A stretch of DNA of 64,000 nucleotides from Xanthomonas cucurbitae (GTDB lineage: Bacteria > Pseudomonadota > Gammaproteobacteria > Xanthomonadales > Xanthomonadaceae). This document shows, in pieces, positions 1 through 64,000 of this stretch. A program made the position numbers and the translations under genes. The stretch is taken from assembly GCF_002939885.1 (NCBI RefSeq), contig NZ_MDED01000010.1, positions 1-64,000 of the forward strand. Reading direction: 5' to 3'. The stretch's first letter is position 1, and each line of letters starts with the position of its first letter. The notes below the pieces were generated by a model, which worked only from the letters and a program-made list of their open reading frames with translations, did no database searches and was not told the DNA's origin.

Positions 1-98
1 CGCGTCGCCAAAGCTCAGTTGCATCGAAATCGTCCGCTTGGATCGTCGGTCAATTGTCGCAGATCAGGCTGCTTTGTTCAGAGCGTCCTTAACGGGAT
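1..98. other. Leader-distal flank (trailer) of the CRISPR array
   Basis: These 98 bases precede the leader-distal terminal repeat, so they lie downstream of the array in its direction of transcription (minus strand). I see no further repeat, not even a degenerate one. A short AGCTCAG match near base 13 is only 7 nt long and I treat it as chance. No gene is visible. What lies beyond base 1 cannot be seen. Confidence 0.5.
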
Positions 99-2831
99 TT
101 TCTGAGCTGCCTACGCGGCAGTGAACATCGCGCACTCGCCAAGCGCCGCAACGTCCGTTTTCTGAGCTGCCTACGCGGCAGTGAACTGGATTGTGCATGT
201 TGGTCGGGCAGCCCGGATTTTCTGAGCTGCCTACGCGGCAGTGAACAGAAACCAGTCACCACGATATTTTTCGTGTGTTTTTCTGAGCTGCCTACGCGGC
301 AGTGAACGCCCGGATGGCTATCCCATGCGCCTAAATTTAGTTTCTGAGCTGCCTACGCGGCAGTGAACTCTCGATATAAGGGCGATGAGGTGGCCGTTAA
401 TTTCTGAGCTGCCTACGCGGCAGTGAACTATTTGGAACATTCGTATCGCTATTAAGTGATTTTCTGAGCTGCCTACGCGGCAGTGAACGTTCGCGGCGCA
501 CGGATCAAGGCCACCGCAGCTTTCTGAGCTGCCTACGCGGCAGTGAACCTGAAGGGGATGATTGCCGAGTACTTCACAAATTTCTGAGCTGCCTACGCGG
601 CAGTGAACTGAGGTAGGACATTGTTAGCTTCCTTTGGATTTTTCTGAGCTGCCTACGCGGCAGTGAACTGCGAGCGTGCTATGAGCAGGCCGCTTGCGAT
701 TTTCTGAGCTGCCTACGCGGCAGTGAACGATTTTGAATGATGCTGCATTTTTGCTGGGAGTTTCTGAGCTGCCTACGCGGCAGTGAACGGTTCCTGCGAC
801 ATAGCGGGTGCGTCCTTTGGTTTCTGAGCTGCCTACGCGGCAGTGAACCGACGGCCGCCGGCTTCGATCTTTCGCGCTTCTTTCTGAGCTGCCTACGCGG
901 CAGTGAACGCATCGCGTGCTTGAGCGAGGAATCCGCTAATTTTCTGAGCTGCCTACGCGGCAGTGAACATGAGAATGGGGATATCGTGGAGACGGTGGGG
1001 TTTCTGAGCTGCCTACGCGGCAGTGAACACATGATCGCCTCATCCGCTTCCGGCGGGCTTTTTCTGAGCTGCCTACGCGGCAGTGAACATGCTGGATAGG
1101 TTCTCGGCCTGCTGGTTCTCTTTCTGAGCTGCCTACGCGGCAGTGAACATCTGCTTCATGGCCTGTCGCAGCTTGTTGACTTTCTGAGCTGCCTACGCGG
1201 CAGTGAACTGCAGGATGCGCGGATACACGCATGTGGACCCTTTCTGAGCTGCCTACGCGGCAGTGAACTCGACGCAAGTCATGTTCCCGCTGAACGGGTC
1301 TTTCTGAGCTGCCTACGCGGCAGTGAACTTAGCTTGCAGGCAAGGCGCATGGTAGCAAGCTTTCTGAGCTGCCTACGCGGCAGTGAACAGTGGGCGGAAA
1401 GCAACCTTCGCATCCCTGCCTTTCTGAGCTGCCTACGCGGCAGTGAACACCCTTCAGCGTCGGCGTGCTGATTTCCATCATTTCTGAGCTGCCTACGCGG
1501 CAGTGAACGACACTTCAGGTTCGGGGGCAGCGGCCGGCTCTTTCTGAGCTGCCTACGCGGCAGTGAACCTGCGTGTACCCGCTTGTGCCGCCGGTATCCA
1601 GTTTCTGAGCTGCCTACGCGGCAGTGAACGGATGCCCGGTGTAAAGGTCGGAGCCGGTAAGTTTCTGAGCTGCCTACGCGGCAGTGAACCGGGCCGGCGT
1701 GGACAAAGAGCAGCTGCATAATTTCTGAGCTGCCTACGCGGCAGTGAACGAGCACGAGGCCGCCGCCAAGCACATGCTGCTTTTCTGAGCTGCCTACGCG
1801 GCAGTGAACCAACATCATCTTGGGGATACCGGCCCGGCATCTTTCTGAGCTGCCTACGCGGCAGTGAACCGGGTCGTTTCATCCCACTGGTGCCGGTCTG
1901 GTTTCTGAGCTGCCTACGCGGCAGTGAACGCGCCTCAACTTTTCCTCGGAGTTTTCCTGATTTTCTGAGCTGCCTACGCGGCAGTGAACGCGCTCTCGCA
2001 ATGCCGAGCGCATGAAGGTCTTTTCTGAGCTGCCTACGCGGCAGTGAACCCAGCGACGGCGCTGAACCTGGTGCGCGGCATTTTCTGAGCTGCCTACGCG
2101 GCAGTGAACTCGATTCTGCTGGAGCCATGAACGGGCTGTATTTTCTGAGCTGCCTACGCGGCAGTGAACGCTTACTCCCGTAAAGCTGCCCTCGCCGACC
2201 ATTTCTGAGCTGCCTACGCGGCAGTGAACCCGGCTCTCCGCCATTCTCCAGCGCTGCGTCCTTTCTGAGCTGCCTACGCGGCAGTGAACTGCGCGGTACA
2301 GGCAGCATTGGGTCCGTAAAATTTCTGAGCTGCCTACGCGGCAGTGAACGCGAACCACTCGGGCGCAGGCGTAGACTCCACTTTTCTGAGCTGCCTACGC
2401 GGCAGTGAACAGTGCGGAAGGAAGGGTCAGGCTACCGAGTTTTTTCTGAGCTGCCTACGCGGCAGTGAACATCAGAGTGGAAAGTAAAATCAGATTTCCC
2501 CGTTTCTGAGCTGCCTACGCGGCAGTGAACATGTCGCACGAAGCCATGATCGAATCACTCATTTTCTGAGCTGCCTACGCGGCAGTGAACGGCAACCGTT
2601 TCGCACCCATGCGTCTACAGTCTTTCTGAGCTGCCTACGCGGCAGTGAACAATCCATTCGCCCTCGCGGACGGCGGCCACGCGTTTCTGAGCTGCCTACG
2701 CGGCAGTGAACTGGAGCTGCGCCGGTGTCGCCGAGATCGAGCCTTTCTGAGCTGCCTACGCGGCAGTGAACGTGACGAAGGTTGTTGCATTACGTGTGTA
2801 AGTTTTCTGAGCTGCCTACGCGGCAGTGAAC
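99..2831 (-). CRISPR. Type I-F CRISPR array, 46 repeats and 45 spacers
   Basis: A 28-bp direct repeat begins at 99, 159, 219, 280, then every 60 bp from 341 to 1541, every 60 bp from 1602 to 2322, then 2383-2623, and finally 2684, 2744 and 2804. By eye all 46 copies are identical, including the leader-distal one. Forty spacers are 32 bp and five are 33 bp (247-279, 308-340, 1569-1601, 2350-2382, 2651-2683). On the minus strand the repeat starts GTTCACTGCCGCGTAGGCAG and ends CTCAGAAA. That is the type I-F form: a five-bp hairpin (CTGCC/GGCAG) cut by Csy4 just after its 3' arm, leaving an 8-nt 5' handle. Orientation follows the repeat and the cas genes, so the newest spacer should be the one at 2772-2803. 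No duplicated spacer was noticed. Protospacer identities are unknown without a search. Confidence 0.99.
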
Positions 2832-2878
2832 AAGAGAAGGTTCTCTTCAATGCATTGATAAATAAGACAATACTGACG
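2832..2878 (-). promoter_or_regulatory. CRISPR leader, AT-rich, with a flush palindrome
   Basis: This 47-bp AT-rich stretch separates the terminator of the csy operon from the first (leader-proximal) repeat and must hold the array promoter and the integration-guiding leader end. The 16 bases touching the repeat (2832-2847) form a perfect inverted repeat, AAGAGAA-GG-TTCTCTT. TATTGT (2867-2872) and TATTTA (2858-2863) on the minus strand are possible -10 elements, but neither has a convincing -35. Type I-F leaders are known to bind IHF during spacer acquisition; I do not claim an IHF site here. Confidence 0.65.
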
Positions 2879-2914
2879 AAAAAGAGCAGGCACCCTTTCC
2901 TTCAGGGTGCCTGC
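2879..2914 (-). terminator. Intrinsic terminator of the csy operon
   Basis: Read on the minus strand, an 11-bp perfect GC-rich stem (arms 2904-2914 and 2886-2896, loop 7 nt) is followed at once by TCTTTTTC. This is a textbook rho-independent terminator. It lies 46 bp after the cas6f stop and just before the leader, so the array probably has its own promoter instead of being read through from the cas genes. Confidence 0.9.
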
Positions 2915-2960
2915 TAAGTGACTGATTCTTAAGAAGGCCGCATGCTTACCGAAAAAAGGG

Positions 2961-3527
2961 TCAGAACCAGGGTACGGTCGCTTCCTGGCTCAGGCCATAG
3001 CTGCTGAAACTGCCGTCTTTGGGTTTAGGTAGTAGGGGGCCATGGCAGATGAAGAGCGGGAATGATGCTTGGCCGGTACTACGGCTGCCCAGCGTCACGA
3101 ACGGGAGCCACAACTGTTCGGCTGTCGTGTCCGGGATGCGTTGGGTCGCTGTTTCGGCATCGATCCCGTGACGCCGCATGGCACGACGTCGCAGGCGCGA
3201 TGGGCTGCTTTTGGCCTGAACCCGTGTGACCTGCCGGTAAGAGGGACTGGCCGCAACAGCAGTGATACTCGAGACCAGCAGGTGATCGCGCATGCCGTGC
3301 AGCCAGGGACTTGCCATCACTGTCTGCAAAGCGGCCTGTTGTCCGTGCAGACGCAGGTGGCTACCTAGAGTCGGTTTGCGTGCGTCATGGCCTGGAAAGC
3401 TGACTCCGATGTCCTGGCGTTGCTGTTGTGCCAATACTCGGTGCAGACGTGTGTACAAGCCACTGAGCAGTTGGTGCGGTGCCAACTCCGAGTCTGGACG
3501 AAGGTGAAGGTCCACGTAGTGGTCCAT
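2961..3527 (-). CDS. cas6f: CRISPR endoribonuclease Cas6f/Csy4
   Basis: This protein of 188 residues (Pseudomonas Csy4 has 187) cuts pre-crRNA at the base of each repeat hairpin and stays bound to the crRNA 3' end in the Csy surveillance complex. It starts MDHYVDLHLRPD, as the family does, and the catalytic His29 is present in YTRLHRVL. The arginine-rich RNA-binding helix is visible as RVQAKSSPSRLRRRAMRRH (about residues 100-120), followed by RIPDT, the SRSTGQ segment with the partner serine, and the family C-terminus VPWF. The start was set at the MDHY methionine; the frame is open further upstream, but that extension overlaps csy3 and is not family-like. It sits 4 bp after csy3, and an intrinsic terminator follows. 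Confidence 0.97.
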   Translation of the reverse strand: MDHYVDLHLRPDSELAPHQLLSGLYTRLHRVLAQQQRQDIGVSFPGHDARKPTLGSHLRLHGQQAALQTVMASPWLHGMRDHLLVSSITAVAASPSYRQVTRVQAKSSPSRLRRRAMRRHGIDAETATQRIPDTTAEQLWLPFVTLGSRSTGQASFPLFICHGPLLPKPKDGSFSSYGLSQEATVPWF

Positions 3528-3531
3528 GGTC

Positions 3532-4569
3532 TCAGCCCGCATCGCCAAAGACGCCGCCACGAATCAGTGTTGCGATCACGAAGTGCTGCTGGTCCGGCTC
3601 CGGTTGCTTGTCCTTGAGTACCCAACCATCGAGCAGATTGTAGAAATCCTGCTTGGCCTTGGGTTGTCGGTAGGCTTTGCCTTGCGTGGTCACCGAGCCG
3701 TAGGGCTCTACGGCGATCGGACCATTTTTTTCGGCCTCCGGGTACCATGTGTCGATGGTGCGCAGTGCGTTGCCGATCTTCTGCGAATGGATCGCGGCCA
3801 CTGCATTGTCGCCGTGGCCAACGGCATAGAGCGTCTTGCTCTTCTTGCTGCTGCCCTTGTCCAGAATGAGTTCCTGCGAGGGAAATACTTCCTGGCCCGC
3901 TCCCACACGCACGAACGCGGTGACTTGCAGCAGCAGGTGTGCACTGCCTGCCAGCGCAGTGGCGATCAGTGCGGAAAGTGCTGCCAGGTCCGCAGCTTCG
4001 GCGGGAGGCGCCTGCAAATCGCGCAATGAGTGGTCGTGCGCCTGAAACGTCCAGTGCGCGGCAGGCGCACCGTTCTTCAGATGTGCAACCTGTACCTCCA
4101 CCTGCTCGGCACCAATCCGGTTGCGCCATAGAAAACGTCCGTTGGCCAGATTGGCCGCGTAGCGCCGCGCCAACGTGTCGAAGCCGTGCTGTTGCACGTA
4201 GCCAGCAACGGTGGCGGCCAGTTTGTTGCGGTAGTCGGTATCGTTGCAGGCCGAGGGCGTGCCGGTACCACCAAGCACGCGCAGCGTAAATTGTACTTTT
4301 AGCGTATCTGCATCTAGCGGCAGTGCGGCTACGTCCACGGTCTGCAGGTTGGGATTTTCGATTTGCGCATCAAGCTTTGCAGGGTCTTGGTCTTTGGTCT
4401 TGAGTCGATTGGAAATCGTGCCACGCACGGATTTTTCGCGCAGCTTCACGGGTTGCCAGTCGGCGGGTGCCGCGCGTGCTGCCCAGGCGCCGGAAAACAG
4501 CAGCGCGTCGGAGGGGTCGAGCTTGCGCTCGAAGGCGAGAACGGAGGCGGTCTTGAGTTCGGTTGCCAT
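3532..4569 (-). CDS. csy3: Csy3 (Cas7f), crRNA backbone subunit
   Basis: This 345-residue protein is the type I-F Cas7 subunit. Six copies coat the spacer part of a normal 32-nt crRNA and form the backbone of the Csy (Cascade) complex. The sequence starts [17 protein letters not shown] and ends with GGVFGDAG. The middle carries the family segments DALLFSGAW and GTISNRLK. An AAGGAAT ribosome-binding site lies about 7 bp before the ATG; the frame is open far upstream but overlaps csy2. It is the third gene of csy1-csy2-csy3-cas6f, 22 bp after csy2. In this locus its copy number per complex matters, because the degenerate mini-CRISPR at 7220-7295 would give a spacer 12 nt shorter than normal and so a shorter backbone. 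Confidence 0.96.
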
Positions 4570-4591
4570 GCTGGAATTCCTTGTCGTGAGG

Positions 4592-5605
4592 TCAGTCGAG
4601 AAAGTAGTTGAAATCAAGCGAGTCATCTTCAATGTGTGCCGCAGCGAAATCGTTGCGGCAGCGATACAACCCCCGATCCGGTTCGCTGCCGGGGTACCAG
4701 AGCAACTGCTGCGGCGTGTCCAGGCGGTGCGGGCTGATCCACTGGCCGAGCGAGTACAGGCTCTCGACGAAGCGGAATGCAGTGGTCGTGTCGCGCGCGT
4801 TGGCAATACTGTCCGGTGCCTGCAGTTCACACAGGGCGCCATAGCCCACCGGAATCGGCACGGTCCAGCCACGCCCTGTGCGGTCATGGCGCCATCCGGG
4901 GGTGTCGTCCGGGGTGTCCTGGCCCTGGTGGTAGCGCCAGTTGACGCGTGCCAGCGACAGCCAGGCATCCAGCCCGGTGGCATCGGGAGCGGTGGCCCGC
5001 AGCTCGGCCAGGCGGGTGTCGAGCAGGTCGGCCCGTTCCACCAGCGCAAAGCCCGGCAGCAGACGCGTGCGTGCCTTGCGGAACTGCGCCGCGCGGTCGT
5101 CTTCGGTGCCAGTCAGATCCAGTGTCCACGGTTGATAGCGATGCCTCCAGGCGTCGGCCGGTGGCCGCAGGCTGCCACCGGCGATGCGCATGCCGGCGAG
5201 CAACCCGGCCACCGTCGCCGTTTCGGCCTGGTGTGCCTGCGGCTGGTCTTTCCAGCGTTGGCTGTTCACCGCCAGCACCAGACTCAGTTCCAGGTGGATA
5301 CGGCCTTCTTCGACGATGGCGGCGGTCTTGCCATCCTCGTCGACCGGGTTGCGGGTCAGGTGAAACGCCTTGACGAAGCTGCTATCGGTGACCTGCTCCT
5401 GATGATCGTGGCAAACCGTGCCAATGGCCTGGAAGGTCAGCTCCAGGCCGGCGGCGTGAACCTTCCGTTGCAGCGCCCACATCACGCCCAGCAACGCAGT
5501 CATGGAGGGAAAGCCATGGGTCAGCGGGCTGGAAACGGCATTGGCGTTGTGGACGCGCAGATGCGGGATCACCAAGAGATGACTGAATGTCGGGCACTGG
5601 TTCAT
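4592..5605 (-). CDS. csy2: Csy2 (Cas5f), Csy complex tail subunit
   Basis: This 337-residue protein is the type I-F Cas5 subunit, which pairs with Csy1 to cap the crRNA 5' handle and help read the PAM. It starts [23 protein letters not shown], matching the family N-terminus, followed by the segment [16 protein letters not shown]. Its ATG overlaps the csy1 TGA by four bases (ATGA, 5602-5605), which shows translational coupling and fixes the start although the frame is open further upstream. The C-terminus is rich in aromatic and acidic residues (LDFNYFLD). Confidence 0.96.
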
Positions 5606-6957
5606 GGCCGGGCTCCGCCAGGCGCACGCCGTTGCAAGGGCACCGGCCAAGCCGCCTCGACGATGGCCTGTTTTGCCCAATGTCGGTACTCGCTGTCGCC
5701 GATACCCGTCAGCCCTGCCTTGCGCAGTTGTGCACTGATCCAGTTGGCAAAGCGGCCTGCCACCTGGTCTGGCCAGTCGCCAAACAGATAGGCCGCGTTG
5801 AACGCTTCGTCGTCCTGCGTCCATTGCCCATGTTGCGGATCGTGGCGGATCGGCAATTCGGTGCGCTCCGGGTCAAGCCACAATTGTTCGTCCAATGGCA
5901 GCATGCAGTCGGCATCACGGGTCCAGCCGGGTGCGAGGCTGGCCTGGGTTTGCGCAGCAAAGACGGTCAACTGTGCACCGAGCTCCTGCGCAATACGGTC
6001 ACGGGTCTGGCGCGTCCTGTCGTTAGCGGGGGGAGCGCCACGCAGGAAGTCTGCAAGCGCCTTCATGATCGCGCGCACCTCCTTACCGTAGCCAAACCGC
6101 TCCATCGCCGACTCGCTCTTCAGCAGACTGCGTGGATGGTCATGCGCCCAGCTCGGCGGCAGCGAGGCCAGCAGGTAGTTCACGCCGCCGCGTTCGCTGT
6201 TGAGCTGGGAAATATTCTGCGGTTTGGTACCGCCGAGCTTGCGGGCGACCAAGTTGCGGTAATCGCGGTAGTCGTCGGCATGCGCTTGCCTGGCGCGGTG
6301 CGCCTGACGGGCCAGCTTATTGCGTTCGCCAAAACGGGCATCCTGGATATCGGCGTGCACCACCTGTGCCAGCGTGCTGGAGAACATTGGCTGCAACAGG
6401 TGGTAGTGCGTGTCGTCGGTCGGCTCTTCGCCGACAAGCCAGTAGACCTGCTTGGCCATCGCATGCGAACTCAGCTGCGGCTCGCTGCTGACAAGCGTGC
6501 CGAACGCCTGCATCCAGCCGGTGGCAACCTTGGTATCGGCATGCAGCGCAGCCCGCAGATCACTGTCGCCGGTCTGCATCCACGCCAACAGACCCTGGCC
6601 ATCGACCTCGACCTTGAGGAACTTGAACACGTCCAGCGCAGCGGCATTGCCCACCACGTCCGGCGTATAGCCGCTGCCCAACAGGTGGCTGCCAACCTCG
6701 GCATGCCGCGGCAGGCTATCAGGTGGCACATGCAGGCTACTGCCACGCGCATCGGGGTGGGTGGCCTTGAGCACATGGGTGACGGCATGGATCTGCCCAA
6801 CCCGACGCGCCGCATCGGCCAACCAGGTGGTGTAGTCGTATTTCGTCGCCGCGCCGGCCTCGTCTTTGCCGTCCTTCAGCTTGGCCAAGCGCCGGGCTTC
6901 GATAAAGTCGGCGATGGCGGAGCGGAAGCGTTGTGAACGCTCCGAGACTTCAGTCAT
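5602..6957 (-). CDS. csy1: Csy1 (Cas8f), large subunit and PAM sensor
   Basis: This 451-residue protein is the type I-F large subunit, which recognises the double-stranded CC PAM and starts DNA unwinding. No catalytic motif is expected; the call rests on family-like stretches such as SERSQRFRSAIADFIEARR at the N-terminus, GGTKPQNISQLNSERGG in the middle and the C-terminal helical part, and on its place directly before csy2. The ATG at 6957 is preceded by GGAAGGACT; a TTG in frame at 6981 is less likely. It is the first csy gene. The 347 bp before it hold a mini-ORF, hairpins and a mini-CRISPR aimed at a site 247 bp upstream, so its expression is likely controlled there. Confidence 0.96.
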   Translation of the reverse strand: MTEVSERSQRFRSAIADFIEARRLAKLKDGKDEAGAATKYDYTTWLADAARRVGQIHAVTHVLKATHPDARGSSLHVPPDSLPRHAEVGSHLLGSGYTPDVVGNAAALDVFKFLKVEVDGQGLLAWMQTGDSDLRAALHADTKVATGWMQAFGTLVSSEPQLSSHAMAKQVYWLVGEEPTDDTHYHLLQPMFSSTLAQVVHADIQDARFGERNKLARQAHRARQAHADDYRDYRNLVARKLGGTKPQNISQLNSERGGVNYLLASLPPSWAHDHPRSLLKSESAMERFGYGKEVRAIMKALADFLRGAPPANDRTRQTRDRIAQELGAQLTVFAAQTQASLAPGWTRDADCMLPLDEQLWLDPERTELPIRHDPQHGQWTQDDEAFNAAYLFGDWPDQVAGRFANWISAQLRKAGLTGIGDSEYRHWAKQAIVEAAWPVPLQRRAPGGARP

Positions 6958-7005
6958 ATGGGAGTCCTTCCGTTGGCCCAAATTGGATCAGCCATGTAGA
7001 CTCGC

Positions 7006-7024
7006 GCCCAGCAACTTGCTGGGC
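7006..7024. repeat. Perfect 19-bp palindrome in the csy1 leader
   Basis: GCCCAGCAA-C-TTGCTGGGC is a perfect palindrome around base 7015. On the minus strand RNA it can fold as a 7-bp stem with a 5-nt loop. It lies about 49 bp before csy1 and 32 bp after the mini-ORF stop. It has no U-tract, so it is not an intrinsic terminator. It could be an operator or a structured part of the csy1 5' leader. Confidence 0.6.
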
Positions 7025-7034
7025 GGGAGATGGT

Positions 7035-7059
7035 CTGGGGGAAACGTAGTTCCCCTCAG
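7035..7059 (-). repeat. Hairpin overlapping the mini-ORF stop codon
   Basis: On the minus strand, CTGAGGGGAA and TTTCCCCCAG pair over ten positions with one A-C mismatch, closing a small loop. The 5' arm covers the last codons and the TGA of the ten-codon ORF at 7056-7088. A ribosome held on the rare TTA-AGA codons just upstream would therefore affect whether this hairpin forms. No U-tract follows. Confidence 0.6.
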
Positions 7060-7088
7060 ACTCTTAAGAGCAGACGAACGCTATTCAT
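7056..7088 (-). other. Ten-codon mini-ORF with strong RBS and rare codons (CreT-like or leader peptide)
   Basis: On the minus strand AAGGAGG (7093-7099), a near-perfect Shine-Dalgarno sequence, stands 4 nt before an ATG. The ORF encodes MNSVRLLLRV and stops with TGA. Codons 8 and 9 are TTA and AGA, the rarest leucine and arginine codons in this GC-rich genome. The ORF lies between the putative guide-repressed promoter (about 7203-7231) and csy1, among strong hairpins. In CreTA modules next to type I cas genes, CreT toxins are tiny RNAs with a strong ribosome-binding site and rare codons that trap a scarce tRNA, silenced by a Cascade guide (CreA). The likeness is striking but is inference. The alternative is a leader peptide that attenuates or buffers csy1 expression. 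No homologue is known to me for this exact sequence. Confidence 0.4.
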
Positions 7089-7141
7089 CCTGCCTCCTTG
7101 GACTTTCAGGGCTGGTGCTAGCCAGCAAGGTGTCGAGACGG

Positions 7142-7170
7142 CCGGATCACCGCTCGCAACGGTGATCCGG
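7142..7170. repeat. 11-bp perfect stem-loop upstream of the mini-ORF
   Basis: CCGGATCACCG and CGGTGATCCGG form a perfect 11-bp stem with a 7-nt loop. No run of T follows on either strand, so it is not a standard terminator. It would be in the 5' leader of a minus-strand transcript starting near 7195, between the putative promoter and the mini-ORF. It may stabilise the transcript or be a protein-binding dyad. Confidence 0.6.
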
Positions 7171-7202
7171 TCTACATAGGCTAACTCGTGATTTTTGAAT
7201 TG

Positions 7203-7231
7203 TCCATAGTTGCCGAAACTTCAACTGTCGA
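7203..7231 (-). promoter_or_regulatory. Candidate promoter toward csy1, overlapping the guide target
   Basis: On the minus strand TCGACA (7226-7231, five of six matches to the -35 consensus) and TATGGA (7203-7208, a weak -10) stand 17 bp apart. The sequence matched by the mini-CRISPR spacer (7206-7225) fills nearly all of the space between them. The -10 is poor, so the exact promoter is uncertain; what is clear is that a Csy complex bound here would block transcription coming toward csy1. Confidence 0.35.
7204..7225 (+). promoter_or_regulatory. PAM (CC) plus protospacer-like target of the mini-CRISPR guide
   Basis: Bases 7204-7205 are CC, the type I-F PAM in the right place (immediately 5' of the protospacer on the non-target strand). 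Bases 7206-7225 match the mini-CRISPR spacer (7248-7267) at 16 of 20 positions. The mismatches are at positions 6, 9, 12 and 18. In type I surveillance complexes every sixth guide base is flipped out and not read, so only the position-9 mismatch should count. The first five seed bases match, and identity ends exactly where the spacer ends. Confidence 0.8.
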
Positions 7232-7295
7232 GAAGACAGCTCAGAAAATAGTGGCAGAGACTTCTACATGCACTGCCGCACAGGCAGCCCGGGCA
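7220..7295 (+). CRISPR. Degenerate two-repeat mini-CRISPR encoding a crRNA-like regulatory guide
   Basis: Two diverged copies of the array repeat flank a 20-nt spacer on the plus strand, opposite to the cas genes. Repeat 1 (7220-7247) matches 21 of 28 bases and repeat 2 (7268-7295) matches 20 of 28. Repeat 1 changes the Csy4 stem from CTGCC/GGCAG to CTGTC/GACAG, a compensatory pair change that keeps the 5-bp stem with a 5-nt loop, and it keeps the 8-nt handle CTCAGAAA exactly. Repeat 2 keeps the stem CTGCC/GGCAG exactly but has lost its own 3' handle, which is not needed after the last spacer. Csy4 processing would give a 48-nt RNA (7240-7287): handle, 20-nt spacer, 3' hairpin. Known relatives in concept are the CreA and CreR guides of other type I systems, which repress promoters without cleavage. 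A possible origin is tandem duplication, because 7206-7247 and 7248-7295 look like two adjacent diverged units. Confidence 0.85.
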
Positions 7296-7304
7296 GGGAT
7301 GCCC

Positions 7305-10300
7305 TTATCGATTGCCGGCAAAGCCCAGCCATGGGTGATAGCGCCAGCCTTGTTGGCTGGCTGGCACCTCCACCGTTGCAAACTTCCGGGCGCATGCCTC
7401 CATCGGTAACTCAAGGCTCTCGGCCTGCTCGGTCAGAAGGTCTAGCAACCTGGCGTCCCCCCAATGACCGATCCCCGGGCTGGAGGCCAACGCGACGTCG
7501 TGGCGCTGGCTCTGTTCGATGCAGACATACAGGTCGCCGGCATACCGGTCGGTAGATGTCTCGACGCGGTGCAGCCGTAGCGTGTCGTCGTCATCCGGCA
7601 GGAACACCAGCGCGGTGTGGGGCTGGCTGTCGTTGCGGAAGGGCTGCTGTTGCGGCAGCACACCGGTCAAGGCCGCATCGGGGTATCTCCAGGCGGCAAA
7701 GGCATGATCGGGTTCCAATGCCGTGCCGGCTGCGCTCATCGGTAGCATGCAACGGGCGATGCGCGCCTGCTCCAGGTCCACCAGCCGCTCGCGTGGTGTC
7801 CATTGTGCGTAGTCGTCAGGGCGCGGTCGGATGCGCGGTATGGCACTGAGTATGCGGTAGTCTTCCTCACGCAGCAGTTCGCGCAGCCACGGCGTCTTCA
7901 ACTGGAACTCCTTGCCGCTGCCCTCCTTTTCGAACCCGGGCCTGACGTAGGTGCAGCGGTCCTGCCCGCCGTGACGGAACTGGCGCAGGTTGGTATCGAA
8001 GATCAACACGTTTGGCGTATTGCTGACCTTGCCGCGATGGCGTTGCACGCGCCCGGCCAGCTGGATCAGCGAGCGCATGGAAGACGGTTCGGCCACCGCC
8101 CAGTCGGCATCCCAATCGCGGCCGACCTCGCACACCGGCGAGGCCAGCACCACGAAGATGTGCTGGCGTGCAGGGTGTGCGTCGATCAACGCACGAATGG
8201 TCGGCAGGTGGTAGACGCCACTGCCATCGCCGCGCCGGTTGAAGGCCTGGTCCAGCTGGTACTCGATGGCTGAGCGTTGTATCAGCGGAAAGCGCGCGTG
8301 GTAGACGCATAGGTGGATCTGGGTATCCTCCGGCGCACCGCCGGCATGCAATGCTCGCGCAACGTCGAATAGCGGCTCGATGTTGGCCATGCGCACCAGC
8401 CCGAAGCTGACACGCTTGCCGCTGACCGGGTCCACTTCGGCGTGCGCGTGATGCAGGCGCAGGCAGGCGTCGCGGACATGCGGCGCAAACTGCTCTGATC
8501 GCTGTGCGTCGGGTAGATTGCGTGGCAGCTCCAATGGCAACAGTTCGCCGCGCCGCAAGGCAGGTGACTTGGCGAGCGTGGCGATACGTTTATCGACGAA
8601 GCGCATATGCAGGTCGAGAAAGCCGCTACTGCCCGCACATGTGGCGGTCTGCACACCGAACTCGTCGCTCCACAGGCAGGCAACTTCGACGGCGGCGTCT
8701 GGCTGGCCGCCATTCTGCCCACGGTTGCGTCGGTACTGCTGGCGCCCTTCACGATAGGCCAGGTACATGCCGGTCACCAACGCTGGCGGCAGCGTGGCCG
8801 ACGACAGCAGGACGCGCGTGCCCAGCATGCCTGCCGAGTGCATCAATCGGGTCAAGGCGGGCAGGTCGTCGAGCTGGTAGTCATCCAGTTCGTCCAGGAT
8901 CAGGTCTGCACTCAGCAGGCGCAGCATCGGTGCGATCTGGCGCCCGGCACGAAGTGATTCGGTGGCCGGCACCATGTGATCCACGGTACACACCAGCATC
9001 GGTGCCGACAGTAGCTTGCCAATGCCAGGATCATGCAAGGCACGCGAGAGCAGCGGATGATCGGTTGTGATGCCTTCGTAGAATACGTGGCTGTCTTCTT
9101 CAAGCAGGTCCTGTACGGAAGCCGAGCCATGTGTATCGGCCTTGTGCTCGTAGAATTCGAACAACGCACGGCTGGCAGAGCCGCCGACATGGATGGCCAG
9201 TTCGTCCTCGTCCAGGTGCAGATCGGTACGGAAGCTGCGTCCGGTTTGCAGGGTCAGCGTGCGCAGTCCCAATGCATACGTGGCGCGTAGGCCCTGCTGC
9301 GGATCGGCCAATGCATACACGATGCGTGCATTGGCCAGCGTCTTGCCGCAGCCGGTGGAGGCCATGTTGACGATGAAGGCGCCATGCTCATGCGCTGCCT
9401 CGCGCATCGCGGTGGCCGCATCGAACGCTTTGTCCTGCCAGCTGAAGCGCGCATCGGCACTGCGTTTGCGCAGGCCGCGGTGATTTGCCAGTCGCGGTAG
9501 ATGCCGCTCGAAGCCGGGAAGCGCATGGGCGATCAGTCCGGCATCGCGTGCGACGCCGAGCAAGTGTTCATCCAGTGGCTGCTTGAGACCCTCGCGGTCG
9601 GTGTTGGCGTAGAGCTGCGTCCTGCCATCCCCTTGCACGCGGCCTGGAGAATGCCGAGGCAGCGCAGAGTAGTAGTGGTCGGCCAACATCAGCGACAGAC
9701 GCGCAAGATGCATGACGTAGGGATTGTCCAGCCAGTTGTCATCACGGCGCAGGCGCAGCGCGAGCAGGCGCTTTGCCAGCCGTGCGGCCTGGGCGCGCCA
9801 TTTGGTCTCCATGACCGGCAATGCTCCGGCAGGCGTCCAGTACTCGAGTATCCGATCAGGTTCTGCCGGCTGCCGGATTTCGTTCCAGTCGTGCGCCACC
9901 CACTGCAAAGGTGTCTCCAGCCAAGCCTGGTTGAAACTCTTGGAACGCCTACCGAGCCGGGCCTGTTGACCATCGTCCTGCTGCACGGGAACGACCGGAA
10001 GCCGGTGGTGGGTGAGTATCAGCCAGGCGACGGCTGCGGCCAGTGGGGCCATGCCGACGAAGGGGTGGCGTGAGGCCGCATTGATGCCATCGCGCTGGTA
10101 GCGCTGGGTTCCTGTCCAGTCTGCTTCGGTGAAAGCGTCGGTGTCGGCCAGGCGCTGCAACCAGGTGGCATCGTCGTCGTTGCCGACGAAGGCCTGGAAT
10201 AGCCGCAGCGACACCCATTCATGCCGATAGAGATTGCGCTCGCGCAAGTCGCCGCGCAGGCGTGCCTGGAAGGCGACACTGGCTTTACCCAGGTCGTGCA

Positions 10301-10664
10301 ACAACCCGGCCAGCTGCGCGAGCAGACGGATATCTTCGGCGCGGTGCCAGTCATTCTCGTCTTCGCGGCGCAGGATGTTGCGCGTAGTGGTATTGGTGGG
10401 TACCGCGCCTTCTGCATTGAAGCGCCGCGCATCGCCCACGATCCAGAGCAACTCGGAATGGTCGCGGCCGCGAATCCAGTGGCAGGCGATGGCGCTGTTC
10501 TTACGCGCTGTCTTGCGCAGCAGTTTGCGTAATGTGACCAGCCCGGCCTCGGTGATTGGGGTCTGCCAGGTGCGGTCTCCGCGTCGTTCGGCGAACTGAT
10601 CGAGGAGACGGCGCGTTTCGTTGAGTGCGCGCTTGTCGCACTGTGAGATCAGCAAGATGTTCAC
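7305..10664 (-). CDS. cas3f: Cas2-3 fusion: helicase-nuclease with N-terminal Cas2 domain
   Basis: This 1119-residue type I-F protein joins Cas2 (about residues 1-95, for spacer acquisition with Cas1) to the HD nuclease and superfamily 2 helicase that degrade targeted DNA. The HD pair is at 123-124 (LLHDLGK), Walker A is MASTGCGKT (434-442), the DEAD-like box is ILDELDD (589-595), motif III is SSAT (621-624) and motif VI reads QLAGRVQRHRG. The start is a GTG whose first bases overlap the cas1 TGA (GTGA, 10661-10664), so the two are translationally coupled. The upstream extension of the frame was rejected because the family begins (M/V)NILLISQCDKRAL. Nine bases separate its stop from the second degenerate repeat of the mini-CRISPR. 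Confidence 0.97.
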   Translation of the reverse strand: MNILLISQCDKRALNETRRLLDQFAERRGDRTWQTPITEAGLVTLRKLLRKTARKNSAIACHWIRGRDHSELLWIVGDARRFNAEGAVPTNTTTRNILRREDENDWHRAEDIRLLAQLAGLLHDLGKASVAFQARLRGDLRERNLYRHEWVSLRLFQAFVGNDDDATWLQRLADTDAFTEADWTGTQRYQRDGINAASRHPFVGMAPLAAAVAWLILTHHRLPVVPVQQDDGQQARLGRRSKSFNQAWLETPLQWVAHDWNEIRQPAEPDRILEYWTPAGALPVMETKWRAQAARLAKRLLALRLRRDDNWLDNPYVMHLARLSLMLADHYYSALPRHSPGRVQGDGRTQLYANTDREGLKQPLDEHLLGVARDAGLIAHALPGFERHLPRLANHRGLRKRSADARFSWQDKAFDAATAMREAAHEHGAFIVNMASTGCGKTLANARIVYALADPQQGLRATYALGLRTLTLQTGRSFRTDLHLDEDELAIHVGGSASRALFEFYEHKADTHGSASVQDLLEEDSHVFYEGITTDHPLLSRALHDPGIGKLLSAPMLVCTVDHMVPATESLRAGRQIAPMLRLLSADLILDELDDYQLDDLPALTRLMHSAGMLGTRVLLSSATLPPALVTGMYLAYREGRQQYRRNRGQNGGQPDAAVEVACLWSDEFGVQTATCAGSSGFLDLHMRFVDKRIATLAKSPALRRGELLPLELPRNLPDAQRSEQFAPHVRDACLRLHHAHAEVDPVSGKRVSFGLVRMANIEPLFDVARALHAGGAPEDTQIHLCVYHARFPLIQRSAIEYQLDQAFNRRGDGSGVYHLPTIRALIDAHPARQHIFVVLASPVCEVGRDWDADWAVAEPSSMRSLIQLAGRVQRHRGKVSNTPNVLIFDTNLRQFRHGGQDRCTYVRPGFEKEGSGKEFQLKTPWLRELLREEDYRILSAIPRIRPRPDDYAQWTPRERLVDLEQARIARCMLPMSAAGTALEPDHAFAAWRYPDAALTGVLPQQQPFRNDSQPHTALVFLPDDDDTLRLHRVETSTDRYAGDLYVCIEQSQRHDVALASSPGIGHWGDARLLDLLTEQAESLELPMEACARKFATVEVPASQQGWRYHPWLGFAGNR

Positions 10665-11650
10665 TGCGGAAGGCCCGGCTGCCTTGCGGCCGCGGTTTGC
10701 AGCGCAACGAACTTGAGCGTGTCCAGCATGAAATCCAGCGCATCGCTGCGGGCGAGCTGCGCAATGCATTCGCGCCGAAACGCCTGCTCGTCGTCGCCGC
10801 GCATCGCCGAGAGAAAGGCTTGCGGCAAGATGGTGGCATCCTTGACCAGATCGGCAATATCGAACACCAACCCACCTCTGCGCGTCTTGCCGTGCAACAC
10901 GGCCAAACCATGTGGCAGACCCAATACCCAGCTGGCGGTAGCACCCAGCCCGTAGGCCAGATAGTTGCCATGATCGAGAAAGCGATTGGCTGGATCGCCG
11001 CCACTACCGCGCTTGGCGCGGGTGAAATCGCCGTAGCCCACGGTGTCGACCGCCAGTTTGAACAAGGCCTTGGTGAGCCTGGCCTCTTCGGTCAGCAGGG
11101 ACGCATTGTCCTGTGCGTGTTCGATGTTGTGGCGTGTTCTGGTCAGCAGTGCCTCCAGCCTTGCAGCGTCGGGCGCGAAGCCGGCTTCCTTGAGTGCGCG
11201 TTGCTGCCATTGCTCGCCGATTCGCGTTGCGCGTGCCTGCTGGAACGCCTTGGCTGCGTTCAGACGCAGGCTGTCATCGAACCAGAACGACACCCAGGCC
11301 TGCAGATACTCGGTGGGGCGATACTCGCTCTGCGGGCAGAACCAGGCCACTTCCACATCCATCTCGTTGACCGTGAACAACGGTGTCCCACCGCCGCCAC
11401 AAAACCCGACCAGCACACCGGCCTTGGCCAGCTCGCGCATCGCCGCCTGGGTGACGGAGGTTCCGGTGCCCAGCAGCACCGTTGTAGTGTTGGCGATGGG
11501 AATGTTCCAGTACAACGAGCGCTTGCCTGCATCGGTCACATATTCAACCCGTCCGCCATTGACCAGCACCCGGCAATGTTGCAGGTAGTAGATGTTTGCG
11601 CGCTTGGAATGCAGGATGGTCTTGAGGTCTGAAGCCGAGAGTTCGTCCAT
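10661..11650 (-). CDS. cas1: CRISPR integrase Cas1, type I-F
   Basis: This 329-residue protein integrates new spacers at the leader end of the array, in a complex with the Cas2 part of Cas2-3. The N-terminus (ILHSKRANIYYLQHCRVLV) is typical of type I-F Cas1. The metal-binding residues are in place: Glu189 in LLTEEARLTK, His253 in LPHGLAVLHGKTRRGG, and Asp264 and Asp267 in LVFDIADLVKD. It is the first gene of the cas1-cas2-3 pair; its ATG at 11650 is followed by the expected MDELSASDLKTILHSKRAN. Confidence 0.97.
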   Translation of the reverse strand: MDELSASDLKTILHSKRANIYYLQHCRVLVNGGRVEYVTDAGKRSLYWNIPIANTTTVLLGTGTSVTQAAMRELAKAGVLVGFCGGGGTPLFTVNEMDVEVAWFCPQSEYRPTEYLQAWVSFWFDDSLRLNAAKAFQQARATRIGEQWQQRALKEAGFAPDAARLEALLTRTRHNIEHAQDNASLLTEEARLTKALFKLAVDTVGYGDFTRAKRGSGGDPANRFLDHGNYLAYGLGATASWVLGLPHGLAVLHGKTRRGGLVFDIADLVKDATILPQAFLSAMRGDDEQAFRRECIAQLARSDALDFMLDTLKFVALQTAAARQPGLPQ

Positions 11651-11695
11651 GCGCCTGGTCCACGTCCTGGGCAGCGTTCAAGGTCTTGACCTTCG

Positions 11696-11725
11696 ATACT
11701 AGGGCGCTCTGCCTTGCCGGTGCAA
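11696..11725 (-). promoter_or_regulatory. Candidate cas1 promoter
   Basis: On the minus strand TTGCAC (11720-11725) and TAGTAT (11696-11701) are separated by 18 bp, and the -10 lies 46 bp before the cas1 ATG. The matches to consensus are moderate. No copy of the mini-CRISPR target is seen in the cas1-lysR gap (11651-11891), so the guide appears to act on the csy side only. Confidence 0.35.
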
Positions 11726-11891
11726 TGCATGGATCCGTGGTAACGGACCGGCCGCAGAGTCCTGGCCTGGCAAGCTGGACGCTTGCCTTCGCTGCAGCAG
11801 GGCCGCAGACACGTTGTCGTCGGTCGTATTCGGTTCGAGACCTCGCCACGGCCGGTGCGCGGGTCTTCGATTCACGCGCTGGCGGGTGGGT

Positions 11892-12848
11892 TCAGCGCTC
11901 TGAATCCCCACTCTCGTCGTGCCCGCGCGGGGTGAATAGATCCGGCTGGATCAGTTCGATGAAGGCATGCGCCTGCGGCGACAGGTACTTGCCTTTGCGC
12001 ACCACCACGCCGTAGCTGCGGGTAGGGAAAAAATCCTTGAGCGATCGCGTGGCTAGCCGGTCGCGATCGGCATCGGTGACGCAGATGGCGGTGACGATGG
12101 AAATGCCCATGCCCATCGCCACGTACTGCTTGATGACCTCCCAACCGCCGACTTCCAGCGCCACGGTGTACGGCACGCGCGCCTGCTGGAAGATCAGGTC
12201 GACCAGGCGGTAGGTCACCTGCCGGCGTGGCGGCAGGATCAGCGGATAGGGCGAGAGGTCGTGCAGGCTGACGGTGGGCTTGCGCGCCAGCGGGTGGTCG
12301 GGTGGGGTAATCAGCAGTTGTTCGAACCGGTAGACCGGCGCATAGGAGAGGTCGGCCGGCACGTCCAGCATCGAGCCCACTGCCAGATCCACCGCATTCT
12401 CGCGCAACAGATCGGTGCCGTCGGCGCTGATGGCGTTGTGCAGGGTCAACCGCACGTCCGGGTGGCGCGCGCGGAAGTGTTCCACGATGCGCGGCAGCAG
12501 GTACAAGATGGTGGAACTATTGGCGGCGATGGTGAGTTCGCCGGCATCCAGGCCGCGCACTTTTTCGCGAAAGCTGGCGTCCAGCCCGTCCAGGCTTTCC
12601 ACCAGCGGCAAGGCCATGTCGTACAGCAGCTGGCCCTCGCGACTGGGCGCCAGCCGCCGTCCCGAGCGCTCGAACAGTGCCACCCCCAGGTCGCGCTCCA
12701 GCGCCTGTAACTGCTGCGTCACTGCGGGTTGGCTGACATAGAGCGCCTCAGCGGCCCTTGAGACGGACCCTAACCGCACCGTCTGGCAGAACGCGCGCAG
12801 CGGTTTGAGACGATCGGATTTGTAGGAAAAACGAGGGGTTGGCGCCAT
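11892..12848 (-). CDS. LysR-type regulator divergent from aceB
   Basis: This 318-residue protein has an N-terminal winged helix-turn-helix (about residues 18-75, SVSRAAEALYVSQPAVTQQLQALERDLG) and a C-terminal substrate-binding domain of the LysR type. The motif FERSGRRLAPSREG follows the helix-turn-helix as usual. It is transcribed away from the glyoxylate shunt genes aceB-aceA, and its promoter overlaps theirs, which suggests that it controls them; this is inferred from position. The effector is unknown. Acidic, polar residues end the protein (GHDESGDSER). The CRISPR-Cas block lies directly downstream. Confidence 0.9.
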   Translation of the reverse strand: MAPTPRFSYKSDRLKPLRAFCQTVRLGSVSRAAEALYVSQPAVTQQLQALERDLGVALFERSGRRLAPSREGQLLYDMALPLVESLDGLDASFREKVRGLDAGELTIAANSSTILYLLPRIVEHFRARHPDVRLTLHNAISADGTDLLRENAVDLAVGSMLDVPADLSYAPVYRFEQLLITPPDHPLARKPTVSLHDLSPYPLILPPRRQVTYRLVDLIFQQARVPYTVALEVGGWEVIKQYVAMGMGISIVTAICVTDADRDRLATRSLKDFFPTRSYGVVVRKGKYLSPQAHAFIELIQPDLFTPRGHDESGDSER

Positions 12849-12886
12849 GGCACTGAGCTAGCGGGATTAGATATAAGTCCAGCTTA

Positions 12887-12924
12887 TTTACAGCATTGAT
12901 AAAACTGTTTTGTCAAATAATGAT
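12887..12924. promoter_or_regulatory. Overlapping divergent promoters of lysR and aceB
   Basis: Plus strand: TTGATA (12896-12901), 17 bp, AATGAT (12919-12924), 43 bp before the aceB ATG. Minus strand: TTGACA (12911-12916), 18 bp, TGTAAA (12887-12892), 38 bp before the lysR ATG. The two promoters share bases, so a regulator or polymerase at one excludes the other. TTATTTAC and GTCAAATAA frame this AT-rich patch as a loose dyad that could be the LysR binding site. Confidence 0.5.
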
Positions 12925-12967
12925 TGCCGGCGCACGGTGCAGGTCCGGACGCACAAGGATCTCCCAC

Positions 12968-14584
12968 ATGTCTGCCACCGCTTTTGCCTCACGCCCCACC
13001 GACCGCGCCACGCCCGGCCTGTCGTTGACCACCCAGGTTGCAGGGCAGGCCGAGCTGCTGCCGCCGGCCGCGCTGGCCTTGCTGGTGTCATTGCACCGCG
13101 CCATCGAACCGGGCCGGCAGCAGCGCCTGGCACAGCGGCGTGTGCGCCAGGCCGCCTTCGATGCCGGCCAGCTGCCGGACTTCCGCGAGGACACCCGCGC
13201 CATCCGTGCCGGCGACTGGCGCGTGGCTTCATTGCCGGCGGCGTTGCAGGACCGCCGTGTGGAGATCACTGGCCCCACCGATCCGAAGATGGTCATCAAC
13301 GCGCTAAATTCCGGCGCCAAGGTGTTCATGGCCGATTTGGAGGATTCCACCGCGCCCACCTGGCGCAACCTGCTGGCCGGCCAGCGCACCCTGGCCGCCG
13401 CCGTGCGCGGCGACCTGCGCTTCGACGCCCCCAACGGCAAGCAGTATGCGTTGCGCCCGGAAGCCGAGCGCGCCGTGTTGATCGTGCGCCCGCGCGGCTG
13501 GCACCTGGATGAAAAGCACGTCCAGATTGACGGCCAGCCGCTTGCCGGCGGCCTGTTCGACGCGGCGCTGTTCGCCTTCCACAACGCCCGCACGCTGCTG
13601 GCCAAGGACCGCGGCCCCTACCTGTACCTGCCCAAGCTACAGAGCATGGAAGAAGCTGCGCTGTGGGACACCGCGCTGTCGCATATCGAAGCGATGCTGG
13701 GCCTGCCGCATGGCCAGATCAAGGTGACCGTACTGATCGAAACGCTGCCGGCGGTGTTCGAGATGGACGAGATTTTGCACGCGCTGCGCGAGCGCATCGT
13801 GGGGCTCAATTGCGGACGCTGGGACTATATTTTCTCGTATCTGAAGACCTTCCGCGCGCACCGCGACCGCGTGCTGCCCGAGCGCGGCCAGGTCACCATG
13901 ACCCAGCCGTTCCTGAAAGCGTATTCGGAACTGCTGATTAAGACCTGCCACCGCCGCGGTGCGCATGCGATGGGCGGCATGGCCGCGCAGATCCCGATCA
14001 ACCACGATGAAGTCGCCAACGAGCAGGCGATGGCCCGCGTGCGTGCCGACAAGCTGCGCGAAGTCAGCGCCGGCCACGACGGCACCTGGGTGGCGCATCC
14101 GGCCCTGATTCCGGTGGCGATGAAGCTGTTCGACGAACACATGCCCACCGCGCACCAGCAACACGTGCTGCGCAACGATGTGCAGGTAACGCGCGACATG
14201 CTGATCGCCCCGTCTCCCGGCACCATCACGCGCGCCGGTTTCGAGGGCAATGTCGAAGTCTGCGTGCGGTATCTGGCCGCGTGGCTGGATGGCAACGGCT
14301 GCGTGCCGATCCACAACCTCATGGAAGACGCCGCCACCGCCGAAATCAGCCGCGCGCAGCTGTGGCAGTGGCTGCATCACGGCCAGCACCTGGACGATGG
14401 CACCACCATCGATCAGCCGCTGTTGCAGGCCAGCCTGCGCGCGCTGCCGGCCCGGCTGGGAACTGCCAGCGCGCTGCCCGGTGCCGCGCACATCGATGAG
14501 GCGATCGCACTGCTGGAAGAACTCAGCCGCGCCGACGAGCTGGCCGATTTCCTCACCATTCCGGCCTACCGCCTGATCGACTGA
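12968..14584 (+). CDS. aceB: Malate synthase A
   Basis: This 538-residue cytoplasmic enzyme condenses glyoxylate with acetyl-CoA to malate, the second step of the glyoxylate shunt. Family stretches are clear: KVFMADLEDSTAPTWRNL, the active-site segment LNCGRWDYIFSYLKT, MTQPFLKAYSELL, and MGGMAAQIPINHD. The ATG at 12968 has AAGGA about 10 bp before it; an open upstream extension lacks family likeness. It is followed by aceA after 162 bp and both are divergent from a LysR gene. Confidence 0.97.
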   Translation: MSATAFASRPTDRATPGLSLTTQVAGQAELLPPAALALLVSLHRAIEPGRQQRLAQRRVRQAAFDAGQLPDFREDTRAIRAGDWRVASLPAALQDRRVEITGPTDPKMVINALNSGAKVFMADLEDSTAPTWRNLLAGQRTLAAAVRGDLRFDAPNGKQYALRPEAERAVLIVRPRGWHLDEKHVQIDGQPLAGGLFDAALFAFHNARTLLAKDRGPYLYLPKLQSMEEAALWDTALSHIEAMLGLPHGQIKVTVLIETLPAVFEMDEILHALRERIVGLNCGRWDYIFSYLKTFRAHRDRVLPERGQVTMTQPFLKAYSELLIKTCHRRGAHAMGGMAAQIPINHDEVANEQAMARVRADKLREVSAGHDGTWVAHPALIPVAMKLFDEHMPTAHQQHVLRNDVQVTRDMLIAPSPGTITRAGFEGNVEVCVRYLAAWLDGNGCVPIHNLMEDAATAEISRAQLWQWLHHGQHLDDGTTIDQPLLQASLRALPARLGTASALPGAAHIDEAIALLEELSRADELADFLTIPAYRLID

Positions 14585-14746
14585 TCGTTTCGCTGCAGCA
14601 ACCTTGGCGCTGCAGCGCTCGCCGCAACGCTCCACACCGCCCGTTGCGCGTGCCTGCGCAACGGAGGGCCGCGCCATGCCGCGTGCATCGCGTGCGCGCC
14701 GTTCCTTCCTCGTTCCATCCGTCGTCCCTCTCCAGGAGAACGCAAG

Positions 14747-16042
14747 ATGAGCACTGCACTGCAAAGCGCCGACCACCTGCAGCAAGACTGGGCCAGCAAC
14801 CCACGCTGGGCCGGCATCACCCGCAACTACACCGCCGCCGACGTGGTGCGCCTGCGCGGCACCGTGTATGTGGAGCATTCGTTGGCGCGGCTGGGCGCCA
14901 ACAAGCTGTGGACCGCGTTGCATGCCACGCCATTTGTCAACGCGCTGGGCGCGCTGACCGGCAACCAGGCCATGCAGCAGGTCAAGGCCGGCCTGAAGGC
15001 GATCTACCTGTCCGGCTGGCAGGTGGCTGCCGATGCCAATCTGGCCGGGCAGATGTACCCGGACCAATCGCTGTACCCCGCCGACTCGGTGCCGGCGGTG
15101 GTCAAGCGCATCAACAACACCTTGCTGCGCGCCGATCAGTTGCACCATGCCGAGGGCAACGACGCCATCGACTTCCTGCAGCCCATCGTGGCCGACGCCG
15201 AAGCCGGCTTCGGCGGCGTGCTCAACGCCTTCGAACTGATGAAGGCGATGATTGAAGCCGGTGCGGCCGGCGTGCACTTCGAAGACCAGTTGGCCTCGGT
15301 CAAGAAATGCGGGCACATGGGCGGCAAGGTGCTGGTGCCCACCCGCGAGGCGATCGAGAAGTTGAACGCCGCGCGCCTGGCCGCCGACGTGCTGGGCGTG
15401 CCGACCGTGCTGATCGCGCGCACCGATGCCGAGGCGGCCGACCTCATCACCAGCGACGTGGACGCCAACGACCGCCCGTTCACCACCGGCGAGCGCACGG
15501 TTGAAGGCTTCTTCAAGACCCGCAACGGTCTGGACCAGGCCATCAGTCGCGGCTTGGCGTATGCGCCCTACGCGGACCTGATCTGGTGCGAAACCGGCAA
15601 GCCGGACCTGGAATTCGCGCGCGCCTTCGCGCAGGCCATCCACGCCAAGTTTCCGGGCAAGTTGCTGGCCTACAACTGCTCGCCCAGCTTCAACTGGAAG
15701 AAGAACCTGGACGACGCCACCATCGCCAGGTTCCAGACCGAGCTGGCCAGCTACGGCTACAAGTTCCAGTTCATCACCCTGGCCGGCTTCCATGCATTGA
15801 ACCACAGCATGTTCCAGTTGGCGCATGGCTATGCACGCCGCCAGATGAGTGCATTCGTCGAACTGCAACAGGCCGAATTCGAAGCGGCGGAAATGGGCTT
15901 CACTGCGGTCAAGCACCAGCGCGAAGTCGGCACCGGTTACTTCGATGCGGTGACGCAAGCCATCCAACAGGGACAGTCATCTACGACCGCACTGCGCGGC
16001 TCTACCGAAGAAGAACAGTTCCACGGCGACAAGGCGGCCTAG
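14747..16042 (+). CDS. aceA: Isocitrate lyase
   Basis: This 431-residue enzyme splits isocitrate into succinate and glyoxylate and lets the cell grow on acetate or fatty acids. The catalytic cysteine motif is present as [14 protein letters not shown], and [12 protein letters not shown] and the metal-binding region near [10 protein letters not shown] fit the family. An AGGAGA ribosome-binding site precedes the ATG. Together with aceB just upstream it forms the glyoxylate shunt pair. Confidence 0.98.
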
Positions 16043-16342
16043 CCCAAGGCGTAGGAGCGCATCCCGTCGTTGCGTTGCGTCTGTCGGCTGCCACCGGCCG
16101 CTGCTGGAGCAGGTGCGATCAGGACGCTTGCGATGCCAGATGGAAGCATCGGGCATCGCAGCTGCATTCTGCAATGGCCTGGCACCAGCGCTGGGTTTGC
16201 TTCGCCGACGATGTTGGCAATACCGCGCGCTTGGCAACACCGCGCATGTGTTCGTGCAGCGGTGCGCCACCGGACACGAATAATTCGCGTTGTCGCAAAT
16301 GCACTGCGCTGTCCACGCAATTGCCTAATACCACGTCCCGCC

Positions 16343-16370
16343 TTGAGACCCGACAGTTCGTCTCTATTAC
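16343..16370 (+). promoter_or_regulatory. Candidate promoter for the GGDEF-cyclase gene pair
   Basis: TTGAGA (16343-16348) and TATTAC (16365-16370), 16 bp apart, lie 56 bp before the start of the next gene. The rest of the aceA-downstream gap (16043-16342) shows no gene that I can support. Confidence 0.4.
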
Positions 16371-16425
16371 TGCTGAGAAGATCCGTGATCTGGTACTGAA
16401 CAGACGGCTACGGTAGGATTTGCCC

Positions 16426-17520
16426 ATGGGCCAGCGTTGCAGGTTGGCCTGGGGATACCGGATGACATGCCATGACACCGCTGGCGCAGTCGAGCCAACG
16501 GGAAGCGTTGCCAAAACGCATCCCGACGGGCTGCATGCGTCCATGACTGCTGGAGAACTGGCGTTCTTCGCGCGCTTTGGCCGGGCGCGCGAGGTTGCCG
16601 CAGGTCAGGTGTTGTTCGAGCGCGGCGTAGTGGGCACGCAGATGTTCATCGTCATCAGCGGTCAGATCGATCTGGATTTCGGCGAAGACCTGATGCTCAA
16701 GCATCTGGGGCCCGGCGAATTCTTCGGCGAGCTGGGTCTGCTGATAGGCGATCATGCGCGCAGCGCCGGTGCCAGCGCTTCGATCGACAGCCGCCTGATC
16801 GAGTTGACCCATGACGATTTCCAACGCCTGGTCGACCAGGATCCGTCGATGGTGGCGCATTTTCTGCGCCGCTCCATCGTGCGCGTGGTCAACAACGAGC
16901 AATTGCTGATTCGCCAGCTACGTCGCCGCAATCACGACCTGGAGGCGGCGCTGGACAACCTGTATGTCACCTCGCACCAGCTCAACCACAGCGAAGAGCT
17001 CAGCCGCACCGATGAGCTGACCGGCCTGCACAACCGGCGTGGCCTAGCGCTGCATCTGCAGGAGTGTCGGCGCTCGGGCGTGGTGCCCGGCGTGGGGCTG
17101 ATCCTGATCGACTGCGACCGTTTCAAGCGCATCAACGACCAGTTCGGCCATCTGGCCGGCGACCGGGCGTTGCAGAACGTGGCGCATGCATTGCGGTCGG
17201 TCATCGCCGACGGCGATCTTGCCTGCCGGCTGGGTGGCGACGAATTCTGTGTGCTGGTGGCGCAAGGCGCGCCGGAGCTGGTGCAGCACATCGGCGAGTG
17301 CATCGTGCGGGCAGTGGAAGCGCGCCTGTGCAATGGCCTGGGCGAGCAGGGCTGCTCGGTCAGCGTCGGGCTGTGCATGATCGATACGGATGCGGCCTGG
17401 AACGATTGGTACACGCTGGCCGACAGCGCCTTGTACGAGGCCAAGCGGCAGGGCGGCAACATGTTGTCCATGCGCGATGCGCCGGTGCCGGGTAGCGCAG
17501 CGGCATCGGGTCATCGCTGA
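16426..17520 (+). CDS. Cyclic-nucleotide-binding diguanylate cyclase
   Basis: This 364-residue soluble protein has a cNMP-binding (CRP-like) domain at about residues 45-160 (VLFERGVVGTQMFIVISGQIDLDFG, GPGEFFGELGLL) and a GGDEF domain at about 200-350. The active loop is intact as CRLGGDEFCVLV, so it should make c-di-GMP from two GTP. The inhibitory RxxD site that normally stands five residues before GGDEF is absent. It probably couples a cyclic nucleotide or other small ligand to c-di-GMP output. The ATG at 16426 has TAGGA 7 bp before it; 16462 is an alternative start. Three bases separate it from the next gene, whose product carries a nucleotide-cyclase-like domain, so the two may act in one pathway. 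Confidence 0.9.
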   Translation: MGQRCRLAWGYRMTCHDTAGAVEPTGSVAKTHPDGLHASMTAGELAFFARFGRAREVAAGQVLFERGVVGTQMFIVISGQIDLDFGEDLMLKHLGPGEFFGELGLLIGDHARSAGASASIDSRLIELTHDDFQRLVDQDPSMVAHFLRRSIVRVVNNEQLLIRQLRRRNHDLEAALDNLYVTSHQLNHSEELSRTDELTGLHNRRGLALHLQECRRSGVVPGVGLILIDCDRFKRINDQFGHLAGDRALQNVAHALRSVIADGDLACRLGGDEFCVLVAQGAPELVQHIGECIVRAVEARLCNGLGEQGCSVSVGLCMIDTDAAWNDWYTLADSALYEAKRQGGNMLSMRDAPVPGSAAASGHR

Positions 17521-17523
17521 GCG

Positions 17524-20037
17524 ATGGGCCGCCGCACCCACGCACGCAAGGATGCGTCGTCGGAAGCGATCCAGGCGCCACGCCTACGCACCTTGTTGCT
17601 GACCGATCTGTGCGATTCGACCGCGTTGGTCGAACGCATTGGCGACAACGCTGCCGCCACCTTGTTCCGTGAACACGACCGGTTGGTGCTCAAGCTGCAG
17701 CAGCAGTGGCGTGGTCGCCTGATCGATCGTTCCGATGGGTTGTTGCTGTTGTTCGATCGCCCGATCGATGGCCTGGGCTTTGCGCTGGATTACGCCCATG
17801 GTCTCAATGTGATGGGTCAGGCGCATGCGCAGCTACTACGTGCGCGACAGGGGTTGCATGTAGGCGAGGTGCTGACCTGGCGCAATAGCCACGAAGCGGT
17901 GAGCATCGGCGCCAAGCCGCTGGAGGTGGAGGGCCTGGCCAAACCCACCGCTGCGCGCCTGATGTCGATGGCGCGGCCGGGGCAGATCCTGATTTCGGCC
18001 GTCGCCGAATCGCTCACGCATCGCGCCGCACGCGAACTGGGCGCGCGCGCCGGACGCATTGCGTGGAAGTCCCACGGCCGCTGGCGATTCAAGGGCGTGC
18101 CCACGGCGATGGAGATCCACGAAGTCGGTGAAGTCGGCCTGACCCCGCTACGCACGCCCAGGAACTCCCCCAAGGCCTGGCGCGACGTCCCGCTGTGGCG
18201 GCGGCCTGCCACGCTGGTGGCGGAGCTGGGCGTGCTACTTGGCATTGGTGTTGCAGTCTGGCTGGTTGCGCGCCCGCAGCCGGCGATCGCGTTTGCAGAG
18301 CGCGACTGGGTGGTGGTCGGGACGGTGCGTAACCTGACCGACGACGTGATGCTGGAAGGCTCGCTCGACCAGGCCTTTCGAATCAGTCTGGAGCAATCGC
18401 GATACGTCAACGTGCTTGGTGAAGACAGGGCGTCGAAGCTGTTGACGCTGATGCGCAAGAATCCCGCCAAGGATCCACTGGATCGCCGCAATGCCTCCGA
18501 TGTCGCATTGCGCACGGGTGCACGCGCGGTCCTGCTTCCTTCCGTGGGATACGTTGGTGGCCGCACGCGTTTCGTTGTGGAGGTCGTCGATCCCAAGACC
18601 CAGCAGACCGTAGCGGTCAGTACCGCATTCGGCTCCAGTCGCTCCATTCTTGCTGCTGTCGATAGCGTGACCGCTGATTTGAGACTTCAGCTCGGCGAGA
18701 ACCGCCACAGTATTCGTCACAACAGTGCGCCGCTGCCGGAGGTCACCACATCCAGTCTCGATGCGCTGCGTGCGTATGCGCTTGGACAGCAGCGCTATGC
18801 GGAAGGCAAGTATGTCGCTGCCCTGGATTTCTTCCAGAAGGCCGTGGAGATCGACCCGCATTTTGCACTGGCATGGCTTGGGCAAGTGAGGGCCCACTTC
18901 GCAAGCATCGATTACAAGCATGCCATCAAGGCCTTGAAGGTTGCCACGCAGTTCAAGTCGCGGCTGCCTCCGCGCGAGGCCCTGTATGTCAAGAGCTGGA
19001 ATGTGCAGCTCCTGGATCCGGCGGCAGCGGCCAGCTCCTGGATGCAGATGGCCGAACTGTATCCGGACTACGGTCCTGCCCAGGCGAATGCAGCGATGGA
19101 TCTGTTCGTGGCCAACCGCTTCACCGAGGCGCTGCCGTATGCGCGTGCATCGGTGCAGGAGAAGTACGACCTGTCCAGCATATCGCTGGATATGTACGGG
19201 CGCATCCTGCTCGCGCTCGGTCGCTACGAACAGGCCGATCTGGTGGTGAAGAAAGCCGTTGGCCTGGGGTGGAACGGTGCGTTGCTGCGTCAAGCGGCCA
19301 TCGCGGCTGCGCAGCGTGACTATCCCGAGGCACGCGCTGCGCTTGCACAGGTCGACAAGGCCAACTTTCATGCCGATATCACCCGGACCACGCTCGCTCT
19401 GGACGAGGGGAATCCGCAGGCGGCAATTGCCTATGCGCAAGCCGGATTGGAGGCCGGACGCATCCGGCGAGGTACCGACCGCATCAACTACTACGTTCCG
19501 TTGGCGACCGCGCTGCTGGCGTCCGGACAGCACGCCAGGGCCGTGGAAATCGCGAAGAAAGGCGCCGATCTGGCGCTGCAGGACCTGAGCATGGACGTGC
19601 CGGTGGACACCATCGACAACCTCTCCACCGCCCTGGCGGCCGCGCTGGTCATGGCGCGCGCAGGGGATCCAGCGGGTGCGGCGAAGATCCGCGACCGCGT
19701 CAAGGCATCGCGGTTGGTCTTTGCCAACCGCCTGGTCGTTGAGTTGGGCGCCGTTGTCGATGCGGAAATCCTGCTGGTCCAGAAGCGGCCAGAGGACGCA
19801 TTGCGCGTGCTGACGCCTTATCTGGATTCGGTCTCCCGATTCCAGACGCGCGCCACTGCCATGCGTGCTGCACGGCTGGCGCAACGCGCTGCAGATGCAC
19901 GAACCCAGCACGACTGGATCCGCCGGCGTCGGGGATTGGCTTACGCGGAGATCGAATGCGGATACTGCCTGCAGCCGCTCAACCTGCTGGATCTGAAAGC
20001 CGCCGAGGAATCCTGGGTGACAGACGCGCAGGGGTGA
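17524..20037 (+). CDS. Peptide-modification-system cyclase: class III cyclase domain, membrane span, TPR
   Basis: This 837-residue protein begins with a class III nucleotide cyclase-like domain (residues 20-200). Both metal-binding aspartates seem present (LLLTDLCDSTALVERIGDN and RSDGLLLLF), and GLHVGEVLTWRNS matches the family. The usual Asn-Arg transition-state pair is not clear in KPTAARLMSMA, so activity is uncertain. One membrane span (about 236-252, LGVLLGIGVAVWLVA) leads to a FlgO-like segment and then TPR-type helical repeats (YAEGKYVAALDFFQKAVEIDPH). The architecture fits the putative peptide modification system cyclase found beside modified-peptide precursors in Xanthomonas and relatives. 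The precursor and dehydrogenase genes follow at 20084 and 20547. Its exact role in that system is not established. Confidence 0.85.
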   Translation: MGRRTHARKDASSEAIQAPRLRTLLLTDLCDSTALVERIGDNAAATLFREHDRLVLKLQQQWRGRLIDRSDGLLLLFDRPIDGLGFALDYAHGLNVMGQAHAQLLRARQGLHVGEVLTWRNSHEAVSIGAKPLEVEGLAKPTAARLMSMARPGQILISAVAESLTHRAARELGARAGRIAWKSHGRWRFKGVPTAMEIHEVGEVGLTPLRTPRNSPKAWRDVPLWRRPATLVAELGVLLGIGVAVWLVARPQPAIAFAERDWVVVGTVRNLTDDVMLEGSLDQAFRISLEQSRYVNVLGEDRASKLLTLMRKNPAKDPLDRRNASDVALRTGARAVLLPSVGYVGGRTRFVVEVVDPKTQQTVAVSTAFGSSRSILAAVDSVTADLRLQLGENRHSIRHNSAPLPEVTTSSLDALRAYALGQQRYAEGKYVAALDFFQKAVEIDPHFALAWLGQVRAHFASIDYKHAIKALKVATQFKSRLPPREALYVKSWNVQLLDPAAAASSWMQMAELYPDYGPAQANAAMDLFVANRFTEALPYARASVQEKYDLSSISLDMYGRILLALGRYEQADLVVKKAVGLGWNGALLRQAAIAAAQRDYPEARAALAQVDKANFHADITRTTLALDEGNPQAAIAYAQAGLEAGRIRRGTDRINYYVPLATALLASGQHARAVEIAKKGADLALQDLSMDVPVDTIDNLSTALAAALVMARAGDPAGAAKIRDRVKASRLVFANRLVVELGAVVDAEILLVQKRPEDALRVLTPYLDSVSRFQTRATAMRAARLAQRAADARTQHDWIRRRRGLAYAEIECGYCLQPLNLLDLKAAEESWVTDAQG

Positions 20038-20083
20038 AGCTGTGGCATTGCGGCAGGTCTATCGTGTCCGCGTGGCCAGTCGT

Positions 20084-20389
20084 CTACTTGAGCGTTCTGT
20101 CGCCGCGATAACCGGCATCCAGTTGCGGGACGATGTGGGAGGTTCCCGAAGTCAGCATCGCGTTGATCTGCTCGCGCGCACTTGCAATGACCTCCTTGTC
20201 CGCCAGCTGGATCTTGGCCACGCAGTTGCATACGAATGCTTCCAGGTCGTCGCCCGGCGCGGCGACATGTCCAACCTCGGTGAGTGCCTGCACGGTGTCC
20301 GAAACGAACAATGCGCGAAAGGCATCGTCGGTGGACAAACGGTCGATCAGATTGCTTGCAACGGCAGGATCAAGCTTCAGCGTGGGCAT
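20084..20389 (-). CDS. NHLP-related putative RiPP precursor peptide
   Basis: This 101-residue protein resembles the Xanthomonadaceae 'putative modified peptide' family, whose leader is related to nitrile hydratase-like leader peptides. The N-terminal part is helical (LDPAVASNLIDRLSTDDAFRA, then VSDTVQALTEVG). FVCNCVAKIQL carries a Cys-x-Cys pair, and the tail (SGTSHIVPQLDAGYRGDRTLK) would be the core if one exists. It is convergent with the cyclase gene (46 bp apart) and divergent from the dehydrogenase gene. No good Shine-Dalgarno sequence precedes the ATG at 20389. What modification is made, and whether a product is released, is unknown. Confidence 0.8.
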   Translation of the reverse strand: MPTLKLDPAVASNLIDRLSTDDAFRALFVSDTVQALTEVGHVAAPGDDLEAFVCNCVAKIQLADKEVIASAREQINAMLTSGTSHIVPQLDAGYRGDRTLK

Positions 20390-20546
20390 CGTTGGCGCTA
20401 TCGGTGGGGTCGAGCATCACATAACGGCCACGCGCGGGTCGGCTTGAGCGCCCTTCTGCAAGTACCTCAAGTTCGATTGCGTGGTGACGTTATCCCTGGG
20501 GCAGAAAGGTCTGCGCAAGCTGCATATGAAGCCGTTGGAGAAGCTG

Positions 20547-21707
20547 ATGCGAGTCAGGCGTTGTGCGATTGTCGTGCTGGAACCACGCGAAACCGTTTCC
20601 TATACCCTGGAGAGCCTGCTGCAAGGAGGCAATGGGCTGGACCATGTGATGCAGTGGTTCGCGCTGGCGGCGCATCTGGATGAGCCGGTAGCAGTATCGG
20701 AACCTCAGCAGAAGATGTTGGGTGAGCTCAGTCCGACGCACTGGGCAGACCGATCGCCGTATGACGGTGACACGCTCGATAGCCTGGTCGCCGAGGGTCT
20801 GGTGTTGGAGGAACACGCACCAGAGTGCGGATTTGCGCAAGCCGACGCATGCCTGCGGACTGCGCACTGGCATCCGCTGGCTGCATTGCTGCATGCATTC
20901 ACGCGCTGGGACGATGTGGACGCGGTCAAGAATACCCGGGATTCCGGCACCGAGACCGCATTGGCAATGCGGCGTGTGCTGGGGCCCGCACCAGCGGCGG
21001 TTGGGGCGATCGATGACCAGCAGGCATGCATCGGGTTGCCGCCGGTGGCCTCGGGTGATTTTGATGATTTGCTGGGGCGACGTGTCACCTGTCGTAACTT
21101 CGATCAACACCGGCCAGTGCCGCTGCACACCTTCTCGCACCTGGTGCAGCGGGTGTTCGCGGCGCGCGCGCAGGTGAAGGTGGGTGATGATCTGGTCTTC
21201 CTGAAAAAGAGCGTTCCCTCCGGTGGCGGATTGCATCCCATCGAGGCATACATCTTGGTCAGGCACGTGGATGGGCTGGAACCAGGCGTGTATCACTATC
21301 GTGCCGATGCGCACGCCGTGGAGCGCATTCCAGGCCTGGAGTGCTCCGACGCGTTTGTCATGCAGGCTGTCGGGCAGCAGCACTGGTTTGCAGAGGCGCA
21401 CGCACTGGTGGTCCTGGTGGCGCGTTTTGACCGCACGTTCTGGAAATACCGGCAACACGCCAAGGCGTACCGTGTGGTGGCATTGGAAGCCGGCCATCTC
21501 TCGCAGACACTTTATCTTGCGGCGACCGACCTTGGCCTGGGGGCATTCATCACGGCTGCAGTGAACGAAAAGCATCTTGAACGGGCGCTTGGACTGGACC
21601 CGGTCTCGCAAGGTGTTCTGGCTGTCTGCGGCTTCGGCTGGCGCGCCGCAACGATGGTCACCGCAGAGCTGGATCCTGCGGGTGCAATCTGGACCGAGGC
21701 GTCGTGA
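20547..21707 (+). CDS. SagB-like peptide maturation dehydrogenase
   Basis: This protein of about 386 residues is related to SagB-type FMN dehydrogenases that oxidise azolines to azoles in RiPP pathways. The C-terminal nitroreductase fold is recognisable: LGRRVTCRNFDQHRPVPL, VPSGGGLHPIEAYILVRHVDGLEPGVYHY, then YRVVALEAGHLSQTLYLAATDLGLGAF. The N-terminal 140 residues are a family-specific extension. The start is placed at 20547 because GGAG stands 6 bp before that ATG; upstream GTG (20481) and ATG (20526) starts are possible. No cyclodehydratase (SagD/YcaO) gene is nearby, so the substrate chemistry is open. Confidence 0.8.
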   Translation: MRVRRCAIVVLEPRETVSYTLESLLQGGNGLDHVMQWFALAAHLDEPVAVSEPQQKMLGELSPTHWADRSPYDGDTLDSLVAEGLVLEEHAPECGFAQADACLRTAHWHPLAALLHAFTRWDDVDAVKNTRDSGTETALAMRRVLGPAPAAVGAIDDQQACIGLPPVASGDFDDLLGRRVTCRNFDQHRPVPLHTFSHLVQRVFAARAQVKVGDDLVFLKKSVPSGGGLHPIEAYILVRHVDGLEPGVYHYRADAHAVERIPGLECSDAFVMQAVGQQHWFAEAHALVVLVARFDRTFWKYRQHAKAYRVVALEAGHLSQTLYLAATDLGLGAFITAAVNEKHLERALGLDPVSQGVLAVCGFGWRAATMVTAELDPAGAIWTEAS

Positions 21708-21741
21708 CGCATCGCACGCGGTGTGCGTCGTCGTGCAACGA

Positions 21742-21764
21742 GAGCCGGCCACCCGGGCCGGCTC
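21742..21764. terminator. Bidirectional hairpin between convergent genes
   Basis: GAGCCGGCC and GGCCGGCTC form a 9-bp stem with a 5-nt loop between the convergent dehydrogenase and S9 peptidase genes. It has no T-run, so it may be a weak terminator or an mRNA end stabiliser for both. Confidence 0.5.
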
Positions 21765-21800
21765 CCGCTGTGCCCCGGATGACCGGGGATTGCGTGGTTG

Positions 21801-23885
21801 CTACTGCCGGATCGTCTGGGTATGCGCCTTCAAGGCATCGCCCAGCCCGGTGATCTTGTCGGCGCCCTCCGGCACGGTGATGCTGGAGCCTTGCAGATCC
21901 GTGCCGATCGGCTGCACGCGGCCGCCCAGGCACTGGCCAAGGAAGGCTTCGGTCACTGCATTGAAGGCCTTGCTGTTTTCCGGGCGGCGAAAGCCGTGGC
22001 CTTCGTCGGGGAACAGCACATAGGTCACCGGGATGTTCTTGGCTTTCATTGCATTGACGATCTGGTCGCTCTCGGCCTGCTTGACGCGTGGGTCGTTGGC
22101 ACCCTGGCCGATCAACAGCGGCTTGCTGATCTTGTCGACATGCGAAAGCGGCGAGCGTTCGGTCAACCACTGCTTGCCGGCTTCGGTGGCCGGGTCGGCC
22201 ATGCGCTTGATTAGCCGTTGGTACATGCTCGCCCAATAAGGAGGGATGGTGCCGAGTAAGGTGTTGAGATTGACCGGGCCGACCAAGTCAACGCCGCATT
22301 TGAAAGTGTCGGGCGTGAAGGTCAAGCCGACCAAGGTGGCGTAACCGCCGTAGCTACCGCCCATGATGGCGACCTTGTCGGGCGTGGTGACACCTTGCTT
22401 GACCGCCCATTGAACGGCATCGAGCAGGTCATCGTGCATCTTGCCCGCCCACTCCCCGTCACCGGCATTGAGGAACGCTTTGCCCAGCCCCGACGAACCG
22501 CGAAAATTCACCGCCAACACGGCATACCCGCGGTTGGCCAGCCATTGGTGATATGCATTGTAACCGTACGTATCGCGCCCCCATGGGCCGCCATGTACGA
22601 ATACCACCAGTGGTGCCGGCTTATCGGCGTGACCGTCATGGTTTGTATCGACCGTGGTCGGCAGGGTGAGGTAACTGACGAGCGTGAGGCCGTCGCGCGA
22701 TGCGATTTCCTGCGGCCACATCGGTGCGAGCGGCTTAGCTTCTATCGTTGGGCGTGCTGAAAACAATTTCGTTAATTTACCGCCATCGGCGCGCGCGTAG
22801 CGGTAATAGGTCAGCGGTGTTTCTGCGGCGGAATATGACACGATCCAGATGCTATCATCCCGCGTGCGTGCGGTAATGGTTATATCGCCACTACCAAGTG
22901 TCTTGAGGGCCTGCAGGTCCTTGGCGATGCCTGAGTCCAGCGGCTTCCATTCTTCGCGCAGATAGTTGGTCGACACCGCCTGCACCGCCCCGGTAGCGGG
23001 ATCCGTCAAGGTGGTATCCACGTCGGCACGAGGGTTTTCGAACAGTAGTGTGCGCGTATCAGTTGTGGTGTTGATCGCGTACAGCGCTGACGTGTCGCGT
23101 TCACGCGAATCGAGCATGTAAAGCGTTTTTCCGTCGTCTGTGAGTCCTTCAAAGGACGTGTTTGAGACGTCTTCAAATGGAACCACATCCACACTTTTCC
23201 ACCGCTGTTGATCGGGAATCAGGAGTTCCTTGCTCGCGTCTTTGGTGGTGCGCGTTGCATAGCGAAGCTGATAGTCAGCATCGAGCAGGTAAGACTCCAG
23301 GTTGTCGGTGTTCCGTCTAACCAGGGTACGCTTTCCTGATGCCAGATCCACACGATACAGATCGTGCCATTTCTGATCGCGGTCGTTCATGCCGACCATG
23401 ATCGCCTCGGGATGCATGGCACTGGTTCGATACAATTCGGCTTTGGTCTTCTTGAACGGCGTGAGATCTCGGCTGACGCCATCTGCAAGATCGACCGCGA
23501 ACAGATGGAAATCTTCATCTCCGCCGTTATCACGCAGATACAGCAAGGTGCCGGTGTGGTAACTCCAAAAATAGTCGCGGATGCCGCGCGCGGTGTCCTT
23601 GGTGATGGCGCGCGCCTGGTCCGGCGCATCCACCGGTGCCACCCAGACGTTGAGCACGCCATCCAGCGGCGCCACCCAGCTGAGGTACTTGCCGTCCGGG
23701 CTGATGCTCACGTTGGCGCGCTCGGGATTGCCGAACAGCGCCTCGCGGGTAATCAGCTCCGGTGGCGCCGCAGCGGCGGTGGCCGCCGGTGCGGAGGAGG
23801 AGTTCTTCTCCGCAGCGGGTGCGGTCTTGTCGTTGCAGGCAGACAGTGCCAGCAGCATGCTGGACACAAGGAGCAGGCGTTGCAT
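21801..23885 (-). CDS. S9 family prolyl oligopeptidase-type peptidase, lipoprotein
   Basis: This 694-residue protein starts with a lipoprotein signal (MQRLLLVSSMLLALSAC), so it should be anchored in the outer membrane or periplasm. A beta-propeller region (about 45-400) precedes the C-terminal alpha/beta hydrolase domain. The catalytic serine is in MGGSYGGYA, the aspartate probably in GQGANDPRVKQ and the histidine in FPDEGHGF. The oxyanion segment VFVHGGPWGRD is also present. It resembles dipeptidyl/acylaminoacyl peptidases of Xanthomonas. GGAGG stands before the ATG. Part of the propeller region (22750-23500) is visibly less GC-rich than the neighbours. A second S9 enzyme of a different type lies at 54879. 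Confidence 0.93.
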   Translation of the reverse strand: MQRLLLVSSMLLALSACNDKTAPAAEKNSSSAPAATAAAAPPELITREALFGNPERANVSISPDGKYLSWVAPLDGVLNVWVAPVDAPDQARAITKDTARGIRDYFWSYHTGTLLYLRDNGGDEDFHLFAVDLADGVSRDLTPFKKTKAELYRTSAMHPEAIMVGMNDRDQKWHDLYRVDLASGKRTLVRRNTDNLESYLLDADYQLRYATRTTKDASKELLIPDQQRWKSVDVVPFEDVSNTSFEGLTDDGKTLYMLDSRERDTSALYAINTTTDTRTLLFENPRADVDTTLTDPATGAVQAVSTNYLREEWKPLDSGIAKDLQALKTLGSGDITITARTRDDSIWIVSYSAAETPLTYYRYARADGGKLTKLFSARPTIEAKPLAPMWPQEIASRDGLTLVSYLTLPTTVDTNHDGHADKPAPLVVFVHGGPWGRDTYGYNAYHQWLANRGYAVLAVNFRGSSGLGKAFLNAGDGEWAGKMHDDLLDAVQWAVKQGVTTPDKVAIMGGSYGGYATLVGLTFTPDTFKCGVDLVGPVNLNTLLGTIPPYWASMYQRLIKRMADPATEAGKQWLTERSPLSHVDKISKPLLIGQGANDPRVKQAESDQIVNAMKAKNIPVTYVLFPDEGHGFRRPENSKAFNAVTEAFLGQCLGGRVQPIGTDLQGSSITVPEGADKITGLGDALKAHTQTIRQ

Positions 23886-23984
23886 GAAGCCTCCGATGGG
23901 AAAACGGCCAAGCCAGCCGCTGCCACAACGCTAGAGGCAGCCGCCACCTTTGCATACGTGCCGTTGGTCATCCCACCCGCCGCG

Positions 23985-26012
<2,028 letters not shown>

Positions 26013-26244
26013 TGGTTCGGTCTCTGCACAGCGCCGGCGTGGCCGGTGGTCGTGCGATCGGATGGTGCGCTTGAAAGCGGGTGTTCATGCGTGATGGATA
26101 CGGCGTTGTTGCCAGACGCATCCAGCGTGAGCGCATGTGTCGACACTGGTTCGGAACGGTTGCGCGGGTGCGGCATAGGCAAGTACACAGTGCAGATAGG
26201 CGTGCACGCCTGCATGCGCCGTGCCCGGCTGCGCACCGTCCTGC

Positions 26245-27855
26245 TCACATCCGAAACACGCCAAAGCGCGTGGGCTTGATCGGCGCATTCAACGCGGCCG
26301 AAAGGCCCAGCCCCAACACGCGGCGGGTATCGGCCGGGTCGATGATGCCGTCGTCCCACAGCCTTGCACTGGCGTAGTAAGGATGGCCCTGCTGTTCGAA
26401 CTGTGCGCGGATCGGCGCCTTGAAGGCGTCTTCTTCCTCGCCCGACCACGCGCCGCCCTTGGCCTCGATGCCGTCGCGACGCACCGTGGCCAGCACGCTG
26501 GCGGCTTGTTCACCGCCCATCACGCCGATGCGTGCGTTCGGCCACATCCACAGGAAGTTGGGTGAGTACGCACGTCCGCACATGCCGTAGTTGCCCGCGC
26601 CGAACGAGCCGCCGATCACCACGGTGAACTTGGGCACCTCGGCACACGCCACCGCCATCACCAGCTTGGCGCCGTCCTTGGCGATGCCGCCATGTTCGTA
26701 TTTGCGTCCCACCATGAAGCCGGTGATGTTCTGCAGGAATACCAGCGGAATCCCGCGCTGCGTGCACAGTTCGATGAAGTGCGCGCCCTTGAGCGCGGAC
26801 TCGGAAAACAGGATGCCGTTGTTGGCGATGATGCCCACCGGGTAGCCGTGCAGATGCGCAAAGCCGGTGACCAGGGTGCTGCCGTAGCGTGGCTTGAATT
26901 CGTCCAGTCGCGAGTCGTCGACGATGCGGGCGATCACCTCGCGTACGTCGAAGGGTTTGCGCGTGTCGGCGGGGATCACTCCATACACTTCATCGGCCGC
27001 ATGTCGCGGCGGTAGCGGTGCCTGCAGCGCCAGCGTGGCAGCGGGCTTGCGCCAGTTGAGCTGGGCGATGATGGTGCGCACACGTGCCAGCGCTTGCAGA
27101 TCGTTGTCGGCGAAGTGGTCGGCCACCCCGGAGATACGCGTGTGCACGTCGGCGCCGCCCAGCTCCTCGGCGCTGACTTCCTCGCCGGTGGCGGCCTTGA
27201 CCAGGGGCGGGCCGCCCAGAAAGATCGTGCCCTGCTCGCGCACGATTACCGTTTCATCGCTCATCGCCGGCACGTACGCACCGCCAGCGGTGCACGAACC
27301 CATCACGCAGGCGATCTGCGGGATGCCGTTGGCCGAGAGGTTGGCCTGGTTGTAGAAAATCCGCCCGAAATGATCGCGGTCGGGGAAGACTTCATCCTGC
27401 AGCGGCAGGAATGCGCCGCCGGAATCGACCAGGTAGATGCACGGCAACCGGTTTTGTTGCGCGATCTCCTGCGCACGCAGGTGTTTCTTCACCGTCATCG
27501 GGTAATAGGTGCCGCCCTTGACGGTGGCATCGTTGGCCACGATCACGCATTCCACGCCCGACACGCGGCCGATGCCCGCCACCACACCGGCGCAGGGCAC
27601 CTGGTCGTCGTACATGCCGTGCGCGGCCAGCGGTGCGATTTCCAGCAAGGCGCTGCCCGGGTCCAGCAGCGCATCGATGCGTTCGCGCACCAGCAACTTG
27701 CCACGCGCGCTGTGCTTTGCGCGCGCGGCGTCGCTGCCGCCGAGTGCGGTCTGCGCCAGCGTACGGCGCAGGTCCTGCACCACCACGCGCATGGCCGTGG
27801 CATTGGCCTGGAAACTGTCGCTGCTCACCTGCAGCTGGCTGTTGATGACGCTCAT
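26245..27855 (-). CDS. mccB: 3-Methylcrotonyl-CoA carboxylase, beta (carboxyltransferase) subunit
   Basis: This 536-residue subunit moves the carboxyl group from biotin to 3-methylcrotonyl-CoA. The crotonase-like carboxyltransferase halves are clear: [31 protein letters not shown] in the first and [63 protein letters not shown] in the second (each a continuous part of the chain, shown here in pieces). It lies 10 bp after ivd. The product works only with MccA. Confidence 0.95.
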
Positions 27856-27865
27856 GGTGGCTCCG

Positions 27866-29029
27866 TCAGGCAGTGCGTTCGAACAGTTCGCGGCCGATCA
27901 GCATGCGCCGGATCTCCGAGGTGCCCGCGCCAATTTCGTACAACTTGGCATCGCGCCACAAGCGCCCGGTGGGGTAGTCGTTGATGTAGCCGTTGCCGCC
28001 CAGCACCTGGATCGCCTGGCCGGTCAGCCAGGTGGCCTTCTCGGCGGCGTACAGGATCGCACCGGCGGCGTCCTGGCGTGTGGTGCGCCCGGCATCGCAG
28101 GCGCGCGCCACCGCATACACATAGGCACGGCAGGCATTGAGGCCCACGTACATGTCGGCCAGCTTGGCCTGCATCAACTGGAAGCTGCCGATCGGCTCGC
28201 CGAACTGCTTGCGCTCGTGCACGTAGGGCAGCACCACGTCCATTGCCGCGGCCATCAGCCCCAGCGGGCCACCAGCCAGCACAAGGCGTTCGTAATCCAG
28301 CCCCGACATCAGTACGCGCACACCGCCGTTGAGCGTGCCCAGCACGTTCTCGGCTGGCACTTCGCAATCGGTGAACACCAGCTCGCAGGTATTGGAGCCG
28401 CGCATGCCCAGCTTGTCCAGCTTCTGTGCGGTGGAAAACCCCGGCATGCCCTTTTCGACAATGAAGGCGGTGATACCGCGTGCGCCGGCGTCCGGGTCGG
28501 TCTTGGCGTACACCACCAGCACATCGGCGTCGGGGCCGTTGGTGATCCACATCTTGTTGCCGTTGAGCACGAAGCGATCGCCACGCGCATCGGCGCGCAG
28601 CTTCATCGACACCACATCCGAGCCCGAGCCGGCCTCGCTCATCGCCAGTGCGCCCACATGCTCGCCGCTGCAGAGCTTGGGCAGGTAGCGCTGCTTCTGT
28701 GCGTGGCTGGCATTCTTGCGCAGCTGGTTGAGGCACAGGTTGGAATGCGCGCCATACGACAGCCCGATCGCACCGCCGGCGCGCGAGATCTCTTCCATCG
28801 CCACCACGTGTGCCAGGTAGCCCATGCCGGTGCCGCCGTATGCTTCTTCCACGGTTAGCCCCAGCAGGCCTTGTTCGCCGAACAGTGGCCATAGCTGTGC
28901 GGGGAAGACGTTGTCGTGATCGGCTGCGGCGGCGAGCGGGGCGATATGGTGGCTGGCGAAGGCGGCCACGCTTTCGCGCAGCAGGTCGATCTCTTCACCA
29001 AGCTCGAAATTCAAGGACGGCACATGCAT
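27866..29029 (-). CDS. ivd: Isovaleryl-CoA dehydrogenase
   Basis: This 387-residue FAD enzyme oxidises isovaleryl-CoA to 3-methylcrotonyl-CoA in leucine catabolism and passes electrons to ETF. Acyl-CoA dehydrogenase signatures are visible: [36 protein letters not shown] and the C-terminal [20 protein letters not shown]. The catalytic glutamate that marks isovaleryl-CoA enzymes is in [13 protein letters not shown]. The ATG at 29029 has GGAG 7 bp before it. It is the first gene of the leucine/isovalerate operon, and is divergent from a TetR gene. Confidence 0.94.
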
Positions 29030-29118
29030 GCAACAACTCCACAAGGATCGGAACGTGCCGGGTGGGGGCGGGCGGGCCGCGCGGCGGATATGACCAGCCT
29101 AGCGGTCCGAGACAAAAA

Positions 29119-29137
29119 AGTGAACTAAAATTCAACT
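29119..29137. promoter_or_regulatory. Candidate TetR operator
   Basis: AGTGAAC-TAAAA-TTCAACT is an imperfect dyad in the AT-rich stretch between divergent ivd and tetR genes, about 21 bp before the tetR ATG. It is the only clear dyad there and is a likely autoregulatory site. Confidence 0.5.
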
Positions 29138-29157
29138 ATTGAACCAAGAATCACACC

Positions 29158-29775
29158 ATGGCTTATCGACGCTCCGCCCTGATGGAAGAACGCCTGGCCG
29201 GCAATCGCGAACGCATCCTGCAGGCGGCGCGGGTGCTGATCGCCGAGGGCGGCTACCGCAATGCCCCGATCACCGCGGTCGCGGCCGCTGCTGGCGTTTC
29301 AACCGGGCAGATCTACCGGCATTTCCCCTCCAAGGCAGAACTTTTCGTGGAAGTTCTGCATGCTGCCGTGCAGCGGGAGGTGACTATCCTGCGTGCCGTT
29401 GCCAACACCCCGGCACCGCCGAGCGAGCGCCTGCGCACGGCTATCGCCACCTTCGTGCGGCGCGCGCTGGCCGGCCCGGCGCTGGCCTATGCCTTCATCG
29501 CCGAGCCGGTGGAAAGCGAGGTGGACGCCGAACGCATTCGCGGCCGCCGCTTGTTCGGCGAGGTGTTTCGGCAATTGCTGGCCGAAGGCGTGGCCGCCGG
29601 AGAATTTCCCGAGCAGTCGCTGGATGCCGCCGCGGCCTGCCTCGTGGGTGCCTTTACCGAGGCCCTGGTCGGGCCGATCGCGCCAAGCCGTGGCGATCCG
29701 CAGCAGGGCGAACACCTGGTGGAGGCGATCTGCGGCTTCTGCCTGCGCGCGGTGGGGACGTCTGCGCGGGCCTGA
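29158..29775 (+). CDS. TetR-family regulator of the isovalerate/leucine operon (by position)
   Basis: This 205-residue protein has an N-terminal TetR helix-turn-helix (about residues 15-65, ERILQAARVLIAEGGYRNAPITAVAAAAGVSTGQIYRHFPSKAELF in the frame) and a helical ligand-binding C-terminal part with the TetR_C-like stretch GPALAYAFIAEPVESEVDAER. Its divergent position from ivd-mccB-mccA suggests that it represses that operon and senses an acyl-CoA intermediate. This is inference. Confidence 0.88.
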   Translation: MAYRRSALMEERLAGNRERILQAARVLIAEGGYRNAPITAVAAAAGVSTGQIYRHFPSKAELFVEVLHAAVQREVTILRAVANTPAPPSERLRTAIATFVRRALAGPALAYAFIAEPVESEVDAERIRGRRLFGEVFRQLLAEGVAAGEFPEQSLDAAAACLVGAFTEALVGPIAPSRGDPQQGEHLVEAICGFCLRAVGTSARA

Positions 29776-29810
29776 CACGGCGCTGACCGTACTTCAACTG
29801 TGCTGGATGA

Positions 29811-29833
29811 ATGCGCATTTCTGTGCATATACT
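29811..29833 (+). promoter_or_regulatory. Operator dyad and -10 of the xre-res operon
   Basis: ATGCGCA-TTTC-TGTGCAT (29811-29828) is an imperfect dyad that runs into TATACT (29828-29833), a good -10 element, 28 bp before the antitoxin ATG. Toxin-antitoxin operons usually repress themselves at such a site. No convincing -35 is seen. Confidence 0.5.
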
Positions 29834-29860
29834 GTGCGCGACTCCTATCCGAGCACCTCC

Positions 29861-30235
29861 ATGGTTGCCGTCCTCAATCCCCTGTCCCTGACCGAGCGGT
29901 TGCGCGCGCCCGACCGCACGATCCTGTCGCCCTCGGCCATGGCCGGCCTGCTGGAGCTGTCGCAGCAGGAGCTGGCCGAGTTGGCCGGTGTGCACCGCAA
30001 CAGCCTGCGCGTGCATCCGGAAAGCCCGCGCGTGCAGGACCTGTTGCGCAATCTGTCGCGGTTGCTGGTGGCCATGGCGCAGATCCAGCCGGACGAACGC
30101 CAGCTGGTCTTCCATCTGAAGAACACCCCGATCCCCGCATTCGAATTCGCCACCTTGCTGGAAGTGGTCAAACAAGGCCGCACCGACGATGCGCTGACCT
30201 ACCTGCGTACCGTGGCCGCCGGAGCGGCTGGTTGA
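29861..30235 (+). CDS. Xre/MbcA/ParS-type antitoxin
   Basis: This 124-residue protein matches the Xre/MbcA/ParS antitoxins paired with RES toxins. The N-terminal half has a helix-turn-helix (LELSQQELAELAGVHRNSLRVHPESPRVQDLLRN, about 34-67), and the C-terminal half is the toxin-binding domain, ending in FEFATLLEVVKQGRTDDALTYL. It should block the RES toxin and repress the operon. The start ATG at 29861 follows CGAGCACCTCC with only a weak ribosome-binding site. Its TGA shares bases with the toxin TTG start. Confidence 0.88.
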   Translation: MVAVLNPLSLTERLRAPDRTILSPSAMAGLLELSQQELAELAGVHRNSLRVHPESPRVQDLLRNLSRLLVAMAQIQPDERQLVFHLKNTPIPAFEFATLLEVVKQGRTDDALTYLRTVAAGAAG

Positions 30236-30759
30236 AGCTGAGCGCCCCGGCGCACTGCACGCTGTATCGCGCCTTCACCCCGCGCTGGGCCGCCGAGCCG
30301 TTGAGTGGCGCCGGTGCCGCACGCTCGGGCGGGCGCTTCAATCGCTTCGGCCAGCCGGCGCTGTACCTGTCGCTGCAACTGGAGACCGCCGCGGCCGAAT
30401 ATGCGCAGGCGGCGCCGTTCCTGCCGCCGTTGACGCTGGTCAGCTATGCCGCGCAGCTTCCGGCGCTGGCCGACCTGCGCCTGCTCGACGACAGTTGGGA
30501 CGCACTGTGGGCCGACTGGACAGACGACTGGCGCAAGGCCCTGGTCAACAAGGTCGAACCGGTGAGCTGGGTGCTCGGCGACCTGCTGCGCGAGGCGCAG
30601 ATTCCCGGGGTACTCTTCCCAAGCATGGCACTGCCGGATGGCGTCAACGTGGCGCTGTTCCTGGACATGCTGCAGCCCGAACAGGTGCTACGCGTGCTCG
30701 ACGACGGCCGCCTGCCGCGCGACGGCCGCAGCTGGGGCGATCCGCCGACGACGGTGTAG
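30232..30759 (+). CDS. RES-domain toxin (NAD+-degrading family)
   Basis: This 175-residue protein shows the RES signature: LYRAFTPRWAAEPLSGAGAARSGGRFNRFGQPALYLS, with the conserved Arg, Glu and Ser positions represented by LYRAF, the ETAAAEY segment and the later FLDML region (each quoted in part). RES toxins of this class cleave NAD+ and stop growth. The probable start is TTG at 30232, in a TTGA overlap with the antitoxin stop; no better start is available before the RES motif, so toxin translation is coupled to that of the antitoxin and starts inefficiently. Confidence 0.88.
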   Translation: MKLSAPAHCTLYRAFTPRWAAEPLSGAGAARSGGRFNRFGQPALYLSLQLETAAAEYAQAAPFLPPLTLVSYAAQLPALADLRLLDDSWDALWADWTDDWRKALVNKVEPVSWVLGDLLREAQIPGVLFPSMALPDGVNVALFLDMLQPEQVLRVLDDGRLPRDGRSWGDPPTTV

Positions 30760-30962
30760 CCGTGGTGCGCACCGCTTGCACCGCAGCGGCAGGTGCATGC
30801 CGAAGATCGCGTGCGGCATCTGCGGCTGCGCTGTAGCGAGCACGCAGCAATCCGATTATTGGAGGATTGGCTGGCGTAGCCTTCCGCACACCGGGGGCCT
30901 ATCCACAGACATCGCGTATCCCGGCACAACGCCACCGAGACTGCGACTTCACCGCGACCGAT

Positions 30963-31298
30963 TCAACCCGCCAGCAGCTGCGCCATGCCCGCCAGCATCG
31001 GCGCGAGCAGTGCTGCCGGCAAGATCCATCCACGCCGATACGGCAGCAGCCATAGCGCCAGCACGGCCGTCGCCGCCGTGAGGCTGCCCAGCCATAGCAC
31101 GGGCCCGATGCCCCAGCCCTGCGCGTGCACGGCCAGGCCAAAGGTGAGCAGCAACAGCGCCCAGCCCACCAGCCGCAACTGACGCGTGCGTGCAGTGCCC
31201 AGGCGGCGGCCACGGACCTCGTGCTGATGCTTTTCCATCGCCAGGCACAACGCGGCAAACCCGGAAAAATTCAGCGCCAGCACCAGCAGCACGTTCAT
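30963..31298 (-). CDS. DUF3325 small membrane protein
   Basis: This 111-residue protein has about three hydrophobic segments (residues 3-20, 43-60 and 65-85) and a short positively charged loop (EKHQHEVRGRRLG). It fits DUF3325, which occurs at the end of iron-uptake-related operons with PepSY and DUF3649 genes, as here. The ATG at 31298 is the first one that gives a family-like start (MNVLLVLALNFSGFAALCLA). Function unknown. The 203 bp after it (30760-30962, convergent with the RES gene) hold no gene that I can support. Confidence 0.8.
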   Translation of the reverse strand: MNVLLVLALNFSGFAALCLAMEKHQHEVRGRRLGTARTRQLRLVGWALLLLTFGLAVHAQGWGIGPVLWLGSLTAATAVLALWLLPYRRGWILPAALLAPMLAGMAQLLAG

Positions 31299-31320
31299 GC
31301 GCCTTCCTGCATCGGCACGT

Positions 31321-32916
31321 TCATCGGCACGTTGCTCTGCGCCACGGCCGCGCGCTGGCGGCGTGCGGCCGCCGATGGCGGCGCGGTCCAGCGCGCTGCA
31401 GGCGCCAGCCGGCAATGCCCAGGCCCACGCCCAGGCCCAGGCAGACCAGATCGACGCCAGCCAGGGCCCATTGCCCGGCCGGCAAGGTCACGCCCAGATG
31501 CACATCGGTGGTCACGGCATTGAGCAACGGGATCAGCGCCAACAGCGCCGCGCCCAGATACAGCTGCCAGCTCCACATTGCCCGTCGCGGCAACACGAAG
31601 GCCGCCAGCAACGCCGTCGCCCAGGCGGCGAAGAACACATGCGCCTCCATCGCCGCCCGCCCGTCCAGCGCCACCGGCAGCAGCCGGTTGGCCCAGAAGA
31701 AACTGGCAAAGGCAATCGGCAGGCCGGCCACGGTGCCGATATTGAGGGCATCCACCAGCCGCAGGCCGAATCCGATCCGCCCGGCCTTCAGATGCTTGGG
31801 CCGTTCCTTCACCGCCCACATCACCACGCCGCTGGCCACCATCAGGCAGCCCAGCAGGCCGGAACCGAAGAACAGTGCGCGCAGCCAAGGCCCGGCGAAG
31901 TGGGCAATATGCAGGCCCACCATCACCCCGCGCGTTTCACTTGCACCACCAGGCGCGCCGCTGCGTTGCAGGCGTTGGCCGCTGGTGCCGTCGTACAGGA
32001 TGGAGGGCGCGTTGCTCGACAGCGCGGTGGCCAACTGGCTCACGCCCACTGCCGCATGCGCATCGTTGGGGAGCGACACCGCCACGTTGCCGATCTGCGC
32101 GCCGCGCAGGTCGCGGCGTGCACGCTCCACGAACTGTTCCAGCGGCAGCATGCGCGCCGGCGTACTCGCCGCTTGCCGCGTGTCGGCCACACGGTTGGCC
32201 GACTCGTCGTAGAAACGCATCTCTTCGCTGCCGTAGCGCGCCTTGATGCCCCACGGCAGGTACATGAACATCAAGGTCACGATGCCGGTGTAGGTAATCA
32301 TCGCGTGGTACGGCAATGCGGTCACCGCGCTGACATTGTGGAAATCCAGCCACGAGCGCAGGCCCTTGCCCGGGCGAAAGGTGAAGAAGTCCTTGAAGAT
32401 CTTCTTGTGGGTGATGACGCCACTGATGATGGCCACCAGCATGAACATCGCGCAGAACCCCACGATGTAGCGCGCCCACAGCACCGGCATGTAATGCAGG
32501 TCGAAGTGCAGCCGGTAGAAGAACTCGCCGCCCAGCGTATCGCGCGCAGCGATTTCCCTGCCGGTGGCCGGGTCGATCATGGCCGTGCCGTACATCGGCC
32601 GGCGCCCGGCCGGTTCGCCGGCGGCGGGCGCGGGATTTTGCCAGTACATGCTCACCACCGGCGTGCGTGCATCCGGCAAGGTGATGTTCCAGCTCAGCGC
32701 GTCGGCCGCATGGGTGCGCAGGTACTGCTCGGCACTGCGCAGCGCGGTGGCGGTGCTCACCGTGGTGGTGGGCAGCTCCGGGCGCATCCAGCGGCTGATT
32801 TCATCGCGATAATAGCTGGCGGTGCCGCCCATGAAGATCAGCAGCAGCACCCAGCCGACCAGCAGGCCGGTCCAGGTGTGCAGCCAGGCCATCGACTGGC
32901 GCAATCCCTGCTTCAT
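31321..32916 (-). CDS. PepSY-associated transmembrane protein (iron-uptake reductase-like)
   Basis: This 531-residue inner-membrane protein begins MKQGLRQSMAWLHTWTGLLVGWVLLLIFMGG, the typical PepSY_TM start with a conserved His-Thr-Trp-Thr-Gly stretch. Further spans lie near HYMPVLWARYIVGFCAMF, the LPYHAMITYTGIV segment, FFGSGLLGCLMVASGVVMWAV and the C-terminal third. Histidines at span edges (HFDLHY, HNVSA, GLHIAHF) may hold heme. Such proteins are linked to siderophore-iron reduction or release. Its ATG overlaps the DUF3649 stop by four bases (ATGA). Confidence 0.88.
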   Translation of the reverse strand: MKQGLRQSMAWLHTWTGLLVGWVLLLIFMGGTASYYRDEISRWMRPELPTTTVSTATALRSAEQYLRTHAADALSWNITLPDARTPVVSMYWQNPAPAAGEPAGRRPMYGTAMIDPATGREIAARDTLGGEFFYRLHFDLHYMPVLWARYIVGFCAMFMLVAIISGVITHKKIFKDFFTFRPGKGLRSWLDFHNVSAVTALPYHAMITYTGIVTLMFMYLPWGIKARYGSEEMRFYDESANRVADTRQAASTPARMLPLEQFVERARRDLRGAQIGNVAVSLPNDAHAAVGVSQLATALSSNAPSILYDGTSGQRLQRSGAPGGASETRGVMVGLHIAHFAGPWLRALFFGSGLLGCLMVASGVVMWAVKERPKHLKAGRIGFGLRLVDALNIGTVAGLPIAFASFFWANRLLPVALDGRAAMEAHVFFAAWATALLAAFVLPRRAMWSWQLYLGAALLALIPLLNAVTTDVHLGVTLPAGQWALAGVDLVCLGLGVGLGIAGWRLQRAGPRRHRRPHAASARPWRRATCR

Positions 32917-33221
32917 GGTGCGCCCTGTTGCAGCCAGGCGACCAGCGCGAACAGCAGTGCGGCCGGCACCGCGATACCGGCCCAGGCGCGCCACACGCTG
33001 GCAGTGGCGAACGCCCACAGCGGCGCGCAGGCGTACACCACGATGCCGACCAGCATGCTGGTCAATACCGCTTCGCTACGCGGCATCGGCAGCACCAGCG
33101 CCAGCACCAGATTGGTGGCGCTGGCCAGCGCGTAGCCACCGACCATGGCCGCCAGCGTGCGCGACAGTACCCCCAGCCAGGGGCGCCTGAACCAGGCCGG
33201 CGGTTGGGCAGCGGTTGCCAT
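32913..33221 (-). CDS. DUF3649 membrane protein
   Basis: This 102-residue protein has three predicted membrane spans (about residues 23-43, 52-72 and 78-97). It matches DUF3649, usually found beside PepSY iron-uptake proteins. Its TGA overlaps the ATG of the PepSY gene (ATGA at 32913-32916). It lies 22 bp after the DUF4198 gene, in the same operon. Confidence 0.82.
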   Translation of the reverse strand: MATAAQPPAWFRRPWLGVLSRTLAAMVGGYALASATNLVLALVLPMPRSEAVLTSMLVGIVVYACAPLWAFATASVWRAWAGIAVPAALLFALVAWLQQGAP

Positions 33222-33243
33222 GCGGGAAACGACGCGGCTGCGG

Positions 33244-33888
33244 TTATTCGGCCTGGAAGGTCAGCGTGCTGATGTGGTGCACCAGGGTGACCTGCTTGCC
33301 GGCAATCTCACGCTTCACCGGCTCCTTGGTATTGACCACCAGGATGTGGCGGCCGGCACGCAGCGTCGGCAGCGTCACCTGGCCCTTCGCATCGGAGGTC
33401 AGCGTCTTCTGCCACTTCTGCGGGTCGATCACGGTGACGTCGGCCTTGGGCAGCGGCTTGTTGCGATAGAGCACGGTGAGCGTGTTGCCGTTGGCGGTGG
33501 TGGGCACCAGCTCCAGGTCCAGCTTGGCCGACGTGGTGGAACGGCCGGCACGGGCGTAATAGCTCACCGTTTCAAAGCCGCCGGCGTCGCCCTTCCACGG
33601 CTCGAACACGCCCTCGTCGCTCAGCCAGGCATCGCCGGCACCGGACAACGGCGCGGTCAGGAACTCGCTGCCACGTTGCAGGGCACCGGCCTTGCCGGCG
33701 CTGCCGAACACGGTCGGCTTGACCACGCGCTTGATCTCGTCCTGGCCGTGGTCGAGGACTTCCTGTGTCGGTTCGCCGAAGTAGATGCGCACCGGACCGC
33801 TGCCGTCGCGCTCGATCCAGATTTCGTGGGCCTGGGCGGACAGGCTGAGACTGGCCACGGCCAGGCAGGACAGCAGGAAGGCTTTCAT
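33244..33888 (-). CDS. DUF4198 periplasmic protein
   Basis: This 214-residue protein has a cleavable signal peptide (MKAFLLSCLAVASLSLSAQA, then HEIWIERDG) and a beta-rich body with a carboxypeptidase-regulatory-like fold at the C-terminus (LYRNKPLPKADVTVIDP, VTLPTLRAGRHILVV). DUF4198 proteins often accompany metal and siderophore uptake genes; the histidine just after the cleavage site fits a metal-related role. GAGGAG stands before the ATG. It is the first gene of the four-gene operon that runs to 30963. No TonB receptor is present beside it. Confidence 0.85.
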   Translation of the reverse strand: MKAFLLSCLAVASLSLSAQAHEIWIERDGSGPVRIYFGEPTQEVLDHGQDEIKRVVKPTVFGSAGKAGALQRGSEFLTAPLSGAGDAWLSDEGVFEPWKGDAGGFETVSYYARAGRSTTSAKLDLELVPTTANGNTLTVLYRNKPLPKADVTVIDPQKWQKTLTSDAKGQVTLPTLRAGRHILVVNTKEPVKREIAGKQVTLVHHISTLTFQAE

Positions 33889-33949
33889 CGCGGCAACTCC
33901 TCGGAAGACTGGCTGGGCGCCGCGCGAATCGCGCGAGCCCTGTATTGAT

Positions 33950-33969
33950 GGGAATGATACGCAATTCCC
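33950..33969. promoter_or_regulatory. Fur-box-like dyad upstream of the PepSY operon
   Basis: GGGAAT-GATACGCA-ATTCCC is a dyad 62 bp before the DUF4198 gene. The central GATACGCAATTC part resembles Fur boxes. Given the gene content, control by iron through Fur is likely, but the match is imperfect. Confidence 0.5.
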
Positions 33970-34171
33970 ACAATCGAGACCAATGCGCCATGCGGCATTG
34001 CGGCAATTCGACGGCATTCCCCCGCGCGGGTTAGCCGCGCGAACGTGTGGTTGCCGGGGTGCTGTGCAGGTTGCGGTAAAAACTGTCATCCGCTCTGGTC
34101 AGACTGGCGTGCACTGTGCTCTATACTCGGCCGCTAGCAGAGGTCTTCGACCAACAGCCAGGGGTGAGCGC

Positions 34172-34690
34172 GTGCGGAATTACGACCTCGAGTTCCTGAA
34201 AAAATTCTCGATGGTGATCGGTTTGCTGGTGGTGATCACCCTGGGGCTGATCGCCCTGGCAGCCTATTTGCAACGGGTCATTCCCGACGAAGTCTCGCCG
34301 ACGGCCGCCAAACGGCTGCAACAGCGCATCGCGCCTGCAGGCGCGGTGTACGCCGGCACCACGGGCGCAGCGGCCCAGGCAGCCGCCCAGGCGGCCGCCC
34401 TGGCCAAGGCGGCCTCACAGTCCGCCTACGGCGGCACCACCGACGGCAAGACCATCTACAACAACCTGTGCACCGCCTGTCACACCAACGGGATCGGCAA
34501 GGCGCCGACGCTGGACCACTCGCATTGGGATGCGCGTATCGCCCAGGGCAAGGACACCTTGTACAAACACGCGATCCAGGGCTACACCGGCCCGGACGGT
34601 GGCATCATGCCGCCCAAGGGCGGCAATCCGGCACTGACCGAAGAGCAGGTGCGTGCCACCGTCGACTGGATGCTGGGCAACCTGAAATAA
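34172..34690 (+). CDS. Membrane-anchored class I cytochrome c (c5-like)
   Basis: This 172-residue protein has an N-terminal membrane anchor (MVIGLLVVITLGLIALAAYL, about residues 13-33), an alanine-rich linker (about 65-85) and a C-terminal cytochrome c domain. Heme binds at CTACH (in NNLCTACHTNG), and the likely axial methionine is in GGIMPPKGGNP. It should carry electrons on the periplasmic face. The start is a GTG at 34172 with AGGGG before it, and MRNYDLEFLKKFS gives a plausible cytoplasmic start; an earlier GTG at 34164 is out of frame. Confidence 0.88.
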   Translation: MRNYDLEFLKKFSMVIGLLVVITLGLIALAAYLQRVIPDEVSPTAAKRLQQRIAPAGAVYAGTTGAAAQAAAQAAALAKAASQSAYGGTTDGKTIYNNLCTACHTNGIGKAPTLDHSHWDARIAQGKDTLYKHAIQGYTGPDGGIMPPKGGNPALTEEQVRATVDWMLGNLK

Positions 34691-35003
34691 GATCCTGGCG
34701 GGCCGTTGGGGAAGGGCGGTCCAACGGTATCAGTTCTGCTTGGTTGAGCTGGTTCGCGATTGGCCGCCATGCCGGTGCGTTGCCTGCAGACCACGGTGCA
34801 GGTATCCATGGCCAAGCGCGCTGCGTGGTGCAATGCATCGGCTGCGCCGCCTCCTTGGTAGCGTCGGCTTGATCGCTTTCTGTAGAGCGCGCGCGCCTGG
34901 CGCCACTTCATCGCGGTTTGCTAGCCTGCTTCCGCGCTTTGGTTATGACGCGCCGCCTCCCGGGCGGCGTTTGCGTTTGGTCCACTTCTTCTGGAGTCGT
35001 TCG
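34691..35003. other. Intergenic stretch without a supported gene
   Basis: These 313 bp between the cytochrome gene and the nuclease gene hold no open frame that I believe. No clear terminator or promoter was found. CTGGAGT about 12 bp before 35004 is the ribosome-binding site of the nuclease gene. Confidence 0.5.
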
Positions 35004-36722
35004 ATGTCGCCTCGCCCGCTGGTTGTGCTCGGTCTGGTTGGTTTACTGGCCCCGCTGCTGTGCAGCGCCGCCGATGGCACCGCGCAGCTGCTCTCGATTG
35101 CCGACGTGCAGGGCGAAGACAGTCGCAGCCCCTACGACGGCCGCGTGGTGGAGGTGGAAGGCATCGTCACTGCCGACACGCGCATCGGTCTGGCCGGCCT
35201 GTTCGTGCAGCAGCCCGGTTTCGAGCCGCGCCGCTCGCACGGCCTGTTCGTCACCGGTGCCGGCAATGCCGAGGTGGTAGTGGGCGACCGCGTACGCATC
35301 ACCGGTACCGTGCGCGAGGTGGCGGCCGGCGGCGATGCGAGCCTGACCAGCGTGGACGCCAGCAGCATCGAGCGGCTCGCCGGCGACCAGCCGGTGCCGG
35401 TGCGCATGCTCAGCGGACCGCCCGCCGATTGGGAAGCACTGGAAGGCGAGCATGTGCGCATCGCCGCGCTGACGCTCAACGGCAGCGACCGCCTGGACAC
35501 CTATGGCGAGCTGATCGCCGGTTTCGGCGGGCGCCTGTGGCAACCCGGCGAGGTGGCGGCGGCCGGCACGCCGGCATTCGCCCAGGTGCAGGCCGATAAC
35601 GCGCGCCGCCGGGTGCTGCTGGACGACGCCCGCAGCGGCCGCAACCCCAAGACGGTGTCCTACCTGCCGGCCGATGCGGTGCTGCGTAGTGGCAGCCTGC
35701 TCAAGGCGGTGGATGGCATCGTCGATCAGCGCTACGACGGTCAGTACCGCATCCAGGTGCTGCGCCCGCTCAGCCCGCCGGCGCTGCCGACCGCAGTGGC
35801 GCCGCAGGTGGGTGGGGATCTGCGCATCGCTTCGTTCAACCTGGAAAACTTCTTCAACGGCAATGGCCGCGGCGGCGGCTTCCCGACCAAGCGCGGCGCC
35901 CGCACGTACGCACAATTCCAGGCGCAGCTGGCCAAGCTGGTGGCCACCATCGTGCCGCTGCGGGCCGATGTGGCCGCGCTGATGGAACTGGAAAACGACG
36001 GCAACGACGGCGACGCTGCGGTGGCGCAACTGGTGGCCGCGCTCAATGCGGCCGGCACCGACAAGGATTGGCGCTTCGTCGATACCGGCAACGGCCCGGG
36101 CGAGGACGCAATCCGTGTTGGCATCATCTACCGCAGCAGCCAGGTCACCCCGGTGGGCAAGCCGGCCACGCTGACGGGCGGGCCGTTCGATCACCACAGC
36201 CGGGTGCCGTTGGCGCAGGCATTCCGCACCACCCGGGGGGCCACGTTCGTGATGGTCGCCAATCACTTCAAGTCCAAAGGCTGCGGCAACGCCAGCGGAG
36301 CCGATGCCGATCAAGGCGACGGCCAGGCCTGCTGGAACGCGACCCGGACCGAGTCGGCCAAGCGCCTGCACCAGTGGCTGCAGACCGACCCGACCGGCGC
36401 GCAGACCAGGTTGGCGGTGCTGCTGGGCGACTTCAACGCGCATGCGATGGAAACCCCGATGCGCAGCCTGCGTGCCAGCGGCTGGCAGGACGCCTTCGCA
36501 GTGGCCGGCGTGAAGCAGCCCTATAGCTACGTCTACGACGGCATGAGCGGGCGCCTGGATCACGCCTTGCTCAGCCCGGCGATGGCCAAGCAGCTGCGTG
36601 GCGCGGTTGAATGGCACATCAATGCCGACGCCATGGACGAGGCTGGCTATGCCAAACGCAATCTGCCCGGCCCGTGGCGCAGCTCCGACCACGATCCGGT
36701 GCTGCTGGGGTTTGCGCTGTAG
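35004..36722 (+). CDS. ExeM/NucH-type extracellular endonuclease
   Basis: This 572-residue protein starts with a signal peptide (MSPRPLVVLGLVGLLAPLLCSA) and has an OB-like/lamin-tail-like N-terminal part (DGRVVEVEGIVTADT) and an endonuclease/exonuclease/phosphatase domain from about residue 275. Nuclease motifs are visible: RIASFNLENFFN, ALMELENDG, VANHFKSKGCG, VLLGDFNAHAMETP, and the last motif SSDHDPVLLGF. Secreted ExeM nucleases break down extracellular DNA, including that in biofilms. The start ATG has GGAG about 8 bp before it. It is unlinked to secretion genes in this window. Confidence 0.92.
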   Translation: MSPRPLVVLGLVGLLAPLLCSAADGTAQLLSIADVQGEDSRSPYDGRVVEVEGIVTADTRIGLAGLFVQQPGFEPRRSHGLFVTGAGNAEVVVGDRVRITGTVREVAAGGDASLTSVDASSIERLAGDQPVPVRMLSGPPADWEALEGEHVRIAALTLNGSDRLDTYGELIAGFGGRLWQPGEVAAAGTPAFAQVQADNARRRVLLDDARSGRNPKTVSYLPADAVLRSGSLLKAVDGIVDQRYDGQYRIQVLRPLSPPALPTAVAPQVGGDLRIASFNLENFFNGNGRGGGFPTKRGARTYAQFQAQLAKLVATIVPLRADVAALMELENDGNDGDAAVAQLVAALNAAGTDKDWRFVDTGNGPGEDAIRVGIIYRSSQVTPVGKPATLTGGPFDHHSRVPLAQAFRTTRGATFVMVANHFKSKGCGNASGADADQGDGQACWNATRTESAKRLHQWLQTDPTGAQTRLAVLLGDFNAHAMETPMRSLRASGWQDAFAVAGVKQPYSYVYDGMSGRLDHALLSPAMAKQLRGAVEWHINADAMDEAGYAKRNLPGPWRSSDHDPVLLGFAL

Positions 36723-36769
36723 TGGGTGGATGACCGCAGTAGGCGCGTCGATCCGCGCGGCCCGCTCGC

Positions 36770-37150
36770 TCAGGTCGCACAACTCCGGCGACGCAGACGC
36801 AGGTTGAGCAGATGCGCGCTGGCGAGCAGCAGGCTGGCCACTACCGTGATCGGTGTTTCCAGGTGTTCGTCGGCGATTCCGCTCGCGCCCAGCGCCAGGC
36901 CAGCCAGGCCGCAGCCGGCCATGCCCCAGAGCGCGGCCGGGAGCGCGTGGCGCCGCTGATTGCTCCACAACGCATAGCCACTCAGCGGCACCGCGGCGGT
37001 GGCGAATACCACATGGACCCACTCGGCACGGCTCCAGGTGCCCAGCAGCGGGAGTGCTACCGCCAGCAGGGGCAACGCCAGGCAGTGCAGCAGGCACAGG
37101 CTGGAGAGGGCGATGGCGGAGTTGTCCAAAAGCGAAGTGCTCGGGCGCAT
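36770..37150 (-). CDS. MerC-domain membrane protein
   Basis: This 126-residue protein has four hydrophobic segments and the MerC-type start with a Cys-x-x-x-Cys-like pair ([16 protein letters not shown]). MerC proteins carry heavy metals in mer operons, but this chromosomal type stands beside zinc-responsive genes. It is divergent from the CobW GTPase gene, and a Zur-box-like palindrome lies between them, so zinc limitation probably induces both. An arginine-rich tail ([10 protein letters not shown]) ends it. Confidence 0.85.
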
Positions 37151-37171
37151 ACGGCTGCCTCGTCCATTGAA

Positions 37172-37186
37172 TGTTATATAGTAACA
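37172..37186. promoter_or_regulatory. Zur-box-like operator shared by divergent genes
   Basis: TGTTA-TATAG-TAACA is a perfect palindrome in an AT-rich patch between the merC-like gene and the CobW GTPase gene. With its flanks (AATGTTATATAGTAACACTT) it fits the gamma-proteobacterial Zur box. It sits 22 bp before the merC-like start and 25 bp before the GTPase start. Confidence 0.8.
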
Positions 37187-37210
37187 CTTTGCCTATTCGA
37201 GATCGTCCGG

Positions 37211-38536
37211 ATGTCTCCCGCTGCCGCCCGCGATTCGCGACTCCCCGTCACCGTGTTGTCCGGCTTCCTGGGTGCCGGCAAGACCACCTTGCTCAACCGC
37301 ATCCTGCACAACCGCCACGGGTTGCGGGTGGCGGTGATCGTCAACGACATGAGCGAGGTCAATATCGACGCGCAGCTGGTGCGCGACGGCGGGGCGGCCC
37401 TGCGTCGCACCGAAGAGACGTTGGTGGAGTTCAGCAATGGCTGCATCTGTTGCACCCTACGCGACGATCTGCTGCAAGAGGTACGGCGCCTGGCCGAGCA
37501 GGGCCGCTACGATTACCTGCTGATCGAGTCGACCGGCATCGCCGAACCGATGCCGGTGGCGGCCACCTTCGCGGTGCGCGATGCCGACGGCTTCAGCCTC
37601 TCGGACATCGCCCGTCTGGATACCATGGTGACGGTGGTCGATGGCAGCGGGTTCCTGCGTGATTTCGGCTCGGCCGCCACGCTGGCCGAGCTGGGCCAGC
37701 AGGCCGGCCCGGACGACACGCGCGGGCTGGTGCAGCTGCTGGGCGAGCAAGTGGAATTTGCCGACGTGCTGGTCATCAGCAAGTGCGACCGCATCGATGC
37801 GGCGCAGCGCCAGCGCCTGCGCGCGGTGCTACGTGCGCTCAACCGCGACGCGCAGATCGTGGAGGCGGAACATGGCGAGGTGCCACTGCACCACCTGCTC
37901 GATACCGGGAAATTCGATTTCACCCGCGCGCAGCTGGCACCGGGTTGGATGCAGGAATTGCGTGGGCAGCACACGCCGGAGACCGAGGAATACGGCATCA
38001 GCAGTTTCGTGTACCGCGCACGCCGCCCGTTTCACCCGCAGCGCTTCGCGCGCATGGTGCATAGCGGCTTGCCGCAGGTGATCCGCAGCAAGGGTTTTTT
38101 CTGGCTGGCCAGCCGCATGGATTGGGTCGGCGAGCTGTCCAGCGTGGGCGGTGCCACCCAGACCAATGCGGCCGGTTTCTGGTTCGCCGCGCGTCATCGC
38201 GTGGATGCCAACCTGCAGGGCCAGCCGGTGGCGATCGGCATGACCCCGCTGCCCTACACCGATATCGGTTGGCAGCGGCAGCAGATCCAGTGCTGGACCG
38301 CCCCGCTGCCGCAGCCGCACGAAGTGGACGATGCCAACGAATACGCCGCCATGCAGCGGCTCTGGCATCCGCTTTGGGGCGACCGCCGCCAGGAACTGGC
38401 GGTCATCGGCGTAGACATGGACCCTGCGCAGACGCGCGCGGCGCTGGATGCCTGCCTGCTCAGCGACCAGGAGCTGCACCAGGGCCCTGCCCACTGGCAA
38501 CTGCTGGATGACCCGTTTCCGCAGTGGGAGCGCTGA
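37211..38536 (+). CDS. zigA: CobW/ZigA-type zinc metallochaperone GTPase
   Basis: This 441-residue protein belongs to the COG0523 GTPases that deliver zinc when it is scarce. It has Walker [14 protein letters not shown] near the N-terminus, the zinc-binding CxCC motif in [14 protein letters not shown], the [10 protein letters not shown] segment, the guanine-specificity motif SKCD, and the C-terminal CobW_C domain from about residue 260 ([20 protein letters not shown]). The start at 37211 gives [19 protein letters not shown]. The Zur-box-like site just upstream supports the zinc link. Confidence 0.9.
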
Positions 38537-38584
38537 CCGCGCACCCTGGCGTCTGGCATGCGCATCGCATCGCTGAGCGCTACG

Positions 38585-39466
38585 TCAGCGCGAGTCCCAC
38601 GCGATCAAGGCGATGGCCAGCACCGCCAGTGCCAGGCCCACGCGCGTCCAGCGCGTAGTGCGCTCGCCCAAGGCCACCATGCCAACCAGCGCACCCAGCA
38701 CCACCACCCCGATATTCATCGTGGCAAATACCGTGGCCGGGCTCTGCGGCAGGCGCTGGTGCGCGCGCACGTAGAACAGGATATTGCCGAAGTTGAGCAC
38801 ACCCAGCAGCAGGCCGGCAGCGATGCTGGGGGCATGCAGGCGATGACCGCGGCGCAGGCGCAGTCCCTGCACGCCCAGCAGCAGGACGAAGGCGATGGCA
38901 AAGCACAGCGTCAACGCCGTCAGCGACGGGGTGCCGGACAAGGCGATGGTCTTGAGCAACACATCGATCAGCGCAAAGCCCGCCCATACGCCCAACAGCC
39001 ACGGCCACGCGCACGGCGGTGTGCCGGCAGCGCAGGCAGGCGCGAGCGTGGCAGTTGTGCGTGGACGCTGCACGATGCCGACGATCGCCAGCAGCCCAAC
39101 CGCCAGTCCCGCCAGTTTCCACGGCCCTGCCGTCTCGCCGAACACGGTGAACGCCGCCGCCAGCGACAGCAGCAGTGACAGGCGTTGCGCCACATCGGTA
39201 CGCACGATGCCGGCCACGCGCACCGAGCGCGCCAGCACCAGGAAGATACCCGGCAATGCGATCGCCAGCCCCAGCAGGGCCGCCCAGGGCGTGCTGGCCG
39301 CGCTCAGGCTGGAGAACGCCGGCTTGAGCAAGGCCACGGCCAGCACGCTGGCGGTGGCGTAGTTCCAGGTGATGGCCTGGAATACATCGATTCGGTGGCG
39401 CGGCGCCAGCTTCAACACCACCGACACCAGGACACTGCAGACAACGGCAAACAGCAGCAAATGCAT
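38585..39466 (-). CDS. EamA/DMT-family transporter
   Basis: This 293-residue membrane protein has about ten hydrophobic segments in two EamA-like halves, as in drug/metabolite exporters. Visible pieces are MHLLLFAVVCSVLVSVVLK, the WNYATASVLAVALLKPAF helix and the C-terminal VFATMNIGVVVLGALVGMVA followed by GERTTRWTRVGL. The ATG at 39466 was chosen for the membrane-helix start; the frame stays open upstream but is overlapped by the divergent hydrolase gene. Substrate unknown. It converges with the CobW gene (48 bp). Confidence 0.87.
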   Translation of the reverse strand: MHLLLFAVVCSVLVSVVLKLAPRHRIDVFQAITWNYATASVLAVALLKPAFSSLSAASTPWAALLGLAIALPGIFLVLARSVRVAGIVRTDVAQRLSLLLSLAAAFTVFGETAGPWKLAGLAVGLLAIVGIVQRPRTTATLAPACAAGTPPCAWPWLLGVWAGFALIDVLLKTIALSGTPSLTALTLCFAIAFVLLLGVQGLRLRRGHRLHAPSIAAGLLLGVLNFGNILFYVRAHQRLPQSPATVFATMNIGVVVLGALVGMVALGERTTRWTRVGLALAVLAIALIAWDSR

Positions 39467-39532
39467 GGGCAACGCAACAAAGTGTGCAGGCAGGGCGATG
39501 AACGCGGCCGGCGGGGCGGCTATTATGACGGC

Positions 39533-40195
39533 ATGTCCAATCCCCCATTCCCCACCGAATCGGCTGCGTTGACGCTGGACGGGCCGGTCGGCGCGCTCGA
39601 TGTTGCCGTCGATCTGCCCGAGAGCGATGTCACCGCGCAACCGGTCACTGCCATCGTCTGCCACCCGCTCTCCACCGAGGGCGGCAGCATGCACAACAAG
39701 GTTGTCACCATGGCCGCGCGCGCGCTACGCGAGTTCGGCATCACCGTGGTGCGCTTCAATTTCCGCAGCGTCGGCCATTCGGCGGGCGCGTTCGACCATG
39801 GCGACGGCGAGCAGGACGATCTGCGCGCCGTCGCCGAGTGGGTGCGTGCGCAGCGGCCCGGCGACACGTTGTGGCTGGCGGGTTTCAGCTTCGGTGCGTA
39901 TGTGTCGCTGCGCGCGGTCGGTGCGCTGGCGCCGCAGGCGCTGATTTCGATCGCACCGCCGGCCGGGCGTTGGGACTTCAGCGACCTGCAGCCGCCGGCG
40001 CAGTGGCTGCTGATCCAGGGCGATGCCGACGAGATCGTCGACCCGCAGGCGGTGTACGCCTGGCTGGAGACGCTGGAGCAACAGCCCGAGCTGGTGCGCA
40101 TGCCCGACACCAGCCACTTCTTCCACCGCAAATTGATCGACCTGCGCGGTGCGATCCAGCATGGTGTCCGGCGTTGGTTGCCGGCCGCCGTCTGA
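39533..40195 (+). CDS. Alpha/beta hydrolase
   Basis: This 220-residue cytoplasmic protein is a compact alpha/beta hydrolase of the YpfH/dienelactone hydrolase-like group seen in proteobacteria. It shows CHPLSTEGGSMHNKVV, RFNFRSVGHSAGAFDHG, the nucleophile region LAGFSFGAYVSL with the serine in GFSFG, the aspartate in IQGDADEIVDP and the histidine in PDTSHFFHRKL. The substrate is unknown. It is divergent from the EamA gene and is followed by zapE. Confidence 0.87.
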   Translation: MSNPPFPTESAALTLDGPVGALDVAVDLPESDVTAQPVTAIVCHPLSTEGGSMHNKVVTMAARALREFGITVVRFNFRSVGHSAGAFDHGDGEQDDLRAVAEWVRAQRPGDTLWLAGFSFGAYVSLRAVGALAPQALISIAPPAGRWDFSDLQPPAQWLLIQGDADEIVDPQAVYAWLETLEQQPELVRMPDTSHFFHRKLIDLRGAIQHGVRRWLPAAV

Positions 40196-40273
40196 TCGCG
40201 GCACGGCCCATGCGCATCGCCTGCCGATGCGCCGTTGAGCGGGCATGACAACTGCCGCCCGCGGAGAACCGTA

Positions 40274-41368
40274 ATGAGTGAGATGACCCCGTCGCAGCGT
40301 TACGCCGCCGGCGTACACCGTGGCGACTGGCGCGCCGACCCCGCCCAGCAGGCGGCCCTGGCGGAGCTGGACCGTATCCATGAGGCGCTGCTGGACAGCG
40401 CGCAGGACGGCTGGCTGGACCGGCTGTCGGCGTTCTGGAAAAAGCCCGAGCCGGTACGTGGCCTGTATTTCTGGGGTGGGGTGGGGCGCGGCAAGACCTT
40501 CCTGGTGGATCTGTTCTACGACGGGTTGCCGATCAAGCAGAAGTACCGCACGCATTTCCACCGTTTCATGCGCGGCGTGCACGAGCAGTTGCGCGAGCAT
40601 GCCGGGCAGAGCGACCCGCTGGCCCGGATCGCCCAGCAATGGCGCGAGAACCTGCGCGTGCTGGTGCTGGACGAATTCTTCGTCACCGATATCGGCGATG
40701 CGATGCTGTTGGCACGGTTGCTGGAGCGCCTGTTCGCCGAAGGCGTGACGCTGGTGACCACCTCCAACACTGCGCCGGAAAATCTCTACGCCAACGGCCT
40801 GCAGCGCGACAGTTTCCTGCCGGCGATCGGCCTGTTGCAGACATTCTGCGTGGAGCTCTACGCCGAAGGCACCGAGGATTACCGCATGCGCGCGCTGACG
40901 CGCTCGCCGGTGTACCGCGCGCCGCTGGATGCGCAGGCCGATGACTGGCTGCTGCAACGCTGGAGCGAGTTGAGCGGCAATGCCGAACCACGCGCGGGCA
41001 ATATCGAGATCGAGGCGCGCAAGATTCCGGTGCGCGCACGCGGCAAGAGCATTGCCTGGTTCGATTTCGCCGCGCTGTGCGAAGGTCCGCGCGGGCCGGC
41101 CGACTACATCGAGATCGCACGCGAATTCACCACGGTGCTGCTGGGTGGCATTCCGCACTTCGACCGCATGAACGAAGATGCCGCGCGCCGCTTCGTCAAC
41201 CTGATCGACGAGCTATACGACCGCCACGTCAACCTGGTCTGTACCGCGCAGGACGCCCCGCCGGGACTGTACAGCGGCCAGCGCCTGGCCGGTGCCTTCG
41301 AACGCACCGCCTCGCGCCTGATCGAAATGCAGAGCGCGGAGTATCTGGCCACCGCGCACCGGGCATGA
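40274..41368 (+). CDS. zapE: Cell division ATPase ZapE (AFG1-like)
   Basis: This 364-residue P-loop ATPase matches ZapE/AFG1. Walker A is FWGGVGRGKTFLVDLFY, followed by KYRTHFHRFMRGVH, Walker B VLVLDEFFVTDIGDAMLL, and the sensor region TLVTTSNTAPENLYANGLQR. ZapE links to the Z-ring and helps division at high temperature or low oxygen in E. coli. The ATG at 40274 has GGAG before it and starts MSEMTPSQRYAAGV; the frame is open upstream, but that extension is not family-like. Confidence 0.94.
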   Translation: MSEMTPSQRYAAGVHRGDWRADPAQQAALAELDRIHEALLDSAQDGWLDRLSAFWKKPEPVRGLYFWGGVGRGKTFLVDLFYDGLPIKQKYRTHFHRFMRGVHEQLREHAGQSDPLARIAQQWRENLRVLVLDEFFVTDIGDAMLLARLLERLFAEGVTLVTTSNTAPENLYANGLQRDSFLPAIGLLQTFCVELYAEGTEDYRMRALTRSPVYRAPLDAQADDWLLQRWSELSGNAEPRAGNIEIEARKIPVRARGKSIAWFDFAALCEGPRGPADYIEIAREFTTVLLGGIPHFDRMNEDAARRFVNLIDELYDRHVNLVCTAQDAPPGLYSGQRLAGAFERTASRLIEMQSAEYLATAHRA

Positions 41369-41476
41369 GTTGATGGAGTAGCCCGCATAAGCCGAAGAAG
41401 CCTGCGGGGATTATTTCGGTGGCCGGTGGATCTTGCCGATGTCGCACCGCCATTGCGCGCGCCGTCGCTGTTGACT

Positions 41477-41761
41477 TCAGGGACTCTCCCAATTGCTGCG
41501 GCTTGGGACAACGTCGAGAATCTCGGCGTCGCCGTTGAGTAGACGGCGATAGATCAGCGTGAATTTTCCGCTGCAAGCCGGTGCCAGATAGGTTCCTGGT
41601 TGCACGCCTTTACGGTGGGTCATGACATCATCAAGCGTCTGGCCCTTGTCGTAGATTCGCTGGTCCTGAGCATCTGCAGTTGCTTCGCTGGTCGCTTGCA
41701 TGCAATCGATCCAATACTCGACCCTGGCTTCATCCGCACGTAGCGCCCAGTACACTGTCAT
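41477..41761 (-). CDS. Hypothetical protein, possible ParE/RelE-like partner
   Basis: This 94-residue protein is not one I recognise. The C-terminal part (CSGKFTLIYRRLLNGDAEILDVVPSR) loosely recalls the beta-strands of ParE/RelE-type toxins, but the match is weak. Its ATG overlaps the stop of the upstream 178-residue gene by four bases (ATGA), so the two are translated together. The pair lies between zapE and ohrR, with base composition slightly less GC-rich than the flanks. Confidence 0.55.
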   Translation of the reverse strand: MTVYWALRADEARVEYWIDCMQATSEATADAQDQRIYDKGQTLDDVMTHRKGVQPGTYLAPACSGKFTLIYRRLLNGDAEILDVVPSRSNWESP

Positions 41762-42294
41762 GTCTTGGTGATGCGTTTCCTGGCCTGCTGCTTCAGTGCC
41801 TGCAAGCGATCACGTGCTTGCTGGCCTGTCAGCGAGTCTGCCGGATTGGCATCGGCTGCTTCTACGGCCAGGCGTGTACGGTCGGTCAGAAAACGCAAAT
41901 ACGCGGCATCCTTGTGCACGCCTGCGATGCGGCTCTGCTGATCTGCGCGCTTGCGTAGTCTGATGCGCACAGTGTTTGCCGGATCCACTTTCCGGCTATT
42001 GTCTACGCGGTAGCTGTGGATGCCGATCTGGTGCAACGCCTTGGCCGCCGCTTCGATTCCTGTAAAGGTGCGTGGCTCTCCCAGCTTGGAAATGAGCAGG
42101 CGCCGACTATGGTCGCGTGCAAGCAACTGCACCGCATAGCCATCGTCGGCCCCGAGCACGATCGCGTCGGACATCACGCCGGCTGCCACAAGATCCTTGG
42201 CGGCCGCCAGCTGTACGGCCGGCATGTCTTTCACCAGAGGCGATGTTTTTCCCTCCAGCTGAAGCAATCTGAGGACAGCGCTAAGGTCGGGCAT
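41758..42294 (-). CDS. Hypothetical protein coupled to the downstream small gene
   Basis: This 178-residue protein is not assigned. The N-terminal half looks like a compact alpha/beta unit (DAIVLGADDGYAVQLLARDHSRRLLISKLGEPRTF), and the C-terminal half is helical and rich in Arg and Lys (RIRLRKRADQQSRIAG, then RDRLQALKQQARKRITK), which would suit nucleic-acid binding. The gene order (larger basic protein first, small protein second, ATGA overlap) is like that of a toxin-antitoxin operon, but nothing further supports this. It is transcribed away from ohrR. Confidence 0.6.
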   Translation of the reverse strand: MPDLSAVLRLLQLEGKTSPLVKDMPAVQLAAAKDLVAAGVMSDAIVLGADDGYAVQLLARDHSRRLLISKLGEPRTFTGIEAAAKALHQIGIHSYRVDNSRKVDPANTVRIRLRKRADQQSRIAGVHKDAAYLRFLTDRTRLAVEAADANPADSLTGQQARDRLQALKQQARKRITKT

Positions 42295-42402
42295 ACGAGT
42301 CTGGCGATACGGAACGGGTTCCCGCTTACTTATAACTCAGGAAGGCTGCCTTCTGCATGGCTGCAGCGAGTCGTGTCTTAACGACGGCAATTTAAGTCGC
42401 TT

Positions 42403-42431
42403 GCAATTAAATAGTGCGCGATATAAATTGC
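42403..42431. promoter_or_regulatory. OhrR operator dyad overlapping the ohrR promoter
   Basis: CAATTAAATA-GTGCGCG-ATATAAATTG is a 10-bp-arm imperfect dyad, extended by an outer G-C pair, and ends 4 bp before the ohrR ATG. Its right arm includes TATAAA (42422-42427), a -10 element, with TTGCAA (42401-42406) as a possible -35 at a short 15-bp spacing. OhrR operators are AT-rich palindromes over the promoter, so autorepression is likely. With this -10 the mRNA would start at or next to the start codon. Confidence 0.65.
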
Positions 42432-42435
42432 AGTG

Positions 42436-42897
42436 ATGGATACCGCAACCGCCGATCAAGCCCGCACCAACGCACTGCTACAGCTCGATAACCAGCTGTG
42501 CTTTGCGCTGTATTCGGCCAACCTGGCGATGCACAAGCGCTATCGCGTGTTGCTCAAGGCGCTGGATCTCACGTATCCGCAGTACCTGGTGATGCTGGTG
42601 CTGTGGGAGACCGATGGCCGTAGCGTGTCGGAAATCGGCGAGCGGCTATATCTGGATTCGGCCACGCTCACGCCCTTGCTCAAGCGGCTGCAGGCCGCTG
42701 GCCTGGTGACCCGCACGCGCGCGGCCAGCGACGAGCGCCAGGTCATCATCGCGCTGACCGATGCCGGCCGTGCGCTGCGTAGCAAGGCCGGCGGCGTGCC
42801 CGAGCAGGTGTTCTGCGCCTCGGCCTGTACGCTGGACGAACTGCGCCAACTCAAGCACGACCTGGAAAAGCTCCGTACCGGCCTTGGCATGACCTAG
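42436..42897 (+). CDS. ohrR: Organic hydroperoxide-sensing repressor OhrR
   Basis: This 153-residue MarR-family repressor senses organic hydroperoxides. Cys22 in [10 protein letters not shown] is the reactive cysteine, and the second cysteine expected in the two-Cys Xanthomonas type is in [12 protein letters not shown]. The winged helix-turn-helix is around [20 protein letters not shown]. The start at 42436 gives Cys22 the family numbering; a GTG three bases earlier is possible. There is no Shine-Dalgarno sequence because the operator dyad ends 4 bp upstream, so the transcript may be leaderless. The ohr gene follows after 105 bp. Confidence 0.96.
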
Positions 42898-43002
42898 CCG
42901 CTCATTGGTAGTACCGGCCGTTCACCCTGGATCGCAGGCGCTTGATCGCCTGCAGTCATTCCCCTCTTCAACGCGCACTGCGCTCAACCCTGGAGAACCA
43001 CC

Positions 43003-43431
43003 ATGGCCTCACCCGAAAAGATCCTCTACACCGCCCACGCGACCGCCACCGGTGGCCGCGAAGGCCGTGCCGTGTCCTCGGACAAGGCGCTGGATGCCAA
43101 GTTGTCCACCCCGCGCGAGCTGGGCGGCGCTGGCGGCGATGGCACCAACCCCGAGCAGCTGTTCGCGGCCGGTTACGCTGCCTGCTTCATCGGTGCGATG
43201 AAGGCGGTGGCGGGGCAGGACAAGCTCAAGTTGCCGGGCGAGGTCAGCATCGATAGCAGCGTAGGCATCGGCCAGATTCCGGGTGGTTTCGGCATCGCGG
43301 TCGAACTGCGCATCGCCGTGCCGGGCATGGACAAGGCCGAACTGCAGGCGCTGGTCGACAAGGCGCACCAGGTCTGCCCGTATTCCAACGCGACCCGCGG
43401 CAATATCGATGTCACCCTGACCCTGGCCTGA
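43003..43431 (+). CDS. ohr: Organic hydroperoxide resistance peroxidase Ohr
   Basis: This 142-residue thiol peroxidase reduces organic and fatty-acid hydroperoxides using lipoyl reductants. The peroxidatic cysteine is in [13 protein letters not shown] and the resolving cysteine in [13 protein letters not shown], as in the family. TGGAGAA precedes the ATG. It is the target of OhrR encoded just upstream and forms the usual ohrR-ohr pair. Confidence 0.97.
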
Positions 43432-43475
43432 TTCAGCCCTGGGCCGCGCGCCACGCGCACGGCACTGTCAGCCAG

Positions 43476-43507
43476 CCAACGGCCCGGCGCCTGCGTCGGG
43501 CCGTTGG
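43476..43507 (+). terminator. Terminator-like hairpin after ohr
   Basis: CCAACGGCCCG and CGGGCCGTTGG form a perfect 11-bp stem with a 10-nt loop, 45 bp after the ohr stop. It lacks a clear T-run. The remaining gap to the next gene (43508-43775) shows no gene; TTGATT (43719-43724) and AATTAT (43743-43748) could be a promoter, and a small GTTGC-AAA-GCAAC palindrome lies at 43750-43762. Confidence 0.55.
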
Positions 43508-43775
43508 CGTTGCAGGGGCTGTCATTGCGGTAGCAGGAGTGGGTATCGAGACGGCGTTGGCGTGGCCGTTGCCGATCTTTGCAATTGGCCTGCGCCAGCG
43601 GGCAGCGGCCTTGTGCTGCACCGCCGGGCAGCTGCCCAGGCGCCGTTCATTGGCAGCCGCCAAAGCGTGAAACGGGTCGGATATTGGGTTGCCAACGGTA
43701 TTTGAACGCCGTAGTCACTTGATTCTCACGTCCGATGGTGTGAATTATGTTGCAAAGCAACATCGGAGCTCGGCA

Positions 43776-44192
43776 ATGCGCGACTTACGTATCGAGAAGG
43801 TCGATCTGGCGTTGAGCGAGATGACCCAGGACCCATCGGAAAAGGTGGCGCTGTGGCAGTGGGCGTGCCGCGAGATGCTGCATGAAACCCTGATCGGCAT
43901 GCACCAGCTCTCGCACCTGGCGGGCATTGCGCGGCACGTCGCCAATGACTGGCGCGCGCCGGTCGATGTAATCGCACCTGCCAAGCCTTATCTGGCGGCC
44001 TCGGCACTGGCGGATCGTCGTTTGCCACAGGTGCTGGATGGCCTGGGCAGCACCCACGACGACCATGACCGCGCCGACCTGTGGCGGGTGCGCTATGCCA
44101 GCCTGATCGCTTCGACCTTGCAGGGCATGCAGGCGCTGGCGGAGAAGCACCGCATCGATCGGCAGGCCATGGCGGTCGGGCAGTTGAATTGA
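43776..44192 (+). CDS. Conserved hypothetical protein
   Basis: This 138-residue, mainly helical protein is not one I recognise. It has no signal peptide or membrane span. The stretch DPSEKVALWQWACREMLHETLIGMHQLSHLAGIARHVANDW (given in part) suggests a helical bundle with histidines, and STHDDHDRADLWRVRY adds a second acidic, His-rich segment that might bind metal. The ATG at 43776 has GGAG before it; an in-frame open extension upstream lacks a good start. Confidence 0.6.
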   Translation: MRDLRIEKVDLALSEMTQDPSEKVALWQWACREMLHETLIGMHQLSHLAGIARHVANDWRAPVDVIAPAKPYLAASALADRRLPQVLDGLGSTHDDHDRADLWRVRYASLIASTLQGMQALAEKHRIDRQAMAVGQLN

Positions 44193-44344
44193 CCAGGATG
44201 CCCGGCCGGCAGTCGCTGGCCGGGGCTGCAGCCGCGTCGTGGGCGCTGTCCCGCCCGCTTGCGCGCGAGCGCGGGGCATGGCGATCGCCGTCCAGTGGCA
44301 CGCCCGGTTGAGGAACCGGGACGCGCGGGTGCCGTGCCCGGCCC

Positions 44345-45373
44345 TTAGTCCAGGGCGACGATGGCCTTGCCGAAATTCTTGCCGCGCAAGACGTCGATCA
44401 GGCCTTGCGGGGCGCTGTCCAGGCCATGCAGTACGTGTTCGCGATACTGGATCTTGTCTTCCCGCAGCCATTGGCCCATTTCGCGCAGGAAGGCCGGCAT
44501 CAGGCGGATGAAATCGTGCTGGATGAAGCCGCGCACGGTCAGGCGCTTGCGCAGGACCAGGCCCATGAACTCCGGCAGGCGATCGGGTCCGGGCAGCACC
44601 TGTCCGCGGCTGTTGTAGGTGGCGATGACGCCGCAGACCGGGATGCGTGCGAAGTCGTTGAGCTGCGGCAACACCGCGTCGAACACCTTTCCGCCGACAT
44701 TCTCGAAGTAGATATCGATGCCATCGGGCGTGGCCGCACGCAGCTGCTCGGCAAAGTCCTCGGCGCGATGGTCCAGCGCCACATCCACCTTCACCCTCTT
44801 GCGCAGGTAGTCTACCTTTTCCGCGCCGCCGGCAATGCCGACCACGCGCAGGCCTTGCAACCGCGCCAGCTGCGCCACCGTGGCACCGACCGGGCCGCTG
44901 GCGGCCGCCACCACGAGGGTTTCACCGGCTTGCGGTTTACCGATCTCGTGCAGGCCGGCGTAGGCGGTGAAGCCGGGCATGCCATATACGCCCAGTGCGG
45001 TACTCGGCGACAGGCCGTCGTTGGCGGGCAGCTTGCGCAGCGATGTGGTTGGCGTCAGCAGGGTGTGGGTCTGCCAGCCACCCGGCAGCACCACCAGCTC
45101 GCCGGGCTGGTAGTCGGCGTGGTGCGACGCGATGACCTCGCCCACGGTGCCGCCTTCCATCACCGCATCGATGGCCACCGGTGCGGCGTAGGACGGGCCA
45201 TCGTCCATGCGTCCGCGCATATACGGATCCAACGACAGGAAGCGGTTGCGCACCAGGATCTGGTCGTGCCCGGTGGGCGGCAGGGCCACGTCTTCGATGC
45301 GGAAATTGTCGGCATGGGGCTCGCCCTGCGGGCGCGAGGCCAGCACGATGCGGCGGTTGGTGATCGATGTCAT
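44345..45373 (-). CDS. NADP-dependent oxidoreductase (2-alkenal reductase/CurA type)
   Basis: This 342-residue medium-chain reductase without structural zinc belongs to the leukotriene-B4-12-hydroxydehydrogenase/CurA group. It shows DPYMRGRMDDGPSYA, GMPGFTAYAGLHEIGKP, the nucleotide-binding AAASGPVGATVAQLARLQG, the GGAEKVDYL loop and YFENVGGKVFDAVLP. Such enzymes reduce the double bond of alkenals and enones with NADPH, a detoxification role. It lies 80 bp after the aldo/keto reductase gene on the same strand, so the two may be one operon. Confidence 0.9.
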   Translation of the reverse strand: MTSITNRRIVLASRPQGEPHADNFRIEDVALPPTGHDQILVRNRFLSLDPYMRGRMDDGPSYAAPVAIDAVMEGGTVGEVIASHHADYQPGELVVLPGGWQTHTLLTPTTSLRKLPANDGLSPSTALGVYGMPGFTAYAGLHEIGKPQAGETLVVAAASGPVGATVAQLARLQGLRVVGIAGGAEKVDYLRKRVKVDVALDHRAEDFAEQLRAATPDGIDIYFENVGGKVFDAVLPQLNDFARIPVCGVIATYNSRGQVLPGPDRLPEFMGLVLRKRLTVRGFIQHDFIRLMPAFLREMGQWLREDKIQYREHVLHGLDSAPQGLIDVLRGKNFGKAIVALD

Positions 45374-45453
45374 GCAAGGTTCCTTGTAGAGCGGCCGCAC
45401 ATGCGCGGCACAAGCGTTGCCGCCGATCCGGACGCGATGCTGGCCGGAGCGGC

Positions 45454-46413
45454 TCAGGGGGTGGCTGCGCTGGCGTCGTCCAGTTGCGCGATGTGCGCCG
45501 CGCTCAATGACAGCTGCGCGGCGGCCAGCACGTCGTGCAGTTGGTCCACGCTGGTGGCGCTGACGATCGGCGCGCTGATGCCGGGGCGTGCGATCAACCA
45601 GGCCAGCGCGATCTGTGCGGGCGTGGCATGGTGGCTGGCAGCCACATCGTCCAGTGCCTGCAGGATGCGCAGGCCGCGCGGGTTGAGGTATTGCTTGACC
45701 ACCGAGGTGCCACGCGCGCTGCTCTTCGCAGCATCGTCGGCACTGCGGTACTTGCCGGTGAGGAAGCCACTGGCCAGCGCGTAGTAACTGATGACGCCGA
45801 GCGCATGTTCGCGCACCAGCGGTTCCAGCTCCGCTTCGAAGCCGGCGCGGTCGTAGAGGTTGTATTCGGGCTGCAGGCTTTCGTAGCGCGGCAGGTTGTA
45901 CTGCGCGGAGACATCCAGCGCATCGCGCAGGCGTGCCGCGCTGTAGTTGGACGCACCGATCGCGCGCACCTTGCCCTGTTCGATCAGGCGGCCAAACGCG
46001 GCCAGCGTGGCTTCCAGCGGAACCGATTCGTCGTCTTCGTGCGCCTGGTAAAGATCGATCACATCGGTTTGCAGGCGGCGCAGCGACGCATCGACCGCAG
46101 TGGCGATGTTGTCTGGCGACAGCCCCGGATGCTCGCTCCACTTGCCCACCTTGGTGGCGATGAGCACCTTGTCGCGCTTGCCGCCGCGCGCCAGCCAGCG
46201 CCCGATGATGGCTTCCGATTCGCCACCGCGGTTGCCGGGTACCCAGCTGGAGTAGGTGTCGGCGGTGTCGATCAGGTTGAAGCCGGCATCGACGAACGCA
46301 TCGAGCAATGCGAACGAGGTCGCCTCGTCGGCGCTCCATCCGAAGACATTGCCGCCGAAGACGATGGGTTGGATCTGCAGGCCGGAGCGGCCCAGTGCGC
46401 GGGATTGGGTCAT
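45454..46413 (-). CDS. Aldo/keto reductase
   Basis: This 319-residue TIM-barrel protein is an NADPH-dependent aldo/keto reductase. The catalytic tetrad is recognisable: Asp in NLIDTADTYSSW with the Tyr close behind, Lys in LIATKVGKW, and His in DLYQAHEDDES. IGASNYSAARL and the C-terminal IVSATSVDQLHD match the cofactor region. The substrate is unknown. It is followed by the alkenal-reductase-like gene and is divergent from the methyltransferase-like gene. Confidence 0.9.
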   Translation of the reverse strand: MTQSRALGRSGLQIQPIVFGGNVFGWSADEATSFALLDAFVDAGFNLIDTADTYSSWVPGNRGGESEAIIGRWLARGGKRDKVLIATKVGKWSEHPGLSPDNIATAVDASLRRLQTDVIDLYQAHEDDESVPLEATLAAFGRLIEQGKVRAIGASNYSAARLRDALDVSAQYNLPRYESLQPEYNLYDRAGFEAELEPLVREHALGVISYYALASGFLTGKYRSADDAAKSSARGTSVVKQYLNPRGLRILQALDDVAASHHATPAQIALAWLIARPGISAPIVSATSVDQLHDVLAAAQLSLSAAHIAQLDDASAATP

Positions 46414-46645
46414 GTGTGGATGCTCCTGATTCGAACTGCCCCCAGGATAGTCATGCGCATCGCCATTGCGTGTGACATGGATGTGGATTCAGCGTTCCGC
46501 CGGCCACCGCCTCCGGCTCACAGGATCTGAACATGTCACGCCTGGCCGTCGGCGCGCAGCACGGGAGCGAGGTGCGTTGCGGGCACGTGGCAGGCGCCGG
46601 GCCGCATGCTAGGCTCGCGCTACTTTTTCCGGAGAGGGCGCTGCG

Positions 46646-47500
46646 ATGATCCGCAACAAGTTGGCCTGTGCATGTGTGATGAGTGTGATGGTGGCGATGA
46701 GTGCGCCATCGGCGCTGGCGATGAAGCCGGCCGACAGTGCCAGCCTGCCGGCGCCGGATGTGGCGCTGCAGACGGCCATCGACGGCAGCTGGCGCGACCG
46801 CGTCTATGTGCAGCGCGACCAGTATCGTCACCCCGGCCAGACGCTGGCCTTCTTCGGTCTCAAGCCCACCCAGACGGTCATCGAGATCACCCCCGGCGGC
46901 GGCTGGTATGCGGAGATCCTGGCACCCTACCTGCGCGAGAACGGCAAGTATGTGGCGGCCGTGGTCGACCCCGCATCGGTGCCCGAAGGCCGCGCGCGCG
47001 ACTATGCGCAGCGTGCACGCGACGAACTGGAAAAAAAGCTCAGGGCCAAGCCGGAGGTGTACGGCAAGCCGTCGTTCGTCTCGTATGTGCCGAAGTCACC
47101 TTCGTTCGGCGTGGACAACTCGGCCGATCTGGTGCTGACCTTCCGCAACGTGCATAACTGGCGCATGGCCGGGAATGCCGAGGCGATGTTTGCCGGCTTC
47201 TATAAGGTGCTCAAGCCCGGTGGCGTGCTTGGCGTGGTCGAACACCGCGCCAAGGCCGACGTGCCGGCCGACGACAAGAGCGGTTACGTGGGTCAGGCAC
47301 AGGTAACCGCGATGGCTGAAGCGGCCGGCTTCAAGCTGGCCGGCAAGAGCGAGATCAACGCCAATCCACGCGACACCAAGGACTATCCGGGCGGCGTGTG
47401 GACGTTGCCGCCGAGCAACAGCCACGATGCCGCCGACGATGCCAAGTACAAGGCGATCGGTGAAAGCGATCGCATGACGCTGAAGTTCGTCAAGCGGTGA
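46646..47500 (+). CDS. Exported class I SAM methyltransferase-like protein
   Basis: This 284-residue protein has a signal peptide (MIRNKLACACVMSVMVAMSAPSALA, given here as a region of residues 1-25) and a Rossmann-like methyltransferase core. TVIEITPGGGWYAEILAPYL resembles the SAM-binding motif I, and VLKPGGVLGVVEHR the post-core strand. A methyltransferase outside the cytoplasm lacks an obvious SAM supply, so the true activity is unclear; this secreted family is common in Xanthomonas and relatives. GGAGAGG precedes the ATG. Confidence 0.85.
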   Translation: MIRNKLACACVMSVMVAMSAPSALAMKPADSASLPAPDVALQTAIDGSWRDRVYVQRDQYRHPGQTLAFFGLKPTQTVIEITPGGGWYAEILAPYLRENGKYVAAVVDPASVPEGRARDYAQRARDELEKKLRAKPEVYGKPSFVSYVPKSPSFGVDNSADLVLTFRNVHNWRMAGNAEAMFAGFYKVLKPGGVLGVVEHRAKADVPADDKSGYVGQAQVTAMAEAAGFKLAGKSEINANPRDTKDYPGGVWTLPPSNSHDAADDAKYKAIGESDRMTLKFVKR

Positions 47501-47508
47501 TCGTTTGC

Positions 47509-47543
47509 CCGCATGCCGGCGCCTGAGAGCAGCCGGCATGCGG
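47509..47543 (+). terminator. Strong hairpin after the methyltransferase-like gene
   Basis: CCGCATGCCGGC and GCCGGCATGCGG form a perfect 12-bp stem with an 11-nt loop, starting 8 bp after the stop codon. It has no T-run but is well placed to end or protect the transcript. Confidence 0.6.
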
Positions 47544-47676
47544 CCACGCCGGTGCGCGGCATGCATCGGCGGCGATGCGGTGCTGGCGTCTTCGCATCGC
47601 GCCCGTGTGGTCCCGGCACGCCGCATCGTGGCGGTTTCCTTCCATTGCCGCCTGCGACGTGTGCAACAGGATGTCC

Positions 47677-48249
47677 ATGCTGGTGCTGTTGAACAAACCC
47701 TATGGCGTGCTGTCGCAGTTCAGCGACCGCTCGCAACCACCCAGGCGCACGTTGGCCGAATTTGGCCTGCCAGCGGAGGTCTATGCGGCAGGCCGCCTGG
47801 ATCACGACAGCGAAGGGCTGTTGTTGTTGACCGATGACGGCGCATTGGCGCACCGGCTGACCGATCCGCGCTACAAGCAGCCCAAGACCTATTGGGTGCA
47901 GGTGGAGGGCGATCCGCAGGAGCCACAACTGCAGGCGTTGCGCGAGGGTGTGGTGCTCAACGACGGCCGGACCCGGCCGGCCAGCATCCGCCGGCTCGAT
48001 CCCACACCGACCCTGTGGCCGCGCGATCCGCCGGTACGCATGCGCAAGACCGTGCCAGACGCCTGGCTGGAAGTGCAGATCAGCGAAGGCCGCAATCGTC
48101 AGGTGCGGCGCATGACCGCCGCCGTCGGCCTGCCGACCTTGCGGCTGGTGCGCGTTGCCATCGGTAGCTGGCGGCTGGAGACGCTGGCACCTGGTCAGTG
48201 GCGGGAGGAAGGCGGCCGGACGCCACGATCGGGGCGGGCACGCCGCTGA
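47677..48249 (+). CDS. rluE: RluE-type 23S rRNA pseudouridine synthase
   Basis: This 190-residue enzyme makes a pseudouridine in 23S rRNA. The catalytic aspartate motif is GRLDHDSEGLLLLTDDG, and LNKPYGVLSQF and ISEGRNRQVRRMTAAVG are the other RsuA/RluE-family motifs. No S4 domain is present, as expected for RluE. The ATG at 47677 is 6 bp after AGG; an ATG at 47671 is also possible. The C-terminus is extended by a basic tail (GGRTPRSGRARR). Confidence 0.9.
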   Translation: MLVLLNKPYGVLSQFSDRSQPPRRTLAEFGLPAEVYAAGRLDHDSEGLLLLTDDGALAHRLTDPRYKQPKTYWVQVEGDPQEPQLQALREGVVLNDGRTRPASIRRLDPTPTLWPRDPPVRMRKTVPDAWLEVQISEGRNRQVRRMTAAVGLPTLRLVRVAIGSWRLETLAPGQWREEGGRTPRSGRARR

Positions 48250-48480
48250 AGCGTGGCACGAGCGTGGCATGCGGCCGCGCCGCTGATGCAGGCGCGTGGT
48301 CGTTGGCGTGCATGCCCAGGCTGCATGCCACGCAGTGGTTGGCTCGGATCTACGTCACGCGCGCTTGCCGCGCGGTGCCCTGCCTGTGGAAGCGGCGCCG
48401 GCGCGACGAATACGCGGCTGTGGCCACCAGCAAGGCAACGTCCTCAACGGCCACGCCGTCGTTCGACCTTCCGCAAACGA

Positions 48481-48510
48481 CAACGCCACGGCCCGAAGGA
48501 CGTGGCGTTG
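48481..48510. terminator. Hairpin between convergent rluE and a hypothetical gene
   Basis: CAACGCCACG and CGTGGCGTTG form a perfect 10-bp stem with a 10-nt loop. On the minus strand TCGTTTGC follows, a weak U-tract, 44 bp after the stop of the minus-strand gene. A smaller GGGGT-CAGAT-ACCCC hairpin lies at 48532-48546. Apart from these, the gap 48250-48554 shows no gene. Confidence 0.55.
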
Positions 48511-48554
48511 CAAGGCGAGTCGTCGCACAGCGGGGTCAGATACCCCGACGCGAT

Positions 48555-48986
48555 TTACTCGATACCGTCGCTTGGCGTCACCGCATTGCGGCGCTGGTAG
48601 GCGGCGCGGCGGGCATTGGCATTGCCTGCATGCTCGCGATCCAGGCGGTGCACATTGCCACCCGGTAGCTGCTGATCGCGCTGCCGCTTGCGATAGACCG
48701 CGTAGCCGATCAGGCCCAGGCCGGCCACAGCGGCAGCCACGGTCACCGCCGGGTTGCGCTTGACCAGTTTGGTGGCGACCTTGCCGCCGGTACGCACGGC
48801 ACCCAGGGCGGCGCCGGTCTTGAGCCAGTCGGTGGCGCCGGGACCAAAACCACGCAGGCTGCTGCCTGCATGACGGGCCTGGTCGCCCGCGCTGGAGGCG
48901 GCATGGCGCAGATGATCGCCAGCGTTGCCCGCCAGTTCCAGGGCACGCTCCAGGGCGCGTTCGGTGATGACAGTCAGCTTGCTCAT
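48555..48986 (-). CDS. Hypothetical membrane-associated protein
   Basis: This 143-residue protein has an N-terminal helical region (ITERALERALELAGNAGDHL) rich in Ala, Gly and His, one probable membrane span (about residues 81-97, VTVAAAVAGLGLIGYAV) and a basic, Arg-rich tail. It may be a small inner-membrane protein of the DUF883/YqjD-like, ribosome-associated kind, but the match is weak. AGGAAA stands before the ATG at 48986. Confidence 0.65.
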   Translation of the reverse strand: MSKLTVITERALERALELAGNAGDHLRHAASSAGDQARHAGSSLRGFGPGATDWLKTGAALGAVRTGGKVATKLVKRNPAVTVAAAVAGLGLIGYAVYRKRQRDQQLPGGNVHRLDREHAGNANARRAAYQRRNAVTPSDGIE

Positions 48987-49150
48987 TGGGGGCGTTTCCT
49001 TTCTGAGTACGTGGGGCGCAGTTTGTGGGCTGTGGCGTATAGACGGTGTTAGCGGAATCGGGCGCTGTTTGGCTTGCGGTTAAGTAATGCTGCGCCGCGC
49101 TGCGTCGGTGCCTGGGGGTAAGTGGTAGCGGTGAAAGAGATCAGGGGCTA

Positions 49151-51652
49151 TCAGGTGCCGCGTGGTTTTGCCCTGTGGGTTGCCGAGGCGGTCCACGGAT
49201 CATCCGGCCACGGATGCCGCGGATACCGCCCCTTCATTTCCTTCCTGACCTCCGGATACGTCGTCGCCCAGAAGCTTTTCAGATCCTGGGTCACCTGCAG
49301 CGGGCGGCCGCCGGGCGAGAGCAGGTGCAGGGTCAGCGGGATGCGGCCATCGGCGATGCGCGGGGTTTCGGCCAGGCCGAACAACTCCTGCAGTTTGACC
49401 GCCAGCACCGGTGGTAGCGGGTGCTGCGCATGGTCGAGCGCGTAGTGGATCTGCCGCTCCATGCCCGACGGCACGTTGATGCGGGTGGGGGCATGGCGGT
49501 CGATGGCCTGGCGGCGCTCCCAGGGCAGCGCCGCCTTCAGCGCTTCGCCCAGGCTGGCTTCGTCCAGCGCGTCGAGCCGGGTCTTGCCGGCGAAGGCCGG
49601 GCGCAGCCAGTGGTCGAGCGTGGCCAGCAGCGCCGTATCGGAGAGATCGGGTAGCGCCAGCTCGGGCATCCATGCCCGCAGCGACAGCACGCGGGCGCGC
49701 CATTGCTGCAGGTTGTCGGTCCAGGGCAGGGCGTCCAGGCCGAGTTGGCGCACTGCCTCGGTCAGTGCGTCGGCGGCCTGCGCCGGGTCGACGCGGCCGG
49801 CGGGGCGGCTGTCGAGCACGATGCGGTCGAAGCTGGATTGCCGGCGTGCGATGAGGGCGCGCTTATCGGCGTCCCACTGCACCACGTCCTGCTGCACGAA
49901 GCGCTCGGGCAGGCTGCGGCGCAGGTAGTTTTCGTCCACCGGTGCGGCCCGCAGCAGCAAGGCGTCCTTGGCTTCGTAACGCAGTTCGCTGGCCACAAGC
50001 CAGGGTTCGCCGCGCAGGTCGCTGTGGTCGAACAGGCGTGCGCTGCGGCCGTTGGCCAACAGATAGCGCAGCGGGTCGGTCGGGTGGCGGGCGGCGATGC
50101 GGTCGGGGAAGGCATGCGCGAGCAGGTCGCCCAGCGCATGCGCTTCCACGCTGGCCGGCGGGGTGGTGTCGCAGCGCAGCCGGCGTCGCCATTGCTTGGC
50201 GGCGCTGTCGATGGCGGCCAGGCCACCGCGGTTGGCATCGGGCGCGCTGTGGCCCTGGCGGAACGCGGCCAGGGCACGCCAGCGCGCGGCCAGGCCATCG
50301 CCGCCCTGGCGCAGCGGATCGCGTGCTTCCAGCAGGGCGGCCAGGTCGCAGGCCAGTGCCAGCCGCGGGGCGTCGCCGGCCTGCGCGAGCATCGCCGCCA
50401 GACGCGGATGCGTGCCCAGTGCCAGCATGCGGCGGCCCAGCGCGGTGATGCCGCCGCTGTCGCTGAGCGCGCCCAGCCGTTGCAGCAATTCGCGTGCGGC
50501 GGCCAGCGCGCCGGCAGGCGGTGCATCGACAAAGCGCAGCGCATCGCTGCCCCAGGCCGCCAGTTCCAGCGCCAGCCCGGCAAGCTCCACCTGGGTGATC
50601 TCGGCACGCCGCTGCGGTTCCAGCCGCTGCGATTGCGGCCATAGCCGGTAGGCCCAGCCGCTGGCCACGCGGCCGGCACGGCCGGCGCGCTGGTCGGCCG
50701 AGGCCTGCGCAATGGTGGTCACATCCAGCCGCGAGAACCCGCTGTTGGGATCGTAGTGCGGCTCGCGTGCCTGGCCGCTGTCGATCACCACACGCACGCC
50801 TGGCAGCGTCACCGACGACTCGGCCACGTTGGTGGCCAGCACCACGCGGCGACGGCCCTGCGGGTCCGGCTGCAGCACCTGGCTTTGTGCCTCAACCGAG
50901 AGTTCGCCGTGCAGCGGCAGCACCTGGATGGCCGGGTCCAGCACATCTTCCAGCACGGCGTGCACCCGTGCGATCTCACGCTGGCCGGGCAGGAACACCA
51001 GCACATCGCCGGGATGGGTGGCCAAGGCCTGTTCCACCGCACGGCGCGTCTGCGGCTCCATGGCCTCGTCGCGGCGCGCCGGAAAATGCGCGATCTCCAC
51101 CGGAAAGTTGCGCCCGGCGCTGCTGAGCCGTGGTGCGTCCAGGAAGCCGGCCAGGCGCTCGCCATCCAGCGTGGCCGACATCGCCACGATGCGCAGGTCA
51201 TCGCGCACCTGTGCCTGCACATCCAGCGCCAGCGCCAGGCCCAGGTCGCCGGCCAGATGGCGTTCGTGGAATTCGTCGAACAGCAGCGCGCCCACGCGCT
51301 CCAGCAGGGGATCGTCCTGGATCATCCGGGTCAGGATGCCTTCGGTGACGACTTCTATCCGGGTACGCGCGGAGGTCTTGTTCTCGAAGCGGATGCGGTA
51401 GCCCACCGTCTCGCCGACCGGCTCGCCCAACTGGCGCGCCATGAACAGCGCGGCGCTGCGCGCGGCCACCCGGCGCGGTTCCAGCATCACGATGCGGCGT
51501 CCGGCCAGCCACGGCTCCTGCAGTAGTGCCAACGGCACCTGGGTGGTCTTGCCGGCACCCGGTGGCGCCTCGAGTACCAGACGCGGGTGCGCGGCCAGGC
51601 TCTGCCGCAGCTGCGGCAGCAGCGGGGTGATGGGGAAGGCGGTGTTGGTCAT
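49151..51652 (-). CDS. hrpB: ATP-dependent helicase HrpB
   Basis: This 833-residue DEAH-box protein matches HrpB, a helicase of unclear substrate found in most proteobacteria (not the type III secretion HrpB). Walker A is EAPPGAGKTTQVPLAL, motif II FDEFHERHLAGDLGL, motif III MSATLDGERLA, motif V ATNVAESSVTLPGV, motif VI QRAGRAGRVASG. The HrpB-specific C-terminal part ends with LHLLSPGGRPLQVTQDLKSFW and KGRYPRHPWPDDP. The start at 51652 (MTNTAFPITPLLPQLR) is chosen by family likeness; no good ribosome-binding site is seen. Confidence 0.95.
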   Translation of the reverse strand: MTNTAFPITPLLPQLRQSLAAHPRLVLEAPPGAGKTTQVPLALLQEPWLAGRRIVMLEPRRVAARSAALFMARQLGEPVGETVGYRIRFENKTSARTRIEVVTEGILTRMIQDDPLLERVGALLFDEFHERHLAGDLGLALALDVQAQVRDDLRIVAMSATLDGERLAGFLDAPRLSSAGRNFPVEIAHFPARRDEAMEPQTRRAVEQALATHPGDVLVFLPGQREIARVHAVLEDVLDPAIQVLPLHGELSVEAQSQVLQPDPQGRRRVVLATNVAESSVTLPGVRVVIDSGQAREPHYDPNSGFSRLDVTTIAQASADQRAGRAGRVASGWAYRLWPQSQRLEPQRRAEITQVELAGLALELAAWGSDALRFVDAPPAGALAAARELLQRLGALSDSGGITALGRRMLALGTHPRLAAMLAQAGDAPRLALACDLAALLEARDPLRQGGDGLAARWRALAAFRQGHSAPDANRGGLAAIDSAAKQWRRRLRCDTTPPASVEAHALGDLLAHAFPDRIAARHPTDPLRYLLANGRSARLFDHSDLRGEPWLVASELRYEAKDALLLRAAPVDENYLRRSLPERFVQQDVVQWDADKRALIARRQSSFDRIVLDSRPAGRVDPAQAADALTEAVRQLGLDALPWTDNLQQWRARVLSLRAWMPELALPDLSDTALLATLDHWLRPAFAGKTRLDALDEASLGEALKAALPWERRQAIDRHAPTRINVPSGMERQIHYALDHAQHPLPPVLAVKLQELFGLAETPRIADGRIPLTLHLLSPGGRPLQVTQDLKSFWATTYPEVRKEMKGRYPRHPWPDDPWTASATHRAKPRGT

Positions 51653-51968
51653 GCACGACAAGGATACGGGCCCGCTCGTGCAGGTGCGATGGGTGGAAGG
51701 CAATGTGAGGCCCGTCAGATAATTGCACAGTCGCCTTCGCCTGCGCAGGTGATTAGGCCGTCTAACAGCGTGCGGTGGCCTATGACTGAATTGGCGCTTG
51801 CGCTGCATCCGCAGGCGCAATGCGTGCAGATCGCTGCACCTTTCTGATATCTGCAGTGTCATCGCGGTTGCGTGTTAGCCGATCTGGTCCGAATGCAGGC
51901 GCCCAGCTCGCTTCAGAGCATACGGGTCACGTCGATAACCCGGGTTGAGTCCCGACTCTGGATTCACC
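51653..51968. other. Divergent intergenic region between hrpB and the chemoreceptor
   Basis: This 316-bp region must hold both promoters. No flagellar sigma-28 promoter with both elements was found for the chemoreceptor gene; GCCGATC near 51881 resembles only its -10 half. No gene is supported here. Confidence 0.4.
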
Positions 51969-54086
51969 ATGTCCACCCCGTCCCTGCGTTTTGTCAGCCT
52001 GCAAAGCAAACTGCTTGGTGCACTTGCGCTTGGCTTGTCGATCATTTTGTTGTGCGCACTTGGCGGGCTGGGGACGGCGTGGTTGAGCCTGTCCGGCAAG
52101 GTGCCGCCTGAGGTGGCGCAGGCGTCCAGCAGCGAGGAGATCAGCCGCGACTTTCGCATGCAGGTGCAGGAGTGGAAAAACGTGCTGATTCGCGGGCGCG
52201 ACCCGGCGCTGCTGGACAAACATCTGACTGCCTTCCGCGACAAGGGCCGGCAGGTGCAGGCCAGCACCGAGGCGCTGGCCAAGGCAACCCAGGACCCGCA
52301 GGCGCGTGCGTTGTCGCAGCAATTTGCGCAGGCACATCTGGCTCTGCAGGTCAGTTACGAGGCGGCATTGAAGCAATTCGCGCAAGCCGGGTACGACACC
52401 CAGGTGGGCGATCAGCTGGTGAAGAGCCAGGATCGCGCGCCCAGCCACACGCTCGAAGCATTGGTCCAGCGCAACAAGACGCTGGCCGATGTCGCGGTGC
52501 TGGCCGGAGCGCAGTCGGCGCAGCGCAAGCTGGTGTATTCGGCGCTCGCCACCATTGCCGCCGCGCTGTGCCTGGTGGCGGTGCTGGGGTGGTGGATACG
52601 CCAAGCGATCGTGCGTCCGATCGAAGCCGTTGCGCAGGCCGCGCGCCTGGTGGCGGCCGGCGACCTGTCGGCGCGTGCGGCGGTGCAGACGCGCGACGAG
52701 ATCGGCTTGCTTGGGCAGGCGATGACGCAGGTGGTCACCACGCTGGCCGATGTGTCCAGTGCGCAGGCCGACATGGCCCAGCGGCATGACGCCGGGCAGA
52801 TGAGCTACCGCATGGATGCGCAGGCCTTTCCGGGTGCCTACGGACGGATGGTGGATGACAGCAACGGCTTGGTCGATGCGCAGGTCGGGCTGATTGGCAC
52901 CATGCTGCAGGTGATGCAGCATTACGCGGTGGGCGACATGTCGGTGGACATGCCGCGCCTGCCCGGCGAAAAAGCCCAGATCACCGATGCGATGGATACC
53001 GCCAAGCGCAACCTTGCCGCGATCAATGGCGAAATCCGCAGCTTGGTGGATGCCGCCGCCGCTGGCGACTTCGCCGCCCGTGGCAACGCCGATGCGTACC
53101 AGTTCGAGTTCCGCGGCATGGTCGATGGCCTCAACGGTTTGATGCACAACGTGGACCACAATCTGGGCGAGCTGTCGCAGCTGCTCAAGGCGATCGCCGC
53201 TGGCGACCTGACCGCGCGCATGCACGGCAACCAGCAGGGCGTGTTCGCGCGGATGCGCGACGATGCCAATGCCACCTTGCAGCGCCTGACCGAGATCGTC
53301 GGCGACATTACGCTGGCCGCGCAGACCATCCGGACTGCGTCGGCGGAAATTGCCGCCGGCAACACCGACCTGGCCCGGCGCACCGAACAACAGGCCGCCA
53401 ACCTGGAAGAAACCGCCGCCTCGATGGAAGAGCTGACCTCCACCGTGCGGCAGAACGCCGAGACCGCGCAGCAGGCCAGCCGGGGCGCGCAGGCGGCGGC
53501 GGAGATCGCCAGCCGCGGCGGTGAGATGGTGGCCAGCGTGGTCGACACCATGGGTGAGATCGAAGGCGCGTCCAGGAAAATCGCCGAGATCATCAGCGTC
53601 ATCGACGGCATCGCCTTCCAGACCAATATCCTGGCCTTGAACGCGGCGGTGGAAGCAGCGCGTGCCGGGGAACAGGGTCGCGGCTTTGCCGTGGTGGCTT
53701 CCGAAGTGCGCGCGTTGGCGCAGCGATCGGCCGGTGCCGCCAAGGAGGTCAAGCAGTTGATCGATGCCTCGGTGGACAGCGTCGAACGTGGCAGCGCCCG
53801 CGTGGATCAGGCCGGGCGCACGATGCAGGACATCGTGCAGTCGGTACAGCAGGTCACCACGCTGATTGCGGAGATCTCCGCCGCCTCGCGTGAGCAGGCG
53901 TCCGGCATCGAACAGGTGGCGCGCACCCTCAACGACATGGACGAGACCACCCAGCGCAATGCGGCGCTGGTGGAAGAAGCCTCTGCCGCCGCGCGCGCAA
54001 TGGAAGAACAGGCGGTGGAATTGAGCGAAGCGGTGGCCGTGTTCCGGCTGGATGCACGCACGCGGCGCCTGGCGGCAGTGGCGTAA
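51969..54086 (+). CDS. Methyl-accepting chemotaxis protein
   Basis: This 705-residue inner-membrane receptor has a first span at about residues 14-42, a periplasmic four-helix-bundle-like domain, a second span at about 193-217 ([15 protein letters not shown]), a HAMP domain ([22 protein letters not shown]) and at least one more HAMP-like repeat ([16 protein letters not shown]). The signalling domain has the invariant tip [23 protein letters not shown] (quoted in part) and [16 protein letters not shown]. No CheR-binding pentapeptide ends it. The ligand is unknown. Confidence 0.95.
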
Positions 54087-54210
54087 GCGAACAGGGCTTG
54101 CGCCTGCGCCCGGCGCCGCGCGGGCGAGACAGCTGCACGCTCTCTGACAGCGACGTGCGGGCCGGGAGACGTGGCCGCACAGCGTGCAGCCAGACAGCGC
54201 GCACCGGCGT

Positions 54211-54690
54211 TCAGCCGGCTTCGCGGACGCGCGCGGTCAGCCCCTTGAGGAAGGCGCGCAGCAGCTGGTCGCCGCAGGGACGGAAATTCTTGTGGCCCGG
54301 TTGGCGGAACAAGGCGGACAGTTCCGGCTTGGACAGCGGGAAGCCGGCACTGGCGAAGATCGCGTGCATGTCCAGGTCCTTGAGTTCGAAGGCCACGCGC
54401 AGCTTCTTCAGTACCAGGTTGTTGCCGACGCGGCTTTCCAGCGGGCGTGGCGGCTGGCTGTCGTCACGCCCGCGAAAGCGCAGGACCAGGCCATCGAGGA
54501 AGCGCGCCAGCATGGCATCGGTACAGGGTTCGAAACCGAGCTCGTCTTCCTTCTTCAACCAGGCCTGGACCTGCGGCTTGTCGAGCGCGAACGCCGGGTC
54601 GGCCAGGTGGGTGATCTGCACCACCTTGTCGTCGCTGAGGTCGAGCATGTAGCGGATGCTGCGCAGTACATCGTTGTGGATCATGACCAT
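54211..54690 (-). CDS. yehS: YehS-like DUF1456 protein
   Basis: This 159-residue cytoplasmic protein contains two DUF1456 repeats, as in E. coli YehS: NDVLRSIRYMLDLSDDKVVQI in the first and NNLVLKKLRVAFELKDLDM in the second, each followed by a short lysine/arginine-bearing helix region. Its function is unknown. GGAG stands before the ATG at 54690; an ATG at 54684 is equally possible. Confidence 0.88.
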   Translation of the reverse strand: MVMIHNDVLRSIRYMLDLSDDKVVQITHLADPAFALDKPQVQAWLKKEDELGFEPCTDAMLARFLDGLVLRFRGRDDSQPPRPLESRVGNNLVLKKLRVAFELKDLDMHAIFASAGFPLSKPELSALFRQPGHKNFRPCGDQLLRAFLKGLTARVREAG

Positions 54691-54878
54691 TCCGGAGCTC
54701 CGACCGTGGCCGGAAAGCACATAGTCTACGGGGCCGGAGTGAAACCTGGCTGACACCGCCGGCCCGCGTGGAGCGGCGACGGACTGCGGTCGCCGCGACA
54801 GGCATGCGTAAGCGTATCGTGCAGCGGCAGCCGGGGATGCTAGGTTCGCCTGAGACCACTCTTCGGGAATGCACAGCG

Positions 54879-57386
54879 ATGGGACCTTCGTACCGATACA
54901 TCGGGCTGCTGGCACTGGCCAGCCTGATGCCACTGGCCGCTGCCGCTGCCGCACCCGACGGCGCTTACCGGCAACCGCCGGAACCGCTTCTGGGCGTGAT
55001 GCGCGCGCCGCTCAATCCTTCTCCGCTGCTGGACCCGACCGGCACCACCTTGCTGCTGGTGCAACGCACTCAGTATCCGCCGATCGCGCGTGTGGCCGAG
55101 CCTTACCTGAAGCTGGCCGGTGTGCGGGTGGAGCCGCGCACCCATAGCCGCCACGACCGGTCGAACGGCTATGGCATTCGTGCCTGCCTGGAAGGGTTCA
55201 GTCTGGTGGACCTGGCCAGCGGCCGGCAGACGCCGGTGAACCTGCCGGCCGGCGCATGCCCTGCGCTGCCGGTGTGGTCGCCGGACGGGCGGCGGTTCGC
55301 GTTCAACGTCACCGCCGCCGATCGTGTGGAGCTGTGGATCGGCGAGGTTGCCACCGGCGCGGTGCGCAGGGTCGATGGCGTGCAGCTCAACCCGGTGCTG
55401 GGCGATGAGCTGCAGTGGCTGGGCGGGAGCGCAACGCTGCTGGTCAAGGCGGTGCCGCCGGACCTGGGCGCCGCCCCGCGCAAAACCGCCGTACCGCTCG
55501 GCCCGCAGGTGCAGGAAACACTGCAGGGCAAGGGCGAAAGCAGCACCTACGAAGCACGCGACACCTTGTCCGGCCCGGAGGATGCGGCCTTGTTCACGTA
55601 TTACGCCACCGCGCAGTTGCTGGCCGTGGATGCGGCCAGTGGCGCCCAGCGCCGGTTGGGGCGGCCGGCGGTCTACGCGGGGGTGGACGGCGCGCCCGAT
55701 GGTCGCCATGTACTGGTGGAGCGGCTGAAACAGCCCTATTCCACTGTCACCACCTATACGCGGTTTGCCCACGACGTGGCGGTACTGGACCTGGACGATG
55801 GCCGCGAGCGCGTGCTGGCTGATCTGCCGGTGGCCGATCGGGTGCCGGTGGCGGGCGTTCCGACCGGGCCACGCGCACATGCCTGGCGCGCCAACCAACC
55901 GGCCACCCTGGTGTGGGCCGAGGCGCTGGATGGCGGCGATTGGAAAGCCAGCGTGCCCGCGCGCGACAAGCTGCTGACCTTGTCCGCGCCGTTCACCGCC
56001 AAGCCGCGTGAACTGGCGCGGGTGCAGCAGCGTTACGCCGGACTGTCGTGGTTTGCCGACGGTGGACGGGCGTTGCTGGAAGAGGAGGACGAAAACCGCC
56101 ATTGGCACCGCACCATCCTGCTGGACACGGACCGGCCGGGCAGTGCCGGGCGGGTGCTGTTCGACCTGTCCACGGACGACCTGTATGCCGATCCCGGCAC
56201 GCCGGAAATGCGCCAGCAGACCAACGGCCATCCGGTCCTGCGCGAGCAAGCTGGTGCGCTGTTGCTCAGCGGAAAGGGCGCCTCGCCCGCAGGCGACAGG
56301 CCGTTCCTGGATCGTTATGCGCTGGAGACCGGCAAGACCGAGCGCCTGTTTCGCAGCGATACCACGGTGGACGAAGTGTTCGCCGGCTTTGCCGGCGACG
56401 ATACGGCGCAGCTGCTCACCTGGCGACAGTCGCCGACCGATCCACCCAATCTATACCTGCGCCGGCTTGGCCAGCGGCAACCGGCGACAGCGGGGGAGGC
56501 GGTCTATGCGTCCACCGCCACGGCCGTGACACATTTCCCGGACCCCACACCGCTGGTGCGCCAGATCGGCAAGCGTCTGGTGACCTACACGCGCAAGGAT
56601 GGCGTGGAGCTGTCGTTCACCCTGTACACCCCGCCCGGCTACAAGGCGGGAACCCGCGTGCCTGCCATCCTCTATGCCTACCCGCTCGACTACGCCGATG
56701 CGTCCAAGGCCGGTCAGGTCAGCGGTGCCGGCGATTGCGACTTCACCCGCCTGCGCGACTATCAACTGTTGCTGCTGGCCGGTTACGCGATCATCGACAA
56801 TGCGGCGTTCCCGATCGTTGGCGACCCCAAGACCGCCTACGACACCTATCTGCAGCAGCTGGTGGACAACGCCACCGCCGCCGTGGACAAGGCGGTGGCG
56901 CTGGGCGTGGTCGATCGGCAACGGATCGGCGTCACCGGGCATAGCCATGGCGCACTGATGACGGCCAACCTGCTGGCACATACCGATCTGTTCCGGGCCG
57001 GTGTCGCCACCAGCGGCAGCTACAACAAGACCCTGACCCCCTTTGGATTCCAGAGCGAGCGCCGCTCGTTCTGGGCGGCGCCGGAGGTGTATGCGCAGGC
57101 GTCGGCGTTCTTCCACGCCGACAAGATCAACGAACCGTTGCTGATCGTGCATGGCATGGACGACGCCAATCCGGGCACCGAAACCACGCAGGCACCGCGC
57201 CTGTTCCAGGCGATCCGCGGCAATGGCGGCACCGCACGCCTGGTGCTGCTGCCGTTCGAACCGCACTGGTACACCGCGCGCGAATCCAACGAGGACGTGG
57301 TGGCCGAAATGCTCGACTGGTTCGACCGCTACGTGAAGCATGCGCCGGCGGGTGCGGCCCCCGCTGGTGCCAACCCGGCACCCTAG
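54879..57386 (+). CDS. S9 peptidase of the glutamyl endopeptidase type, exported
   Basis: This 835-residue protein has a signal peptide (LLALASLMPLAAAAAA), a long beta-propeller-like N-terminal part and a C-terminal prolyl-oligopeptidase domain. The serine nucleophile is in VTGHSHGALM, a GHSHG variant of the usual GxSxG, the aspartate in HGMDDANPGTE and the histidine in PFEPHWYTA. YTPPGYKAGTRVPAILYAYP opens the hydrolase domain. It resembles chloroplast-type glutamyl endopeptidases, whose bacterial relatives are periplasmic. Its TAG lies inside the left arm of a 71-bp inverted-repeat element. Confidence 0.9.
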   Translation: MGPSYRYIGLLALASLMPLAAAAAAPDGAYRQPPEPLLGVMRAPLNPSPLLDPTGTTLLLVQRTQYPPIARVAEPYLKLAGVRVEPRTHSRHDRSNGYGIRACLEGFSLVDLASGRQTPVNLPAGACPALPVWSPDGRRFAFNVTAADRVELWIGEVATGAVRRVDGVQLNPVLGDELQWLGGSATLLVKAVPPDLGAAPRKTAVPLGPQVQETLQGKGESSTYEARDTLSGPEDAALFTYYATAQLLAVDAASGAQRRLGRPAVYAGVDGAPDGRHVLVERLKQPYSTVTTYTRFAHDVAVLDLDDGRERVLADLPVADRVPVAGVPTGPRAHAWRANQPATLVWAEALDGGDWKASVPARDKLLTLSAPFTAKPRELARVQQRYAGLSWFADGGRALLEEEDENRHWHRTILLDTDRPGSAGRVLFDLSTDDLYADPGTPEMRQQTNGHPVLREQAGALLLSGKGASPAGDRPFLDRYALETGKTERLFRSDTTVDEVFAGFAGDDTAQLLTWRQSPTDPPNLYLRRLGQRQPATAGEAVYASTATAVTHFPDPTPLVRQIGKRLVTYTRKDGVELSFTLYTPPGYKAGTRVPAILYAYPLDYADASKAGQVSGAGDCDFTRLRDYQLLLLAGYAIIDNAAFPIVGDPKTAYDTYLQQLVDNATAAVDKAVALGVVDRQRIGVTGHSHGALMTANLLAHTDLFRAGVATSGSYNKTLTPFGFQSERRSFWAAPEVYAQASAFFHADKINEPLLIVHGMDDANPGTETTQAPRLFQAIRGNGGTARLVLLPFEPHWYTARESNEDVVAEMLDWFDRYVKHAPAGAAPAGANPAP

Positions 57387-57453
57387 TCCACTAAATCATT
57401 GAAACGATCCCACTTGGCGCATTACAGCCGATTCCTCGGATTCAGTGGACTAG
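57383..57453. repeat. 71-bp element with perfect 10-bp inverted ends
   Basis: CTAGTCCACT (57383-57392) and AGTGGACTAG (57444-57453) are perfect inverted ends around a 51-bp, less GC-rich middle. The left end contains the stop codon of the S9 peptidase gene. It is either a long hairpin terminator or a small remnant of a mobile element. No target-site duplication is obvious. The rest of the gap to the next gene (57454-57724) shows nothing that I can support. Confidence 0.55.
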
Positions 57454-57724
57454 TCTGCGGTTGGCCACAGCGCTCGGATGGGCGCTGCGTGTCGATCGCT
57501 GCTGGCGACAGGCAGGTGGCCAAGAGGGTGCTCGCCGGCAGTTGCTCGGGTATTGCGAATGGACCGCCGTCGATGCGGCCAACGCCATGTCGGCGATCCA
57601 TCGACGCCGCCGACATGGCCTCGATGGAGCGTGGATCGGCTTCGCCAAGCCGGCGCTGTGTGATCGAATAGTGCGTGTTCCTCTTGCCAACGCACGCCAT
57701 GCAACGCCAGCCCAACTCCAGCGC

Positions 57725-58642
57725 ATGCTGACCTTCTCCCGCTTCACCCGCTACTTCATCGAGGTGGCCCGCTGCGGGAGCATCCGCAAGGCGTCGGAGG
57801 TGCTGCATGTGTCGGCCTCGGCGATCGACCGGCAGATCCTCAAGGCCGAGGCCGAACTGGGCGCGCAGCTGTTCGAGCGCCTGCCCGGGCGGCTGCGCCT
57901 CACGGCCGCCGGCGAGCTGCTGCTGGTGGACGTGCGCGGCTGGGAGCAGGCCTATGCACGTACGCTGGAACGCTTCGACGAGCTCAAGGGGCTGCGCCGC
58001 GGGCATGTGGAGATCGCCATGATCGACGCGCTCAGCGAAGGCGTGGTGCCGGCGGCGGTGGCCGCCCTGGTGCAGGAGTACCCCGGCCTTACCTTCAACC
58101 TGTCCACCGCCGGCAACCAGCAGGTGATGGAGAGGGTGACCTCGGCGGACGTGGACATCGGCCTGCTGCTGGACCCGGTGAGCGGGGCGGACCTGGAAGT
58201 GCGGGCATTCGCGGACATCCCGCTGGGCATCGCGATGCCGGTGGGCCACCCGCTGAGCGCACGCACCGAGGTGCAGCTGAACGAGGCGCTGGAGCATCGG
58301 CTATTGCTGCCGGCAGCGCCATTGATTGTTGGCGAGCACGCCAAGGTGCTGTACCAGCGCCAGCATATCGACGTGAAGCGGCTGACCCATTGCAATGACG
58401 TGCGCAGCTTGCGCGGCCTGGTGCTGGCCGGTGCCGGGGTGGCGCTGATGTCGTGGCTGGACGCGGCGCCGGACGTGGCCGACGGCCGTCTGGCCTTCGT
58501 CCCGTTTCGCCGGCATCTGACCAAGCCGATGACGCTGGCCTTGTGCGTGGCCCCGCAACGCCAGTTGTCGCGCGCGGCGCAGTTGGCGATCCAGGCGCTG
58601 GCCGCACGCATCGATGCGATGGCGGTGCCCGTGGTGGGTTGA
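57725..58642 (+). CDS. LysR-type transcriptional regulator
   Basis: This 305-residue protein has a LysR helix-turn-helix (about residues 8-60, RYFIEVARCGSIRKASEVL and HVSASAIDRQILKAEAELG) and a substrate-binding domain. The helix-turn-helix departs somewhat from the common SQPAVS type. The start at 57725 gives MLTFSRFTRYFIEVAR, the usual beginning; the frame is open further upstream without likeness. The target is unknown, and the next gene (tatD) is separated by repeat elements. Confidence 0.88.
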   Translation: MLTFSRFTRYFIEVARCGSIRKASEVLHVSASAIDRQILKAEAELGAQLFERLPGRLRLTAAGELLLVDVRGWEQAYARTLERFDELKGLRRGHVEIAMIDALSEGVVPAAVAALVQEYPGLTFNLSTAGNQQVMERVTSADVDIGLLLDPVSGADLEVRAFADIPLGIAMPVGHPLSARTEVQLNEALEHRLLLPAAPLIVGEHAKVLYQRQHIDVKRLTHCNDVRSLRGLVLAGAGVALMSWLDAAPDVADGRLAFVPFRRHLTKPMTLALCVAPQRQLSRAAQLAIQALAARIDAMAVPVVG

Positions 58643-58659
58643 GTGTGTTGCGCAAGCGG

Positions 58660-58700
58660 CCCTCACCCCTGCCTCTCTCCCGCAGGCGGGAGAGGGGAAC
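58660..58700. repeat. REP-like element, copy 1
   Basis: A CTCTCCCG-CAGG-CGGGAGAG hairpin (58675-58694), preceded by CCTCACCCC, matches the short intergenic repeats scattered through Xanthomonas genomes. It lies 17 bp after the LysR gene. Confidence 0.65.
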
Positions 58701-58825
58701 GGCAACGCACTGGCTGCGGGGCGATGGTGTGCAGGTGCTGCTGGTGGCATGCAGTGCTGTCAGCCGTGTTCGGGCAGGTAAAGCGCGCGCAGCTGCTGAC
58801 GAAAGTAGGCAGATGGTGCAGCAGC

Positions 58826-58887
58826 TGTCCCTTCTCCCGCTTGCGGGAGAAGGTGCCCGCAGGGCGGATGAGGGCAACCCTCACCCA
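58826..58887. repeat. REP-like element, copy 2, inverted to copy 1
   Basis: CCTTCTCCCGC-TT-GCGGGAGAAGG (58830-58853) followed by GTGCCCGCAGGGCGGATGAGGGC contains the longer form of the same repeat family in the opposite orientation. The two copies bracket about 125 bp between lysR and tatD. Confidence 0.65.
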
Positions 58888-58925
58888 GTACAATCGCATC
58901 TGCTCTTTCAGGCCACACCCGCACC

Positions 58926-59732
58926 ATGCAGTTGATCGATATCGGCGCCAACCTCACCCATGACTCGTTCGATCGCGATTGTGAGGCAGTGCTGCAACGC
59001 GCCCGCGACGCCGGCGTGACGCAGCTGGTCGTCACCGGCGCCAGTCGCGAGCATTCGCCGCTGGCGCTGCAACTGGCGCAGCAGCATCCTGGGTTCCTGT
59101 ACGCCACCGCCGGCGTGCACCCGCATCACGCAGTGGAATTCACTGCCGAATGCGAAGCGGAAATGCGCGCCTTGCATGCGCATCCGCAGGTGGTGGCGGT
59201 GGGCGAATGCGGGCTGGACTACTTTCGCGATTTTGCGCCGCGTCCCGCTCAGCACAAGGCGTTCGAACGCCAGCTGCAATTGGCGGTGGACAGTGGCAAG
59301 CCGCTGTTCCTGCACCAGCGCGATGCGCACGAGGACTTCATGGACATCCTGCGCAACTTCGATGGCAAGCTGGGTGCGGCGGTGGTGCATTGCTTCACCG
59401 GCACGCGCGAGGAATTGTTCGCCTACCTGGATCGCGACTACTACATCGGCGTTACCGGCTGGCTATGCGACGAGCGTCGCGGCGCGCACCTGCGCGAGCT
59501 GGTGCGCAACATCCCCGCCAACCGGCTGATGATCGAAACCGATGCGCCCTACCTGCTGCCACGCACGCTCCAGCCCATGCCCAAGGATCGCCGCAACGAG
59601 CCAATGTTCCTGGCCCATATCGCCGAGGAGCTGGCGCGTGATCGTGGCGAAGCGGTGGAGGTGACCGCCGCCAACAGCACCGCGGCGGCGCGTCGCTTCT
59701 TTCGATTGCCGATGCCTGCCGCAGACGCTTGA
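58926..59732 (+). CDS. tatD: TatD-family metal-dependent DNase
   Basis: This 268-residue TIM-barrel hydrolase matches TatD (3'-5' exonuclease, DNA repair and degradation). Metal ligands are seen in AGVHPHHA, VGECGLDYFRDF, LFLHQRDAHEDF, VVHCFTGTREEL and MIETDAPYLLP. The N-terminus MQLIDIGANLTHDSFDRD lacks only the first His of the usual HxH, replaced by Ile-Gly-Ala-Asn as in the TatD subgroup. It is a single gene. Confidence 0.93.
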   Translation: MQLIDIGANLTHDSFDRDCEAVLQRARDAGVTQLVVTGASREHSPLALQLAQQHPGFLYATAGVHPHHAVEFTAECEAEMRALHAHPQVVAVGECGLDYFRDFAPRPAQHKAFERQLQLAVDSGKPLFLHQRDAHEDFMDILRNFDGKLGAAVVHCFTGTREELFAYLDRDYYIGVTGWLCDERRGAHLRELVRNIPANRLMIETDAPYLLPRTLQPMPKDRRNEPMFLAHIAEELARDRGEAVEVTAANSTAAARRFFRLPMPAADA

Positions 59733-60113
59733 ATAAGCGGCTGTACGCGGTGACTGCGTTGACGAGCGGGCGCAGTGCCACGATGCAGATGCCTTGACCA
59801 TCACTGCGTCGGCGTGTCTTACCACGCCTGCCAATGCAGCCGGCAGGTGTGTTGTACTGCATCGGTATGCGTCATTGGCCTTACTACCAACATAGAGACC
59901 AGGGTGCGTTTGGATATCAAGGTGCACTCATGGAGTGCACATTTTCTACCGTCGAAAGCGCTGTACAGTGCGGTATTTGACGGCATCTGACACATTCAGT
60001 TGCTGCGTAATCTCACGAGATGGTTTGGTCATCCTGCGGTCTTTTTGCGGTCACAGCGCATGTCCATCTTCCCCTGCGGGCAATTGGCCCATCGCAACGA
60101 AAGGAAGAAAAAC
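59733..60113. other. Regulatory gap before the small secreted protein gene
   Basis: These 381 bp are less GC-rich than the surroundings, mainly from 59880 on. They contain the perfect palindrome at 59922-59940 and a good ribosome-binding site (AAAGGAAG) just before 60114. No gene is supported in it. Confidence 0.5.
59922..59940. promoter_or_regulatory. Perfect 19-bp palindrome, candidate operator
   Basis: GTGCACTC-ATG-GAGTGCAC has perfect 8-bp arms. It lies about 175 bp before the small secreted protein gene. It is suited to bind a dimeric regulator of unknown identity. Confidence 0.5.
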
Positions 60114-60563
60114 ATGCACATTCCCAGCGCACTGAACCGCAGCATGCTCGCCGTGGCTGCAGTGCTCACTCTCTCACTGTGTGGCGTCACTTCAGCCTAT
60201 GCGCAAGCGGTCAGAGCCAGCGGTGACTTCTCCTATCAGGCCACCGCCGTCAAACGTCTCGCCAACTGCGCGGCATCGGCGTGGTACAACGATTCAAGGG
60301 TTGGCGGTGCCATCAACGAATGCAATAACGCCGACACCGACGCCAAGTGGGACAGCGTCCATCTGAACGCGGCAACCTACATGGAGATCACTGGTGAACG
60401 GGTCGGTTACGGAAATGGCGCATGCCCTGCACAGCACGGTTTTCAGTACATCAAGTGTTTCTACGTGGCAGGCCGCAAAAAAGGCAATCCGGTCATGACG
60501 GTATCGGCGGTGTCGTACGGGTCAGGAGGAATGACGGCCCGAGTCAGCTGGTACTATCAGTAA
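60114..60563 (+). CDS. Small secreted cysteine-containing protein
   Basis: This 149-residue protein has a clear signal peptide (MLAVAAVLTLSLCGVTSAYA, residues 11-30, cleavage after AYA). The mature part of about 119 residues has four cysteines (ANCAASAW, NECNNAD, GACPAQHG, IKCFYVAG), suiting two disulfide bonds, and it ends in VSWYYQ. I do not recognise the family. AAAGGAAG precedes the ATG. It stands alone behind a low-GC upstream region with a palindrome and is followed by a hairpin, as is usual for a regulated exported factor. Confidence 0.75.
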   Translation: MHIPSALNRSMLAVAAVLTLSLCGVTSAYAQAVRASGDFSYQATAVKRLANCAASAWYNDSRVGGAINECNNADTDAKWDSVHLNAATYMEITGERVGYGNGACPAQHGFQYIKCFYVAGRKKGNPVMTVSAVSYGSGGMTARVSWYYQ

Positions 60564-60581
60564 CGCGATGACGGGCCGTGT

Positions 60582-60614
60582 ACTGCGCCGTCTCGATGAT
60601 CGGGACGGCGCAGT
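60582..60614 (+). terminator. Hairpin after the small secreted protein gene
   Basis: ACTGCGCCGTC and GACGGCGCAGT form a perfect 11-bp stem with an 11-nt loop, 18 bp after the stop. There is no strong T-run. The rest of the 359-bp gap to the sirtuin gene (60615-60922) shows no gene that I can support. Confidence 0.6.
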
Positions 60615-60922
60615 GCCGCCTTACGCAAGCCGGAATAGATGTAATCGCCAATGCTAGCCGCACCAGCGGCATGCGCCTGTCGATATCCAGTGGGCCAGGC
60701 CGACAGGGGAAGCGGTCATCATCTGCAAAGCGTCTCTGGCGCGCCATGCGTGACCTTCACAGATGTTGCGCCGTGTCCGGTGACAATGCGCACTGCAGTA
60801 CGCACGGTTCGCTTCGCTGCACCATCGCGGCATCCCGTGCTGCAGTCGGTTCGGTAACGCTTGCGGTACGTTGCGCGCGACTTGCATTTGCAAGGTGACC
60901 TCATGGCGATTGGAGTTGTTCG

Positions 60923-61804
60923 ATGACCGCTGCCCCCGCCCAAGCCGACGACGCGTTGCAGGCGTTCATCCAGCGCCACCAGCGCCTGTTCGTGCTCAGT
61001 GGCGCCGGGTGCAGCACCGATTCGGGCATTCCCGATTACCGCGACCTGCAGGGTGGCTGGAAGCGTCCACAACCGGTGACGTTCCAGGCCTTCATGGGTG
61101 AGTTATCCACGCGCCAGCGTTACTGGGCACGCAGCCTGGTCGGCTGGCCAAGGTTCGGGCTGGCCAAGCCCAATGCCACCCATCACGCACTCGCCGCACT
61201 GGAAGCGCGTGGCCAACTGGAATTGCTACTCACCCAGAACGTGGACCGCCTGCACCAGGCTGCCGGCAGCCTGGCGGTGATCGATCTGCACGGCCGGCTG
61301 GATGTGGTGCGCTGCATGGGCTGCGAACGCCGCCTGCCGCGCACCGAATTCCAGCTGCTGCTCGAACAAGCCAACCCCGGTTGGGCGGAACTGGACGCCG
61401 CCCAGGCCCCCGATGGCGATGCGGATCTGGACGATGTGGCGTTCGATCGCTTCGTGGTGCCGCCATGCCCGGTATGCGGCGGGGTGCTCAAGCCAGACGT
61501 GGTGTTCTTCGGCGAGAACGTGCCGCGCGAGCGGGTGGAGCGCGCGTTTGCGCATCTGCAGGCCGCCGATGCGGTGCTGGTGGTGGGGTCGTCGCTGATG
61601 GTTTATTCGGGCTTTCGCTTCGTGCAGGCGGCAGCGCGCAACGGCGTGCCAATCGCGGCGCTGAACTTCGGGCGTACGCGCGCCGACGCGCTGTTGAGCC
61701 TGAAGGTGGAGCGTTCGTGCGCGGATGCGCTGGCCTTTCTGCAGCCATCGCCTGATCCGCTGCACACCGTAGCGGCTAGCGACGCCAGTGCACGCTGTGC
61801 ATGA
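60923..61804 (+). CDS. NAD-dependent protein deacylase (sirtuin)
   Basis: This 293-residue sirtuin removes acyl groups from lysine with NAD+. The NAD-binding motif is LSGAGCSTDSGIPDYRD, followed by LTQNVDRLHQAAG, the catalytic histidine in DLHGRLD and the zinc cysteines in RCMGCERR and PPCPVCGGVLKPDVVFFGE. VVGSSLMVYSGFRF and ALNFGRTRADALL complete the Rossmann fold. It is closer to the larger SIR2 group with GAGCS than to E. coli CobB. GGAG precedes the ATG. Confidence 0.94.
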   Translation: MTAAPAQADDALQAFIQRHQRLFVLSGAGCSTDSGIPDYRDLQGGWKRPQPVTFQAFMGELSTRQRYWARSLVGWPRFGLAKPNATHHALAALEARGQLELLLTQNVDRLHQAAGSLAVIDLHGRLDVVRCMGCERRLPRTEFQLLLEQANPGWAELDAAQAPDGDADLDDVAFDRFVVPPCPVCGGVLKPDVVFFGENVPRERVERAFAHLQAADAVLVVGSSLMVYSGFRFVQAAARNGVPIAALNFGRTRADALLSLKVERSCADALAFLQPSPDPLHTVAASDASARCA

Positions 61805-61852
61805 CGCTGTGATCCATTGCAGCGGTTGTGCAGTGGTGCGGCACGCAGTGCA

Positions 61853-62992
61853 ATGGGGATCTTCCCTGTGTGCCTGGATGCTGCCTTGAGCCAGTTGTTT
61901 ACTCCCATCGCGTTCGGCCCGCTGACGCTCGCCAACCGCATCGTCATCGCACCGATGTGCCAGTACTCCGCACAGGATGGCTGCGCCACCGATTGGCATC
62001 GCATTCACCTGGGTACGCTGTCGCAATCGGGCGCGGGCCTGTTGATCCTGGAAGCCGCTGCGGTGCTGCCGGAAGGGCGCATCAGCTACGCCGATCTCGG
62101 GCTGTACAACGATGCCAGCGAGCGCGCGCTGGCTGACGTGCTGCACTCGGTGCGCCGCTGGTCGCCGATGCCGATCGGTGTCCAGCTGGCACATGCCGGG
62201 CGCAAGGCCTCCACCGACCTGCCGTGGAATGGCGGCGAGGCGATCGCATCCGACCACGCCAATGGCTGGCAGACCGTGTCGGCCTCGGTGCTGCCGTTCC
62301 GCGACGGCCAGCCATTGCCGCAGGCGTTGGACCAGGCCGGTATCGATATGGTGGTGGCCGCGTTCGTGGACTCGGCCATCCGCGCCGAACGCCTGGGCCT
62401 GCAGCTGATCGAGTTGCATGCCGCGCATGGCTATCTGATGCATCAGTTTCTATCGCCGTTGAGCAACCAGCGCAGCGATGCCTATGGCGGCTCATTGGAA
62501 AACCGCATGCGGCTGACGCTGCGCATCTTCGATGCGGTGCGCGCGGCGATATCTGCACGGATGGCGGTGGGCGTGCGTCTCTCGGCCACCGACTGGGTGG
62601 ACGGTGGCTGGGATCTGGAACAGAGCATCGCGCTGTCCAAGGCGCTGGATGCGCGCGGAGCGCACTACATCCATGTCTCCAGCGGCGGGCTGGATCCACG
62701 CCAGCAGATCGCGTTGCAGGACGGTTACCAGATTCCGTTCGCGCAGGCGATCCGCGCGCAGGTGGGCACGCCGGTGATCGGCGTGGGCCTGGTTACCGAG
62801 CCGGCGCATGCCGAAGCGATTCTGCAGCAGGGCCAGGCCGACGCCATCGCGCTGGCGCGCGGCCTCCTGTACGACCCGCGTTGGCCGTGGCATGCCGCCG
62901 CTGCGCTGGGCGCCAGCGTCACGCCGGCACCGCAATACCTGCGCTGCGAGCCACGCCAGGCGCGCGGTGTGTTCGCCAGTGGCCCGGCTTGA
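61853..62992 (+). CDS. Old yellow enzyme-type NADPH dehydrogenase (YqjM-like)
   Basis: This FMN TIM-barrel enzyme of about 379 residues reduces activated alkenes. LFTPIAFGPLTLANRIVIAPMCQYSA is the usual start (quoted in part), with the YqjM-type Cys in MCQYSA. IGVQLAHAGRKAS, HAAHGYLMHQFLSPLSNQR and YGGSLENRMRL follow, and the C-terminus has ALARGLLYDPRWPWHAAAALGA. The start is uncertain: the ATG at 61853 adds about 11 residues before LSQLFTPI, and a TTG at 61886 would start exactly where relatives do. Confidence 0.92.
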   Translation: MGIFPVCLDAALSQLFTPIAFGPLTLANRIVIAPMCQYSAQDGCATDWHRIHLGTLSQSGAGLLILEAAAVLPEGRISYADLGLYNDASERALADVLHSVRRWSPMPIGVQLAHAGRKASTDLPWNGGEAIASDHANGWQTVSASVLPFRDGQPLPQALDQAGIDMVVAAFVDSAIRAERLGLQLIELHAAHGYLMHQFLSPLSNQRSDAYGGSLENRMRLTLRIFDAVRAAISARMAVGVRLSATDWVDGGWDLEQSIALSKALDARGAHYIHVSSGGLDPRQQIALQDGYQIPFAQAIRAQVGTPVIGVGLVTEPAHAEAILQQGQADAIALARGLLYDPRWPWHAAAALGASVTPAPQYLRCEPRQARGVFASGPA

Positions 62993-63172
62993 GGCAAGCT
63001 GCGCGAGCGGCTAAGGTGCCTGCTCGATTCCGTCTGGCGACGATCTGCGCGATGCGCAACGCATTCCAGCCACCACAGCGCCTTCCAAGGAGAATGCGAT
63101 GCGACACCCGCACATCAGGCCCGGTTCCCGCGCGTGTCCATCGCGCGTAGCGGCCTGTGCCGGGCACGCAGC

Positions 63173-63568
63173 ATGAGCACGCCGCCTCCGGTCGTCGATC
63201 AGGGCCAGGTCGGCCCGGACCATCCCGAGCATCCGGACCATTGCCTGTACGCGCAGATTCGCGAGGCGGTGTGCGCACTCGATACCGAATTGAACAAACC
63301 TGCCGACGAGGCCAGCGAACGCATGGTCGCGCGCCTGCTGCCGCTGGCCAAGCAACATGGCCTGGACCGGGTGGATCATGTGGTGCTCAGCCGGCACCTG
63401 GGCGAAGTGGGCGAGAACGTGTTCCTGGTGCGCGGCGAGCTGTCCGACCCGGCGCATCTACGCGCACATATCACCACCCAGGAAGTGATGGACACCACGG
63501 TGGAGGCGTCGATGCTGCAATTGAACGAGATCAACCGCCGGCTGATGCTGCGCCTGCCGCCGCGTTGA
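63173..63568 (+). CDS. Stand-alone XVIPCD protein (type IV secretion signal domain)
   Basis: This 131-residue protein consists almost wholly of an XVIPCD domain, the C-terminal signal that sends antibacterial effectors through the Xanthomonas type IV secretion system. Signature parts are HCLYAQIREAVCALD, GLDRVDHVVLS, ENVFLVRGELSDPAHLRAHI and the final VEASMLQLNEINRR, with a C-terminal basic end. No toxin domain precedes it: the start at 63173 (MSTPPPVVDQGQVG) leaves only about 25 residues in front. It may be a short effector, a degenerate effector remnant or a decoy; no immunity lipoprotein gene is next to it. Confidence 0.8.
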   Translation: MSTPPPVVDQGQVGPDHPEHPDHCLYAQIREAVCALDTELNKPADEASERMVARLLPLAKQHGLDRVDHVVLSRHLGEVGENVFLVRGELSDPAHLRAHITTQEVMDTTVEASMLQLNEINRRLMLRLPPR

Positions 63569-63796
63569 GCGCGACCAATCGGCCTGGCTGGGTGGCCGCG
63601 TGATGCAACGCCCTGCTGCCTGTTGCGCTCCAGACGTATCCATCAAGGCTGTCAGAGCGGCGGATGTGTGGCCCGGATATGTGCGCAGTCATCTGCGTCG
63701 GGTCAGGGCTGTAGTTGGCCCCGCGCTGCATCCGCTGCGACAGTTACGTACGCAAGCACCGCGCCGGGGGAGATGCGCATTGGCTATCATCGCCCG

Positions 63797-64000
63797 ATGC
63801 GCTCCGACTACATTCTTACGCTGTCCTGCCCCGACCGCACCGGTATCGTCTATCGCGTGACCGGCCTGCTGTTCGACCTGGCGTGCAACATCCTCGATGC
63901 CCAGCAATTCGGCGATGACGAAAGCGGCCGGTTCTTCCTGCGCGTGCATTTCGACAAGCCGCCCGGCACCGGGATCGCCAGCCTGGAGCAGCGGTTTGCG
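63797..64000 (+). CDS. purU: Formyltetrahydrofolate deformylase, 5' part
   Basis: Only the first 68 residues are in the window; the gene runs off its right end. MRSDYILTLSCPDRTGIVYRV and the following LLFDLACNILDAQQF are the N-terminal ACT domain of PurU, which binds glycine or methionine and controls the release of formate from 10-formyl-THF. The downstream hydrolase domain is not visible. Confidence 0.88.
   Translation, partial: MRSDYILTLSCPDRTGIVYRVTGLLFDLACNILDAQQFGDDESGRFFLRVHFDKPPGTGIASLEQRFA

Follow-up and report, generated by a model that had tools for sequence, protein, structure and literature searches.

The gap between cas2-3 and csy1 in the type I-F CRISPR-Cas locus of Xanthomonas cucurbitae is predicted to hold a CreTA module of type I-F: carrying a predicted 48-nt guide, the Csy complex would occupy a nearby target and silence a small toxic RNA. 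We regard this reading as highly probable. The degenerate repeats, handle, spacer, PAM, target, Shine-Dalgarno sequence, mini-ORF, rare codons and full I-F cas set are all present in the DNA, the arrangement recurs in other genera, and the module of the window (the whole 64,000-nt stretch of contig NZ_MDED01000010.1 analysed here) is likely to be functional. The original prediction that a degenerate mini-CRISPR supplies a guide, and that a CC-flanked site close by matches it in part, is supported; its main reading, a guide that only regulates the cas genes (CreR), gave way, since a Shine-Dalgarno mini-ORF with the architecture of a type I-F CreT, unnoticed earlier, lies between the target and csy1.

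The window opens with a type I-F array, and csy4, csy3, csy2, csy1, cas2-3 and cas1 follow on the minus strand, all six being strong PADLOC matches. The gap between cas2-3 and csy1 is enlarged, to 323 nt, and contains the mini-CRISPR (creA) together with the mini-ORF (creT). The features of this region are as follows.

5602 to 6957, minus strand: csy1 (cas8f), a PADLOC match that opens the Csy complex operon, with its ATG at 6957.
7005 to 7025, minus strand: second 3' hairpin (predicted fold), with GTCTAC a few bases beyond; candidate CreT 3' end or csy1 leader element.
7033 to 7061, minus strand: feature overlapping the creT 3' end (predicted fold).
7056 to 7088, minus strand: CreT mini-ORF, 33 bp (ATG AAT AGC GTT CGT CTG CTC TTA AGA GTC TGA), its start codon lying in the stem of a predicted hairpin (5 bp, loop of 7 nt).
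7093 to 7099, minus strand: Shine-Dalgarno sequence AAGGAGG of creT, read directly from the sequence.
7142 to 7170, minus strand: 13-bp hairpin (predicted fold) of the predicted CreT 5' leader.
7178 to 7206, minus strand: predicted promoter toward creT and csy1, with -35 TGGACA at 7206-7201 (overlapping the PAM), 17 nt of spacing and -10 TAGCCT at 7183-7178; 8 of 12 consensus bases.
7204 to 7225, plus strand: CC PAM (7204-7205) and target (7206-7225), matched by the spacer at 16 of 20 positions.
7220 to 7247, plus strand: psiR1, first degenerate repeat of creA, 21/28 against the array repeat, with stem CTGTC/GACAG and an intact 8-nt handle, CTCAGAAA.
7248 to 7267, plus strand: psiS, the 20-nt spacer of creA, matching the target at 16 of 20 positions.
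7268 to 7295, plus strand: psiR2, second degenerate repeat of creA, 20/28, with the Csy4 hairpin kept in its first 20 nt.
7240 to 7287, plus strand: predicted mature CreA guide, 48 nt, comprising the 8-nt handle, 20-nt spacer and 20-nt 3' handle, as predicted from Csy4 cleavage after the stem.
7305 to 10769, minus strand: cas2-3, a PADLOC match, with its stop at 7305.

The earlier description of two degenerate repeats around a 20-nt spacer, on the strand opposite to the cas genes, was reproduced in both coordinates and scores, and the 48-nt guide is predicted here at the same position as before. Compared with the array repeat, psiR1 has one stem pair in which both bases differ, and the last 8 nt of psiR2 are degenerate, as they are in other loci. 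From position 2901 to the end of the window, every threshold between 16 and 20 of 28 yields the creA pair and no other. Of 200 first-order Markov sequences, ten held a pair at 17, and pairs at 18 or above were absent. At a permissive threshold Rfam gave two matches in all, CRISPR-DR4 on psiR2 (7273-7288, 20.1 bits, below the gathering threshold of 35) and an antizyme element, likewise below gathering and judged to be due to chance. Across the genome (G000) the array repeat is found with up to three mismatches, 144 repeats in all, and among the matches listed three runs begin near contig ends (C10, C27 and C78).

The spacer departs from its target at positions 6, 9, 12 and 18, and the target overlaps psiR1 by 6 nt. 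This match behind a CC PAM, as first proposed, proved to be far above chance: when the 701-nt surroundings were replaced by Markov sequences, 2,000 in all, none held a CC-flanked match of 16/20, the maximum being 15, reached once. Moreover, the pattern consisting of CC and positions 1-17, with 6, 9 and 12 free, has a single exact occurrence in the 4.4-Mb genome. A second CC-flanked partial match to the guide, at 2995-3013 in the csy4 region, deviates from the pattern at two positions, including seed position 5, and is probably a chance occurrence.

The mini-ORF shares the orientation of csy1 and lies 117 nt past the target, with about 100 nt left before csy1 begins; its Shine-Dalgarno sequence is followed by CAGG and then the ATG. 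All five positions of the start-codon stem pair; the isolated 25-mer folds with extra pairs on both sides, leaving a 3-nt loop, and a longer fold differs again. With the open reading frames of the window as the reference for codon usage (15,066 codons, 30 ORFs), TTA is the rarest codon, at 0.73 per 1,000, and AGA the third rarest, at 1.92, and the two are the rarest codons of the window's cas genes. The window creT thus combines a Shine-Dalgarno sequence, a start codon, the rare codons TTA AGA and a stable stem-loop, the feature set of a tRNA-sequestering CreT, and its TTA AGA codons may matter. Strong predicted leader hairpins such as that at 7142-7170 are common to many other creT loci. A genome-wide REP family was considered as the origin of the two GTAG-hairpins beside creT and rejected, because TGTAGACTCGCGCCCAGC has one exact occurrence and its four further sites at three mismatches, against two in a reversed control, leave such a family unsupported. 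In the window (7005-7025) and in loci L022, L024, L030, L032-L034, L036-L038, L042, L046, L047 and L053, inspection by eye shows a strong hairpin between creT and csy1, with (G)ATTCTA-like bases after it, as a candidate CreT 3' end; in L033 it stands after a decayed creT.

We propose that Csy4 would cut the mini-CRISPR unit to give the CreA guide, and that the Csy-CreA complex would bind the target without cutting it, blocking a promoter predicted to have its -35 box overlapping the PAM. Should the Csy complex be lost or inhibited, CreT would be made and could poison translation by two routes. The first, resembling Acinetobacter CreT, would rely on the hairpin that encloses the start codon, and the second, resembling the tRNA-sequestering archaeal CreT, on the very rare codon pair TTA AGA. 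The unit would therefore silence the poison only while the CRISPR machinery works, making the cell dependent on that machinery.

The recurrence of the unit was examined around Csy1, which was found in 30 of 395 genomes of the family and 32 of 369 of the class, the loci of class genomes G577 and G721 being left out. With L041 and L044 dropped (no cas2-3/csy1 pair) and L049 left out as a duplicate of the window, 60 entries were scored. In 36 of them the stretch scanned before csy1 measured 150 nt or more, and in the other 24 it was shorter; L012-L014 share coordinates with others, so that the short entries number 21 distinct ones. Five of the 36 (L046, L047, L052, L057 and L071) showed no cas2-3 match, and about 1.4 kb upstream was scanned, and in some class loci the gap is overstated, the csy1 match beginning late or the cas2-3 match ending early. 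An antisense mini-CRISPR is present in 22 of the 36 long-stretch loci, and an antisense unit with a CC target at 80% or better in 21, as opposed to 0 of 3,600 shuffles. None of the 24 short-gap entries carries an antisense unit, and a sense-strand unit was found in none of the 60. For the spacers alone, a CC target arises in 7 of 4,200 shuffled gaps. That the window unit is a product of chance, or an ordinary two-repeat array with an anti-phage spacer, has next to no probability: the Markov rates are too low, and guide and target recur at the same place in other genera with a shared target geometry, which largely refutes it.

The Csy complex reads five bases in six. As the targets were chosen on positions 1-5, 7-11 and 13-17 only, positions 6, 12 and 18 are unbiased, and these matched in 4/21, 3/21 and 2/16 loci, about chance level, whereas each of positions 1-5 matched in 21/21. 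This is the pattern expected of a Csy complex bound through such guides, and it bears out the earlier suggestion that positions 6, 12 and 18 go unread. Among the first repeats, the stem and the handle CTNAGAAA are kept and the first four bases are highly variable, and among the second repeats the first 20 bases are best kept and the last eight variable, as Csy4 processing would demand. In the psiR1 stem, 15 cells are changed on both sides in 23 rows, these rows having been pre-selected for pairing. Two further loci with a unit recognised by eye (L024 and L042) and one with a weaker target (L034, 11/15) bring the target-bearing loci from 21 to 24. In three of the loci (L024, L036 and L038) the guide is preceded by a tandem pair of CC-flanked targets, spaced about 20-24 nt from each other.

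Within Xanthomonas the module is patchy, occurring in one of six Csy1-bearing genomes; the gaps of the other five are 66-79 nt long and hold no unit. The expectation that this gap would be conserved in other type I-F Xanthomonas thus failed in its literal form. In other genera PAM, target and spacer are conserved jointly. A search for DNA similarity to other Xanthomonas gaps matched the cas2-3 end alone, in 2 of 34 other genomes, and a further family search and genus searches gave no additional loci. Among plasmids, 16 Csy1 records were found and six retrieved, of which five were scanned at looser thresholds, L080 having a short gap and standing outside the scan; a unit with a CC target is present in L075, L076, L077 and L079, and none was found in L078 at these thresholds. 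The annotation of L078 (Vitreoscilla filiformis plasmid pVF1) has a toxin gene of the VapC family on the cas strand, with cas3f to one side and csy1 to the other. A later sample of ten new loci from two other orders, five of them with at least 150 nt, contained no antisense unit (0/10), which counts against the CreTA reading, and two sense units (L089 and L090).

A mini-ORF of 6-14 codons with a Shine-Dalgarno match of at least 5, between target and csy1, was found in 13 of the 24 target-bearing loci, compared with 413 of 4,800 shuffles, and a mini-ORF with at least four of the five stem pairs in 12 of 24, compared with 38 of 4,800. L034, at 22 codons, and L046, which lacks an early stop, were added by eye and raise the count to 15 of 24, and L039 and L033 appear by eye to carry decayed creT copies. 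The remaining nine loci have no recognisable mini-ORF, which counts against the CreTA reading and means that the guide can persist in the absence of the mini-ORF. In L056 an ORF of about 60 codons occupies creT's place between target and csy1, a possible protein cargo.

Counting from the start codon as 1, bases -1 to 4 of the mini-ORFs pair with bases 12 to 16. In an alignment of 12 sequences, including that of Acinetobacter LoGeW2-3 and with L053 and L054 among the rows found using the pairing criterion, 93.3% of the cells are paired and 13 are changed on both sides (0/500 shuffles); structures slid along the same alignment reach at most 58%. Likewise, nine rows listed without a pairing criterion, with overlapping candidates picked by eye, are 93.3% paired, with ten cells changed on both sides (0/500 shuffles). 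Across the 12 rows ATG accompanies U15 and GTG accompanies C15. Of the creT copies found later, and thus outside the alignments, those of L047 and L051 each miss one of the five stem pairs, and that of L046 sets GTG opposite U15, a wobble. The codons TTA, AGA or ATA occur in 14 of the 15 mini-ORFs, all except L054, against a background of 18 in 5,559 codons (the longest frames, that is csy1, of 12 of these loci), and tandem rare pairs (TTA AGA, AGA AGA or TTA TTA) occur in 9 of 15.

A strict scan of 6900-7400 returned no promoter and no terminator. By eye the window offers several weak promoter options, the reported pair being the one scored at 8/12, and as a score of at least 8 is reached at 45 of 1,080 null sites it is only suggestive; this best predicted promoter begins at the PAM. 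On the cas strand, a promoter-like pair of at least 9/12 bases stands directly after the PAM (GG) in 12 of the 24 loci, compared with 2 of 1,080 other GG sites in those gaps, and an exact TTGACA in 8 of 24, compared with 1 of 1,080, counts that are not all independent because L036-L038 are close relatives. With a promoter-like pair adjoining the PAM, the complex is predicted to block the polymerase at the -35 box. The two Acinetobacter loci scanned have no good promoter after the PAM, with 7/12 each.

Type I-F CreTA is known from three Acinetobacter (WCHA45, LoGeW2-3 and ANC3789), where, according to the sections of PMC10097628 consulted, the cas3-csy1 gap of about 400 bp holds a pair of degenerate repeats, a spacer whose partial target is flanked by CC and, downstream of that target, a divergent Shine-Dalgarno mini-ORF of 33 bp. 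The WCHA45 guide, studied with one repeat replaced for work in another strain, was sequenced as 8+20+20 nt and represses creT together with Csy (PMC10097628). The window shares with these modules the place in the gap, two degenerate hairpin repeats, the CC PAM and the 48-nt guide layout, as well as the divergent 33-bp Shine-Dalgarno mini-ORF with its start codon in a 5-bp stem and 7-nt loop and AGC as third codon; the 20-nt spacer is shared with WCHA45. The mini-ORF of the LoGeW2-3 locus (ATG TTT AGC ACA CAT TTA GTT AGA AGG GTC TAG, 33 bp) likewise has AGC as its third codon. The window differs from them in the 6-nt overlap of its target with psiR1 and in its tandem TTA AGA, both very rare in its own genome. 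Furthermore, its target overlaps the weak predicted -35 box, whereas transcription of WCHA45 creT starts upstream of the target (PMC10097628). Judged from these predicted features, what is new with respect to known CreTA is the make-up of the putative toxin and also, if the predicted promoter is right, the geometry of repression.

The WCHA45 CreT kills cells as an RNA with its start codon in a 5-bp stem, the peptide being irrelevant, and among the three Acinetobacter modules only those of WCHA45 and LoGeW2-3 are toxic (PMC10097628, sections consulted). Synonymous changes at codons 2, 3 and 5 abolished toxicity in WCHA45, so that rare codons have no demonstrated role there in that part of the account. 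In type I-F CreTA the loop bases 5-9 are described as complementary to 23S rRNA; the window loop is AUAGCGU, and bases 5-9 of LoGeW2-3 are UUAGC. At loop base 5 the window has A and WCHA45 has U, for which, of the changes tried, only C kept toxicity (PMC10097628), and this counts against the CreTA reading. The same departure from the toxic Acinetobacter sequence, along with a promoter match of merely 8/12 and the absence of the module from five other Csy1-bearing Xanthomonas, would fit a decayed, non-functional CreTA remnant. We hold this to be extremely unlikely, given that the handle, both repeat stems, the PAM, match positions 1-5, the Shine-Dalgarno sequence and all five start-stem pairs are intact and that both bases of one psiR1 stem pair differ from the array repeat. 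A mini-ORF in the orientation of csy1, about 100 nt upstream of it and with hairpins on both sides, could be a leader peptide that tunes csy1 translation or attenuation, the guide repressing the common transcript; this is very improbable, since the matching Acinetobacter RNA kills cells irrespective of its peptide and short-gap relatives have csy1 without a mini-ORF.

The second proposed route of CreT action has its parallel in haloarchaea. Archaeal CreT sequesters rare tRNAs through tandem AGA or AUA codons, and in H. hispanica the Shine-Dalgarno sequence, start codon and stem-loop of CreT are critical (PMC8501985, in the part covered). The modules of H. hispanica and H. hubeiense share with the window a strong Shine-Dalgarno sequence, start codon, rare codons, stem-loop and degenerate creA repeats (PMC8501985), and differ in belonging to type I-B, with a TTC PAM (PMC9458426) and doubled AGA or AUA codons. 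The start-codon hairpin present in the window was not met in the part of PMC8501985 covered. The H. hispanica creTA gap also holds a strong promoter for the downstream cas genes (PMC9458426, in part), a precedent for coupling between creT and csy1. In the window creT and csy1 are co-oriented with no terminator recognised between them, so the guide may also restrain csy1-csy4, and guide repression toward csy1 is plausible.

Some loci have a guide and no mini-ORF. In L060 the target adjoins a promoter, TTGATA-17-TAATAT, and the csy1 start follows within about 77 nt; a mini-ORF is absent. Psychrobacter plasmid pA11BP5 (NZ_MN657021.1, L077) has an antisense unit with a 15/15 target and a 9/12 promoter after the PAM, csy1 lies 79 nt on, and the only Shine-Dalgarno start found there is that of csy1 itself. 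The sense units of L089 and L090 each have a 20-nt spacer with a CC target before csy1, matched at 17/20 with mismatches exactly at 6, 12 and 18 in L089 and at 16/20 in L090; CC matches of at least 15/20 arose in 2/300 and 0/300 shuffles. Terminator-like hairpins follow both units, and a scan for a Shine-Dalgarno mini-ORF between target and csy1 found none in either. In L090 an 11/12 promoter is followed by the target, 47 nt before csy1, and the promoter of L089 is weaker (8/12). These four loci look like CreR-like guides in type I-F. CreR has been named for types I-B, I-E and V-A (PMC13131331) and ascribed to 'Type I and Type V-A' (PMC12737573), both in the parts consulted. No paper on a type I-F CreR or on CreTA in Xanthomonas was found by a literature search beyond whose reach lay most subscription literature, including the original CreR report.

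As in CreR, the window has a guide from a degenerate mini-CRISPR that partially matches a site at a predicted promoter toward cas genes, and it could be no more than that, the guide repressing the csy1-csy4 promoter and sensing free Csy complex, with a mini-ORF that is no toxin. The target adjoins a promoter-like pair facing csy1 in half of the target-bearing loci, and the four loci just described have a guide target before csy1 with no Shine-Dalgarno mini-ORF in the scan, both in favour of that explanation. We nevertheless consider it unlikely, as the window mini-ORF has a conserved, covarying start-codon hairpin and enriched rare codons, which would be needless in a plain leader. Moreover, CreR is generally uncoupled from a toxin gene (PMC12737573, in part), whereas the window has a toxin-like mini-ORF between target and csy1. 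CreA-guided repression that guards an effector is shared with CrePA (PMC12737573), whose toxin is a protein; no protein toxin gene lies between target and csy1 in the window gap.

Other loci do carry protein genes downstream of the guide. Type II antitoxin genes were seen there, before csy1 on the creA strand, in L021 (FitA-like), L035 (Phd), L047 (CcdA) and L053 (PaaA2-like), and PIN-domain proteins in L021, L025, L035 and L039, the last having the apparent decayed creT beside its PIN-domain cargo.

Returning to the CreTA module, we tentatively suggest, as a possibility with somewhat less than an even chance, that one guide serves two circuits. The toxin RNA would lie in the leader of a guide-repressed csy operon, so that loss of Csy would arm a double-mechanism toxin (start-codon hairpin and rare-codon trap) and also free csy1-csy4 so that the complex is rebuilt. 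In type I-F as a whole, the guide might be the constant core before csy1, with exchangeable cargo, namely mini-ORF toxins, type II toxin-antitoxin genes or nothing.

The module described here extends type I-F CreTA, as predicted from sequence, beyond Acinetobacter to the Xanthomonadaceae and other gammaproteobacterial families, and natural covariation backs a start-codon hairpin that mutagenesis had earlier revealed in a single Acinetobacter module. Also suggested are an RNA toxin uniting two mechanisms that are, to our knowledge, otherwise known separately, a geometry of repression, with Csy set against the -35 box, that departs from the one measured for Acinetobacter, and the existence of CreR-like guides in type I-F systems. 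If this is true, a simple rule would suffice to find the module, and a good share of type I-F systems with an enlarged gap would be guarded against loss and against anti-CRISPR proteins.
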